64,000 nt of DNA from Schistocephalus solidus (lineage: Eukaryota; Platyhelminthes; Cestoda; Diphyllobothriidea; Diphyllobothriidae). Positions 1 to 64,000 of the stretch are shown piece after piece. The DNA lies in contig WEDG01006427.1 in assembly GCA_017591395.1 (NCBI GenBank), positions 1 to 64,000 on the forward strand, in the 5' to 3' direction. The notes beneath the pieces are model-generated. The model was not told the origin of the DNA. It saw nothing but the letters and a program-made list of their open reading frames with translations, and did no database searches. The stretch's first letter is position 1. Every line of letters starts with the position of its first letter. Made by a program: the position numbers and the translations under genes.

Positions 1-73
1 GTGTTTCGCCGATGTTTCTGCTGCTGCGTGATGCAGCAACGAGGGGTTCGGCTCCTCAGTGTGTCCCCCAGTG
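1..73 (-). ncRNA. Hammerhead ribozyme, cut by the window edge (unit 1)
   Basis: On the minus strand the core CTGAGGA (53-59) is followed by helix II arm GCCGA (48-52), a long loop, the partner TCGGC (8-12) and GAAAC (3-7). The cleavage site and the 3' strand of helix I lie to the left of the window. The helix I 5' strand reads ACACA here rather than the CCCA of intact units, so helix I may be weakened unless the missing side compensates. Confidence 0.65.
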
Positions 74-335
74 TTCTCTATGCGGTTTCAGGTATATGGA
101 CTCCAGAGAATAATCAAGGAAATAATTTCTGAAATTATTAAGTGCAGGACATGGCAGTCAGGTGATTCGGACATGACTTTTTAGGGTCAGACCCGAAATT
201 TCAATGAACATTTGGCCAGACAATCAACCACTGTGAAATAACCACGTAATGCCCATTCTACAAACAAATAGTACTACAAGTAGTATGAATCTTATATGGC
301 AAAGACGTTTTACCTTACTTCCGACATAGATACTA

Positions 336-425
336 GATAAAAGCCCAGGCACGTGGTTCGCCGATGTTTTCTGCTGCTGTGTGACACAGCAACGAGGGTT
401 CTGGCTCCTCAGTGGGTCCACCAGC
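336..425 (-). pseudogene. Decayed hammerhead ribozyme (unit 2)
   Basis: Same position in the unit as the intact ribozyme at 1045-1133. The CTGAGGA core and the CCCA/TGGG helix I survive, but the GAAA core has become GAAC and helix II reads GCCAG against TCGGC, so one pair is lost. It is predicted inactive. Confidence 0.65.
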
Positions 426-690
426 ATTCTCTATGCGGTTTCTGGTATATGGACTCCAGAGAATAATCGGGTAAATAATTTCTGAAATTATTAATTGCAG
501 GACATGGAGTCAGATGATTCGGACATGACGTTTTAGGGTCAGACCCGAAATTTCAATGAACATTTTGGTCGAAGACAATCAACCACTGTGGAATAACCAC
601 GAAATGCCCATTCTACAAACAAGAAGTACTACAAGTAGTATGAATCTTATATGACAAAGACTTTATACCGTACTTCCGATATAGATACTA

Positions 691-779
691 GCTAAAAGCC
701 CAGACACGTGTGTCGTTGATGTTTCTGCTGCTGTGTGACACAGCAACGAGGGGCTAAGCTCCTCAGTGGGTCCCCCAGC
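691..779 (-). pseudogene. Decayed hammerhead ribozyme (unit 3)
   Basis: The CTGAGGA core, the ACGT-GTC cleavage segment and the CCCA/TGGG helix I are kept, but GAAA has become GACA and helix II (GCTTA against TCAAC) no longer pairs well. It is predicted inactive. Confidence 0.6.
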
Positions 780-1044
780 GTTCTCTATGCGGTTTCTGGT
801 ATATGGACTCCAGAGAATAATTGGGTTTATAATTTCTGAAACTATTAAATGCAGGATATGGCGTCAGGTGATTTGGACATGACTTTTTAGGGTCAGACCC
901 GAAATTTCAATGAACATTTGGGTCGAAGACAATCAACCACTGTGGAATAACCACGTAACGCTCATTCTACAAACAAGTAGAACTACAAGCATTATGAATC
1001 TTATATGGCAAAGACCTTATACCGTAGTTCTGACATAGATACTA

Positions 1045-1133
1045 GCTAAAAGCCCAGACACGTGTTTCGCCGATGTTTCTGCTGCTGTGTGACACAGCAA
1101 CGAGAGGTTCGGCTCCTCAGTGGGTCCCGCAGC
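1045..1133 (-). ncRNA. Intact type I hammerhead ribozyme (unit 4)
   Basis: Read on the minus strand: helix I 5' strand CCCA (1121-1124); core CTGAGGA (1114-1120), which fits C3-U4-G5-A6-N7-G8-A9; helix II arm GCCGA (1109-1113) pairing perfectly with TCGGC (1069-1073) and including the conserved G10.1-C11.1 pair; core GAAA plus C (1064-1068); a minimal helix III, ACGT (1060-1063); cleavage triplet GTC (1057-1059); and helix I 3' strand TGGG (1053-1056). An outer AGC/GCT pairing (1045-1047 with 1131-1133), separated by a U-rich strand facing a G-rich strand, may extend helix I. The 35-nt loop II holds a 7-bp hairpin, TGCTGTG/CACAGCA. Helix I is the open end, so this is type I. Cleavage of a tandem transcript would release a unit of about 354 nt. 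Activity is predicted, not shown. Confidence 0.86.
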
Positions 1134-1398
1134 GTTCTCTATGCGGTTTCTGGCATATGGACTCCGGAGAATAATCGGGTTAATAATTTCTGAAATTATT
1201 AAGTGCTGGACATGGAGTCAGGTGATTTAGACTTGACTTTTTAGGGTCACACCCGAAATTTCAATGAACACTTGGGTCGAAGACAATCAACCACTGTAGA
1301 ATAACCACGTAATACCCATTCTACAAACAAGTAGTACTACAAGTAGTATGAATCTTATATGGCAAAGACGTTATACCGTACTTCAAACAGAGATACAA

Positions 1399-1485
1399 GC
1401 TAAATCTCGGACACCTGTTTCATCGATGTTTCTTCTGCTGTGTGACACAGCAACGAGGGTTCGGCTCCTCAGTGTGTCCCCCAGC
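1399..1485 (-). pseudogene. Decayed hammerhead ribozyme (unit 5)
   Basis: CTGAGGA (1466-1472) and GAAAC followed by a GTC triplet are present. Helix II (GCCGA against TCGAT) has lost pairs and helix I (ACACA against CCGAG) does not pair. It is predicted inactive. Confidence 0.6.
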
Positions 1486-1571
1486 GTTCTCTATGCGGTT
1501 TCTGGTATATAGACTCCAGAGAATAATCGGGTTGATAATTTCTGAAATTATCAAGTGCAGGAGATGGACTT

Positions 1572-3250
1572 TTTACCAGCTACCAGAAACCCCATCAAAT
1601 AAATCACATCAATAATAAAGGAAGACTGCTATGGCAGCTAAACGGCCACTGTTTTCTATTCACCTTTTCAGCCTTAATATCACCTTTTTGCACTTAGTTA
1701 TTCTACCATCTTTCAGATGGTTCCCTGTTGATAGCTCCTTCATATGTTAGGTAGATTTGGATCGCCCTAATACGCCAATCAGACTACCCTGCGCTTTCTT
1801 TATTCTTATAACTGCTCGCTCTATCCGCAGACAAAGACTGCCTGCCAGAGAAACGAGAGCCTCGGTTGCGTGGTGCTGTTTACTCCTTGATTTAAAATCA
1901 GGTGCTTTGCGTTTTCTGTGCGCATCTGTCTGCTGACCATATTTAAGTGCTAATCGAGTGAGGCTGACTGAACGAGCAAATTTTGGTAAGCCCACCATAG
2001 TCGACTTTTCCGGCTGTCTTCTCTGGAGGTGGCACTTTTCAAGTATACTACAGCCCCACACACGAAACAGAAGCAGTCAGAGAATATGAAGTCTTCTGTA
2101 ATATCATTTTTCATCTTCTTATAAGCAAAGAGTGAGTACCTCAGCCAAAGTCCTATCAAGTGACGACTTATACGGACATTGAGCAGCGGTGTACGGATAA
2201 ATTGCTATTAAACACTCAGGCGTCGCGCAATTACCCCCCACCTCCAGTCCTCCAGGTGATAAATTGGGTTTGCCGAAAATACTGAAAACTTCCTGCTGTA
2301 TGCACGGTAAACGCCGGATGCTGAATGGAAAAACCAAGCGTTTCATGCCACCAGCTGGCTCGTTACCGTTCACGAGGGAGGCGTGGATACCGTACTTCCT
2401 GTTTAAGACACCGGCAGACTGACCTGTGCTCTACATTGTTCAAAGTGCACCGCAAACTGACAACAGCACCTGACTGCCAGAAGGTAATGAGCCTTGACTT
2501 AGGCGTTTGGGACTACCCCCTGTTTAGGCTTTCCGCGGAATTTCCGCATTTCCCTCGAATGGCGGTGTAAAAGTAAATTTAATGCTGATTGGACCACCTT
2601 ATGACATGATTGTATATGGGCGCGCGAAGAGTGAAAGCCTACCCAGCGACATCCGGAGTTGCTCTGCAAGATGGTTTTCGTTTCATTTACTGCAGTTTTC
2701 ACATGGGCCACTCCTGGTAGGCATGTTTACCCTTCAGTTCAGGATTTATAGAATTCAGTGACATCTATGCGAAATAATTTCGATGGCAATCAACCGAAAC
2801 TTATAGAACAATCAGCATGGAAAATTAAACGACTATCTCAAAACTTATGCACATTTCCAACAGATAACAATTGCAGTATGCCCGCTTATTTTCCTGGGCG
2901 AGGAAGCAGAGATTAAAAAGGCAGGTGCTCTAACGGACGCTTTTCAGTTGACTGAAATTGGCTTAAACATTCTGCATGTACAGATGAAAGTTATTTTCCA
3001 AAAAAATATTATTCTGTTAAGCCAACAGACTGCGTCCTATGCTCTCGAAATCACCCGTTGGATTTTAACTATCCTCTTTGTTTCACACTTTCAAAATTTA
3101 ACATCAAACTATAACAGGACAAAAGATAATCAACGCCTAAAACAACCATAAGCTACGTCTACCGTGCTTCCTTCACCTTCTCCCATAGGTAAGTCAAATT
3201 AATTGGTCCTTTTCGATAGGACATGATGATAGGTATCTCCTGTCCCCGTT
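1572..3250. other. No gene recognised
   Basis: Unique-looking sequence right of the satellite. Open frames are short, overlap on both strands and match nothing I recognise. Confidence 0.5.
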
Positions 3251-3251
3251 T

Positions 3252-3300
3252 TTCAGGTGACCTTGTGCTAAATCCCAGAAAGGTTAGGGTTAAATGAGAA
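3252..3300 (+). repeat. Telomere-like/TIR family, short copy (T1)
   Basis: A flank of the type AGGTGACCTTGTGCTAAAT runs directly into GGTTAGGGTTAAA. The same flank borders the longer telomere-like arrays elsewhere in the window, so this is a truncated copy holding one flank and about two hexamers. Confidence 0.6.
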
Positions 3301-5065
3301 GTAGACATGATCACTGGGCAAAATCAGCTTTATTCGTCTCATGTGTTGTCTTCCTGCTCGAACCGAGCCTCAGACAGAGCATGAGGTGCTGGTACTCCAT
3401 GCGAAAGTGACTGCAGTGTCAGTTAGCCAGATAGTTTCTCCATAATTGTGTCAATATCCAACAAGGGTGATGCAATTTCAGCGATTAGCAGGTCGAATCC
3501 AGGTCATCGCACCAAGGGCAAGTATCCTCGATAAGGGGGAAAGCTGCTACTTATCGTAAATATTGCGTAAAATACTGCAATCTCTAGTGTATTAATTATC
3601 CATACCTGACGCTGTTTCTGATGATGTGTTCTAGCATGAATCTGAACCATCAGGCGAATGAAACTCCTATTCCAGCAATCTCATCTAATTATTCTAAACT
3701 ACCTCCTTTTATTTGCATTTTCCCTTGTATCTGCCTGAAAGTTAATTCAAGGCAACCTTTTACTACTGGGGCATGTAATCCTGTGCCTAACGGGACTTTC
3801 CAGCAACAACATGACGACTCCAGGTCTCATGTGTTCCAGGGTCTCACAGCTTGCCCACAAGTGCGCTCCAGCAGTTTCAACAGCAGACGGAGCGCAAAAA
3901 TGGTCAGACAGGAGGACATTCAATTTTACGTTGAGTTGCATCTTTTTTTTCTTTTAATTTCTTTTCTTTTTCTTTTCTTTTTGTTTTTTTCTTTGTTACC
4001 CACTGTTTTGCTAGAATGTATGCAGTCCCTTCTTAGCCCACTCTCCTGCAAATATTGTACTGCTATTTTCAGTCGAACTTAAGCAAATTTCCCAATGACA
4101 ACTGAAAGCTTCGAACGTCATTCAGAAACTTTACTCTTTTTATTTGTTCGTCTTTCCTCCATGACCTCTGCTGGGGCAGTTATTAGCCACAGCTTGTCTT
4201 ACCAAATCGAGTGTCTGAGTAATAAGGTTAACAAGGTAGAATTTCGCCGGCTGTTACCCCGACTGGCATAAGTCAGAAGTCGTTCGAGTCGTACCAATAA
4301 TTTAAGTCATCATTTATCTTCTGTAAGTTCTTACTCTACTTCTTGGCCAAGACGGACTCGTAAGAATCCTTGTGTCACGCTTGATTTAAGATCCATGCTG
4401 CTGCGTAGTAGGGACTCGTGAATGAAATTCAGTTACCAATGTTTCCAAAAAATAATTATCTTTGTTGCCGTTGAAAGCAGAATGTCAGTCAGAAATCACT
4501 ATACGGCTGTGTTTGAGAATTTAATTACATTTTAAAGTATATTTATTACAATGTTTAAATTTCTATCCAATCACACGCCACGGAAGTAATGTGCCGAAAT
4601 TAACGTCTGCATGCGATAAAAAATACCAATTTCGATGCCACATCATACATTTCCATGGAAATTTGAAGAGGACCGCAGATAATCCATACCACCTAATTAA
4701 CTGCGACGGACGACTATTGAAATGCACTCGATTTGACCGCAGAATCTCTTGATATGCACCTGTATAAGTTGAGTGGTTTATACAATGTTTAAACACCTGA
4801 CGAAATGTTGTGCAAACAGTTACAAAAGTTAGATAACAAAATTGTGTCATTCTCGCGGAATTTGATGTGCTTCATAAATATATATATGCAGAACGATACT
4901 ACCGTCAAAGTCAAGCGTCTCGCTTATCTTTGTAGGCATACTAGCCGCTGTAGATCTGCTGGTTGGGATTGAGAGGGCACCTAAATGCCCAATCGGGAAG
5001 ATTGTGTCTTGAAACGCGACTGGCGAGTGGTCGTTTAGTATTTGTATTATACCCTAATCATAACC
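3301..5065. other. No gene recognised; pyrimidine tract
   Basis: Contains a T-rich pyrimidine run at about 3943-3998. The longest open frame (3621-4082, 153 codons) runs through this tract and has no recognisable domain, so I do not call it a gene. Confidence 0.5.
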
Positions 5066-5067
5066 GA

Positions 5068-5205
5068 CATGACAATGTGCCCGTGACTCAAGGGTTAGGG
5101 CGTTGAACTTCTAACTCAGGGATTGCAAAACCTGGGCTTGTTTGTGACCAACTGATGGTGACGGGCAATAAGCCAAAAACGGCAAAGCCAGTCTTCCTTT
5201 ATTTG
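5068..5205 (+). repeat. tRNA-headed SINE, 5' part
   Basis: A tRNA-like head (A-box-like segment with GGGTTAGGGCGTTGAACTTC) is followed by the family body, an 'accaactgatggtgacgggcaa' motif and AATAAGCCA. It is truncated at its 3' side, where the oppositely oriented copy at 5238-5612 begins. Confidence 0.6.
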
Positions 5206-5237
5206 TTGGTACCGCTTAACTGAACATACTACTACTT

Positions 5238-5612
5238 GCAGTTCAACGGCCTACGAGGGCTCTAGATCGAACCACAAGGCACAAGGGGAAGGCGTGTCCC
5301 ATGATCGGCCAACGCTTTCTTACCATATACATTAAAAATGTTAGGTGGGCGTTCACGATCGCATGACGGGACATACCCGTCCAGATAGTGCCTTGAGGCT
5401 CACTCGTGAATCCCGCCAGTGGCCACACAACCGCTAGCAGTATAGGTAGAAGAACATTACTGACAAGGACCAGAGAGACTGGAGTGACCATGTTTGGCCT
5501 ATTAGCCATCATCCGCCATTCATAACCAACTCCATGTGCCGCAGCACCCGAGGGTTGAAGCCATGACCCAATGCGTGTAAGTCCAATGCTTTAGCCCATT
5601 GCACATCAGGCT
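5238..5612 (-). repeat. tRNA-headed SINE, near full length
   Basis: On the minus strand the order is a degenerate tRNA-like head, then GAGTTGGTTATGAATGGC, TAATAGGCCA, a stretch on ATGTTCTTCTACCTATACTGC, GTGAGCCTCAAGGCAC, and a tail ending in a TTGTGGTTCGATC motif. The same blocks recur in the same order at 5985-6385 (+) and 17935-18235 (+). The family is about 370 bp long. Short open frames across it are not genes. Confidence 0.75.
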
Positions 5613-5639
5613 CGTTGCCCTGCCGGTTTTAACCCCGAA

Positions 5640-5965
5640 TATGAACAAAGACAGTCGCCTACAGTTAAAAAACAAATTAATACCCATTTTACAAACAAAG
5701 TGTCCTGTAAGTAGTGTACTGTTCATATTGAAAAGTTTTATACGGTATTCATGGCCTGTGTACTAACTGAAAGCTAAGGCGCAGGTTTCGACGATGTTCC
5801 TATAGGTGTGAGCGGTTCAGGTCATCGGTAGGTCCTCAGCGTTCTTGATGTGGTCTCCAGTTAATGCAATCTTCCGCACAAGCTAGGTGACAATTTCAGA
5901 AATGATTAAGCGAAAGACAGAGTTACATGTCTCTGACATGACTTTAGGCCTATGCAGACTGGAAT
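5640..5965. repeat. Diverged copy of the 354-bp satellite unit
   Basis: Matches the unit in order: CCCATTTTACAAACAA, TAGTGTACTG, TTATACGGTATTC, TACTAACTGAAAGC, a degenerate ribozyme region, TCCTCAGCGTTCT and TGACAATTTCAGAAATGATT. The ribozyme core is destroyed. It is a single, old copy. Confidence 0.65.
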
Positions 5966-5984
5966 GGTTTTTTTCTGACGTATT

Positions 5985-6385
5985 AGGCATTATTAGCCAG
6001 TCAGACCAGAGCCAAGGCTTTCCAACCTCTGAGTTTCAAACCCACGTTTGTCTCCTTTCTATTAGGTTGTGTTTTCAAGCCCCTGGAGTTGGATTTAACT
6101 GGCCAATGCTGGCTAATTAACCAGAAATGCTCCCTGCAGTCCCTCTTATCCTTGTCATTAATGTGCTTCTACCTATACTGCTGGTCTCTGTGCGGTTTGA
6201 AGCTGGATTCAAGAGTGAGCCTCAATGCACAATGGGACTAGTATGTCCCGTGACGCGATCTTTGAACGCCCATCTACCATTATTAATGCATGTGGTAGGA
6301 TGGCATTCGCAATCTGCTCATGGGACACGCCCTCCCGTTTTGCCTTGTGGTTCGATCTGTGATCCACAGGCGCTGCTGGTTTTGA
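5985..6385 (+). repeat. tRNA-headed SINE copy
   Basis: Contains GAGTTGGATTTAACTGGC, TAATTAACCAGAAATG, GCTTCTACCTATACTGCTGG, GTGAGCCTCAATGCAC and TTGTGGTTCGATC, the same block order as 5238-5612 but on the plus strand. A 100-codon open frame from 6127 lies wholly in this repeat and is not a gene. Confidence 0.75.
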
Positions 6386-6389
6386 TTGG

Positions 6390-9311
6390 TAATATTACCC
6401 TTGGTGGATTCACGCTAATAAATCGGTAGAAAATGCTTGCCCTTGTAAGGTGTCCGTTGACAAAAAACGGCGTTTGAGGATAAATGCTGTTGTCAACAGT
6501 AATTCAATATGAAAGGAATGTAAATTATCGGTTTTATTTCAGTGTTGGTCTGGGTTACTCTTGCTGTTCAAGATGCTGTTAACCAAACATTTTGCAATCC
6601 ATTGAGCTTTCGACTATGCTAATTTCGGTTTCATAGGTTCACGCATTTGACATTATTGGCAAGATTTTTTAACTCAGTTTTGTCTGTGAGTTCAAAGAAC
6701 TCCTCCTTGTTTAAGTAAACAGGTACAACCTCAGATAATCTGGTATGTCCATAGGAAATTAGGTATATATTTTTGTTAAGTGAACGATACAGCATCTGTC
6801 GTACTTAGCCTGCTAGTGTCGAACATTCTTACTTTACCTACCAACTTTTTTCAGTATGACTAGCACCTGTTTGAAGAACTTAGTATCAGGATATAGAGAC
6901 GAAAATTAACTAATTCAAGTGTCCTTGTACCCAATCTCCATATGGAGAATTCGGGAGATTGTTATGTTGTTTTCCATTGCAGGAAAGGTTCAATGTCATT
7001 TGGATAATACACCGCTCTTACACAGTGTCAAAGCGTTCCGTAATAATTTTGCTTTTGGTGTATCAGGAAAGTCATAAACTGGATCACATTTGGCCCCATT
7101 TTTCTCAAATGCCACTGGAGAGCACATCTCACTAGAGCGTTATTTAGAAAGAAGTTATCTGCCCAAAGGCGATTTGTGAGCAAAAATTCGTGAAACATTG
7201 ACTGAAATTCCTAGGAATGCCTTTCAACCATAAAAATTACTTATGTAGCGTTTCCATATAGTACACCATGTGAAATGTTATCGAGCAACATCAAAAAACT
7301 ATTGCAGAGCAGCTATAAAGGAAAAGTCCTCGCAAATCTCGGCCAGAAATTTGATAGCAATTGGCTTTATGATTCTTTAGTTGCTTTATTTTTGATATCT
7401 TAAAGAGACAGCAATTTCCTTTGCACGTTCACTTGACATCACATTGAAGTCTGTCTAACATTTCGTAAACTAAATTTTGGCTCCGCCAGGTAACTGTACA
7501 CATCGGAAGCATTCCATAAACTCGGTACTTATGACCGATAATTTACTATCCTACGATTACGCCTTTGTGATTTCATCCAAACGAACTTCAATTGTAAACA
7601 CTCAAAATTCGGGACGCAAGATAAAAGTCCGCCATTTGGTTACTAAAAAAACCTTCTTTTTCTAACAAATAATTATTTATTTATATATTTTTCCATTCCT
7701 TGGTTGGTTGGCAGTGTAGAATTTTAGGAATGCGGCATCAAACCGCGACCACACAGATGGCGGTGGCAGCACTTGTCGCGTCCTTTCGATGCGTAATACT
7801 GCGTAACTGTGTTGACTATTTGCTCGCAGGATTCTAGGAATAATTTTACCTTCCATTACCTCTCTTAGTTGTAAGCGGTTATTTCTTAGAAATTTTTACT
7901 CAGGCTTCTTTCTTGCTTCAAATAGGTAATAGTCACATATTTAAAAGGGCGCTACTGGCGTTCGTAAGTAGGTATGACTTTGTCATATTATCTGCTATAT
8001 GCTCTGTAATGCACTTGCCTACAATCGCACCACGAATGACAAACTGTCGTAGACTGTCATGCCATTATGGCCAGGTTTGTTGTATTCCCGAAAAAAGTTT
8101 ACGCTAGCCAAACAAGCACTGTAAGCGGTGTGCCGAACAGCATAATACTGACATAAATCTTATCTTAAGAATGAAATTGGAAAATATTTTTCGGGTGAGA
8201 TCGCAAACCCAGGTGACTAGAAACAACAAGTAACGTTCCAATATCGTTTCGCTGAACAGCCTGCCAGCAACGTATGCAAATTATACCTTTAACTCCATAG
8301 CTACTTTATCCAATAGTGCAGATTAAAATTAACACTCGTTTTTGATTATGCATCATCAGGTCATGTACAATGGGATACCTTTCACTAGTCTACCATCATG
8401 AATACTCTTTGGCCTGATGATAAATAAATTTAAACGTGTGTTCGCTGAGTTGGACTTCGCGAATCTTTAAGTTGGTATTATCGCAGAAATACCCCGTAAA
8501 TATGTATCATTTCATTTGATAACATGGGAAAATTCGGCTCTAACCACCTGAGATACGTTTGCTCTACTGAAGCCTCACTATTGCTGTCGTGGGTTCCAAT
8601 CCCACCTATGCTACCCAGTATGCCAAAATGGGGTTGAATTAATAATGCAAATCTGCCAGAAATAATTAATAAGTATGCGAGTCCAGTATCCATCGGATGG
8701 ATTCTATACTGATTGCGTAGGAAATTCTATTTGGGCATCTAGCATATTGTATCAAAATTTGTGGATTTCATATGCTACGGTAGGTTAGACGGGTAAATTG
8801 GCATACGTGTGATTAAATGTATGGCTTCCAGTGGGTACCTCGCAACTCAGGTGGCAAGGGTTCTAACTGTACCCAAGGTTTCCAAAATACATGCATTATG
8901 TTTATTCTGAGGAAAGATACCTTGCCCTGAAACTTGTCTTCAAAGTAATTATAGGGCTCTTAAGAAACTGAATGAATATTCAACATGCCGATCCTTTATG
9001 GAAATAATGATCATAATATTTGTTGTGGAAAGCCTTTTGGGGGCCAAAACACTCCCTTTCTTAAGTAACCACAAAAGGAAGTGAACCAATCACTATTTAA
9101 ACAATTTAGTGCAAATGAATATTCACGTGGCTTTAAGGGATAAGGGGTAGAAATGCCTTAAAAACAGTCTTTTTTATACGAGCAACAGGTAAGGTGCACA
9201 GGATGCTATGCAAGAATTACTTCTGAAACTTGTGCTTGTTAAACTTATGTTAAATTCAACTAAGCAAGCATTCGCATTCAGCAACGTCTAGAAAACCATT
9301 GGTTAAATGAT
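6390..9311. other. No gene recognised
   Basis: AT-rich sequence with only short open frames. A B-box-like GGGTTCCAATCCC at about 8588-8600 has no properly placed A box, so I do not call a tRNA. Confidence 0.5.
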
Positions 9312-10283
<972 letters not shown>

Positions 10284-10640
10284 TATGAATATCAGACCAA
10301 CCCTCAGTTTTCGGCTCAAAGCAGACAATACCGGTACCAGCACGTGCACATCCAGCTCTTTCGTGGTTGGATTGAAAATTTAGTACATGAGAGAGTTGTT
10401 TCCACCTTTCACTAAAAGTACATGGAGAGTATCCTAAACTGTTTGGCAATCAGAATTCCAGGAGTGTTCTAGTCACAATTTGAGTATAAAAATGTTTGAA
10501 ATTGGGTTACTTTTTTTCAAGTTGCTGTCAAATTATCGCGCCAATAGTAATGGAAGTAGCATACTGGGTAGGCACAGTAAGAATAATACTATGATTATCA
10601 CTAAAAGTAGTAGTAGTGGGAGTAGTAGTAGTAGTAGTAT

Positions 10641-10733
<93 letters not shown>

Positions 10734-10787
10734 AAGTAGTAGTAGACAGTAGTAGTAGTGAGTAGTGAGTAGTAGTAGTAGTAGTAG

Positions 10788-10867
<80 letters not shown>

Positions 10868-10877
10868 TAGTAGTAGT

Positions 10878-10934
<57 letters not shown>

Positions 10935-11200
10935 ATCTTTGCAGTAACAAGACCAAGGGTTTTCTGATGATTTTTTTGATCGTCTATACATGGATCCTAA
11001 ATTTAACCCTAATAATACATTGCCCCGAAGAGAACCTCGTTATATTTAAGTCCCTTAAAACCTGTGCTCTTTAAAGATAGCGGAAAGTAGAGTGATATTC
11101 TCCTCTTCTCGTCGGTGAGCCGTAAACGTTCGCACAAAGCCTTACTGGTGTCGAGTTATTTGTGGCAAAGGGGCAAGTGAGGCTAATAATCTTGCTTGTT
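10284..11200. repeat. Tandem segmental duplication, copy 2 (about 917 bp)
   Basis: Repeats copy 1 (offset 972 bp at the start). It is shorter mainly because its GTA tract is shorter and more interrupted. It ends near GGCTAATAATCTTGCTTGTT, the equivalent of the copy 1/copy 2 junction. Confidence 0.9.
10606..10934. repeat. (GTA)n microsatellite, about 330 bp
   Basis: Second copy of the triplet tract, with single-base slips around 10745-10790 and 10875 that shift the triplet phase. Confidence 0.97.
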
Positions 11201-12229
11201 GGGAAACCTCATCACCTGGAGAGCCAGAAACCTGGCGCTTCTGAACTTTTAAGGGTGCTGACAACCCCTGATATGCTTAGAGCGTAGACCGTGGGCCATA
11301 GTCAAGCCCACGGTCGAAGGCAGTAATTTGGCCCAGGTGTCGTGAAGTTATACAGTGTCATTCTGCAGCCGCCACCTCCCAAGTTAACTGCTACCCTACC
11401 CAATTCATTTCAGTGTTTTTTTAAGGGAAGAACAGCTGATTTCAAAGCCGCAATGCCCTCACTAGCGAATGAGGACAAAAAGCCGTCCAGGACTGATTGC
11501 GCCGGACTTAGATACTGTCACCACAACATCAAATTTGCCGCTGCCTCTGCGTCAGCATGTGGCGTTAGGGAGGCAAACTCTATCCCAAACTTTAATCTGC
11601 GCGTGAGTAGATTTACGCGGAGCAACCGCGCCGCACAATGGGGTAGGAGAGAGGAGCTCACAATGTTTGTTTTTCTTGATGGCCTTAATTTGGGACTCCT
11701 GTAGGACATTGCTGTTAGGAAGACCACAAGAAGAGTATGTGAGAACATCTGCGACTGAAAGTGAATAAGCCACGGGTTGAATAGCCTTCAACTATATTTT
11801 TGACCAACAACTTGTAATTGTTCCTGCCCTGTACACAGCCAAGCATAGCATTCTTTTTTAAAAATAAAAAACCATTTAGCTAAACAAATTAAAGTAAATG
11901 ACGGGGTATTATCGAGGTTTTAGCGTTTCTAGGGTTATCGCCAAACTGTTATATGCTAACCAATGTTTAAAAAAATTTAGTATTCAGATCTTTGGTCAAG
12001 TATAAGTAGGTATATAATATGGAAATCCAAGGCAAAGTTGACCGCTTATAATAAGTGCTGCAATCGGACCATAATGGTTAAGGAACTTCACGGATGATTC
12101 TAAAGGCTAAGGATGAGCCACCTATACTTCATAACCTCCATTATGCGCATACATAACACATGGGCAGTATATCTGGCTTGTGTGGAAACGTAGTATGTAG
12201 CGTGAAGGATAAATCACGTGTGTGGCGCG
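11201..12229. other. No gene recognised
   Basis: Holds a 120-codon open frame (11342-11704, +) with overlapping frames on the other strand. There is no recognisable domain and I regard it as chance. Confidence 0.45.
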
Positions 12230-12640
12230 CGCAGATGGGCACTCTTACTCCGTCAGCCACTTGCGTCTAATGGCCACATCCGATGGTCGATCGACATCGG
12301 TACATGGGACAGGAAGGAGCGAGAGTGAGGTCAATGTTGGGCACTCCGTCCCCAGGGCACTTCAGCACACTTCCTCATAGCCAACAAGTTTACAGGATGT
12401 TAAACTATCACGTAGCGCTGAAAGCAATGACTCAGATGGTTGCCACCAATTTAGTCATCTCAGGATGGAAAGTCAGGATGCCGTGGCTCCAGCTCAATGT
12501 AGTCTCTATGGCATTCCCACTTAGTGGGCATCCGGCCGCTCCTTTCGTGTTTCTGTGCAAATCCAACGAGAATCAGGCGTCTGCAACACGCGCAGGTGTA
12601 AGCCACTGATCCCGATCACGCCTCCGGTCTTACTGATGGT
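12230..12640 (+). repeat. GC-rich dispersed repeat (family R), diverged copy
   Basis: Shares with 60055-60475 the blocks CCGTGGCTCCAGCTCAATGT, TATGGCATTCCCACT, GGGCATCCGGCCGC and CGCCTCCGGTCTTACTGATG. The same family appears at 21560, 43610, 47920, 48215 and 59585. I see no coding capacity. Confidence 0.6.
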
Positions 12641-14164
12641 GTTTTATCTATTAATACTTGAAGAAAGGGTATCTTTTGATTTTAAAAAAAGTTTCTTATT
12701 AGGATATTTTTAAACACCTTCAAATTTTTATCCATAACACATCGTATCCGTCAATTTCTTAATGCGGCCTGCAATGTACAGAACATGATCCGAATTCCTT
12801 ACAACATTTTGTAAGAACTGGGTCGCATCTTATTCGTACTTAGAAAAATTTGTGATTTTCCTTTACACCAGTTTGGAAATCGTGGATTTAAGTGTAACGG
12901 TCACTATGGTTCAAAGTTATTTACCAATTAAGAAAATTCTAAAACCAAACGATACCCTTGCTTTAGGCATAAAATTTAAAGAAGACGTAATTTACTATCA
13001 AAAGAGTGCAAGAAATAATATTTTGGTGTCGAAGGTGGAAAGATGAAAAACAGTTGCAGGGTAAAGTACCTGATGATAACCAACTTCAAGAATTATTTTT
13101 CTGAGAAACTTGGCTCTTTATGATTTTGCGTAAATTTTTTAGGAAAAGCGTAAGTTAGAAGTTTGATAAAATTCTTACTTTGCAAGTCTCTTATTTTTTT
13201 ATTTTTGAAAAGCCTATCTGCATTCTGCTAAGTTAGATTAAATAGGTTGACGTAGGGCCAGTTTAACATTAGTTAAACCGATTGTTCGGATATAATTTTA
13301 CAGCCGACGCTTGGCAGAGGTTATGAGTGCCAATAATTTATATTACTCTCAAACTGAACTTCGGGACAGAAAATTTCATAAGCCAAAAGATGTCGGTTCT
13401 ACAAAATGTGGATGGCTGTAGTAGTTCCGCCCAGCAGCTAATTGTATTTTGACTTCTGCTTATTCCATACTCAAGCTAAAAGTACTACCTAAAAGTCCAG
13501 GCAGGCGCTGTATGATGGAGCAATGAGTGTTTCGGCTTACCAGATGGTCCACAAATATTTTTATGGTTGTAAATGTCTGCTTTCTTTTACTTTTAATTTT
13601 CTCATCGACTACTATGTAACCTTGAAGTATATTCTCCGGACGGACATTCGCAGCTTCGGTCAGAAAGTCAATTTGAATATTTAAGTAAAATTCCTTCAGT
13701 TTTGATTAAATAAGCCAATAATGTTCCTTTGACCTGAAGGCAACTGCCATTGGTATCGTCGGCAATCAAAAGTTAACTCATAAATGGCTGTTTATTGGTT
13801 TGTGTTGGATAATCCTTCCGGACAACTGCATAAGTCGCACTTTCCAAATAATTTTCAAACATTTTATAAATGCAGTGATCTCTTTTAGAAAAATGCTAAA
13901 AATTCCATACCTTAAGTCTCTAATACCTCTATTTAGTACCTCTTTTTTTAGTAATAATAGTAATAATAATAAAAAGTATAATAATATAATATTGATTTTG
14001 AAATATCTGTACATAAATCACGTGGTCTAGTAATAGCAGGCATATTGCTGCTGCTTGCAGTGCGTGCAACAGGGTCTACAGCTGTCACAACTCAGCATGA
14101 ACTTCAAAAGTCCTTTTTGTTTGTAACTGCAAATAAAGATGTGATAAGGTTCGGGAAGATAAAC
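12641..14164. other. No gene recognised
   Basis: AT-rich. Contains a degenerate AATAAT-type tract near 13953-13995. Confidence 0.5.
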
Positions 14165-14300
14165 CCCACCGCAACGCACGTGGCTTTGTGTCTACTTCCA
14201 AAAGGGGTGCCTATTTCTGCCTCCTTACAACCCCTTATCCAAACATTAACCCTCATAGAATACTAACCATAACCTTCACCCTTACCCTTATCTACTTGAC
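14165..14300 (-). repeat. Telomere-like/TIR family copy (T2)
   Basis: A GCACGTGGCTTTGTG flank is followed by degenerate C-rich hexamers (ACCCTCATAG, ACCTTCACCCTTACCC), that is, TTAGGG-like repeats on the minus strand. Confidence 0.55.
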
Positions 14301-16360
14301 GAATAACGCACGGCAACTGTCTCTTTCGTATTTATTTTGCTTTTTTTTTCCCTTGCGTTCACGATGGACACGATGTATTCACCATGAGAGTCTAAATTGA
14401 ATGCGAGAGGCAAATTTTCTAACTCTTGGCAGGTGCCATGCTTTTCAAATAATTACGCCTTCTGCTGATAGAAGCGAGCAGACGAGTTCTAGGAAGTAGC
14501 TCTGATTTACGCCTATGTATGCTCCAGCCATCCGAGTATGCAGCAACGCCTGAGAGGGTAAACGTGCCTTCTCTTCCTAGACACTGTAGGAATTCACTCG
14601 GATTTTAACCAAGTAAATTCCAGTTTTATGGCCACTGGGGGTTCCACGTTTAAGCATTTCAACCCAGGAAAGGACGTGAAGTCACTCAAAGGCTAAAGAA
14701 GCATTGTGGACTGTGGGGCAGTTTGAGACACTAATCCTCCTTCCATTTACTGTTTGTGGTGCCCTGGCAGAAATGAATGCTCCTCTCTTCCCAGTCCACT
14801 GCCCTTCCTTAGGCTTAACGGCCCATTCTGAGAACTGTCAGTTCTCACAGAACTTAGCAACACTGGCTGAGTGTGTGAGTGCGTGGAGCCCGGCGAAGTA
14901 GCATCCGACAGGTGAGACTCGCTCCTACGCTGTTGGTAATTTATGATTCTGTTTGGGTGTTTTTGCATGTCATTATGGCAGTGCCATTAGCCCCCTCAAG
15001 CGCTTGACCGGCTGCTCTTTATCATCATGCCTCATAAAACGCCACACACTGTCCAGGACATAAATCACGCTTGTCACTTCGATTGACTTACCCCTGCCCT
15101 TCTCTCTCTCTGATTTATTACCTTCCTGGAGGCCTGCTGATCAGAGGGAAGAGAAGGGGAACATGGGTGGTAGGCAGAACACCGTCTGACGGACTGGTAC
15201 GACACACTCATAGGCTGTCGAGCACACAACTCCCTACATTCACGTACAAGAATTTTGAGAAGCCATTCGGATGGGGAACTCAATTAGAACCATGAACTTG
15301 CAGAATATAAGTTACATAGAGGCTATTTGGGCGAATACTTCCCAATTTATGCCCCATAAGGAAGGTTTTGATGGAGTCCTACTGTTCTGTTGAGAGAGGA
15401 GTTCAAACATTTTAAGAAAAAGTGATTATGCTACAATTGGAAAATTAATGTGGGCCTAAGGTAAGCTATGATTGCATGCGCATACACGTCGAACGTTCAA
15501 TGTGAAGGTAATGTAAGTGAACCTGAGGGCTCTTGTTAGTTTAAATGGCAATCCTTTCAAGTGATGGCATGGAAGTGGTAATTACCGTTAGAGCGAAATC
15601 TGGCGAGTACTTGAGAGGATCGATTTCATATTCTCTTATGATTTTCGTGAAGTTTGTTGAAAACGCAGTAAAAGCCAAGTAGAAATAGAAAGTGCAGAGA
15701 AGAGATGGTCACCTACAGCAGCACCCGCTCAACAGCCCTTGTTTTATTAAACTTTAAAACGTCCATCCCGGAGGTGACCTGACGCAGCCTAACGCGGTCC
15801 TCAGCCCTAGCCATGCATTGCTGACAAAAAACATCTGCTGAGCTACCATTCTCAGTCAGGAGATTCTAATCGCCGTTGGGCTGTATCGAGTAATGTTAGC
15901 TTTGTGGCTCCATAATGAAATCATTCTTCCCATTTGCACTGGCTGTAATACAGTCGTGGTGACTGCGTTCACGCTGTTCTTACGGTGTTGTCCTGTCTGC
16001 TGTATCCTCCATGCTTCCTTGACTGGGAAAGACAGTTCATACTCAGCTCTTTGCCAGCATGGTTCAACGACACGCTTATATACTAGACTATGCCCTGTCA
16101 AACCTACCCCCAATGATGGAAGTTGGTATGGAAGGGAGGAAAGCCGCTCTTATTGTTAGATAAGCAAAATCCCCAAATTCAAGCAAGCGAACCGTAGAGA
16201 CTGAGTGATATTTGGACTGGGAATGTAACGCTACACTCCAGATCCTTTACGAACATGTTGGCATAATCAATGGAGGGGGGTATTTCTTAAAGTTTAAAAA
16301 AAGAGAAAAATACAGTTTCAGCCTGACACGGGAATAAAAACTCCATTATGCAGGTGCTCT
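14301..16360. other. No gene recognised
   Basis: Mixed-composition sequence. Open frames of at most about 90 codons overlap on both strands and have no recognisable domains. Confidence 0.45.
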
Positions 16361-16361
16361 T

Positions 16362-16650
16362 TTGCTAAATTCCTGGGATACCAGTGTTATGTTTAAGCTT
16401 ATGGTCAAAATCGACGTCAGAGTTGGAGTTAATTTGGGGTCAAGTATATAATTATTATTACGGTTATTGTCTAGATTAGAATAAGAATCAAGGTTAGGTT
16501 TAAAGTTAGGAGCGGGACTCGATTTAGAGCAAGGGTTTAGCGTTAGGTAATGGTAAAAGTTATGACAGGTTCAGAACACGAGAATATTTACCCTTCCTGG
16601 AATTTAGCCTTAAGCTTCTTGCATTCCTGCGAGGTTCTTATTCCCTGGTC
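16362..16650 (+). repeat. Telomere-like/TIR family copy (T3), both flanks visible
   Basis: The left flank GTGCTCTTTTGCTAAATTCC and the right flank CCTTCCTGGAATTTAGCC are approximate inverse complements. Between them, from about 16390 to 16590, lie degenerate G-rich hexamers (TTAGGT, TTAGGA, TTAGAG and similar). This is the clearest case of the family structure: a telomere-like array enclosed by inverted repeats. Confidence 0.7.
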
Positions 16651-16887
16651 TCACTGCAGTTTCTCTTGGGCAGGTAATTAATTTTGCAGAATAGAAAAAA
16701 AAAACTGATCTCAATGAACAGATGTAACAAAAGTGAAATTGCAATTTCAAAAGCCCGCCATATGACATAAGAAGAAAGGCAAATGAACCTTGCGTTCACT
16801 TCTCAGACTCTCGAGGCCAAGCAGGATAACAGAAGAGGGAAACAGTCGCCCCTTCTTTGTTTGGGAAGAAACACAGTGTGGTTGTTG

Positions 16888-16945
16888 AGACAATAAACAC
16901 TACATAAACACTACATAAACACTACAATAAACACTATATAAGTTC
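16888..16945. repeat. Short minisatellite, unit about 12 bp
   Basis: Four imperfect copies of AAACACTACATA in a row. Confidence 0.85.
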
Positions 16946-17860
16946 GCAGGCTATGCGACAACCAGGCTGTGGTACGTGCGGTGCGAAGGTGTTCTTCAGA
17001 GGACGTCAAACTCACTGCTACAAACCGAAATATAAGGCAGACTGGACTAGACACAGTCTTGACTGATTTATTCAGCATGCTTAAAAGAAGCCAACTATTG
17101 TGAGGTGCTTGAACGCTCACCTTGGAGTACTTAAATAGGGGTATAACTCATCATTCCGCGAATTCAGCATGCCCCAAGGGATATAGACTAATCGCCATGT
17201 GACTTGCGTTGAGACTAAACACCAACTAAAGTCGTCGTTGGCGTTTGCAGTCATTTTGAGCATTCCGGCATGGTATATTTTATACCATACGAACAAACCA
17301 CAAATTTGTAAATGTCTTTTCAAGTAGAACGGTTTACTTAGGTAAGGTTGCAATGTTTATTATCGTGCAGCATAAACCCACGATATTTCAAGTACGACAG
17401 GGTGCCGGCTTTTGAATGACCTTCTTTGCTGATGCCACCAAAATCACATTCAACACTGTGAATACCTAAGTATTATGACTTTTTCCAGTTATTTTTTTAA
17501 ACCCTTACATGTTCAAATCTATTTTGCAGAAAACAAGCACAAAAACTCCTGTACGAACTGGAGAAAAAAATGTATGTCTTCTTGGAATTTGAGAGTAAAA
17601 AAAAGGGTATACTTAGTATAAGATGTTGCACATATGGAGTTGGATATGGATTCACCTGACAATTGTGCGATCCGTATATGACCCCGGCTTAGTTACGTAG
17701 AGAAGTGCATGATTTTCAGCCAAGATAAATACGTATGAACTAATGTGAAAACCCTAAACGCTAGTACAAATATAGGCCGAGTTAAACATTTGTCTAAACA
17801 TTGTGATGCTTTTAAAACCTAAAAGCACCATTTCTAAGCTGATGAATATTAACGGCAAAG
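16946..17860. other. No gene recognised
   Basis: Nothing beyond short open frames. Confidence 0.45.
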
Positions 17861-18235
17861 ACAAGGGAGACTTGGGTGACCATTTCTGACTTCTTATCCA
17901 TCATCAACCAGTCATACCAACCCCAGGTGATGCGTGAAATCGTGGCTCAATGGTTAGAGCGTTAGACTTCTGATCAAGGGGTCACGGGTTCGATTCTTGG
18001 GTGGTGCATCACCTGGGGTTGGTTATAACTGGCTGATGACGGTTAATAAGCCAGAAATGGTCATTCTAGTCTCCCTTGTCTTTGCCGGCACTATTCGTCT
18101 GCCTATTCCCATACTAGCCGCTGGGCGGCTGCTGGTGGTGCTCGACAGTGAACCTCAAGGCAGAGTGGAACGAGTGCGTTCCGTTAGCGATCATAAACGA
18201 ATGCAAGCATCCTTTCTTTTTGTATAGAATTTTAA
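17861..18235 (+). repeat. tRNA-headed SINE with an inverted 5' fragment
   Basis: Head: GTGGCTCAATGGTTAGAGCG (A box, about 17942-17961), an anticodon-like loop CTTCTGA, and B box GGGTTCGATTC (about 17987-17997). The anticodon could be UCU (Arg), but the T-arm does not close, so it is a SINE head rather than a tRNA gene. The body runs to about 18235. The first 70 bp of the body (18006-18080) are also present in reverse at 17861-17933, so the tRNA-like head sits in the loop of an inverted repeat. Confidence 0.75.
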
Positions 18236-18814
18236 GAGGACGCAATTCACTACCAAATGAGCGCAAGAAATGGTGTTTTGTGCTTGTTTTCCATAAACTA
18301 TATTTTGATATATGAGGTTATTGAAAATCTACGGGAATTACATACTACTTAAAAAGTTGTTTTACCAAGTGTGTTATTTGAAGTTGACTGCAAATAAATT
18401 CATTCTAATATCGAAAAACCTGATATAACTGAAATATATTGGGAGTATGTTGTGAGATAATGAACATCACAACCTTGTCTAAGTAATCCCTCCTAATCGA
18501 AAACACATTAGTGATTTCCGGTTAACATTTCATGAGCTAGGCCAGCTACTGTATATCAAAAAAATTACCTGTGTGGTTGGGAGATGCAGCACTTTAAGAG
18601 GCTTTTCATACCTCAGCCTCTTGTTCAGTTGCTATGACGACACTTGCGTAGTCCAAAAATAAAATGATCCTTGGTGTGATTGCAGATTTTGGACTTGCAT
18701 GAGAATTCCATGAACCAATACCTCAGTCTGCTATTCAAGTGCACGGATCTTCGCTGTCGTCTCCGCCCTTTCACAGGTCAAAAGACTTTTATGTACCGAA
18801 ATTTATGATGATGA
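18236..18814. other. No gene; fragment of a minor repeat
   Basis: 18490-18545 resembles 43448-43510 (CCTAATCGAAAACAC followed by TTTCATGAG), a short dispersed repeat of unknown nature. Confidence 0.4.
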
Positions 18815-18975
18815 CTTAATATTAAGTATGCGTATTATTAATATTATGCGTATTAATTAATATTATTACTATATTAATATTATGCGTACTTATTAATATT
18901 ATTGATTATTATTAATATTATGCGTATTAATTATTATTAATTATTAAGTATGCGTAATATCAATATGCGTATGAA
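18815..18975. repeat. AT-rich minisatellite with TATGCGTA motif
   Basis: Irregular repeats of ATTAATATTATGCGTATT-type units, varied by slippage. Confidence 0.85.
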
Positions 18976-21555
18976 GGCCTTGTCAGAGTTGAACCCGTGA
19001 TTACGCAGCTCGATAAATTGTGTTCCACTCTACTATACGAGCGTTCATCGCTTTGCATAAAATTTTGTTTCGTTTTGCAAAGGTACAAATAATAAAAATA
19101 TATAAGGCCTAAACTGCCGCGAGGACGAATCTATATGCCATTTTTAAATTGGTTATTCGGTCGCACCCTGATTGTACTTAACGCAGGTGGTTATACACGT
19201 AGCATAGCTGAACCTGCAACCTTCTGTCTCAGAGACCTGTTCACTGCCTATTTTCTGAAAGCACCATAAATTACCCTTTGTCAGCAAACCCAAGGCTGGC
19301 AGTCACAGGGTTGTGCAGGGGTGGTGACTGAGGAACCGAAGCGCCGAACGCTACTTTAGGCAGCAGCCGGAATTGGTTTAAGTTAGTATCGGGGCCGTGT
19401 GTTAGTGCCTGCGCTGGAAATATGAAAGGACCATATTCAGCTTTTATAAAGGTATCAAAGACGGTAAACCATGCAGACCTTACCAACACAACTGAGTCAA
19501 ATGCCTCAATTAAAAATAAGTTGCTTTGAATGAAATGAAGGCAAAATGATACTGAAGTAAATATTGAGATGCCTAAAAAAATAAAAATTTTTCAAATGAT
19601 AACTTCTTTTCACGCTTATGGGCATTAATTGTATAGTGCATACTGCACGTTCATGTTGGAAAGTGAATATATAAAACTGAGTGTTAACTGAAAAATATTA
19701 AAAAAACATTTAGATTAAATCTTAGGAGAGGAATTTTTCAATAGTTCCCATATTTTATTGTATGATATTCAATCATCTGTTTGATCGAGTGAACAGATTA
19801 TAAATGGAAATGGGATTCTGTATTACACGATTGTTGCTCGTGTCACAATAAGGCTGACCTAGAAGAAGTTTTCTATATTTTATTCACTGTTTAGGAAGGC
19901 CATAGAAACTAACGGTCTCTCGAGATCACTCACCGAGAGACTGGCAACCAGTCCAAAAGTAACTTAGTTAAGCACCACTGCCAGTCGGAATGCTATTTTG
20001 TGTTTTAACGTGACTTTTCTGCCTCAAAATTACAAGGCTTCCTTCTGTTGACGCACAATTCAACTGAGTCTGTAGGCGTTCTTGAAATAGTCGTGAAAAC
20101 TTGGCTGCTTTTTGTCACCTACAGTTGACAGGCAGCAAAGGGAGTTTTAGCACTTCCTGTTTGTCAAACTTGTCAAAATGAGACAGTTCTCAAAAGCTTT
20201 TGCCCGTTTCCTGTGCGCCTGGAAGTCACCTCATCTGCAGATAATGGTTAGGTTCAAATTCAAGACTGAACTAAACATGAAACCTTGTTATCTGAGAGAC
20301 CAAACTTTCACGGTGAGTGTCAGCAACGACTGTGGTTCTGACCAAAGCTTAAATCCTGCTCAAACCATATTTCTTTCTGAAAAGTATTTTGATTAAGAAT
20401 TCCGCCGATGGCTTTCTAAGCCCTCCAGCCTTCTCCAAAAGAAATGCTAAAAAAAGAATCAACAACTTCCTCATGTATGTTTGCATCTGACGGCCAGTTG
20501 AAGTTCCTGTTGCTTTCGAGATTGCTTCATGATTTATCCATACTTTCCCTCCCCATAATACAGCGGTGACTCATGTCCAGCCTAATATTCGTTGTCTGCA
20601 GCTTCAAAGACACAAATCCTCTTGTTTGCGAAGGCTTCTTTCAGAAACTCTTTAAATTTGCTTTTCTCGAGGCATGTGTTGTCTGCTATAGTTATCGACG
20701 TTGACTATCTCATAGGTATAAGGACTGGTTTATTTTTACCCTACAGTGATCCATTTTACTTCAATAAAATGACACAGAAGCATACTCTGCATGAGGGACA
20801 AGCTTTTTCCCGACGCATTCTTCAAAAATGCAACGTCCAATGACGCAAAGTCACCATCGACAGCTTATTTTTCAGTCACCATGCTTTCTCCGTTTCGAAA
20901 CCCGCTACGTGCAAAGGCATCGGGACTAAGCGTCTGAAATACGTTATCTCCAAGGCTTTACTTCTTATCCGCTGGGTACTCTCTGCTATCAAGGAGAAGT
21001 TTGTGATATTGCGCATAGTCGCCTGTTTATAGGCCCTATCACTAGAGGAAGGCGCTAGTTCGCGCTGCTGAAATAATAAAATTCGTTTTGGCTAGTGCCA
21101 ATGCTATAGACTCTCTGTTTACAATTATCATAGAATACCTGATAGTGCTGCATCATTTTGTGCACCATGTTATGATGCTGTTGGATCCCTTGGCTGAATA
21201 CAGTTGGACCCCACACATTAGCAATTCAGTGTTCATGGCTTCGCTTATGCACAGATGTTCTCGTACAGTGTATTTAAGATATACTCTAATTATTTTGTAG
21301 AAACTATATATATTTTTATGATAAAAATTACTTACAAATCTTCAGGTATAAATAAATACGAGCTGGCATATACGAGTAACTTGATTAGTTTTAGCCTTGG
21401 TGGGGGGAAAAATTGTAGGTGTACTTATGCATGGTCATCGGTTACATATTTTTCAGGGCAGTGTTGCAAGATAACTTTTAATAATAGTTAAGTTTTTTGG
21501 GATAAATTTTAAGGCCTATTTGGTGTTTGAACGCTAAAATACACAGTCGTTAGCA
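18976..21555. other. No gene recognised
   Basis: Open frames up to about 83 codons (for example 20592-20843) show no recognisable domain. No repeat of the families listed here was seen. Confidence 0.45.
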
Positions 21556-21557
21556 TT

Positions 21558-22015
21558 TTAGAGGGGTCTCGAGCATTCGCAGATTTCAGCTGCGCCCACC
21601 ACCTGTGCCCTGTGACTCTCGCCCCGGCGGGTAGGCGAGAGAGTACAGCACACCTCAACAGCCTTGACGCCACCAACCCGTGGCCCACATGGTTGTCAAG
21701 GTCGACCGAACTGTTGGTTCTTTGAGTGTGCGCGTTTGACGCACGTGTATGCGCAGGCTTGCCCTGCACCAGCCGCTCTTGGTTTTCCCACTCCGTGGGA
21801 TCCAATTCAGGCGTGGCGGTCTCCGGCCGCGCCAGCCATCTTCGTCCAACCCCACCTACGGTCTTTTTGACTGTCTTGACAACGGTCACAGGCACGTAAG
21901 GGAAGAGAGAGAGAGTGTGGTAGCTGCAGCGCAAGGCTACCATCACTCAAAACTAATCCACTTGCAAGTCACCGTCCCTGCACCATCATGCTTTGGAGCA
22001 CACGGTTGACATCGT
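21558..22015 (+). repeat. GC-rich dispersed repeat (family R)
   Basis: Blocks shared with 60055-60475 in order: CACTCCGTGGGATCC, CCGCGCCAGCCA, GGTCTTTTTGACTGT, GAGAGAGAGTGTGG, TAGCTGCAGCGCAAGGCTAC and TTTGGAGCACACGGTTGACA. A 145-codon minus-strand frame (21509-21946) coincides with the repeat and is probably not a gene. Confidence 0.75.
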
Positions 22016-22094
22016 CGGACACACTTGCACATTTTATCTTAATGCCGGCCAAGACAAATGGGAACTCCTGCACCTAGTAGTAGGGCAGGCTATG

Positions 22095-22275
22095 CGTTAA
22101 AAACCCGGAAGCCTAACAATTATCGTATTCTAATCGTATCCCTAGTATTTATTCTAACCTGAAAACTAAACTTAACCCCAAACCTAATGCTACCTTAGAT
22201 CTAATTCTAACTTTAATCTCAACCCCGATCTCCTAAGTTTCATACTAGCCCACCTGTATTATGGAGGTAGATATT
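22095..22275 (-). repeat. Telomere-like/TIR family copy (T4)
   Basis: Degenerate C-rich hexamers (AACCTGAAAACTAAACTTAACCC and relatives) are followed by a flank CCACCTGTATTATGG that matches the outer flank of T5 and T6. Confidence 0.65.
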
Positions 22276-24383
22276 CCCGTGACGTACCTAATGCAATTGC
22301 GTCAGAGATAGCATGATAATCCCTGCATTTTGCATTTGCTCTTTCCTCATTTTTCCTTAACTGTACCTTGCCCAGTATATGTGACTGCCTTGTGTGCATT
22401 GTAATAAATGTTGCCTTCCAAGAAATTGTGTCAGACTATGGATATGGTCACGATATGACCTTGAGCTGTTCGATATCGCTCCGCTCATGTCTCAAGACAT
22501 TATATTTTACCATTTTATATACTAAAATATACAAGTATATCGACGCGTTACTTTCCCCTTAACAATCCAATACCAATACAAGTTTACCGAATGGTCTTGT
22601 CAACTGAAAATTGCCTTGAAGAATGTTGCTGAAAAGGGATCTCCAGAAAGCAAATCTCTTTATACGGTAGTACCCGTTGCAATTAGTCTTTGTGTAATTT
22701 TGAACCAGCTTCACTGTAAGAATACTATAAAAACTTGTTTGCTCACTCTCCTGTCTCCTATGGTAAAGTTTGAAATCTGACCCCAATGCTGTATCCGATA
22801 GGTGAGTATGCTGGAAACTAATTCATCGGGGATGTCACTTTTGGAATACGTGATCTCAGCTTACCAAAGTAATGCCTGTAACTCAGTCGCGTCGCGGTTT
22901 TTGTGGGCCAAGTGATCGCCGTTATTATCTGCCTCATTCTGAGGTTGGAGAAAAAACTTAGATGAAATTAGTCAAGCCTTTCCATAATTCACTGTATCTT
23001 TCCCTACGACCATCTCCGAGAATTAAAAAATAACCTTAGTATTTATAGCAGATCAGATCAGTAGAAATCAGTCATAGACGGCTTTAAAGATGTGGTGGCA
23101 GCCTACAGATCATACCCAGGCATCTTTTTCATCTCATGTTTTGATCCAGGTTTCGAACTTCGCTCCTTCTGGGCTTAAGCTATGTAACTACCTTTTAGTT
23201 CGCTTTTCCAGAGTTTTATGCAGAATAAAAGCTCCTGCAATTAAGCTGCGTCGCTCATTGCTACTCTTCTATACCATAGTAAGCTTCTGACCTCAGAATG
23301 CCTCTTAGCGAGCATTATACCTAGCCATTTACTACTTTACTTGCCTTACGAAGTTAAAAATCTCCTCATTCAGACAACCGACGAGAACAATTTGAGAAAA
23401 ATGCGCGTGGACAAATAGAAGGTGACTAGAATGCCGTTTATGTCTTAACTTCAGCCCGATCGCGCATTAAAATGAGCTTCATGCGATTTGGATTTGGCAC
23501 AAATAAGGGCGCCTGTTCGCATTCCAGTTCTATGAATAAGTGGGGAAGAAGGCGGTTGCTCTATCCCTGGAATTATTTCCTTATTTTTCTAAACATTTGA
23601 ACTCGCAGAAGAGTCCACCGTCAGAAATAAAATCCAGACCAAAGTATGCAAAAGTTAAAAGGGGTAGGATTCACTGAAACTTCCCGTCTGGAGGTAACTG
23701 CGCAGGGCCTTATATGCCGGCACCAAATCGCTTCATCGATTGAGTGAGTTTTCATCGGAGGTCCAGGCTTAAACGAATTTTCGACATGTCTTGCTTCTGG
23801 TGTGGTCGATTATCTTCGTGGCTACGATGTATGCTACTTCCACCGAGCTGAGTGAACGTCTAGTGATCCAAATTCAACTGCAACTACTGTGTTCATAGGT
23901 GGTGGCTTCTGCTGGGTTTCTTTAACCTTTAAGGGAGAACTATTTTACGTGTGGTTTCGAACAAACGTAGGTTCCGATGTCTGTTGTCAGAATATTGTAA
24001 GACGAGGGTTCCACGAAACAGTGGAACGATATTTTGCAATGAATTGATGAACATTGATATTTATTTGTCGTTAATGATCCCAAGTAAAATATATCGTGTC
24101 TAAAATAGGAAGATTTTAATCTAAAATATGCAACTTAGTCGTTTATCGTGTGCCTTTATCATATGAATAAACCAGATATAACTGCTACTCCCCCTACCTT
24201 TGTTATTGTTATTGGTTGTTATTGTTTTCTTGGCACATTTGTTTTCCAGTAGATTGTCATCTGTACGTCACTTTTAATTTCCTAATGTATGTGTTTCCGT
24301 CCAGACTGAGATCTAATTTTGGACTTGGACTATTATATTTTCATCCTATATGTAATCTACGTGCCTATTTTTATAAACATATG
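22276..24383. other. No gene recognised
   Basis: Open frames up to about 75 codons, none recognisable. Confidence 0.45.
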
Positions 24384-24762
24384 TATATGGCACAGGTATT
24401 ATACCGTACTTCCGACATAGGTACTAGCTAAAAGCCCAGACACGTGTTTCGCCGATGTTTCTGCTGCTGCGTGACGCAGCAACGAGAGTTCGGCTCCTCA
24501 GTGGGTCCCCCAGCGTTCTCTATGTGGTTTCTGGTATATGGACTCCAGAGAATAATCAAGGAAATAATTTCTGAAATTATTAAGTGCAGGACATGGAGTC
24601 AGATGATTCGGACATGACTTTTTAGGGTCAGACCCGAAATTTCAATGAACATTTGGGTCGAAGACAATCAACCACTGTGGAATAACCACGTAATGCCCAT
24701 TCTACAAACAAGTAGTACTACAAGTAGTATGAATCTTATATGGCACAGGTATTATACCGTAT
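24384..24762 (-). repeat. Single full unit of the 354-bp ribozyme satellite
   Basis: One complete unit that begins and ends with the same variant segment (TATGGCACAGGTATTATACCG at 24387 and again at 24740), which differs from the TATGGCAAAGACGTTATACCG of the array at 1-1571. It is therefore slightly more than one unit, with a terminal duplication of about 25 bp, and an (AT)n tract follows. It carries an intact ribozyme (24427-24514). Confidence 0.9.
24427..24514 (-). ncRNA. Intact type I hammerhead ribozyme
   Basis: Minus strand: CCCA (24502-24505), CTGAGGA (24495-24501), GCCGA (24490-24494), loop, TCGGC (24451-24455), GAAAC (24446-24450), ACGT (24442-24445), GTC (24439-24441), TGGG (24435-24438), with the outer helix I pair AGC/GCT (24427-24429 with 24512-24514). 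The loop II hairpin is TGCTGCG/CGCAGCA, whereas the copy at 1045-1133 has TGCTGTG/CACAGCA. One base pair has changed on both sides, which supports a real RNA structure. Confidence 0.86.
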
Positions 24763-24785
24763 TATATATATATATATATATATAT
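24762..24785. repeat. (AT)n microsatellite
   Basis: Uninterrupted TA dinucleotides directly after the satellite unit. Confidence 0.95.
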
Positions 24786-24957
24786 TCAAACAAGAATAGG
24801 TGCACACCGATCTATTGGCTTCCCAAAGTATACAAGCTCCATATGGTGGTGGAGGTCACGAACAGGCAATAAAATACCAGGCCGAAGTTGACCAAGTTAT
24901 GATTGCAGAGAGGAGAGAGGACAGAAAATGTGGTGTGCACCTTTTCCTGTTTGAATA
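24783..24957. mobile_element. Small TIR element (MITE-like), 175 bp
   Basis: Ends are 25-bp inverted repeats: TATTCAAACAAGAATAGGTG at 24783 and its near-complement at 24933-24957 (CCTTTTCCTGTTTGAATA). The interior is non-coding. The left end sits in a TA tract, so a TA target duplication cannot be judged. Confidence 0.6.
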
Positions 24958-24984
24958 ATTACCCGATCTGCAGTGACGGAGAAT

Positions 24985-25150
24985 AACAGGTGGTGAGAAA
25001 CTGATAAACTGTTGTTCGACGAAGTGCTTCTGACCCATCTGCTAGACACATTCTGTGGACTGTCTGCGGCGTACTCGAGCGCATATTTCTGTTTATGGTG
25101 CCAGTTGGTAGTCAGCGTTATGCTTCGCTAAATGCAGGCATATTGAGCAC
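24985..25150 (+). repeat. Half of the fold-back element found at 40351-40696
   Basis: Matches the right arm of that element: GGTGGTGAGAAACTGAT, CGAAGTGCTTCTGACC, ATCTGCTAGACA, TACTCGAGCGCAT and AGTTGGTAGTCAGCGTTATGC. The left arm is absent. Confidence 0.65.
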
Positions 25151-25214
25151 GAAAAACATTATCTATCAATCTTACCATATTTTCTGTCGTCTTTCCTCTC
25201 TGCATATGCATATA

Positions 25215-25765
25215 CATATATGGCAAAGATGGTATACCGTACTCCCGACAAAGGTAATAGCTCAAAGCCCGGACGCGTTATACGCTGATGTTTCTGCAGC
25301 TGCATAATGCAGCAGCGGGGTTCCTGGCTCCTCAGTGGTCCTTCAGTGTTCTCGCTGCGGTTTCTGGTATATGAACTTCAGAAAATAATCAAGGAAAGAA
25401 TTTCTGAAATTAGTATGTGAAGGGCATGGAATCAGGTGATCCGGATAGGACTTATTAGGGTCACACCCGAAATTTAAATGGACATTTGGCTCGAAGACAA
25501 TCAACCACTATGGAATAATCGCATAATGTCCATTCTACAAACAAATAGTATGTAATGTATATGGCAAAGCTGGTGTACCATACTCCCGACATAGGTACGA
25601 GCTAAAAGCCCAGACACGTGTTTTACCAATGTTTCTGCTGCAGCATGACGCATCAACGAGGGCTTCGGCTCCTCAGTGCGTCCCGCAGCGTTCTCTATGT
25701 TTTTTGGGAAACGGATTGAAGAGAATAATCGGGGAAATTATTTATGAAATTATTTTCCCGAAATA
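25215..25765 (-). repeat. Two diverged, tandem units of the 354-bp satellite
   Basis: Unit starts at about 25219 and 25559, a spacing of about 340 bp; the second is truncated at about 25765. Both ribozymes are decayed: the first has lost GAAA (it reads TAAC), and the second reads GTAAAAC with helix II unpaired, although CTGAGGA and the ACGT-GTC-TGGG segment survive in the second. Confidence 0.85.
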
Positions 25766-26279
25766 TATATATATACATATATATTGAAACTATATACGTT
25801 CTGGGAGTAAGTTACTGCACTTTATTCGGCAAATTTTCAACACCAGTTGCCTAGGTCATCGACAAACGTAGATTAAATGAGCAAAAGGGCTTGCTTTTTA
25901 AGCGTGCTTCTAAGTGTATTCAAGAATATCAACTGACGTTAAGGATGCGAAGCTACTTGCCCCGAATACGAGGCTTATTTTCGCCCGATAGAAAATGCAT
26001 GGTTGACCTCTGTCCTTTTAAGAAATGTCTAGAGCCTTTCGAGGACATTCGCTCGGTGGCGTTGTATTAGTCCGTATTAATAGTTGTATACCACGTAAAA
26101 AATATTGATGAGAAATTAGTGAAACGGCAGCCCACCGAAACAGGTTGATAGCATTGGTGCCTATTGGCCAAAAAATCCAAACATGTATGGACTATCGAAC
26201 GCGCTTTAAAAAGTTGGTATAGCTAGTTTATATTGTCCCCTCAATAAGATACGGGGCAGGAGCCGACGTACTACGGGTG
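25766..26279. other. No gene recognised
   Basis: A short (AT)n-like tract at 25762-25788, otherwise nothing recognised. Confidence 0.45.
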
Positions 26280-26520
26280 ATTTTGTGGTTAGTTACAGGT
26301 TAATAAATGCTAGGATGAAGTTTAGTATTTTGTCAGGGATAAGGAATGGCAAAACGGTGATGATTGGCGCTAGAGTCAATGTGAGGGTTACGGTTAAGGT
26401 TTGGGCTAGAGTTTGTGTTAGGGTTAGGATGAAGGAAATATTTATCCTTCCTGGAATATAATACAAGGCCACCCGTATTGCGGAAGCGGCGTTCCTAATT
26501 CCGTGTCCTGTCGGGGGACA
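26280..26520 (+). repeat. Telomere-like/TIR family copy (T5)
   Basis: G-rich degenerate hexamers (GGGTTACGGTTAAGGTTTGG, TTAGGGTTAGG) followed by the right flank CCTTCCTGGAATATAATAC, then CAAGGCCACCCGTATTGCGG and TTCCGTGTCCTG. Confidence 0.75.
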
Positions 26521-28249
26521 GATAATCGATTCCAACCAAAATGGTTAACTGTTTTTCACATCTTTAATTCTGCTGACCACCTGAGGAACTGGTGTCGTAT
26601 ATGTAGGAAATAAAGGTTGTTTCCTTTCCCAAATAACTTATTTATTTTCAACTTTCAAACTTTCAAGCTTGTTTCCATTTTTGTAGGACGTAATCATTCG
26701 GCGTATAAGTCTTCCTCAGAGGGGTGATCAACACAGGTAAACCACATCTTACGGTATTTAGTGGTAAGCATGAAATATTAAACTTATAAATCTATACGAC
26801 TTCAGTGTTATAACCCCTTTGTAGGATAGGAAGTCTTTGGTGAACTCATGACGGGTGAAAAACTTAGGGTTTTCGAAAATGCTGGGCACAGCAATCAGTC
26901 CTTGATTAACCGTATAAAATACTGGTTAAGTGAAATAAGTATTTTATTACAAATAAAACCGGTAAAAATATGATTTTACTGCATGAGGATAACGAGAAAA
27001 GAAAAAATTAAGGGAAGGTGAGGAATAAATTGGGGCAAGACTGCTTTATGCACTGGTGACAGAGCTAACTAGACGGAGCAGACTTTTCTTCCTCCACTAG
27101 TCATCAATTTAGAACCTCAAAATGAGTAGCTTTTCATACGAAATGAATCTCTAGCCAAACTTTCATCCCTGGCGTCATACTACCAAAAAACTTTAGGACC
27201 TCCGGCTTAAATACGCATGCACTTGAACTCCTCATCGACTTTTGTGTATAAGAATTCATCAGACTGGAATACTTTGCGAAATTGCAAAGGGACAGTTTCT
27301 CTGGCTAAAACGTACATCAAGGAAGAAACTCCTAAGCTTTGCAGGCTGGTGTGCAACTTGTCTTCGTTGAGTCCGTTTTTATCTGCGATCAAATTCTACT
27401 CGTTATTTGCAAGCTGGATTTCTCACCGCATAGCGTGACAGCTTCGGATAACACAGTCTCCTGTGCTAGCAACTCATAACGCTCCTTTAGATATTGCTAG
27501 ACCGCTACTATCAATCATAGCATCAGCTTTCTCCCGATATAACTGCAATTATCTAGAACAAAGTACTGTTTCCATTGGTGCCCTCGTGACATACTTATCG
27601 GAACTCGCCAGAGGGGTTGGCAACACCTCCGGTTAACTGACGTCCATTAACGGGGTACAGTCTAAGGAAAAGGTAAGATGAGCGTGTTGGGGGCCATATA
27701 ATAGTTCAACCGAAGCCAAGGGCCGGGAAATTCTGTTCGTAATCCCTTGTAAAATGCCTTTAAATGACTGCTCCGGAAGATAAGGCGTTTGCGATAATGG
27801 CTGTTTCCTGTGTGAAATTCACTCAATCAGTCTCTCCAGCTATCCCTAGGCCCGCCAAATTTAGCCGGAGACGTGAGGTGTGTGACTCATGAAGTTTCCC
27901 AAGCATTTTACATGGTAGTCAAATGCTGCAGTTGTAGGCACCGATTGATAGGAGCTGTCAATTAAAACACTTAAAGGCGGTGCCCTGGCCGGAGCATTGA
28001 GGCCAGCCGGAAAACATCCTTACTATTTCGCTAGTGAGCACAAAAGCGTGCATGAAATGGTAAGGAAGTGCTCAACAAAGATTTAAATACTCGCGCAGAA
28101 GTGAAGAATATGCCAGCTGGATGGCGGCTCTCTTAGGAGATTAAAAAATACAGCCGTTACTTCCTCAAACGTTCCCAAGCCGACTCGTGCTTAAGTTTGC
28201 ACCTCCGTTAGTTTCAGTGAATGAGTAATATTTACGAATGAATAGGCAA
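26521..28249. other. No gene recognised
   Basis: Open frames up to about 75 codons without recognisable domains. The part just upstream of 28250 may be decayed PLE sequence, but I cannot follow it. Confidence 0.4.
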
Positions 28250-28384
28250 GTCGGAAACAACACGAACCGAGAATTGATTGAAGCCTGGTTCACGGATGGG
28301 AACTCAATCAATCGATGTATCGATTTGGCGTCGGCATACAAAGCCCTCTGCAGTCACCTCCAAACTTGCGTCGATGATCACTGA
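28250..28384 (+). pseudogene. PLE GIY-YIG endonuclease, C-terminal remnant
   Basis: Forty-four codons open to a TGA at 28382, with the features that end PLE proteins: an N-R-E-L-I-E-A-W segment, then S-I-N-R-C-I-D-L-A, then Y-K-A-L. This is the conserved C-terminal helix region of the PLE GIY-YIG endonuclease, whose usual pattern is R-E-x-I-E-A-W...S-I-N-R...I-D-L. The upstream catalytic GIY/YIG part and the reverse transcriptase are not recognisable, so this is a 5'-truncated copy. It is followed 40 bp later by a hammerhead-like core, the arrangement expected at a PLE end. Confidence 0.7.
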
Positions 28385-28423
28385 TTAGTTGGTAATCCCT
28401 ATCACTGTCGCCTTTTTTGTTAC

Positions 28424-28475
28424 TGCTGACGATGAACTCTTGCGTGAGTTTGAAAGCTCAGGATAATAAACTAAT
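28424..28475 (+). ncRNA. Decayed PLE hammerhead-like motif
   Basis: CTGACGA (28426-28432, a valid CUGANGA core) is followed by T, then helix II GAACTC (28434-28439) pairing with GAGTTT (28446-28451), then GAAA (28452-28455). The cleavage segment reads GCTC where the family consensus would have CGTC, so it is probably inactive. CAGGATAATAAA follows, like the AGGTTAATAAAG-type tail after other PLE ends. Confidence 0.55.
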
Positions 28476-28960
28476 CCTTACCATGCTCAATCAGACTTCT
28501 CCTTTGCTCATGCTAATGAATATTATCGATTAAAAAAGCGGTCGATGACAACGAGATGGGTACCAACTGTTTGCACGCATAGAGAAAAAGTGCAAAATGC
28601 CATGAAGTGCATAAATCACTGCCATTAATTTTTTGGGGTTCATTAACTTGATGAATACAGCTTTGGCGAAGTTGCGAAAGTGCTTAGCCGGATACATAAT
28701 CCCAAATAAATTATTTCACACCTATGGATTTATTTTTAAATAAGCCTTATTTCTAATCTCCAAACCTCGCAAATAAAATGACTACTACTTTTATTGGCGA
28801 AGATTAGAGTTCCAGGATGAAAATCTGAGGCCTCTAAGTTTCTCACCGGAACTTTTTTCATTGATTGTTCCCTAGTGGACGTCATTCATATGCTTCCACT
28901 GTAGTGCATACGGACAGGAAGGCCCCGTAAAACAAACAAATCCGTACTAACTTCCAGAGA
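28476..28960. other. No gene recognised
   Basis: AT-rich, nothing recognised. Confidence 0.45.
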
Positions 28961-28964
28961 AACT

Positions 28965-29170
28965 TGCGTGTATTAAGGTTGAGGTTGGTTTTATGTTAAG
29001 GGTTAAGCTAATCTTAATGGTTATGATTAAGGTGTTGGCTAAGGTTTTTATTAAGTTTTGTGTTGGGGTTTGGACAGGGGAGTTGGAACCCCTCATGAAA
29101 TACGTTTTAATGTCACTTGTATTACGGGAGCCGTCCTGTCCCTGTCCTTTCGGGTGGACCCCTTTAAATT
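28965..29170 (+). repeat. Telomere-like/TIR family copy (T6)
   Basis: Degenerate G-rich hexamers (TTAAGGTTGAGGTTGG, TTAAGGGTTAAGC, GTTGGGGTTTGG) followed by the outer flank CACTTGTATTACGGGAGC and CCTGTCCCTGTCC. Confidence 0.65.
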
Positions 29171-32100
29171 ATTCCTACCGTTGATATTCTCATTCGCCTG
29201 GAAGAAGTGTAAAATAAGTTCCCATTTGTTATTACTTTGTGGTAAATTACTTTCTTATAAAAATTAAGTCATGCTGTGATAGTCCTTTTCTTCTCCAAAT
29301 AAACTTTCTCGATTCTTGTTGCCATACGAGCATAACATGTTTGGGTTTCAAGACTGCACACTATCGGTGGCCCTGAAACACCTTCGCATATCCCCATAAA
29401 TAGGTATTCCGATACTCGTGGAACTCTGTGGTACGTATGAGTCAGATTGCTGAATTTTGTGATCGAAAGTAATCAGCACTCAATAATTTTCAAAACTGCA
29501 AGCTCAAAAAAACTAACATTTTCTCCTCAGTATGGATTTTGATGACAGCGTCGGGCATAAACTGTGTTGAAGGAAAACTTCTTGCTCAAATTCTTTTTAT
29601 AAAGTGCAAATTAATAGGCGTGCTAGTCTAAAGTTAGTTATTTCTTCAGTGGCAGCGTTAAAGGATGACTTGAAAAGGTTCATTTAAACACAGAGTGTTC
29701 AGGAACTGTAGTAATGACAATCATCATTACATATTCTCGTGGGTAGTATGCACCCCTTGAAAGGATGTCGCAAAGCACAAAATTTGGCACGTATGACGCG
29801 TCAATCTGATAATTCTGAGTTTCGTTTGAGCGCAGCAGTGGAACCATTCATACTTCAACGGCTTTCGTCTATGCCTTCACCCAGTGTCAGCCCTTTGTCT
29901 GTTTTGTGTTTTGTTGATACTGGAAGGTCAAGATGTACACAAGGAAATACGCAAAAAATGCAATTTAGTGTGATAGTTTTGACAATTGCAGTTATTTCTG
30001 TAACCGCACTGATATTTGCACTTTAACAGTTGGCGCGTAGGAAGTGTAAGGTGGAGCTACCTCCAGAGTTACATACATTAACAAAGAGTCTGCATGGAGA
30101 CTTGGGCAGTAACCCCCGGCTGCTGCTCCCAGTTAATCTTTTCGGTTGGAGTTCAGGTGCACATAGCAACATAAACGACTATATGTTGTCATTTCGTATG
30201 GAGAGGTACCATACCTGGTAGCCTCCAGGCCGTGTGGATGGGGTCTGGTCGCGATCGTATTAACTATAGGTTATAAACTGGCAGTCTCACACAAACCCGG
30301 GGCCAAACTTGCGGGAGGCTTCTGTTTCTTCCCGCTCTCAGACCCAGTTCCCGTCTAGCGTTCCACGAAACGCTGTACAGCACACGTCCACCACACCAAT
30401 AGCCATCCTCGATCGGTAGGCTGAGGCGCACGATGGTGACCGGTGGGTGTCTCTTCACTGATGTTCATTCACCCCTTCGAACCGATAAATAGGGGTCCAA
30501 CCGATAGAGAAAGTGACATGTAATATCACGAGTGGCCCAGACCACTTCGAGTTGAATGCCTGCTGCATAAGTAGACCTAATGACGGCAAATTGGTCCTGA
30601 CTTGTGCAAGCAAAACACGCGATCAAAATATCCTGAGGAAAAAATATCTCCCATCGTCATTCCCATTCCTTTTCTTCTCAAAGATGAGGCTTCAGTTCCA
30701 GTTCGGCAGGGTAAGAAAACACCAGGTAAGTTAAGTACTGCAATATTTTGGACAAATTAACCTCCAGTTAGGTTTACCAACAGCCTGAATCCCAAAGTAG
30801 AATAAATTCAGATTTTGCAAGGAAATATACCATTTAGACCCGCTGAATGAACTTGTGGCATTTCATCTACACCATTGCTCTGCAGGTGTAGGATTTTGAC
30901 GAAAACCGCTCCTTCGAACTAGAATATCAGCAAGTTTATAGCAAACGTAGATTGGCTGTTGGGATTTCTCAGATACCGACATCATCCACCTGCGATCGCT
31001 CGGAATTTTACCGCCATCAGAGAGAATGTTAACATGGAAGAGGACAGTAAGGCAGATGCAGCGTAAGTCTACTTCATCTCGCAGATTAACGCTGGTTTCC
31101 GTTGTGAGGCATTCGTGGACCTCTTCTTTCGCTACAATTGAACTATTCTTCAACAAAATGTTATAGTCTGCCTTAAAGTGTGATCATCAATTTGTGTTGT
31201 TCTCACCTGGTAAATGCTGATATGCCTTAGCTGTTGATAAAGATGGTCTTCGTCAGCTACAGTTTTGGATGGGTTTTTGAGCCAAGTGCTCAATCACTGC
31301 ATCCGTCGACCATTAACGTTCATATGCTTGACCTTCCAATTGCATTATTCATCTTTACGTGCTTGTATAGCAGGTCAACATCCGGTTTCTTTGGTTTTTG
31401 TCCTTTTTTCCTCACCGAATCTAATTACCAGCCTTTTCAACAGCTGCTCACAGCTGTTCCAGCATATCGCATCCTCTGATTATTTATCGTTCAGGTTCTC
31501 TCTTTGTAATCTGTTTAGTGGATGGTTAAATTTGTTTTACACTACCCTTATATTACTGTGAAAGCCTGACGGTGAATAATCCTAACTGTACGTTCGCCAA
31601 ACTTGACGTTTTAAATGCTTGCATGGGTATCCTCACTGATCTCTCTTATCTGTTTATACTTAATCGAAGAATGTTTTATCCGATTTTGGATCCCGGAGTT
31701 TTGTTGTTCAGCAGCCCATCACTAAGGTGACTCAAAAACAGCATTCATATAAACTACATTGAATGTTAATCAAACACTCCAGCAGTAGGTAGCAGTTAGT
31801 GCTGTCAGCTCTTGTGACTTATATCCAATCTTGACACATACACAAATAAGTATTTCAGACAGAATGGCGGCATTACTAGTATTTACGTTATTATCGCATG
31901 CCAATATATTTTGTTCTCTTTTTTCATCATAGGGGTTTTTAGATGTTCAGTCTGGCATTTAGGCTTCTGTTATCCTGATTATTGACAGACACCCTAGTTT
32001 TCTGGGCATCTGAGGCCTATAAATATGGCTTGCCGTATGTTTAATTGGCTTTAAAACACTCGCTTTAATGTTTCGGTAAGCTTTCGACGTGGGGATTGAT

Positions 32101-33129
32101 TGGGAGAAATAGAAATACTGATGCTTGGAATGCCAGGTAATTTTCTACAAGTTACTATGCCTTTTGTTACCTGCATGTCCATTCCACCTCCGCTGCACAT
32201 TTACCAGGAAACTCACCGATTAAGGGGTGTGCGTCTTTCTCCTATATTTTCGAAGTTTATCTTAATTCACTTATAGGTCTTGAAAATGATTTATGGAAAT
32301 GTGATTTGTGCTGTCCAGGTATACCTTCTTCAAATCCCATTTTTATAGAAGTTAATGATTTCCTTTTAAAAAAGGCCGTACTAATGAACCTTCTTAGGAC
32401 GCCGACTCTATGGGTCGTTTATCTGGCTATCAGCCAGTCACTTAGTGTTACTGGCAAAGCATGCAAATTTTTTCATGATTATTGTTATTTTATGGGAAAT
32501 AGAAGGCCAGCTCATAGAAGCATGAAGGTGTAAAAATTTGCTTCTATAGAAAATAGGTAACATTTAGTTTTAAAATTTCATAGACAGGTAGAAAACTCAA
32601 CAGTTGTTTCGAAAGTGGAAGAAGTAGGGAAAGGATTTAAAAACTAAATCGTAACCCCTTCTAAATAAAAATTCGAGATTATCGTGCTTTATTATAAGCG
32701 CATGCAACAAACGAATGTTTTATGTCCTTTTGAAGTATAACAATAATTTTTTACGGGTTTCTGGCTTGAAGAAAAGAAGCTGCACCCGGTGGAAGTGGTG
32801 AAATCTCGCATGTGGTTTTCCGCAGACGTCTCGAAGAACGTTCAATCAAGAGCCAGCAAACTGCTTTGCATATATTGATAGGAACGTTTGTTACGTGGTG
32901 GCAAGTTTTTCATCCCCTAGCAGGTTGTCCTCTATATTTACCTTCACATGAAAAATGTTTACCCATCGATTCATGAATTTTTTTATACGCTGTGTGTATA
33001 TATCCACTACCTACTGGCTTGCAAGTTCGGTCTTACGTCTCTCGAGCGATAAGTAAGTTCATTTATATGAATATGCAAACGACAGTGGTTAGACCTTGCT
33101 CCCAAAGTATTTATTAGTTACATCCTTTC
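29171..33129. other. Four kilobases with no gene recognised
   Basis: Open frames of at most about 98 codons, such as 29739-30026, 30863-31156 (-) and 31265-31561, have no recognisable domain and no supporting context. I did not find members of the repeat families listed here. If the window holds host exons, this stretch is one place where they could be hidden. Confidence 0.4.
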
Positions 33130-33345
33130 CCATGTTGCCGCTGCCCCAGGTCACAACTACGAGGAATTCGGCTCCTCAATGCGTCCTCCAGAGCTTTCTG
33201 TGTGCTTTCTGATAAAAGAACTTCAAATAAGGCTCTTCTGTTTATCGTGTCGAAACTAAACCTATGGCGTTTTATCCCAGCCACACCAATCAGTCCTTTT
33301 TTTAATAATCTGCGAAATTATTAATTTAAGCTCTATAAGTAACGC
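33130..33345 (-). repeat. Partial, diverged 354-bp satellite unit
   Basis: Contains GAATTCGGCTCCTCAATGCG, GTCCTCCAGAGCTTTCTGTG, CTTTCTGATA and TAATAATCTGCGAAATTATTAA. Only the core half of the ribozyme remains (TTGAGGA on the minus strand, then GCCGA). Confidence 0.65.
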
Positions 33346-33364
33346 ATAGGGGAGTACTGATGAG

Positions 33365-33535
33365 GGCAAGGGAGCTTGTGATGACTATTTTTGACTTATT
33401 GACCATCTTCAACCAATTATGCTTAAGCTACTTTTGAATATCATGGGGTTGAACCGGATCTCATTAGTGGAATGCTGCCTGATGACTTTTAATAAGTCAG
33501 AAACGATGTTCCCTTTTTACCATGTTTCTTTCGGT
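33365..33535 (+). repeat. Diverged SINE fragment
   Basis: Contains an inverted piece (GATGACTATTTTTGACTTATTGACC) followed by GATGACTTTTAATAAGTCAGAAACG. This is the same head-to-head layout as 17861-18080 in a more decayed form. Confidence 0.45.
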
Positions 33536-33629
33536 ATGGTTTTCGGTGCCATATACACATTTGCATATTTAATAGATTATGTTGGCAGATTTTAGTCTTT
33601 CATTTGGCCCACCTGGGAAAAACTCGTTG

Positions 33630-33690
33630 ATCTCGGCAAGCTTCGAAATCAGTCAACGCTCTAACCAACTGAGATCTGAAATCCCAACCG
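33630..33690 (-). pseudogene. tRNA-like fragment
   Basis: On the minus strand an A-box-like TCTCAGTTGGTTAGAGCG is followed only about 8 bp later by B-box-like GATTTCGAAGC, so the anticodon arm is missing. It is a tRNA-derived repeat head, not a gene. Confidence 0.4.
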
Positions 33691-33904
33691 GGAGTCGAGC
33701 GTAAAATCCCATTTGGGCAAGTTGTCCGCCGAATCTACTCCAGCGTACGGCATCTACCCATCCTGACATAGTAAGCCGAATGTCCAAGCTTGATATCCTG
33801 AGTAGTCTAACTAGAATCCATCAGCTGGCTATCAAGTTAACGTAATTAATATTGTTTTTGGTAGATTCGAAAAATTCATTTGACTGATAGGTAAAAACTC
33901 GGTG

Positions 33905-33990
33905 GTCTCATTTGGATTCGAAATCACGACAGCAGTGGCAGGGTCTGGATTACAAGTGATACCTTACCAACTGAGCTACGAGGACCCGAC
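33905..33990 (-). pseudogene. tRNA-like sequence (SINE head or tRNA pseudogene)
   Basis: On the minus strand A box TAGCTCAGTTGGTAAGGT (33961-33978) and B box GATTTCGAATCC (33914-33925) are about 36 bp apart, as in a tRNA. The middle reads ATCACTTGTAATCCAG, which would give a UGU or GUA anticodon, but the anticodon and T stems do not close. Similar B-box-like segments occur near 8590 and 34060. Confidence 0.4.
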
Positions 33991-33994
33991 TAGA

Positions 33995-35520
33995 AGTCGT
34001 GGGTCAGATTTTCGCTGTTCAGGTGGGTAGGGTGGTAGTGGATTCCAAGTCTTGTCCTTTCTGTCGTGGGTTTGAACCTTCGAGAAGAAGAGGTTAACAT
34101 AGAAGACGAATAAAATGAGTAGACAATTTCTGTGTCCAAAAGTGCATTTCACAACACACTTAACTCTTACCCGGTCCCAGATGTAAATGGGAATTTAAAT
34201 TGTCATCTCTTCGGAAATTCAAACACAGCCATAGGTGACCTTCTGCAACGCTATTAATTTGATTTTGGGGTGTTATGTATGTCGGTGATTGATGGATCTA
34301 TCATTCGCTTGGGTTGGCGCATTACTGGCACGTCTACTAGTGAAATCGTTAAACAAGGTCAGACAAGGGTGCATCGGCACGGAATTAATAGTTGGCGAAA
34401 AGCCAACTGTTCCTTTTGACAACTGATCGATCCCGTCCAGGTAAAAATGGCCTTCAGCGGTATGACAGTCCTCGGAAAATAGGATTACTGAATTCCATGT
34501 CAACTACAGGAAGCGCGCATTCAAACGATGACTCATTCAAACGCTATACCGATCTGCCACTGGCTTAAAAAAACGCCGCAAGAACAAATCAAAAGACGAC
34601 CGAGGCTCACTTCCGATGGCAGTAATTGAATTTTAGATTTTCATTTACCAGTGATGGAGAAATACAACTTCAGAACCAACAATCGTTTTCTACTGCACTT
34701 CGTTACAAGGACTTTAGCTAATTATATTTAGGATTTTCAATATAAAACGTATATTTCTATACTAAATATTTTCGCATTAATAAATATGATTAAAATTTCG
34801 ATAAGCTCCATCATAAGATAGAAAACTTTCATTTACAAAAATTTGACGCCGTTTTCCCAGACCGTTGTTACATAACAATAAATGCAATAAAAGATTTAAC
34901 GTTTCAAAACTATAAAAATAAATATTTATCGAATTCTTGGGCCAATGAGCACTTGTAATATGCCGTCATCCCATTGATATTGGCTATTTGTCTTCTCCAT
35001 TTTTGCTCGATATTTTTTACATGGCATCCGCCTCGATATGCTGACTGATACATAAGACAGATGTGTTTTGAGCCAACAGAAATTCACAGCATTTTGAATG
35101 GTTAGACGCTGAGAACATGAGACCTATCCCAAGTAAGCTCGTACCCAGTGTTAAAGGATTATAATCTATTTGGGACAGCTTTTTCCTCCGATTTTAGGCC
35201 AATATTTTTTCATATGCTGGCTGGAGCAGGTCTCCTGGTTAACTACCACAAAACATTTTGAAGACTGTTTTTAACCAGATAACCAATTAACTCCGCCGGA
35301 TGTACAAGGTGGATTCGTTGTGCATTTGATAGCTTGCGAGCCACTTGTATCTTGGGCTCCCTCTGTTATCTTTCAGCAAGTTTAAACGTATGCTTAATGT
35401 AAAGTGCCGTTAACTAACTCGTTGCTCAGACGTCTGGTTAGAATTGCCTAATTCCCTTTGTTTTGACCAACGTCATCTCATGCATCGACCTATAAAATCT
35501 AGGGGTTGCCTATTTTAGGA
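33995..35520. other. No gene recognised
   Basis: AT-rich in 34690-34960, nothing recognised otherwise. Confidence 0.45.
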
Positions 35521-35524
35521 AATA

Positions 35525-35690
35525 CTCCGAATATGACAGTGGCTCCATGGCTAAATTGTAAGACTTTGGACAAGAAGCGCCCTAAGGACCGAAATACCCG
35601 AGTTAAAATCCCAGGCCATTTAGACCTTGGGTTGACTATGACTGACGTATGAGGCCTGATAAGTCCGCAATTGACCTTCTGCTCTTCATT
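35525..35690 (+). repeat. Diverged tRNA-headed SINE fragment
   Basis: An A-box-like GTGGCTCCATGGCTAAATTG and a B-box-like GAGTTAAAATCCC lead into TTGGGTTGACTATGACTGAC and a GATAAGTCCGCAATTGACC tail piece, the same order as the other SINE copies. Confidence 0.5.
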
Positions 35691-35694
35691 TTCT

Positions 35695-37085
35695 TTTTCG
35701 ACATCTTCTTCTCGAAAAAGGTAGTTTAGTTTTATTCTATAACTCTCACTGTCAGAGTGGTGAATTTTGGCTTGATTCAGTAGGCTGGTGATGGTACTCC
35801 ATTTTTAAGAGATGGAGTGACTACCCCCATAATCCTGAAGTCTGATGCAAAAATATTTATTTTTAAAAATAGACAGGAAGATTTGTAGTAATATCTATCC
35901 GAGTGAAACCTGCCATAAGATCTGCCCTAGGATTTTAAATCTCGTCAAGTTACAGTAAAGCAGGTTCGAATAGTTCAAATTTTATGCCCATTACCTACTT
36001 TAGAATTTTTGGTTTTCCGTCGAGCGCCACATGCAATTTTGCCAGCTAAAAAATTGCTCAGTGACCAACGGGATTTTAGTGCGAGTCGCAGCCCTCGTCA
36101 AATAAGTGAAAACTGGTAATTTTAGTCATTTTAAATCTTCATAGTTAATCCCTGTTGCCAATATGTTTTCACTGTTACTAAAGATGGGAGGTGACAATAT
36201 CACATCGAAACTATAGTTGGTAAGAAATTAATTTTCGTGGGCGGCTCATTTGTAAGCGTTCACGTGATGGTAGTCGACTTCGTTGCTAGTCTCGTCTTGT
36301 TTGAGGCAGCTTTTGAAGACATGTAAACCCCCTTGATTGCCAAATACACTCGCTCCATGAATCAAGGCTAGAAAATGCCTCCTGTGGCTAACGGCGTGCT
36401 GATCATCAGACTTGCCCAACTAGGGTTTTTTCACCCCTCCCCCTCGCATGACATAAAAGCGGTGAGTAGCATGTTCCGTCGTTTCAAGTGGAGCATGGAG
36501 TCAGCAGAGGAAGACAATTCTGGCATGTGATGCCACAGCAAAACCACGCTGGTTTAGGCAACGGAGCGTGGTTTCTGTATGTTCCTAACTTGCAAAAGAC
36601 ACATCTGGAAAGACTGCTATGGCCTCGGCTAACAGATAATGATAGAAAAACACGTGGAACTCAAACCTTCCCATTTATTCATAAAAATTATCATTCCTCA
36701 CTTCTAGGATGAGGAGAAGGAGGTCTGTTCACAGTATCCTCTGTGCAGCCTTCGGTTTAAGTTAGATATTCCGCCGCGACAATCACTGAAAACCTTAACG
36801 AATGCGGTTAATATTTACTTGGAAAAATGGCTGGGTTGTATTTTTTTGAATTCTGGACTGGAAACCTTAGAGGATAAATGCTGCTCTGGAGAGTACCGTT
36901 AAATTCAGAACATAATTTACACTGATTCACCATGTTGTGACCTGTTAACTGGTAATAACAGAACCCGTGCTTGCCACTGGAAGTACAAACATGGACTAGT
37001 GCACTTGTTAGACCCCACTTTTCCGTATCAAACTCTGTTCCTTTCGATGCGATGAATGGGAAGAAAACTAAGACTTTTTTCTCTC
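35695..37085. other. No gene recognised
   Basis: Nothing recognised. Confidence 0.45.
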
Positions 37086-37088
37086 CCA

Positions 37089-37170
37089 GTGGTGGTGGTG
37101 GTGGTGGTGGTGGTGGTGGTGGTGGTGGTGGTGGTGGTGGTGGTGGTGGTGGTGGTGGTGGTGGTGGTGG
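37089..37170. repeat. (TGG)n microsatellite, 27 triplets
   Basis: Uninterrupted triplets that give poly-Gly, poly-Val or poly-His frames; not coding evidence. Confidence 0.97.
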
Positions 37171-37339
37171 TAAAAAGGATAAGCATAGGGACGATGATGC
37201 TGACTGGTAGCTGGCTTCTGCTGATGAGGATGACGTGTTCGCCGATGCACCATTACTAACTTGTTTTCCTCAACCAAGGATCATAAGACAGCCGCCGCAT
37301 CGAAGGCTAGGAATTCAGCCAGTCATCCATTTCACCCCG

Positions 37340-37735
37340 TCAGGCAACTGTTTTTGTGCCTTCTGACTTCCTTCCGGTGGCGGTGTATGCATCGGCGGCA
37401 GAGGCATCCATTCGACAGCACCGCTCAAGCGGCGCGAGATCCCACGCCGAGAGATCCAATCGCCTTGATGCCGCTGTGTGTGTGTGTGTATGCACCCGCT
37501 CGGGCTTCAACTGCGGCAGCTTCGGTGTTCATCGCTGCCGCCGCCACCGCCGCCGCCTCTGCAGCCGATTACGCCGACAGCATCGTCAGCGGTATCATCA
37601 CTGTCGTCACAGGCGGCTGTGGACGTAACTTTGCCAGTAAATGTGGAGTTTGTTTTCGCGAGACGGGAGGGAGGGAGAGCGTGGAGGCTAGCAGTGAGGG
37701 CTCAGGAAGTGTGCCTTAGGCGCGTTCGGACGTAA
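37340..37735 (+). other. GC- and CpG-rich island with overlapping open frames
   Basis: Composition differs sharply from the neighbourhood, with many CpG and GCC/CCG runs around 37530-37570, and all three plus-strand frames stay open for 90-150 codons (37261-37719, 37356-37628, 37478-37735). The encoded residues are low-complexity Ala, Pro and Ser. This could be a first exon or promoter island, or simply triplet-rich DNA. I see no domain, no convincing start context and no splice pattern, so I do not call a gene. Confidence 0.25.
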
Positions 37736-37878
37736 AGACGCGTCTCCTCTGCAAATAATGGGGACGAATGGCAGTGACTTGTCTCCCGCAGGTCAGTGCG
37801 CCTTCCGAGCAATGGAAACTTTGGCCTACGATCGCAGTGCAGGAATGTGGTCCTGAAGCTGGTGTGCTGAGTCGGATT

Positions 37879-37908
37879 GCAATATATATATATATATATA
37901 TATACATA
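37879..37908. repeat. (AT)n microsatellite
   Basis: TA dinucleotides directly before the ribozyme array. Confidence 0.95.
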
Positions 37909-37918
37909 TACACTGCAC

Positions 37919-37978
37919 AAGGCATATGATGTACTGATGATCGGTAATGACCGTGAAACAGCTGTCTGCGTCTTGCCT
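37919..37978 (+). ncRNA. Hammerhead ribozyme (unit 1), all core elements present
   Basis: Helix I outer AGGCA and TGCCT; inner GATGTA (37928-37933) pairing with TGCGTC (37967-37972) through two G-U pairs; core CTGATGA (37934-37940); helix II CGGT (37942-37945) with ACCG (37950-37953); GAAAC (37955-37959); minimal helix III in AGCT; cleavage triplet GTC (37964-37966). A U faces a U at positions 10.1/11.1, where most hammerheads have G-C; this may lower activity. Type I topology. Confidence 0.78.
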
Positions 37979-38096
37979 GTTGCACTCTTAGCAACATATT
38001 TGTGCTATATATATATATATATATACACAAATATGTTTAAGCTAAGAGTGCAACAGGCAAGACGCAGACTGTTTCACGGTCATTACTGATCATCAG
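37934..38096. repeat. Inverted repeat of the ribozyme region around an AT tract
   Basis: Arms of about 73 bp (37934-38006 and 38024-38096), nearly identical, separated by TA dinucleotides. The right arm carries a second ribozyme copy on the minus strand with CTGATGA (38090-38096) and GAAAC (38071-38075). A 3-bp loss has removed its cleavage triplet context, and there is no helix I partner upstream, so that copy is inactive. Confidence 0.85.
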
Positions 38097-38173
38097 AATG
38101 GGATTGCGTGAGATCCTAACTACATCAGTGAGTGTCATGCGCTTGTTTGACTTGTGTATATACTTCACTGCAC

Positions 38174-38233
38174 AAGGCATATGACGTACTGGTGATCGGT
38201 AACAACCGGAAAACAGCTGTCTACGTCTTGCCT
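38174..38233 (+). pseudogene. Hammerhead ribozyme (unit 2) with core mutations
   Basis: Helix I is perfect (GACGTA with TACGTC, outer AGGCA with TGCCT) and helix II CGGT/ACCG is kept, but the core reads CTGGTGA (A6 to G) and the GAAAC region reads GGAAAAC. It is predicted inactive. Confidence 0.7.
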
Positions 38234-38422
38234 GTTGCATCTTTAGCAACATACCTGTGCTTTATATGTGGCATGTGTCCTATGACACATCGTTCGTTTA
38301 TCGCCAGTGGCTAGCTGGCGCGTGGGCGGACGGGCAGGCAGACACAATGGGAGCGAGTGAGATCTTAACTATATCAGGGAGTTTCATGCGCTTGTTTGAA
38401 TTGTGTATATATCTCACTGCAC

Positions 38423-38482
38423 AAGGCATATGACGTACTGATGATCGGTAACAACCGTGAAACAGCTGTCTACGTCGTTCCT
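38423..38482 (+). ncRNA. Hammerhead ribozyme (unit 3), best-preserved copy
   Basis: GACGTA (38432-38437), CTGATGA (38438-38444), CGGT/ACCG helix II with an AACA loop, GAAAC (38459-38463), AGCT, GTC (38468-38470), TACGTC (38471-38476). The inner helix I is a perfect 6-bp duplex. The outer helix is weaker than in unit 2 because the 3' side reads GTTCCT. Compared with unit 1, the two helix I differences (C-G to U-G, U-A to U-G) keep pairing. Confidence 0.82.
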
Positions 38483-38654
38483 GTTCAACCTTTAGCAACA
38501 TACCTGTGCATTCTATGTGGCATGTGTCCTATGACACAAGATTCGTTTATCGCCAGTGGCTGGTTGGCAGGCGGATAGAATGGGATCGAGTGATATCCGA
38601 ACCACATCAGTGGGTGTCATGCGCTTGTTTGACTTGTATCTAAATATATATATA

Positions 38655-40168
38655 CAGTAGCTATTCTAACTAATAAAATCTGAAGTTTTAAATTTATAGG
38701 AAGCCTGTGTATGCAATTAAACGAGTGAATAAAGCATAAAAATTAGAATGACTTTTGAAAATAGTCTTTTTCAGAGTTTTGCACATACGTATTCAGCTAG
38801 CTTAAGTGCAACGTAAAGTATGGCCATCATTAAGAAGCCTAACATTCGAGTGTATAATCCTACACCGTTTCACGAAAAATGGCAGCTTTTCTTCCGTTTC
38901 TACATTTTCTTAGATACGTTTGACTAAGGCAAGGAGATTTTCGCTTGATTGCACCGATATGCAGGTCACAGATTAATAAATTTAAATAGAATTGTCAGGT
39001 GCAATCGTAAACGTAACCTTTTGTGTATCTGATTATGACTATTCTATTGTTAAATTTCTATATAACTATTTCGAGTTTTCTATTACGATGAGTTTCAGAT
39101 AGTATTTGAACAAAAGGTGAAGTTTTTACGATTTTCAGTGTTTTCAGTCTACTGCCCATAAATGTAAATTCCGTTCGATGTGCTTGGTCAAACCCTTAAA
39201 ATAAGATATTTCTTAAAAGCATTACCGAAGTAGTGACTTTTTGGGCATTCATTCTAATGCAGACGGCTGTCTCGGTCATATTTGTAGACTCACTCAAACA
39301 TGAAAACTTGCTGCCGTGAAAAATGAACGTCCACAACAAAAACCGGGCAAATATATGCCTATAATTAGTTAAAACAACTTTCTATAATAAGTAACCTTAT
39401 TAAAAAGCACTTTAATTAGATGTTTTGCTGGCGAATGCCTGCGTACTTAACGTTTTTCGAAAGGGAAGTCAAAGAAAACCTGGGAACGTTTGACCGGTTT
39501 TTTGACTTCGCTGAAAAGTAGGGATACAATTTCTGCTGAAAATTAAAGAACTCACTTTTTTTCTTTCTATTTCAGTGTTTTCTGATATATTTGCTTACTT
39601 CTCAGTCTACTTCCAAGATTTCAAACGCACAAGATAGTGGCCGATTATATGCTAAGATGTTGCGATAAAATTGCAATTTTCTGCCGCTTTGGTTTCAAGT
39701 TTCCTTATTCATTTGCAGCCAACTGCAGACCGAAATTGTCTTGACAGGTTTCGCGTACGCCGTGACAACGAAAATTTTTGGTGTGTCATCGCGTCTCGTA
39801 TGCGCGTTTAAGGTCCTAATTATCGGTGGGGTAAAAGAAGTACATTCACAAAAGTTTATTATAGCGTTTTTTGGTACAAAACATCATAAATTTGCAAAAC
39901 TTTGATTAAATCCACCCTCATTTTTCCGAAAACAATGTGCTCTTTTAAATCTGCATTCACCTGATTTTCGTGAAATCAAAACAATATTTTCCGTTCTCCA
40001 AATTTTCCCGGCTTATATTAATGTTAATTCATAGTAATGCACACGAAAACAAAATTATTTAATCTGTTGCTTTTAAAAGCGTAGACAAATTCCTGGATAG
40101 CAAGAAACTTCGGATTTTGCTCCGTGTAGTCCCATTTTCCCATCAATAAACCGATGTGAAGTGAACTC
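38655..40168 (-). mobile_element. 1.5-kb non-coding dispersed element, minus copy
   Basis: Its reverse complement aligns along its whole length with 60645-62212. Shared blocks include AGTTCACTTCA at the 5' end, TATCCAGGAATTTG, GAGAACGGAAAAT, TTTTGCAAATTT, GGAAGTAGACTGAGAAGTAA-like and AGTTCTTT regions, AAAACCGGTC, CGTGAAAC and ATTAGNTAA at the 3' end. No open frame of useful length survives in either copy. The terminal sequences show no obvious inverted repeats. It is a decayed or non-autonomous mobile element of unknown class. Confidence 0.75.
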
Positions 40169-40350
40169 TTTATTGTTTAATAAATCAAACAGAACTAACA
40201 CCTTAAAATGCCTGCCCTGCTACTACCTCAAATTCTGATATAGACATTTAATGAGTTAGGCAATCTACTGTATGTATATGTAGTACATATATTAGGGACG
40301 ACATAAATGCGGGTACATTAATATAGTCTGTTTCGAACCTATGCTGCCTT

Positions 40351-40696
40351 CATTCAGTCAATCATAACCCTAACTACCGGCTGGGACTGGAAACACAAAA
40401 ATGCGTTTAAGTAGGGTGCACATAGTCCACAGACTGGGTGTAGCAGATGGGTCATCAGCACTTCATTGAACCGAAGTTCATAAGTGTACCCAACAGTTGT
40501 CATTTTCTGTCGCCACAGATTAAGTACTTTTTCAGGCGACAGAGGATGACAGGTGGTGAGGCACTGATGAACTTCGGTTTGATGAAGTGCTTATGACCTA
40601 TCTGCTATACATAGTCTGTGACCTATCTGGCCATACTCGAGCGCATGTCTGTGTTTCCAGTACTAGTTGGTAGTCAAGGTTAGGCTTGGCTGAATG
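40351..40696. mobile_element. Fold-back element, near-complete hairpin
   Basis: Outer arms 40351-40481 and 40567-40696 are inverse complements (for example TAGCAGATGGGTCATCAGC opposite CTTATGACCTATCTGCTA), and inner arms 40498-40514 and 40537-40553 (TGTCATTTTCTGTCGCC opposite GGCGACAGAGGATGACA) continue the pairing to a loop of about 22 nt. The right arm alone recurs at 24985-25150, so this is a dispersed family. No coding capacity. Confidence 0.8.
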
Positions 40697-40714
40697 ATGG
40701 TAAACAACCCCAAA

Positions 40715-42390
40715 AACGTTCTGTATAAAGTTACCCCAAAACTGTGTCATCCCCCTCTGTTATTATATCTTGGCTGACTCCGGCCTGGCAGCTGATTGCC
40801 TTTGCCACCCATACGGAGCTTATTGCTTCGGGAAGTCAATAGATCGTGGAGTTGATAAAGGCAGGTTGACGACGACTAGTAAGAGAAAGATGGCCATCCC
40901 ACTCTCCGTTATGTTTTTCGATACTGATTTATCGCACATTATACAATCCTTAGCGATGAATGTGGGAGTCACAAATTTTGCTAGGTATGCAGTGGCACAG
41001 TGCGTGAATGCTATAACTACTACAAAACTTGTTAAATCATCGCCCTTTTGAGATTTTTTCTCTGATGATGGCTTCGAGTGCTAGTCCAAAATGTCAGGCG
41101 AATTTGGCTCTTGTTTCAGCAATCGAGTTCCCTTCTTCCTGACCTCTTTTTAGAACTCGCGTCTTCACTTTTATCGGTTATTAGACTATTTTATTTAATG
41201 AACATTAAGTTGAATGCTTCGTGCAGTACGTCTTCCAAAGCCCCATACGAGCTGTAGCTGTTTCTCCCTTGAGGTTCATAAGTAGCAGTTCCTTTCTGAC
41301 ACCGATAAACTAAGAATCACCACGCAAATGCTTAGAGGGAACGGCTTTGAGAGATGCCCAGATGTTCAAAATTACACCTTAATGGCAACGCCTCATGTTC
41401 CTACCCTTGTGAAAATGACAGATGCTTTGTGCTCCGAACACTTGTCAATTGGCCCACCTCAGGGAGGCAAGGTAACTCTTTGATGTGGTATGAAGGATGT
41501 GCCCAGTGTTTGATATTCTTTCAACGACCATTCAAACGTCTGTCCCTTAGTTTATACCCCCTCCTCTTCCCACAATTTGTTTCTCAAGATGACTCCACTG
41601 AGAGCATAGTCTACCTTTTCCATTTTTGTGATCCCAGTGGCCTGTTCCTTTCCGCCCCCTCCCCTCCCATTTGGAAACGGGTGTGTAAAATGGGTATCTT
41701 CAACTGCCTAGGCAGACATTGGGCAGACGCTGAACGCCCATTAATTATAGGTCCAATTCCCGCAAGCACCCTTGATGCCATCATTGATCACCCTCACACC
41801 GTCTACAACGTCCACTATCAGTTACTCAGGTTTTAATGAGAGCTGAGTTTATGATTCTGATGGCAGATCCAATCGCGTCCCTGCCTTCAGAGCTCACTAA
41901 CTGTCAGGTGGTTGGCGGAGGTGGGCGTAAACGAGACCCGACAGACGCCCGAGTACATCAAAGCATCCGACATCTGAGTGTGCAAGGAATACCGCTGGTG
42001 GGTAGGATTGCTGGGGCATAAGTAAGCCACTGTTTCGTTTCAGTAAACCAAAGTACTTCGTCAACTATGGGCACCCCCTAGGAGAGGAGGTACCGTGGTA
42101 TTCACCCAGAGCCTCAGCTTCAGACAGTCCGGTCCTGGCTTTGAGGCAAATTGGTTTTTAAGTTCCAAGCGATAGTGGCCTGCCTCAGTCGTGTTCTCTG
42201 AAAGTAAGATGGCTATAAAATATATTACTTATTTACCCGTAAACTCAATCGCTTTAATTGAATTTTCAAAATTTCCAAATTTGTTTGATCACACGTTCTG
42301 TTCGTTTTGTCATTTGCTTTTTTAAATGGGAAAAATTGTGGCCCTTAATCGGCAAGACACGGTAGTAGGAACAACCACTACTTCCGGGGC
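40715..42390. other. No gene recognised
   Basis: Includes the longest open frame outside a microsatellite that overlaps no known repeat (41354-41836, 160 codons). It has mixed composition, no domain I recognise, no homologue here and no clear start context, so I leave it uncalled. Confidence 0.4.
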
Positions 42391-42394
42391 TTGG

Positions 42395-42570
42395 CAATAC
42401 TTTCCAGGGAAATTATGGCTTACACTAAGATTAGGGTTATAGTTAAGTTTTTGGGTAGGGTGAAGGTTGTACTTGGGGTTATGATTATGGCAAGAGTTAA
42501 GTTTGAGGTAAGGTTAGGACACTGGCATATTTACCATTCCTGGAATTTTGTGCAAGGTCAACTATCTCAT
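42395..42570 (+). repeat. Telomere-like/TIR family copy (T7)
   Basis: Degenerate TTAGGG-like hexamers (TTAGGGTTATAG, TAGGGTGAAGG, TTGGGGTTATG) followed by the right flank CCATTCCTGGAATTTTG and TGCAAGGTCAAC. Confidence 0.7.
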
Positions 42571-43605
42571 CAAATGTCAACTGGAACTCTCAAGTGTGGT
42601 TTTAATTACGAAGGATTACTTAAGGGGGTTTTAGTATTTGGTTCTCGGGTGATGAAATCTCAAGCTATTGCAACAGCGTTCGAATGGTTGCGTTTCAATG
42701 GCCTTCTTCCAGGTTGTCTACGAAAACCGCACTCCTGTAAATATGACTACTGACACAGTATGAAGGTTTCTATTGAGTTTCGATAGCCTTATAAAGTCAG
42801 ATATAATTTATAGAGGACGGAATCAAAAATATCGCTTCTTTTACTCATTTGATAGTCAACACAGAGTTAATATGCGAAGAAAGGCTGTTCATCGATTTTA
42901 AAGGCGTTTCTGATTATGAAATTTTTTCATACCGTACACTTTCAATTTGAATATCATCGTGTCTGTGCTTTTATTCCTGTTCCGCATGAATTATCCAACT
43001 CCAGTGCAAAATTTTATGAACACTGTACGGTGTCTTCTTAACGACGTTGCTGAATGTGTTTTTTTTCTTACATGGAAAGGATACAGTTTGTAGATTGAGC
43101 ACCCTAAACGCAAATGAGATGGCTCAAAATTATCCAGGAATTACAAAACATTATAAAGCTTAGATAAACCCTCACAGTGAGCAGAAACTTTAAGGAATAT
43201 AAAAAAGCGACTTTCTATCAATTGGGCACAATAAAAAAATATTTTTGCATGTTTTAGATAAAGTATAAGGACCTTGAAATTCAACAGAAAAATCATGTCG
43301 CTTTGGTAGTCCACGTTTACCACGAGTGGTTTTCGCAGGCGACTGAAAGAGGTGCATTGAAAGGTCAACATTCTGGCGTCTCTGAAATACAACGGGATTA
43401 TGCCTTCCGATTTTTAAGCTTGCGTCCCCACTTAAGTACTGCTTCCTAATCGAAAACACGTCTCAGAAGTTTGGTTATCGTTTCATGAGATCGGTCACCT
43501 GCTGCAAGGTGGAGGCCATCTCTTGGACTGGCACGACAAAATCTGGACGGTCATCACAACATCTGTTTGTTTAGCTGTGGTACTGCGTGTTTACACGCCC
43601 TCATT
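42571..43605. other. No gene recognised; minor repeat at 43448-43510
   Basis: The CCTAATCGAAAACAC...TTTCATGAG segment also occurs at 18490-18545. Nothing else recognised. Confidence 0.4.
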
Positions 43606-43609
43606 TAAC

Positions 43610-43905
43610 ACATGTTGCGTAAACCAGGCATGTGTGGCTCGCGTAGATGGGTTGTTTAGCTCGGTCAGCCATTGCGCCCGATCTCGCCTCCAGCAATGTT
43701 AACTCAGTCTTGGTATCGAACCCAGGAAGGTCTGGAAGGAGGAAGAAAGAGAGAGTGTGTATGTGTGACAGATGCTGCGAAATTCTGCTATGATTACAAA
43801 CTGATTCGCTCGCGATTCGCCATCCGGTGCTCACACGCTGTTGGGTACTCGGTGGACATGGTCGTTTGTGACGGTCGAGTTTACGTGGCAGGCACTAGAC
43901 AGCAG
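43610..43905 (+). repeat. GC-rich dispersed repeat (family R), diverged copy
   Basis: GTTTAGCTCGGTCAGCCATTG, TCTCGCCTCCAG, GAAAGAGAGAGTGTG and CACACGCTGTTGGGTACTCGG parallel the order in 21558-22015 and 60055-60475. Confidence 0.55.
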
Positions 43906-46690
43906 ATTCGAGTCATGTCAGTCATTTAGGCCAATGATATGCGAGTCGGTCTGGCTTAGAGAAGACACCGCGATGTGTTCAAGGAAGAGAGAATTGGATA
44001 GATCGTTTCCGGACGAAGCGTTCGGTTCCCTTAAATAAAATCCCTGAACAAGGTTGGACACTCACAGTATACGCTTTCAGTTGTGGTTATGACGTTCGTT
44101 ATCTAACGGGGTACTTCAACACCCCCCTTCCCCCTTGGAGTTAGGCCTCCCTCTCTGTAAAGCCTGGTACATATGGGCCTCTAAATGAGGACGTTTCCCG
44201 CGAGTAAATGAATTGTTTGGTTTTGTAAGCCAGTGAGCCCATGTCCACCTGCGGACGTCTTCAGCTTGTTATTGCCAGCAGAACCGGTGGGGAATGAAAA
44301 GAGTGGTGGGGTAGTTTCAGCGAGAGTCTGCTGTAGTATAAGCAGGTTCAGAGTAAAGCCACGACTGCGCTCGCCTTGCTTGTAACGACCCATTTACTGT
44401 GTCGCCTGTCGGTGATCCATCATGTCAGGCTGAAATTGCAAGGCAACTCTGCTAATTACTACAGTAAACCGTTACCGGCATGTGACATCGAGCCTTCAAT
44501 TGCCTGGAAGACCCGTTGATTGTTGCGACTTACCGATGTCTACAGCAAAAGTTGATTGGTCTTAGTTTGCTTTCTGTGGTTCTGAGCCACTGCTGGTGTG
44601 ATGAAAAATGAGAGGGAGCTTTTGGGTTTATTTGCCATGTACCCTGAACATCTGTGTGGCTGTGGCAAAGTCATTCATATATGATGCCGTAAGGATGGTC
44701 GTTAGAAATAAACATTTTAGCTAACTCGGTTTCTTGTTCTCTGTTAAAAGGGCTAACTAGCAGCTGACTCATCTGCGTTTATACGCCAATAGTTGTCGTC
44801 CACCGCCCTTTGCTTAGAGGATTCGGTGCTTCTACTTTTAAAACGTCAATTAAACATGTTAGTTGCCCTTTGATCGTCTCCATTTCTTCTGCATGGCTTT
44901 CCACATGACTGAGTGAACGATGGTTTGCCGACATCCGGCAGAAGGATAGAGCTCGAAAATGACTCATGAAGTGTCCACACCCCTGAAACCTCCGTCAGTC
45001 AGACTGGATTTTCCTCTGTGCTCGCAATAAAGTCAAAGCGCGCAGAGGACGCCGCTCGATGGTCATCAAACATAAACTACCGATTCGCTGAGAAGATTGG
45101 GGAGATAACGAAGCCCGACGTGCATTTTTGTGGTTTATTGTAGACAGCGGCATACGTGGGTTTTTCCACTAGTGTCGGTTGGCAGAGGTCAGCTAATGGC
45201 AGCCCATTTGGCTCACATCACTTGACCGTCTAATCTGATGGCACAGAAGCACTCAAGCCTCCACCCACCCCGCCTACTGCCTGTCCTGGCCAGCTGCCCG
45301 TCTCATGGGCTATAATGTATCCTAACCGCAAGAATCGCTGTGTCGCCACTGCATCAAAGGTCGCCTGGATACGGCCTAGCGGTCCGTCGAACTGATTTTG
45401 GCCTAACCTAGCTTCCTCCCCCTGCACTACCCCCACCCCTTCACCACCTCCCCCCCCCCCTCCACCAGAATCTCACGAACAGAGCGCGCTTATCGGCCAC
45501 AGCTCGAAGCCTAGTTGATGGGCGTTGTGCCGCCTGCGAGCATGCGCCAGTGCCGACTGGAGAAGACTGCTCAGAGAAGACAGGCCATTTTGCGGCGGTC
45601 GCTTTTGAGGCCGAGTTACTGATTACGTTCAGGAACAGAGGGGCACCGTATCTTTTTTCCGAGATCAAGTGCCTAAGATAAATGAAAAGCCAGTCAGCTA
45701 ACGGAAAAACCGCAGAGAATTTTCATAGAGGTACTGTGAGGTTGAGATGTAATAGCCCGTTGATCGTTTAGTTTTAATCGACTCTTCTTTCCTATAAAGG
45801 ATTCTCAACGCAGACTTTTCGTTTCCTGCTCCCCCTCCCCCTCCCCCGCCCCCAGCTTCGGCATGAACAACCTGAACTGAAGAAATGACTGTGTCACCTT
45901 ATCGCCTCTGAACTAGTGGTAAGTCATAAAACTGTGCCGAAAATTAGTTAATAACCATTCTGAACACAGGTCGAAGCGTTGTTTGTACACGACCCTTCCT
46001 TGGTTGGCCTCCTTAGTAGCAGAGGTTGGTATTCTGCTAGGAAACCATGATGAACATAACCTACGAAACGCGGTATAGAACGCCTCCATGTCGAGTATCA
46101 TGTATGGATTGGATAGGCAGACAGACACATTGTTCAACGGACTTGGCACTATTATGACAATAACCCTTCTCTGCAAGTGTCTCCGATGATGGCTCCGAGA
46201 GAAAATACGAAACTTCAGGCCAATAAACACCGTGTTCCAGTGGTCGCCTCTTCTTTTTCTTCTAATACCCAGCCTCCCAGATCACTGCATTTAGTTTCAT
46301 TTAGTCATGTTTGATATACTACCATTTGTCAAATATGTCCTTCTTAGGTTATTTATTGAGCATGTAGATCACATGTTTAAACTTACTTTTTCATAACGGC
46401 TAAGTGGATCTTACAACTTCAAGATCATGAGCAAGCGAGATCCATTGGCCTAGATTTTGTACAAAGTAAAGTAGGTACAGATTTTTGTCGTGGAACACTC
46501 GTCTAGAGATCTTGCCGACCAGCTCATGGGGGCGAGCAATTAATACTTTGCAGGTAATGTCAATAAGAAGCAAGGATGCCGAAAAGGACGGTTCAGCCTT
46601 ATAACCGCCATCAGTTGACTACGTCCAAAACATGTGCGAGTTTGATATTTCCCCATTTGGACTCACAAGGGAACTGGCGGGATGAAATAT
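43906..46690. other. No gene recognised; C-rich tracts
   Basis: Poly-C/CT tracts at about 45418-45470 and 45830-45855. Open frames up to about 105 codons (45913-46230, -) have no domain. A minus-strand frame at 44779-44967 has a short acidic, helix-like stretch but nothing diagnostic. Confidence 0.4.
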
Positions 46691-46694
46691 CCCC

Positions 46695-47265
46695 AGTCCA
46701 CTGGGCCCCAATTCTACAATCTAATATTAACCGTAGACCTGGTATACAACCGTGGACCTCAATTCCCAAATTACTTGTAATCTTACCTTCACATCAAACG
46801 CGCACATCACCCCCTAACAAAAACCTTAAACTCTTCTTTTAGATCTGATCGTAAACCTAACGAAACTCTTACGCTAAAGTTAAATGCTAACTCTGACTAT
46901 AGAGACTAACTATCATGTCAACGTCTACTCCTAACCTTAGGCTGTAACCTCAGTCTTGGCTCTGCAGGCTCACCTTAGCTTCCTACCCTAAAACCTAACA
47001 TTGGGCCTAATAGTTGCCTTTTTTATAGCATTTTCATTTAGCCTAACATCTACATCCTGGCACCGAAAGCAAGCTTTAACGTCAACCCCACCCCTAGAAT
47101 TTGGCCTGAATCCCGTAACTAAATCCGAACTCTGATCTAAGCTATAATCATAACCATAAACCCAAACATAAAAGCAAACCCCAGCTCTGCTCACTCGAAA
47201 TCTCGCACTAAAAATAGCTCTAGCATGAAATGATAGCACTAAAACCCAACGTTACCCCTGACGTC
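46695..47265 (-). repeat. Long telomere-like array (T8), about 570 bp
   Basis: The longest member: degenerate CCTAAC/ACCTAA units run through most of the interval (CTCCTAACCTTAGGCTGTAACC, CCTACCCTAAAACCTAAC, AACCATAAACCCAAAC and others). Individual units vary too much for a recent telomere fusion. Confidence 0.7.
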
Positions 47266-47389
47266 TGATACCACCGCCAACTCTAAGTCTTATATGTCAG
47301 ATTTTCCTTACATTTACTCTTTGCAATACTCGTGACAAATAAAACCAAACTTCACAAAAATAAGCCTAGTCACGAAGAGGCAGACACAA

Positions 47390-47530
47390 CCGCTGGAAAA
47401 AGAGCTTTATTAACTTGACGTTTCGGATTCTCCCTTGAACCCATCATCAAATACCGTCATAAAAAGAAGTAATAGGGGGCACAAGGGGTGCGGTACTTAT
47501 AGGGCGTGGTTGCCAGGCCATCACACGCCT
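47390..47530 (-). mobile_element. PLE end (pseudo-LTR type) in minus orientation
   Basis: On the minus strand the order is a hammerhead-like core, GTCAAG, TTAATAAAGCTC, then the TTTTTCCAGCGGTTGTGTCTG region. The same AATAAAGCTC-type sequence follows the other PLE ends at 51.9 and 56.3-56.8 kb. No coding part is attached. Confidence 0.6.
47411..47460 (-). ncRNA. PLE hammerhead-like motif
   Basis: Minus strand: TTGATGA (47444-47450; C3 replaced by T), an unpaired T, helix II GGGTTC (47437-47442) with GAATCC (47425-47430) and a 6-nt loop, GAAAC (47420-47424), and GTC directly after, so helix III is minimal. Helix II in the copy at 28.4 kb is GAACTC/GAGTTT: different bases, same pairing. The C3 change predicts low or no activity. 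Confidence 0.6.
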
Positions 47531-47564
47531 ACCATATTTGGCAGTCCTCGTGGTCCTTGCAGGG

Positions 47565-47875
47565 GATCATGGTTGATGGGATCCTCGCTTGTCGGTCCGT
47601 GCTCGAGTCGTTAAGTGTCGGGGTTTCATCACCGCTGTGGATCTTTAGCTGTGGATCTGTGGATCTTTAGCCTTCCTCGCTTGTCGGTCTGTGGATCTTT
47701 AGCTTTGGATCTTTAGCTGTGGATCTTTGGATCTTTAGCCTTCCTCGCTTGTCAGTCTGTGGATCTGTGGATCTTTAGCTGTGGATCTTTAGCCTTCCTC
47801 GCTTGTCGGTCCGTGCTCGAGTCGTTAAGTGTCGTGGTTTCATCACCGCTGTGGATCTTTAGCGTGACGATTACT
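47565..47875. repeat. Variable minisatellite with GTGGATCTTTAGC unit
   Basis: A 13-bp unit GTGGATCTTTAGC and the variant GTGGATCT are interspersed with a longer unit CTTCCTCGCTTGTCGGTC. The outer edges both contain GTGCTCGAGTCGTTAAGTGTC, so the block also has a higher-order duplication of about 235 bp. Confidence 0.9.
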
Positions 47876-47919
47876 CGACAATGGGGGGGGGGTTGTGTGT
47901 GGATTATTTTTTAGTGATA

Positions 47920-48100
47920 TAAGACTTGTGCTGCATCTACCACCCACTCTCTTCCTCACCCACCTGGGCCGGGGGTCATGGCGGAGTCAGGAGGGCCGGA
48001 GACGGGATAGGGCGCAGTAGCTGACAATGTCAAACAGCCCGTACACTCGCGCCTGGTCCAGCTTTTCACAAGCAAGGAAGCAGAATTACTCCGATTGGTG
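47920..48100 (-). repeat. Family R copy, minus
   Basis: The order ACTTGTGCTGCATCTACCACC, CACTCTCTTCCTCACCC is the inverse of the GTGCGGTAGCTGCAGCGCAAG side of the family. Confidence 0.5.
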
Positions 48101-48214
48101 GTGGTGGCAGGATTACTCATTCGCTAGAAGGTCATTGTCCTATTAATCAAACACTTGTAGTTATTAATATACCATCTATTCCTGACGAGGCGCAGGGACG
48201 GTGCCTTGCGTGTC

Positions 48215-48475
48215 GAGTGGTTTAAAGTGATAGGAGACTTGCGTGCAAACTACCGCACTCTCTCCTCCCTCACCTATCTCGACCCAGGGTCAAGAATACC
48301 GGAGACGAAATCAGGCGCTGGCGTGGTGTGGAATTGTGCTTATGCGTGCCACCAGACCTACACCTCCCGTTTATGGCATTTGTTATTGGGATGCATCTCC
48401 AATACCGCCTGTTATTCTAACGCATCTACCGTGTGGGCCGCTGTAGGGGCAAGTGAAGTTTGATTCGGCCTTTAC
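48215..48475 (-). repeat. Family R copy, minus
   Basis: GTGATAGGAGACTTGCGTGC, ACCGCACTCTCTCCTCCC and GACCCAGGGTCAAGAATACC repeat the layout of 47920-48100 about 295 bp further on. Confidence 0.55.
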
Positions 48476-50960
48476 CGACCCAAAAGCAATTCTCGAGTTC
48501 CTTGCTTACGCCCATTTGGAGGGACACTTCAAACAGTGGTCGATACTGGACGTATGCGAATCGCTACATCCTGATAGTAATCTGGAACCGGGCACAGTTC
48601 TATCTCAACTATGAAGAGAGTACTAAATAGGTAGTTACTTGATAAGTGTTCTTCTACGATGAAGAGTTGTATTTTATGGGTGTTGTTAAGGGAAGTATTT
48701 TTATTTCAAAACAACCAATGACAGGTAATCGCCAATTTGGAAGCACACTTTAGGGCTACTAGTGAAGACTAATTCCTGACGCTGACTCTACAGATAAATC
48801 TTTCCAAGCATTCTCAGAATGGCTGCACACCACTAGGTCAATAATAATTGCTCCCCTCACCTGTCAGCATCTATCGACCAGAAGGATTAAAAAGCACTTT
48901 TAAAAGCCTACTCTGCGATCCAGTTTCGAGCAATCACACATCGTCTGAAAATGCGGATGACGGTCCCGACGGGACCACCGCCTTATCAGCCGCACTCACA
49001 AAATGTAATCTTCGCTCACTTCTGGCGTTACCTTGTCAAGCAACGCAAAAGTGACAAGGGCGTCCGAGGCCTCTGAATGTCGACCCGTACAATAGGTGTA
49101 CACTTGGTAGAACGCAAAATCACAATAGCCCATTCGTAAATGCGTATATGTGCTAAGCACGTGTCAGCCGCTTCACAAAGACAGTAGAGTCACTACCCCC
49201 CCCCCCATCACCCACCCAACCTATAGAAGATAGTCCCTTGCAGCCTTCAAGTTGATCGGGGGAGAGAGAGAGAGAGAGCGCGCGCCAAACGGAGTGATGA
49301 GATTCATGCGTTGGGTACACTGATGCGATCGGCCCGCTGAAATGCGTCTGATACGACCTAAATGCACCCGGGCAAACATGTAGGCGCCAAAGGAGCTCAG
49401 TGATGGGTTGACAGGAGGACTTTCAGTCTCGGTCTCCACGACCGCTGCAGACAAGAGGGGGATGGCGTGCGACTGCCGCCTTTTAGCCTTTCCTTGTCTG
49501 CCAAAAGACTCCTGCGTCCCCGCCCCCATCCACCGTGCTCTCCGCTCACCAAGAAAACCCAAGATAGGCCGGCGGCACAGCTCACAAGAGTCCTCTCTTG
49601 GCTCTTGCTGCTTCTATCGTGGGTACTAGTCGAAAGACCTTTTGTCTACCCAGCGGTTCAAGGACTCCTGTTTGGTATGCATCAAGCCTATCTGAGTGAG
49701 GTTGTATGAGTATAAACTGTGAGCTGAAAGTGCTCATTCCTAAACACCGAATAACTTCAATGCATATAGTAATGACGTAATATTTATATGCAAAGTGATC
49801 GAGGTGTTCTGAAAGGGGATTGCAGAAATGTAAAAAAAAAAACAGCTCAGTCAATCGACAAGACTGTCGTGGTAGATATTCTGGGAGGGTATTTCAATTC
49901 CTTCTACGGTGTTCAGAAAGCGGAAGGTTGGAGTGACCTTTGTTGGCGGCCAAGGTAGGAAAAACTTATTTATTGTATTTGACAAGACAAAAATGACTGC
50001 ATGATTTGGTTTTCACTAATTTTTTCCAGCAAGTAAAGAAAAGAAATGATAATTCCCTGCTTATTTTCAGTCGTCAGTCGGGTCACGGGCACACGGTATG
50101 TTTACTGCTGTGGTCAATACACAAACTATTACGAATCACAGGACTATAATGCACAGTTCGTGGTAAATTTTTAACGCCTGCTCTTACCGACAAACTTGCA
50201 GGTTTTAGATAGACCTGAACCATTGCCTGCCGGGTAAATTCTCAGGTGGGTATATTAATCTAGCCTAACAGATCCTTAAACGTCTTAATCCATAATGAAT
50301 TTTCATTTTAGCAACTATATAGCCTCTTGGCTTTTCCTGTCCAAGGGACTTCACTTTGATTGGACTTTGTCTTTTCTTTCGTCTGTCACTTCTAAGAAAG
50401 GTGTGTTGGTTAGAAGCAAATGTTCTGCCCTAATTTTTTCGTATAATGCCAATCTCCAAGGAATGCATTAAAAGAACGTTTTGCGAATTTGTTTATTCAT
50501 TCGGAGCCTTCATTCCTATTAGAAATTGGAGAGTGTTAATCGAAGTTTTCATGGGTGCTTTATACGTTATAGAATTCCTTTTAGTCGTCTTTTACTGGCG
50601 TCTTTGTTTTATTTTTAGTTTTTTCTTGACTTCGTCCTTTCTTACGTTCTTTTGGGTATATTTTTAGTTGTATTCCCTCAAAGACTCATGGCTACGAGGG
50701 CTTTGTCACCTTAAACTGTTATAGTATGTCCGGACACAGGAAGACAGAAACAGTAGTCTTCTAAATTTACGTCGATTTCCCTGTTCGACTGCTTTGGTGT
50801 CTTTGCGAACCAGCAAATGGTAATCAGTTTGTGGTCCCTTTCGTTTGAAGTCGAAGCCTTTTCCTCTGAGAAGCCGAAAACTTTGCAAACTTTCTGTTGT
50901 ATTCACTTTATGAGACAGGCACGGAGGTACACATATTTGAACTACGTTTGCTAACTTCTG
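48476..50960. other. No gene recognised; short simple tracts
   Basis: Poly-C at 49197-49206, (AG)n at 49261-49279. Open frames up to 113 codons (49221-49562, -) overlap frames on the other strand. Nothing recognisable. Confidence 0.4.
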
Positions 50961-50971
50961 AAATGTGTTGA

Positions 50972-51300
50972 AGCGGCCTTGCAACGGTTGGACAGACTCG
51001 CCTCTCGACACCACAGACCGAAATGCTGGGCTCCGTGCGTGGATGATACGCTCATCTTCATAGAACAGGATCAGTTGCTGCCGTCCCAAGGCCGTCTTCT
51101 CGGACAGTCAACATACGATGGAAGATAAAGGAAACAACCAGCTGGCCTTGCTTGACGTCCCTATCTGCTTCAAAGTTTGTAATAGTCTAAAAAAGTGTTC
51201 AGAAAAGCGACTAGTACAACGTAAGTACTGAGCTTCAACGGTAACCACCTAATCAACCACAAACACCGTTGCTGAACTTAAATATATTTTACGGGTCCTA
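50972..51300 (+). pseudogene. PLE reverse transcriptase remnant
   Basis: A first frame reads V-E-A-A-L-Q-R-L then H-H-R-P-K-C-W-A-P-C-V-D-D-T, then I-E-Q-D-Q, and stops. This is the RT catalytic motif C region, where the family has Y-V-D-D; here Y is C. A shift then gives T-M-E-D-K-G-N-N-Q-L-A-L-L-D-V, the segment that follows motif C in PLEs, and after another break A-E-L-K-Y-I-L-R-V. At least two frame breaks and several stops are present. Confidence 0.75.
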
Positions 51301-51454
51301 AGTGTGACATTTTAGCCACTACAACAACGGAAAAGGCATACACTTATTTACTGGTTCTGGTGCAGTTGCAGACAAAGTAACTAAGTCGGAGAATTTGGCA
51401 GACTACCCCGAACGTAAATGGCCGAGCATTCAACAGCAGGGAAGAGGAATAACG

Positions 51455-51691
51455 AACTCCTAGATCTTGGCTTATTCAATGGGGCTCGCCCACAACTTCA
51501 AATTTGATGAGGCCGAAATTCTCGCAAGAGACGATAATCGAGTGAGCCGTGAGCTGCTTAAATCATGGTTCTCCGACCTGTATTCAATTAACAAACGTGA
51601 TAGCCTTCCCCGAATATGGCGTGCTGCGATTTTAACAGAGCAAAATTACTGGCCACGCGACGTGGATGCGGGCGACCAGCAGTATCGGTGA
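51455..51691 (+). pseudogene. PLE GIY-YIG endonuclease C-terminal remnant
   Basis: Open from about 51467 to a TGA at 51689. Residues include H-N-F-K-F-D-E-A-E-I-L-A-R, D-N-R-V-S-R-E-L-L-K-S-W-F and S-I-N-K, the conserved end of PLE endonucleases. The catalytic GIY/YIG motifs upstream are not recognisable. The ATG at 51467 is an internal methionine, not a genuine start. Confidence 0.75.
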
Positions 51692-51859
51692 CAGTTAGCC
51701 AAATGCCCGAGTAATCGTCACGCCAAGAATCGAGAACGATGATGAAATCGGGGCCATTAGCTACTCGGATAATGATCGGCAATCAAACATCACATGAACT
51801 AGGAATCCCACCGATGAACACTACATGCGTGTGGTTGTCTGTCGACCGCGCCCTATAAA

Positions 51860-51915
51860 TACGGCACACATTGTGCATCCGAAACGTCTGGCCAATACAC
51901 TTCTTGTTCCAGCGA
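51860..51915 (+). ncRNA. Remnant of the PLE hammerhead region
   Basis: GAAACGTCTGG followed by CCAATACACTTCTTGTTCCAGC matches the downstream half of the PLE ribozyme and its tail. The CTGATGA half is not recognisable. Confidence 0.4.
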
Positions 51916-51990
51916 TCGAATCTTCTTCTTCTGAACTGCTTCCTAGAAGTCGCCTGTTCGATTCTATCAACGGTTTTTTGCATGTTAGTC

Positions 51991-52379
51991 AATCCGGGCA
52001 TTAGTGAGGGAAGTTATATTAATCCAAAACGATGTCTTGTTAGCCCTCATTAAAGAGAATGGGACAGGTCCTCTTGGCGCTGTTGACTCCTGCGACCAAC
52101 TTGTGGTGGGCTACGAATGGGGCTGGGTGAGAAGCGCACGAATGAGAATGCATCGGCCACCACCAATGTCTTTGTTTAGTATTTCATTACGTTTATTTTG
52201 TCAAAAGGACAGTTGGCCGGCCGCAATCAACGCTTCCACCACTGGCCCAACGAAGAGGGTTCAGTAGTGGCGTGCGCGTTCTTTTCTAAATGTGAAACAT
52301 ACTTGCATTGCATATACCTCACACCCTCATTTGTGGCAGCCATGCCAGCACATATGATCAGGGGCCACTGGTCGATACG
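51991..52379. other. No gene recognised between PLE and LTR element
   Basis: No domain seen. Possibly the unrecognisable internal part of another retroelement. Confidence 0.35.
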
Positions 52380-52384
52380 ATGGG

Positions 52385-52446
52385 TGGCGGAGCTTATCGC
52401 GCTTGATCCTTCGTCATTCACGAGCATACCTTCTAGACTTAGCCCA
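52385..52446 (+). repeat. Sequence like the pre-3'-LTR end of the gypsy element
   Basis: GCGGAGCTTATCGCGCTTGA, then CGTCATTCACGAGC, then TTAGCCCA, resembles 55976-56014 (GTGGCTTATCGCACTTT, TCATCACTCGCG, CCCA), which precedes the other LTR. So the LTR at 52447 is preceded by what should be the end of an element. This suggests two elements once shared this LTR. Confidence 0.5.
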
Positions 52447-52717
52447 TGTAACAACTAATCACATAATAACTACTCAGCTTAGTAATTGCCCGTGCTGGTG
52501 ACTACATGTCACAGCCGTGTGAACAACTAAGCACTACTGCTCACGCACTGCCGGATGGGCCTCTTATTCTGATCGACAAGCAAACTGCTGAGTCGCGGTA
52601 AACTGCCCTGTGTACAGAATAAATCATTTCAGACTGTTCCCTGACTTCTGTCATCGGACGGGTCGAACTTATTGTGCATGGTTTAAGTTTACTTGATATC
52701 CTTTGACCGACACATAT
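52447..52717 (+). repeat. LTR (5' of the gypsy element), about 270 bp
   Basis: Starts TGTAACAACTAATCAC and is followed by a tRNA-Trp-type primer site at 52718. Contains a poly(A) signal AATAAA at 52618-52623. The opening 30-40 bp match 56015-56050 behind pol (ACTAATCAYA then TACTCAGCTTA). The right end is placed only by the primer site. Confidence 0.6.
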
Positions 52718-52735
52718 TGGTGACCTTGATTTTCC
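52718..52735 (+). promoter_or_regulatory. Primer-binding site, tRNA-Trp type, degenerate
   Basis: TGGTGACCTTGATTTTC resembles the TGGTGACC-start site that CsRn1-group elements use with tRNA-Trp. The first eight bases agree and the rest has diverged. Confidence 0.5.
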
Positions 52736-53225
52736 GAAAACGATAATTTCATGAAATTTCCATCAACAACAACAGGCTTCCGGCAATTTCCACTCTGACG
52801 ACGAAGGTTCCCCCAACGCCCCAACTTCTCCTGAATTTTTTACAGCACATGGACCGATGCGAGAAGTTAGTTCTGCCATTGACAGTTCCAATCATTGCCA
52901 TTGCCCTTGGAGATTCGCGGTGATCAGGAGACCGTCGGCGGATTTCCCAGTTTACTGCATTCATCGCCGGCAGGCTCCAAATGATATTTGATGGTATCAC
53001 TAGCGATTCGGAACAGCAGGCATGCTCTCGGGAAGCGAACCCACCCGGCGGTAGAGGGGACTATTGTTGTGAACGCTACCAGCTTCGATACTCGCCAATT
53101 GCTTCTCTGAGACTGTATCGGTGCCTCGTCGATTCTGCTGCCCAATGCCTGCCAACGGCAAACACCGCAGCTCCTTATGTCTTACAACTGCTAAGAATTC
53201 CAGCATCCCAACTTTGAATTAACTC

Positions 53226-55880
53226 TCCGCCAAACTCGACTTGGCTTTCGATGGATCTTTCGATGTGTTTAATAATCGCCGACTTTCCTTTTCCCCTTAT
53301 TGAGGCCGGTTGCCTAGCGGATTTAGACTTTTTAGTAGATTAAAAGAATCAACGACTCATCGAAAGCCTCCTAAACCTTCATGCCCAGTGTCAGTCTGAA
53401 TTTTATCCCTGCCTCAATCCTCTTCTTGTTATGATCATTTCTGATTGTCCCTAGCACTCACTCCTCACCGCTCATTTCAAAAAAGGAAAATCAAGCACAC
53501 GGTTGCCCACCGCATCTCAGGTACTTCATCTCCCAAATCTTGCCGACCACGTCGTCTTGCTCCGGACCGTTTTTGGATTTCCAAAGCAGAGTTTGAGCAC
53601 ATGCTTGAGTTCAGTATCATCCGACAGTCTGAACGCTGCTGGGCATCAATTATAGTTTCCAAATAGAGGGGCTTATGCCGGGTCAATGTACCGTTCTTGA
53701 CTTGAGGCTCTGTTTCTAAGGTATTCAGTATTAAACACAGTAGCTCAGGTGTATTCAAATATCCCGGAAATATAACGAGAATTTTCCTTTTTAGTTTATT
53801 AAAGTTGAGCACGTAATCGTATTTTAAAAGTTGCTTGAACAATTTATGAGTTACAATTAATCATCCAACAAAACGGAACGAATGGTGGATAAGCGTATGT
53901 ACAGGTACATGATGGCATGGAACTGAGGAATCATGACAAAAAGGATAGCAACGAGGAACTATAACACGAACGAAGAACGCAGGTCAGCGAGTATGACCAG
54001 ATCCATGCACATAATTTGGTCACGCGTTCCCCGCAAACAGTCTCACTTTTTGATTAAAACAAGAACAATTCTTTCTGTTCTAGGTGGCTGTTGCAACACC
54101 TCCATCGTGGTCAAAAGATGACTGGGGATCGGCGTCCGTGTGATACTTACCGGGGGTTAAAATCAGTGATCATCCTGTCCTACATATCCAGGAATTTCTT
54201 CTCTCACTTCATAGTAAGCACATATTCTCGAAGGTTGATCGGGTTCTTGCTTATCACCAAATATCAACTGAAGCCAGTGATGTGCCAAAAATTGCCACAG
54301 TTCTGACCCCTCGCCCGCGAGACACATCTTAGACAACTGTTCGAACGATTAGTCCCTGCGGCGTTATAATAAATGCTGCTAAATGGAGTTTGTTGTCTCC
54401 CGTCTGGTTTTCTTGGGTCTGTGGTTGGATAATGATGGGATAAAACCTTTTCCTGGAAAGGTCTCGCCAAAGCAAACTTCCTAGTCCCGCTAACCAGTAA
54501 TCAACTACGCCATTTGGTGAGTATGGTGAAGTTCTATCATTGTTTTCCCCCTACGGTGCTACCATCATGCAGCCACTCAACAGCCTCTTGGTTCACTCGA
54601 AGAGGATGTTGGTGCTGAATGAGGAGGTCATCAAGTCATTCGATAGCGTTGAGGATTTCACGCTCATGACCGATTGTCAACGTTCTGACGCTGAACTTCT
54701 AAAATGTTACCATGATTGTTCCTCCCTACTTCTTTAAGATGTCCCTCTTCCCACTAGAGCTGGTATCATCATTTGCGATGTTTCTACAGAGCTTGAACAT
54801 CTCTTGGTCCTAGCAACTCTGCAAATTTCAATTTCCTTCATGGGTAAGCCAACACTGGAGTGCGGGCGACAAGGAAATTAATCACTGGTCGATTTGTTTG
54901 ACCAACATCAATCGGGGTGTGCGGCGTTGGACCCGAACTTGTCCTCCAGGTCAGCGGGTCAAAATTCATCGGTATATCGTTCCCCGGAATGCACCTTCGC
55001 CACTCCAGATGTGTGCTTCAGTCACACACACCCCTCGATCTGGTGGGTCTTCTCTCACTTTCAAACAGTTCTACGTATCTGCGTTGACCGTTTTAACCCG
55101 TTTTGTGCTCATTTCGGCTATCAGTGTGAAACTGTAATGAAGGCTTTCCAGGCGCACGGAATGTCCAATTTTGATGTTGCGCCTGTCAAGACTGACCCCG
55201 GATCCCAATTCGAGTCCACGTTGTTCTACCAGCTCACCTCCCTATCTGACACCATCCGGATTTGAGCGATTGCATACCAGTCTCAAGTAAATGGCCTCTT
55301 TGTACATTTCCATCAGAAGCTAAAAAATGGCCTCAAAGGCTCAGACCGTTCCCCCTTCATCCCAGATGGTTCGGTAATATCACCATAGTGAGTTTGCCCC
55401 TCCATTCTATTCTCAGGGCCTATGCCGGTTGCAGGTCAACCGATCTTGTCTACATAACTCTCCTACGATTGCTTGATGAATTACTCTCCCCACAATACAC
55501 GATCCTAGTAGTTACGTTGGCTTACCATGCAGTGCCCTGCGCAGTCTCCGCCCGACGCCCACTTGGACGTTCCCAGCCGGTCTCTTCATCCCTTCGGTCT
55601 ACAAAAGTGGGACTCCGTCCTGGTCCGGCATGACGCTGTCCGTCGGCCACTCCAGCCTCCCAATGACGGACCGTACAGAGATATTCAATTACCTGACAAG
55701 GATTTAATCATTGATCCCGGCGTCAAGTCTGACACCATCCGCACTAATCGTGTCAATGACGGTGAGTTGGACTCACCACCATGCAGTGCCAAGCCGCAAC
55801 CGGTGATTTCACCCACATTCGATTCACCGAACAAGATCCGGTCATCATGTGCATTGACTAGCCAGATTTGTGGCTGACTA
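53226..55880 (+). pseudogene. gypsy pol remnant (protease, RT, RNase H, integrase)
   Basis: Protease end at about 53230-53370 (F-R-W-I-F-R, then A-G-C-L-A-D-L-D-F-L-V-D). RT start at 53500-53666 (R-R-L-A-P-D-R then K-A-E-F-E-H-M-L-E-F-S-I-I-R). RT fingers at about 54108-54320 (G-D-R-R-P-C; I-F-S-K-V-D; A-Y-H-Q-I). RT thumb at about 54320-54560. RNase H start at 54560-54730 (G-A-T-I-M-Q-P-L-N-S-L-L; L-M-T-D). Integrase zinc/core region at 54918-55260 (W-T-R-T-C-P-P-G-Q-R-V-K-I; V-D-R-F; T-D-P-G-S-Q-F-E-S). Integrase C-terminus at 55280-55860 (V-R-H-D-A-V-R-R-P-L-Q-P-P; D-G-P-Y). The Y-V-D-D block is missing and the first integrase Asp appears replaced. Confidence 0.85.
53667..54107. other. Insertion of about 440 bp within the RT remnant
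   Basis: In gypsy RT the segment ending in W-A-S-x-x is followed within a few residues by K-x-x-G-D-W-R-P. Here those two points are about 440 bp apart. The inserted DNA is AT-rich and non-coding, and ends in a pyrimidine run and AG (TTCTTTCTGTTCTAG). I do not recognise it. Confidence 0.55.
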
Positions 55881-56014
55881 GCATCTGAAGCCTTTCACCC
55901 CGTTTGGTGTCTGGAGAACTGTGCCGGTTGCGCTAGCGCCAACGGCCAGGTGGGTTTGGCTAACGCTTAGGACGAAGTGGCTTATCGCACTTTATCTTTC
56001 ATCACTCGCGCCCA

Positions 56015-56060
56015 TTTAATAACTAATCATATGGTTCGTACTCAGCTTATGGCTTACCCA
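56015..56060 (+). repeat. 3' LTR remnant
   Basis: TTTAATAACTAATCATATGG then TACTCAGCTTATGG, similar to the start of the LTR at 52447. Similarity stops at about 56060. Confidence 0.5.
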
Positions 56061-56234
56061 TGAAAAAGTGATATTTGTTCAACAAAAAATGCAGCGGTCT
56101 GATGACGCGAAAGTCCGCTCATACGTTGACAAAAATTTTCTAAAATGGTCTAAGGGTACAGTTTCAGTGGCAACTGTTTGTTCTGTTTGTCCCTTAAGCT
56201 ATGGGGTTGGCTCCATGCATGATTTTGGAAGTTG

Positions 56235-56330
56235 CGAAGATGGAGACATGGCCACCGAAACATGAGCTTTATTAGCCTGACGTTTCAGATTCTCGCTTGA
56301 ACTAATTTTTAGAGACAATTGCAGAAAGGC
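56235..56330 (-). mobile_element. PLE end, minus orientation
   Basis: On the minus strand: TTCAAGCGAGAATCTGAAAC (56282-56301), GTCAGGC, TAATAAAGCTC, then CATGTTTCGGTGGCCATG and TCTCCATCTTCGC. The downstream half of the hammerhead-like region is intact (GATTC/GAAAC/GTC), but the CTGATGA half is replaced by unrelated sequence, so it is inactive. Confidence 0.65.
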
Positions 56331-56439
56331 GTAATAGGAGGCACAAGTCACGGTTCCCCGGTCCGCATTCAATAAAGAACCACGCTGCCTTTCCACCTCC
56401 GCATTCTGTGCTTCGATTTTACCTGGGTCATATCAGGAG

Positions 56440-56870
56440 CCACGAGGGGATGATACGGGCAATTAACGGTCCGAGTGACAGCGAGCCAAATTGCCGAGTA
56501 AGCTTCATGCAAAGAATCAACAACGGTGATGAAATCAAGGCCATTGATGACTCGGGTACGAACCGCCAAGCGATGAACACAATAACTACGACCTCCAGAG
56601 ATAGACATGTGAACTGCTAAATATAGCAGATGTGTGGTCACCTGGCAATCACACCCTATAAATATCGCGTCCCTTTTGCCACCTATTACCCTTTTCTGTG
56701 ATGGTCTGTGAGGGTGGGTTTGAGAGCGAATGCAAAACGTTAGGTTAATAATGCTCTTGGTCCAGTGATCGTGTCTCCTTCTTCGCGACTACCGCTTCTT
56801 CCTTCCCCGGGACGATTCTTGTTAGTTTTTCCTCTCACTTCTTCGTCCCTTCACATGGCGCTTCTAGTAG
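56440..56870 (+). mobile_element. PLE 3' region, plus orientation
   Basis: Matches 51680-51990 (AGCCAAATTGCCGAGTAA; GTGATGAAATCAAGGCCATT; CACCCTATAAATA) and ends with a decayed ribozyme region at about 56690-56745 (GGGTTTGAGAGCGAATGCAA, AACGTTAGGTTAATAATGC, CTCTTGGTCCAGTGATCG). With the minus end at 56235-56330 it forms a tail-to-tail pair of PLE fragments. Confidence 0.65.
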
Positions 56871-57880
56871 CTACTTAAAATACAAAAACGTTTGCGTATG
56901 TGAGTCTCGCAGGCATGCGTAGTTAGAGTTTCTTTGCCGTCAGGGAAACTGTTTGATGTTCTCCCATGTAGACTATATTTGTAGGCGAACATGCAATGTA
57001 AGAGGCGGAATTTCAAAATGCATTAGCAAGTACCGCTGAGACACTTTACCATGCTTCGTGACTGTAGTCAAACAGGTCATCTCACACAGAAAATAATGTT
57101 TGTGCACATGTTTCTGGCACGAGTTTATCGGGCCTCGCATGAGTCTGTGCGAAGTCATATATGCGTGTGAGCTGTCAAAACCGGAGGCTTTCACGCCATG
57201 CCAGTCACCGCGCACAATTGCATCAACGGCTGGCTGCCCAACTTGGAGGGTCAACATATGCACTTGGGAGGAAGAGGTAGTGAGGCCGAGGCAAATAAAC
57301 GCATTTCTCACTACACGGTAACAAGCTTCTCCGGCTTCTTATTGTGGCTGTTGTGGAACACCTAATTTCCTTAAGATCTGGGAGTTTGGTCTGCACCAGG
57401 GTAAAAATTGACCTCACATCACGTCAGTTACTCTAAACCCTCTCATCTTAGTCAGTTTAACCCGCATGGGCGTATTTAGAGGCTAGTAACTGCAGTCTAG
57501 AGCCGTCACTGTCACCCACATGACGCTCAGTCGAAAGGTGTTGGCGAAAAGACCGGAGAGACTGAAATAGTCGTTTTGAAATTCGCCGCCTTCACTAGTC
57601 ACTTTTATTTTAACCCCGAGATAGGAATGCTTGTAACCAATTGGACCCTAATCCAGACTGCGGATCAGAGGGTGCGGTCAGTCTGATCTGTAACGGTCAC
57701 TCTGTTCTCATTTTTCCTTGTGTTATTAACTCCAAATGGCAGACAAGGTTGAGGAGAAATTACCTGGCAGAAGTTCGATGCGTCTGTGTTTCATGTACAA
57801 ACAGTCGGGGATGGCCAAACTGCTGTGTTTTATTCAAACTCGGGTTGGGATCGCTCGTGTGGTGCCACCCCCTGGCAGGA
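56871..57880. other. No gene recognised
   Basis: A 112-codon minus-strand frame (56973-57311) has no domain I recognise. Confidence 0.4.
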
Positions 57881-57884
57881 CAGG

Positions 57885-58040
57885 TGAATCGAAACAGCCC
57901 ACCCCCTGAATACAGGTGGCCTTGCGCTAAATTCCAAGAAGAGCATTTGTTCTTGTGTCTGCAACCTAACACCACTCTTCACCCAAGCCTTATCTCGTGA
58001 CCCTTAACGTTATCCATAATCCCATTAACCATTGTATTGG
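57885..58040 (-). repeat. Telomere-like/TIR family copy (T9)
   Basis: Well-preserved left flank (GAATACAGGTGGCCTTGCGC, then TAAATTCC) followed by degenerate C-rich repeats (CAACCTAACACC, CCCTTAACG, ATCCCATTAACC). Confidence 0.7.
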
Positions 58041-58980
58041 TCGTAAGCTTGTATTACGGATGCATCTCGTTCCCGTGTCCTATGTGGGGAGAAGGCATAT
58101 AAGCGTTCCCCGCCATAATTTGATTAGGAAAAACGCAAATTTGCACCTTATAACAAAGAAACGGGGTGCAATAGCTTGCCACCGCCCTCACGAACGCGTT
58201 AGACGTTGTAGCCATGTTTTTTTCCAAATAATACTTTTCGAAATGCGTGCTGTATTTTCCTGAATTGCATCATGGGATAAATTGTATTTCTCTGTTAGAT
58301 CACGCTGTACTTTCATTCATTTTTTCTTCATAGGAGGCAACCACCGTTTTTATCTTCCCTTAAGCACAATTTGTTCTGGATTAGAAAACTGACGTAGAAA
58401 TGTGCATGCCTTCTGTAACGATCCTTGGCAGAAAAATTAATCATCCCTAATTTTCAGAGCAGACACAAATTCCCATTTTCTTGCTAGAGGTTTGTACTAT
58501 CGAAAGTTTGCATGGCCTTTAGTTACTTTAAATATCTGCTGTAGCCTGTTCCCCTCTTTTGGTCTGGTAGGCTTTCCATCAAGTGCAATTTAGTCGTGAG
58601 TCGTGTTTGCTATGAGCAGATATGCCTTCATATTTGGGCATGAGTCATCTAAGAGAGCCTGGCCTAATTGTTTCAGACATTAAAATATGTCCTGTTGTGC
58701 AGATACTTTATAAGAATACGTGCTAGCACCCTTAAATATGAATTGACTAGGCTCTTGAATGGCCTCGTGATCGGCTCGAATGCCACTGTGACTTTGGCAC
58801 TAAACCAGTGATTGACGTCGTAAACAGAAGCTCCAGCGTCGCAGGCTCTCGTGCGAACACCGGAATCTCATAAAGCCTTCCTTGTGTGCAACGCTTGATT
58901 AATGTAACTCTTATCTGTTCTTCTTTGTCGTGGACTTGGGTAACCATGGGAGTACTGCGAAATGACTAAGCGCCAACCAC
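58041..58980. other. No gene recognised
   Basis: Nothing recognised. A 66-codon minus-strand frame at 58747-58947 may be part of a decayed retroelement, since PLE-like sequence lies just right of it. Confidence 0.4.
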
Positions 58981-59029
58981 GTGAGAGCAGTCCTGTTCCG
59001 GTTAGCATATCACGCGCTTACCCGGGACA

Positions 59030-59100
59030 CTTCTAATTATTTTGTCCTAGGGCTTCTTCGTCCCTTCACGTGACGCGCTCGTCAAAGGAACTTTTAACCC
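59030..59100 (+). repeat. PLE-associated fragment
   Basis: CTTCTTCGTCCCTTCACGTG is nearly identical to 56838-56857, which follows the PLE 3' region. Confidence 0.4.
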
Positions 59101-59354
59101 CGACGCCAGCTGGGTGAAACCCGCAAACTACATCTTGTGCAAAATTGCCCATCAGACCGAAGCGGTTCTACTTAAATGGGCTAATCGTTTCCAGTTGATG
59201 GAACACGAACCGGTTTACAGAACCAGTATCGAACTGCAACCCTGCCTGCCGAAGAGTGGAAACGGTTTAAGCAAGCCTCTATTAGCATTTAAGTGCTTAT
59301 AAAAACCAAAAAAGATAAGGATGCCTTGTATGACCGCGGGACCTGGGAAAAGGA

Positions 59355-59582
59355 ACCGTTCACAATGCACGTGGCTTTACGCCAAATTCCAAGGAAATCA
59401 TATTTAGGATTAAGATCAGGTCAGGGTTTAGTTTAGGGCTAGGTTTAACTTTGAGGCTATGGGCAAAGTTGGGATTAGAGGCATGATTAGGCTATGGGTT
59501 AAGGTTAGTATCGTATTTAATGTAGGGTTAAGGCTTAGGATAGGGTTAGGGTTAAGATTAAGGTGACAGTCTAGTGTTATGT
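59355..59582 (+). repeat. Telomere-like/TIR family copy (T10)
   Basis: The left flank GCACGTGGCTTTACGCCAAA and TTCCAAGG is followed by about 180 bp of degenerate G-rich hexamers, including GGATAGGGTTAGGGTTAAG near the right end. This is the closest match to canonical TTAGGG repeats in the window. Confidence 0.75.
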
Positions 59583-59584
59583 TA

Positions 59585-60475
59585 TGGTTCATCTCCGGTC
59601 TTCTTGACTGTGTCGTGAGACCGGGCTAGGTGGGGGAGGAGAAGATGGTGCGGTAACGTTAAGCGCCGCGGTTGGAAGGTTGCCAACTGACAATTGCACT
59701 CAGACCTCGCGGTTAGTCCAATGTGTGTTGTGTGGAGTGGCTGACTGGTGGTCTGAGAGTCAGGCTGCGATGGCTCCTTCTTAACGTCACCTCTGGCTAT
59801 CTCACACATGTGAGATGTAAGCCGTTCAACCCCCTGCCGTGTGAAATCCTGGTGCTTGTGTTTGGGGGGCCAGGTCGTGTATGTAGTACACGTAGACGAG
59901 GTCACCAGCAGCTGCGCCCACTTCCGCATCAGACAACTGACCGGCTCGGACAGTGGTTTGACTTTGGGGGTGGGGGAGAGAGTGAGGTCGACAGCTCAGC
60001 GCATTTTCCTCACTATAAACAATCTGACGCGCTTGAATCTATCACGGTGCGCTAAAAGCCGTGGCTTGGAAGGTTGCCAACTGACGGGATAACTCGGACC
60101 GCGTGGTCAGCCCAATGTGTGTTTTGTGTGGAATGGCTGACTGGCGGACTGAGAGTCTGGCTGCAATGGCTTCATCTTAATGTGGCCTTTATGGCACTTC
60201 CACTCTGTGGGATCCGAGCCAGGTGTGGTGGTATGCCCAGGGGGTGGCTCCGACCGCGCCAGCCACCTGCGTCCTCTCCCGCCTCTGGTCTTCTTGACTC
60301 TGTCATGACACCGGGTTCAGGGGGGAGGAGGAGAGAGTGCGGTAGCTGCAGCGCAAGGCTACTATCACTTAAAACTAATTCACGCACAAGTCACCGTCCA
60401 TGCACCACCCTTCCGTGGAGCATACGGTGGACATCATCGAAATCGACGGTCGAACTATCATGTTATGGTTAGTGT
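59585..60475 (+). repeat. Tandem copies of GC-rich dispersed repeat (family R), period about 392 bp
   Basis: GGTTGGAAGGTTGCCAACTG at about 59668 recurs as GCTTGGAAGGTTGCCAACTG at about 60064, and CAATGTGTGTTGTGTGGAGT recurs as CAATGTGTGTTTTGTGTGG. Parts of a third copy lie at 59585-59660 (GGTCTTCTTGACTGTGTCG). Open frames of 90-132 codons across it occur in several frames and coincide with the repeat, so I do not call genes. Confidence 0.75.
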
Positions 60476-60644
60476 TAGCGTGCAGAAACGTTTATTTTTA
60501 CCCCTTCTGAAATCTACTTACAGTTGATTGCCTTATTCATGAAACGTCGGGATCAAAATTTGAGGTGGTAGTATGACACAAACTTTATGGGATTATTTTG
60601 GTTTGGTGGATTGAATTGCTGCGCAGAAAGCTTGCATTGATGAG
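60476..60644. other. Nothing recognised
   Basis: Short spacer between family R and the 1.5-kb element. Confidence 0.5.
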
Positions 60645-61020
60645 TAGTTCACTTCAGATCTGTTTAGTTAAGGGAAAACGGGGCCAAACAGGGCCAAATC
60701 GGACGTTTTTTGTTATCCAGGAATTTGCCTACGCTATTGAAAACATTTTGTTTCTATGCGTTGTGCTATAAATGCAAATTAATGTAAGATGTAAAAAGTT
60801 GCAATATTCCTTTTGAGAGAACGGAAAATTTGGTTTTGCTTTCAGGAAAATCAGGTAAATGCAGGTAGGAGAAATTGCATTGTTTCCAGGAAATCAAGGA
60901 CAGATTCGGTTCAAAACATTCAGTTTTGCAAATTTGGGAATTTTTAAACCGCACAAATAAAAAATAAACTTGTGTGACTGTCCTTTGTTTTAGCACATCG
61001 ATAATGAGGAGCTTACACAA

Positions 61021-61072
<52 letters not shown>

Positions 61073-62212
61073 GAGAAGCCGTGACATGACGTCCTTGTTA
61101 TCCGTCACGGTGTACGCAAAAGATGTCCTGAAAATTTCTAGTCGCAGTTGACTATGAAAGAATATGGAAAACGGAAAGGGCAGAAGATTGACATTTCTTC
61201 GCAAAATTTTAGTACCTATTCGGAAAATCGGTTGCCTGTTTGCAATCTTAGAACGGGGCTGGAAAGTAAGCAAATACAGCGAAAAACGCACCGATAGAAA
61301 GAAATAAGTTAGTTCTTTCAATCTCAGTAGACATTGTCCCCCTTATTTTCAACGAAGTCGCAAAACCGGTCGAACTTCCCTATTTTTCCTTGCCTTGATC
61401 TTCAAAAAGGACTAAGTACACAGGCATTTGACAACGAAGTATCTAATTGAAGTGTTTGTTAGATGAAAATTATTATAAGAGTTTTTTAAATTGTTCTTAG
61501 ACAAATTAATTGCCGAATTACATTTTGGGCGTTAATTCCTCTCGACACTGAGTTTTCGTGTTCGTGTGAGTCGACAAATATGACCCGAATGGCCATCTGA
61601 AATAAAAAGAATGTTTCAGAACTCATTATTTCGGTAAATGGCTTTAAGATTTATTTTATTTTGAAGGTTCTGACAACAGAATCTTCATTTATGAGCAATA
61701 GACCGAAAACAAAGGAAAACGTTAAGTATTCACTGTCATTTCAAGGACGATCTGAAACTCATCGTAATCTAACATCCAAAATACTTCTAAGGAAATTTAA
61801 CAGAAGGGAATTCCTCATAATATGCATAAAATGCTACGTTAACGATTTCACCTGACAATTATATTTAAATCTATTAGTTGCTGACCGACCTGTCAGCTTA
61901 TGAAATATTTTATTCCTGTTACGTCTCTGCCGGCGCAGTCAAGTGAAAATCTGTTTGACTTGGTTAAACGCAACTTAAATAATGTATGAACGGAAGAAGA
62001 AACAGCCAATTCTCGTGAAACCGTGTTGGAATACTTACTCAAAATTTAGGCTGTTTGGTAACGGTCATGCTTTCCATTGCCCTTAATCTGAAGACAACTT
62101 CCATGGAATATACACTAAAAGTAATTATACTAGTGTTTTTTAAAACTTACTCATTTGTTTACACGGACAAGCATTATGTCCATTTAAAACTGCAGTTTAA
62201 TTAGCTAACTAG
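60645..62212 (+). mobile_element. 1.5-kb non-coding dispersed element, plus copy
   Basis: Full-length partner of 38655-40168 in the opposite orientation. An (AT)n tract (61023-61072) is specific to this copy, since the other copy has no such tract at the equivalent place. No useful open frame. Divergence is substantial, with many substitutions and small indels, so both copies are old. Confidence 0.75.
61023..61072. repeat. (AT)n microsatellite
   Basis: Fifty bases of TA dinucleotides with one C interruption. Confidence 0.97.
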
Positions 62213-62399
62213 ATTTTTACATTTTCATAATTTGCTGCTTTTCTAAAAAATTAGTATTTCTAAACAACATAATATTAATTTTTAAACCAAAATATGTATT
62301 TTTTAAAGAATGGTTGCTTATTTACTGCTGTAAAACTTTTTTGGACGCCGTGCGGGCTGATTTCGCACAACGGGCCTTTTCGAATGAAATCTATCAGAT

Positions 62400-62770
62400 T
62401 TCTTGAGATAGGTCACGTACTACAAGCCAAGACACGTGTTTTCTCGGATGTTTCTGCTGCAGCTGCATGACGTAGCAACGGGATTTTCGGCTCCTCAAAG
62501 GGATCCCTAGCGTTATCTATGCGGTTTCTGGTATATGAACTCCAGATAACAATAAACGTAATAATTTCTGAAAGTATCAATTGCAGGACATGTAGTTATA
62601 TGACAGGGACATTAAGTTTTTAGAGCCAGACTCGAAATTACGATGAAAATTTGAGTCGAAGACAATCAGCTACTGTGGAATACCCACCTAATGCCTATTC
62701 AATAAAGAAGTAGCATTACAAGGAGCATGAATTTTATATGGTTAAGATGCTATACCGTACATTTATATAA
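62400..62770 (-). repeat. Diverged full-length 354-bp satellite unit
   Basis: Follows the unit order from ACACGTGTTTTC through GGCTCCTCAAAGGG, GCGGTTTCTGGTATATG, TAATAATTTCTGAAAGTATC, AAGACAATCAGC to GCTATACCGTAC. The ribozyme is decayed: the core reads TTGAGGA and the GAAA region reads GAAAAC with helix II mispaired, although ACGT-GTC is kept. Confidence 0.8.
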
Positions 62771-63314
62771 AAACCGTCTGCTCTTAATGTCTACTTTGGC
62801 TACCGAACAAGATTAAACGGGTTACGTTTGAGAAGTTTTGACGGGTAAAAAATAGACTATCGAGCACCTACGATTCCGCCTTTCACCGCTTTAATACACA
62901 AGATCAAAGGTTCCGACATAAACTGTTCGGTGTCGGCGTACTGTACATTATATGATGTTTTCAATATCACATGCTTGACTTTTTTCCCCTAATTTCTATG
63001 CGCCTATTCAGATACCTATGGATTTTGTTTATTAAATTTCTTAAAAATCTGTGAAACGCCATTCCTGTGTAGCAGCCGGCAGTGTGCTGGCCCAAAAGGT
63101 AAAGTAGCACGTATTTCTGACTCTTTGGTTTCGTATCCTTCAAAAGCAGCTGCAATGGAGATTGTAGGGTCTAGGCGCTGATCGCATCTGCTAGAAGTTT
63201 GAATGTTCACCAACTGCTCTGTCAAATGCCTCATCCATTTTCCTATCTCATGTCTGGTTTTACGAACCTTCTTGACAGGAGACAGTGATGGCCTGCCACG
63301 ATCGGTACCGCCAA
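62771..63314. other. No gene recognised
   Basis: Spacer between two satellite fragments, nothing recognised. Confidence 0.45.
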
Positions 63315-63430
63315 TTATCGCTGCGGTTTGTGGTATATGAACTCTAGATAATAAACGACGTAATAATTTCTGACAATTATCAATTGCAGGACATGCAGTT
63401 ATATGACAAGGATTTAATGATAAAAGGCAC
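63315..63430 (-). repeat. Partial 354-bp satellite unit
   Basis: GCTGCGGTTTGTGGTATATG, ACTCTAGATAATAAACGACG and TAATAATTTCTGACAATTATC match 62520-62590. It lacks the ribozyme part. Confidence 0.75.
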
Positions 63431-64000
63431 GTACTGTATTTTAAGCAGGCGGGCAGTTCCTATTCCCGTGTCTTGTTTAGGTGGCCATGCAAGGCATCCC
63501 TACCCAAAACTCTTCTCTGCAAAATTGCCCCTTTCGAATGTTAGGCACATGTGATCTACCAACTTTTTCGTTTAGGCCATAACTGCACATCCGTCGAGGA
63601 TGAGTAAGCCGATTTTGTTGGTTGTACGCTGTTTGCATCTAACCCCCTCCTCGGTCAGGCAGACATCATAGTGAACGTCGATTGAGAGGATATTTTATTT
63701 CTAATTGAGCGGTCTCCATCTACTGCTCTTCGACAAACATTTTTTCTCTTGTGGGGTTCCGCCCACTTTCACATATATCATCCAGTAAAACTCCCCTACT
63801 CCGACCACAACTGCCCACCGTCAACCTCGGTCCCTTGAGCAAGGTGACAGGACGCAAGTACTTTGCAGTCCCAGTCCCAGTCATGAGACAGGGAGTGAGG
63901 CAGATTCAAGTAACACATAACCTTCGTGGTACTTCACGCTTTCATAAGCCATTAATGAGGCCTGTCAAAGTTCTGTGGGTTTCGACCATCATCACTTTTC
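63431..64000. other. No gene recognised
   Basis: Nothing recognised up to the window edge. Confidence 0.45.

Follow-up and report, generated by a model that had tools for sequence, protein, structure and literature searches.

Two probable families of hammerhead-bearing retrozymes in the genome of the tapeworm Schistocephalus solidus

Hammerhead satellites and animal retrozymes are already known, and platyhelminths are mentioned in general terms in PMC7229834. The animal non-LTR retrozymes of Acropora, Mytilus and axolotl carry type I hammerheads in tandemly repeated units that measure 150-450 bp and have a GC content below 50% (PMC7229834), and the same source proposes LINE or Penelope-like enzymes for their re-entry into DNA, with no insertion experiments in the excerpts used here. 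Metazoan retrozymes are further characterised by the absence of LTRs and a PBS, by self-paired circular RNA in tissue and, when target-site duplications occur, by a length of these above 4 bp. Cleavage by one axolotl hammerhead, HHR_Amex2, was better in a dimeric construct (PMC7229834). The Sm-alpha hammerhead satellite of Schistosoma mansoni, a flatworm, is named in PMC6155905. Penelope-like elements and Terminons contain minimal type I hammerheads, arranged in tandem inside protein-coding elements (PMC7761336, PMC11167929); for a Penelope-like enzyme, initiation of reverse transcription at an internal position of its RNA, a preference for AT-rich DNA and extension on both strands are reported (PMC11167929). 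No tapeworm hammerhead was found among the matches listed in the open-access literature, which is compatible with the suggestion in the initial annotation that the repeat considered here may be an undescribed family.

The DNA analysed is a stretch of 64,000 nt from S. solidus (assembly GCA_017591395.1, contig WEDG01006427.1, positions 1 to 64,000; hereafter the window), and it holds two unrelated repeats with hammerhead motifs, termed family 1 and family 2. Judged from their sequences, both are very likely non-autonomous hammerhead-bearing retroelements of the animal (non-LTR) retrozyme kind that spread through RNA-to-DNA copying, and they probably represent two new retrozyme families. Like the animal retrozymes of PMC7229834, both combine a type I hammerhead with tandem units within the 150-450 bp range (353 and 233 bp) and a GC content below 50%, and both are dispersed and present in multiple copies, with mobility suggested by the ends of their arrays. 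A two-pair helix III with a tetraloop is also held in common with those retrozymes, and family 2 has the same U-U at the base of helix II as axolotl HHR_Amex2 (PMC7229834). Family 1 departs from the animal retrozymes at helix II, which is long and composite where theirs has a short loop, and at helix I, whose 11-12 pairs are interrupted by a bulge of one base. The 3' junctions focused on (TA)n and the neighbour pairs in 5'-to-5' orientation reported below are not described in the excerpts of PMC7229834 on which this comparison is based.

Newt and salamander satellite hammerheads (PMC6155905, PMC7229834) are likewise satellite-borne with a short helix III able to dimerise, although their helix III is weaker, with a single pair and a palindromic tetraloop in HHR_Amex1 (PMC7229834). 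The likeness to Sm-alpha, which is also a flatworm satellite with a type I hammerhead, is drawn from its description. The Penelope-like and Terminon hammerheads, as characterised in the excerpted sources, are without helix III or loop contacts, whereas family 1 has a normal helix III, no coding was seen in it, and it does not have the form of a helix III-less motif within a coding element's pLTR. No relatives came out of pattern scans that covered viral contigs and prokaryote genomes.

Family 1 occurs in the window as a tandem array at its left edge, with the following features (all on the minus strand, which is the hammerhead sense):
1-1568, minus strand: tandem array with a 354-bp unit, 4.4 copies and 90% matches, beginning at the left edge of the window
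335-428, minus strand: decayed hammerhead copy (alignment, R1 model)
690-782, minus strand: hammerhead copy in which helix II and the 3' core have decayed (alignment)
1044-1136, minus strand: extended type I hammerhead region, intact, with outer helix I GCTGCGGG/CTTTTAGC
1120-1114, minus strand: 5' catalytic core CTGAGGA, N7 = G
1069-1113, minus strand: helix II, GCCGA (1113-1109) with TCGGC (1073-1069), the 35-nt insert forming a second hairpin across an internal loop
1108-1074, minus strand: the 35-nt 'loop II'
1068-1057, minus strand: GAAACACGTGTC, comprising the 3' core, two-pair helix III, self-complementary ACGT loop and GTC
1056-1053 and 1124-1121, minus strand: inner strands of helix I, TGGG and CCCA
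1398-1488, minus strand: decayed hammerhead copy (alignment, R1 model)

The initial annotation had placed a hammerhead on the minus strand of this satellite, and a complete type I motif is indeed present at 1044-1136, with every element that it named in its place. Read on the minus strand, the order is GGGACCCA CTGAGGA GCCGA [35 nt] TCGGC GAAAC ACGT GTC TGGGCTTTT; the core CUGANGA...GAAA...UH is in order, helix I is open-ended, and there are three helices, including the G10.1-C11.1 pair. The cleavage bond is expected from the motif to lie between 1057 and 1056 on the minus strand. The annotated unit length of 354 bp holds for the period of the window array, while the genome consensus unit is 353 bp. 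Helix I was described as CCCA/TGGG; this pairing is present but extends further outward, continuing in folding as GCTGGGGG/CTTTTAGC beyond a single bulged A, for a total of 11 pairs in the 1044-1136 copy (which has one extra C-U mismatch) and 12 in the 24426-24517 copy and the consensus. Similarly, the loop II of about 35 nt with its own hairpin is 35 nt long, and it folds as a second stem, GTTGCTGCG/CGCAGCAGC, connected to helix II through an internal loop. The 3' strand of this internal loop, AAACA, is invariant in 9/9 aligned window copies (one with an extra A). The helix I bulge lies 4 pairs from the core and the helix II internal loop 5 pairs, and in the modelled fold the bulged A and the AAACA internal loop are a possible loop I-loop II tertiary contact. 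A hammerhead with this extended helix II and bulged helix I would be a new structural variant of the type I form.

Helix III of family 1 consists of AC/GT closed by the loop ACGT. It had been called minimal, a label that does not hold, as it resembles the Rfam consensus (two pairs and a self-complementary tetraloop) and shows no unusual smallness. The Sm-alpha hammerhead also has a two-pair helix III with a self-complementary loop. Because ACACGTGT is self-complementary, a pair of units could form a common helix III of 8 pairs. Variation in helices I-III is mostly decay; one pair of the distal hairpin, scored over 45 distinct genome rows, is C-G in 28, U-A in 9, U-G in 7 and unpaired in 1. In the three sequences for which both folds were computed, the hammerhead-constrained fold lay 1.8 kcal/mol above the unconstrained minimum. 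Folding of the predicted circle gave z-scores of -2.3 to -2.9 for three units, compared to -1.7 to -2.2 for the antisense, values that are predictions only.

A covariance-model check had been proposed in the initial annotation. The Rfam Hammerhead_1 model (RF00163) aligned end to end with the 1044-1136 copy (model positions 1-45 of 45), but the score of 22.8 bits (E 0.014 across 4227 families) is below the gathering cut-off of 34 bits; the dispersed copy at 24433-24507 likewise scored 22.8 bits, so both family 1 hammerheads fall under the cut-off. Neither was listed in Rfam scans of the whole window, including one at the gathering cut-off, and a genome-wide Hammerhead_1 search returned zero matches but was uninformative, since 14 controls were equally silent. 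Helix II of family 1 is unlike that of the Rfam hammerhead consensus, which has a 6-nt loop. With the R1 model, of which it is itself a part, the 1044-1136 copy scored 114.5 bits. As the Rfam cut-off passes over intact, multi-copy motifs with a long helix II or, as in family 2, a U-U pair, such elements may be under-counted.

The sub-threshold Rfam score is one of two points in favour of reading the family 1 motif as a chance resemblance within an unrelated satellite; the other is that the descriptor used for counting (exact core, helix II of at least 4 pairs, helix III of at least 2 and helix I of at least 4) was composed after the motif had been seen. This descriptor had 11 matches in 120 Mb of order-2 Markov sequence modelled on the window (single strand), and the number expected in the window on both strands is approximately 0.012, against two real matches, themselves mutual homologues. 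In no simulated match of the 11 did a 5-pair helix II occur together with both a short (8-nt) helix III segment and GTC. In addition, the outer helices close around the core, and the same window holds a second hammerhead repeat, for which the corresponding descriptor gave 0 matches in 200 Mb of simulated sequence and 2 in the window. Against this evidence a chance origin is extremely improbable, in line with the initial annotation, which had considered chance unlikely.

Further copies of family 1 are dispersed along the window:
5648-5945, minus strand: distant relative (65%), with a degenerate hammerhead region at 5765-5843 (24 bits with R1)
24384-24761, minus strand: dispersed element of one 353-bp unit plus a 25-bp terminal direct repeat, with (TA)n on the sense 5' side
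25217-25754, minus strand: dispersed element of about 1.5 units, both hammerheads decayed, with (TA)n near the sense 5' side
62420-62760, minus strand: dispersed single unit, diverged (78%)

The element at 24384-24761 amounts to 1.07 units and contains an intact hammerhead (24426-24517); its sense 3' end, GCCATATA, is common to the element at 25217-25754. The distant relative of family 1 at 5648-5945 is perhaps a third subfamily. Two of the eight window copies uncut by the window edge pass the descriptor (1044-1136 and 24426-24517; the alignment had 9 rows). At 25725-25775, the flank at the sense 5' end of 25217-25754 extends the palindrome of the unit (TCGGGAAAATAATTTCATAAATAATTTCCCCGA), resembling the snap-back of a cDNA end.

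A search of the 603.7-Mb host assembly with family 1 gave 1419 first-look candidates, 40 scored, and 142 matches, and 37 loci, a sample biased to close copies, were fetched. These contained 159 complete hammerhead regions, of which 119 were intact (a share inflated by the fetched loci being close matches) and 53 identical in sequence. N7 was G in 151/159 regions; the loop could be parsed in 133 of them and was ACGT in 132. When the copies are aligned, their consensus forms a perfect hammerhead in a 353-bp unit with 44.2% GC. Copies are found as pieces and as arrays whose length ranges from about 1 unit to over 9; an arrangement as single units with ends of about 50 bp was considered and rejected, given the tandem arrays in the fetched loci.

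The family 2 repeat, which the initial annotation had missed, has these features in the window:
37899-38645, plus strand: family 2 repeat with a 249-bp unit, flanked by (TA)n tracts and including a partial copy in inverse orientation (38019-38096)
37928-37972, plus strand: family 2 hammerhead, GATGTA-CTGATGA-TCGGTAATGACCGT-GAAACAGCTGTC-TGCGTC, with U-U at the base of helix II
38432-38476, plus strand: family 2 hammerhead, GACGTA-CTGATGA-TCGGTAACAACCGT-GAAACAGCTGTC-TACGTC

Its commonest unit in the genome is 233 bp with 45.5% GC. The genome search for family 2 gave 1604 first-look candidates, 40 scored, and 183 matches, again a sample biased to close copies; 39 of 49 motifs were intact in 20 loci on 20 contigs, a count made with a pattern that already demands part of the core. 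The core CUGANGA...GAAA...UH is present, and 46 of the 49 motifs have U-U at the base of helix II (10.1-11.1) in place of the G10.1-C11.1 pair. Family 2 was not reported in Rfam scans of the window or of two decayed family 2 loci. Rfam miRNA matches at 37.9-38.1 kb resemble (TA)n hairpins and were set aside.

In neither family was there significant excess conservation of the hammerhead positions over the rest of the unit when the hammerhead mask was compared with shifted masks. As many units are left unchanged by 56/353, 129/353 and 35/233 masks as by the hammerhead mask, and 22, 183 and 27 masks show an equally low rate; the family 2 set in this test included locus L056, which overlaps L060, and its units were cut to 28 distinct ones. 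By simple averages, divergence is 1.9% at hammerhead positions versus 3.8%, a difference for which the selection test was nonetheless not significant.

The ends of the arrays differ by direction. Ends were counted in hammerhead-strand orientation from flank letters only, on both sides, for a total of 55 3' ends and 56 5' ends; L056-L059, L061-L064, L067, L068 and L076 were dropped. L056 and L060 are one array seen twice, and L065 and L067 are near-duplicates. Among the 3' ends of family 1, 9/24 follow GCCATATA and 6/24 follow ACCCGAT; in a second sample the corresponding numbers are 1/6 and 2/6, with two more at CCTTGAT(AT)n, an equivalent place. In family 2, 12/25 of the 3' ends are at phases 172-173 (GTATATAT). 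Overall, 30/55 of the 3' ends are at these three fixed sites and 25/55 elsewhere, and none of the listed 3' ends is at the cleavage phase. The 5' ends are scattered, the commonest phase accounting for 2/26 in family 1, 1/5 in the second sample and 2/25 in family 2. A (TA)5 or longer tract was found within the 22-nt flank of 27/55 3' ends versus 14/56 5' ends, against a background of 19 in 18932 random 22-nt windows, and 5 of the 8 (TA)5 tracts in the window abut or sit inside hammerhead elements. No target-site duplications outside TA sequence were seen at the array junctions. Seven clear inverted neighbour pairs were identified, all 5'-to-5'; in L018 each of the two canonical sites forms one of the outward-facing 3' ends, with (TA)n adjoining in both cases, and the inverted pair of L073, which is nested, was left out of this count. 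The inverted family 2 copy in the window (38019-38096) is, by eye, arranged 3'-to-3' around the (TA)n at 38006-38025.

The initial annotation had likened the satellite to a retrozyme, and the sequences support this through the perfect consensus hammerhead, the 119/159 intact motifs in the best-matching loci, the arrays and the polarity of their ends. Under the retrozyme reading, arrays would be transcribed through on the hammerhead strand, and the complete motifs suggest that the hammerheads, acting as monomers or as dimers through the self-complementary ACACGTGT of helix III, would cleave it after GTC and so release units of 353 nt. A host ligase would then join the units into circles, as reported for other animal retrozymes (PMC7229834). 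The array edges point to a foreign reverse transcriptase that would begin on the circle at a few internal sites beside (TA)n DNA (in family 1 GCCATATA or ACCCGAT, in family 2 GTATATAT) and travel a variable distance around it; on occasion the two broken ends of the target would each serve as a start. Such copying is predicted to leave 3' ends that are focused and 5' ends that are scattered. Direction-dependent ends favour reverse transcription, and their focus on the 3' side of the hammerhead strand favours that strand as the template. Since copying appears to start inside the unit and run for more than one unit across the cleavage site, the template would be circles or uncut multimers rather than linear monomers; uncut multimeric RNA would leave identical array edges, and the circular template, the ligase and the enzyme are put forward as inferences. 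The 25-bp terminal repeat of 24384-24761 is what would be expected from slightly more than one turn around a 353-nt circle. As (TA)n is self-complementary, the same RNA sites could accept either broken end of the target as primer, which may account for the 5'-to-5' pairs. The 25/55 3' ends off the three sites and the 3'-to-3' inverted copy in the window count against this reading, as do the nested L073, the lack of target-site duplications outside TA sequence, Rfam scores under the cut-off, helices that vary mostly by decay, the absence of a clear excess of conservation at hammerhead positions and the bias of the fetched copies to close matches. Insertion edges with one and the same direction relative to the hammerhead strand, seen in two families of a single genome, provide a testable account of priming site, template and polarity.

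The same repeats could instead be ordinary satellites spread by DNA alone, through unequal exchange or excised DNA circles re-entering TATA sites, with the hammerhead as a fossil or idle passenger. Long runs of matches (C1337:23027-29556 and C281:4077-14983), the lack of significantly greater conservation in the hammerhead and the 3'-to-3' arrangement of the window's inverted copy around (TA)n, judged by eye, are in keeping with such a history, and the TATA sites of the unit could recombine with (TA)n. However, opening of a DNA circle at one of its TATA sites would put both ends at the same phase, whereas the observed 3' ends are focused and the 5' ends scattered; the polarity follows the hammerhead strand in both families, the seven clear inverted pairs are 5'-to-5', and two unrelated repeats each carry intact hammerheads. 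Spread by DNA alone is therefore improbable. A different question, within the retrozyme reading, is whether the 3' (TA)n is a tail made by the reverse transcriptase and not the target, as in the simple-repeat tails of LINE-type elements, in which case one LINE could serve both families as well as a tRNA-like repeat of 302 bp. Some copies of the latter read ...TTCCATTCCA(TA)n, and (TA)n is commoner at the 3' than the 5' ends of the retrozymes, though this comparison is biased by loci chosen for holding retrozymes; moreover, the 14/56 5' ends that also touch (TA)n are unexplained by a 3' tail alone. Tail synthesis is a serious possibility that falls clearly below an even chance. Because the tRNA-like repeat, too, has (TA)n at its end, a partner of LINE type that makes (TA)n tails is as good a candidate as a Penelope-like enzyme.

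For the retrozyme reading with (TA)n as target, a Penelope-like enzyme fits the array ends in its internal start, AT preference and two-strand extension, but not in its start site, which is not homologous to the cut DNA (PMC11167929, in excerpt). When the genome was searched for GIY-YIG, 5 weak fragments emerged, which are no proof of a Penelope-like element. In the window, Pfam searches of 136 ORFs (from 148 of the 180 ORFs of at least 68 aa, minus low-complexity ones and some that lie in the repeats) found no retroelement or reverse transcriptase domain, and protein searches other than that for ORF 60056-60469 had no matches. That ORF, in an interspersed repeat, had 13 protein matches, 12 from Schistocephalus solidus and 1 from Spirometra. 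We tentatively suggest, at a little under even probability, that the RNA circles of the two unrelated families use one borrowed machinery, which would start at TATA-like circle sites on (TA)n DNA and copy both broken ends toward each other, and which the tRNA-like repeat may use too.

The tRNA-like 302-bp repeat itself (17857-18083, L034:1763-2133 and L100) is partly tandem, and its 3' end joins (TA)n beside several retrozyme insertions; 13 of 27 copies from the fetched loci and the window, several of them internal tandem copies, are without (TA)4 at the 3' end. It looks like a tRNA-derived SINE. Against the Rfam tRNA model (cut-off 29) it scored 25.5 bits in the window and 27.3 and 23.5 bits in L034, and ARAGORN found no tRNA in it. 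Other repeats in the window include a pair of long AGT trinucleotide tracts (9636-10014 and 10606-10934), separated by about 600 bp and situated in an apparent local duplication, and a short tandem array at 47635-47793 composed of CTGTGGATCTTTAG-type units with nested periods of 14, 22, 32 and 68.
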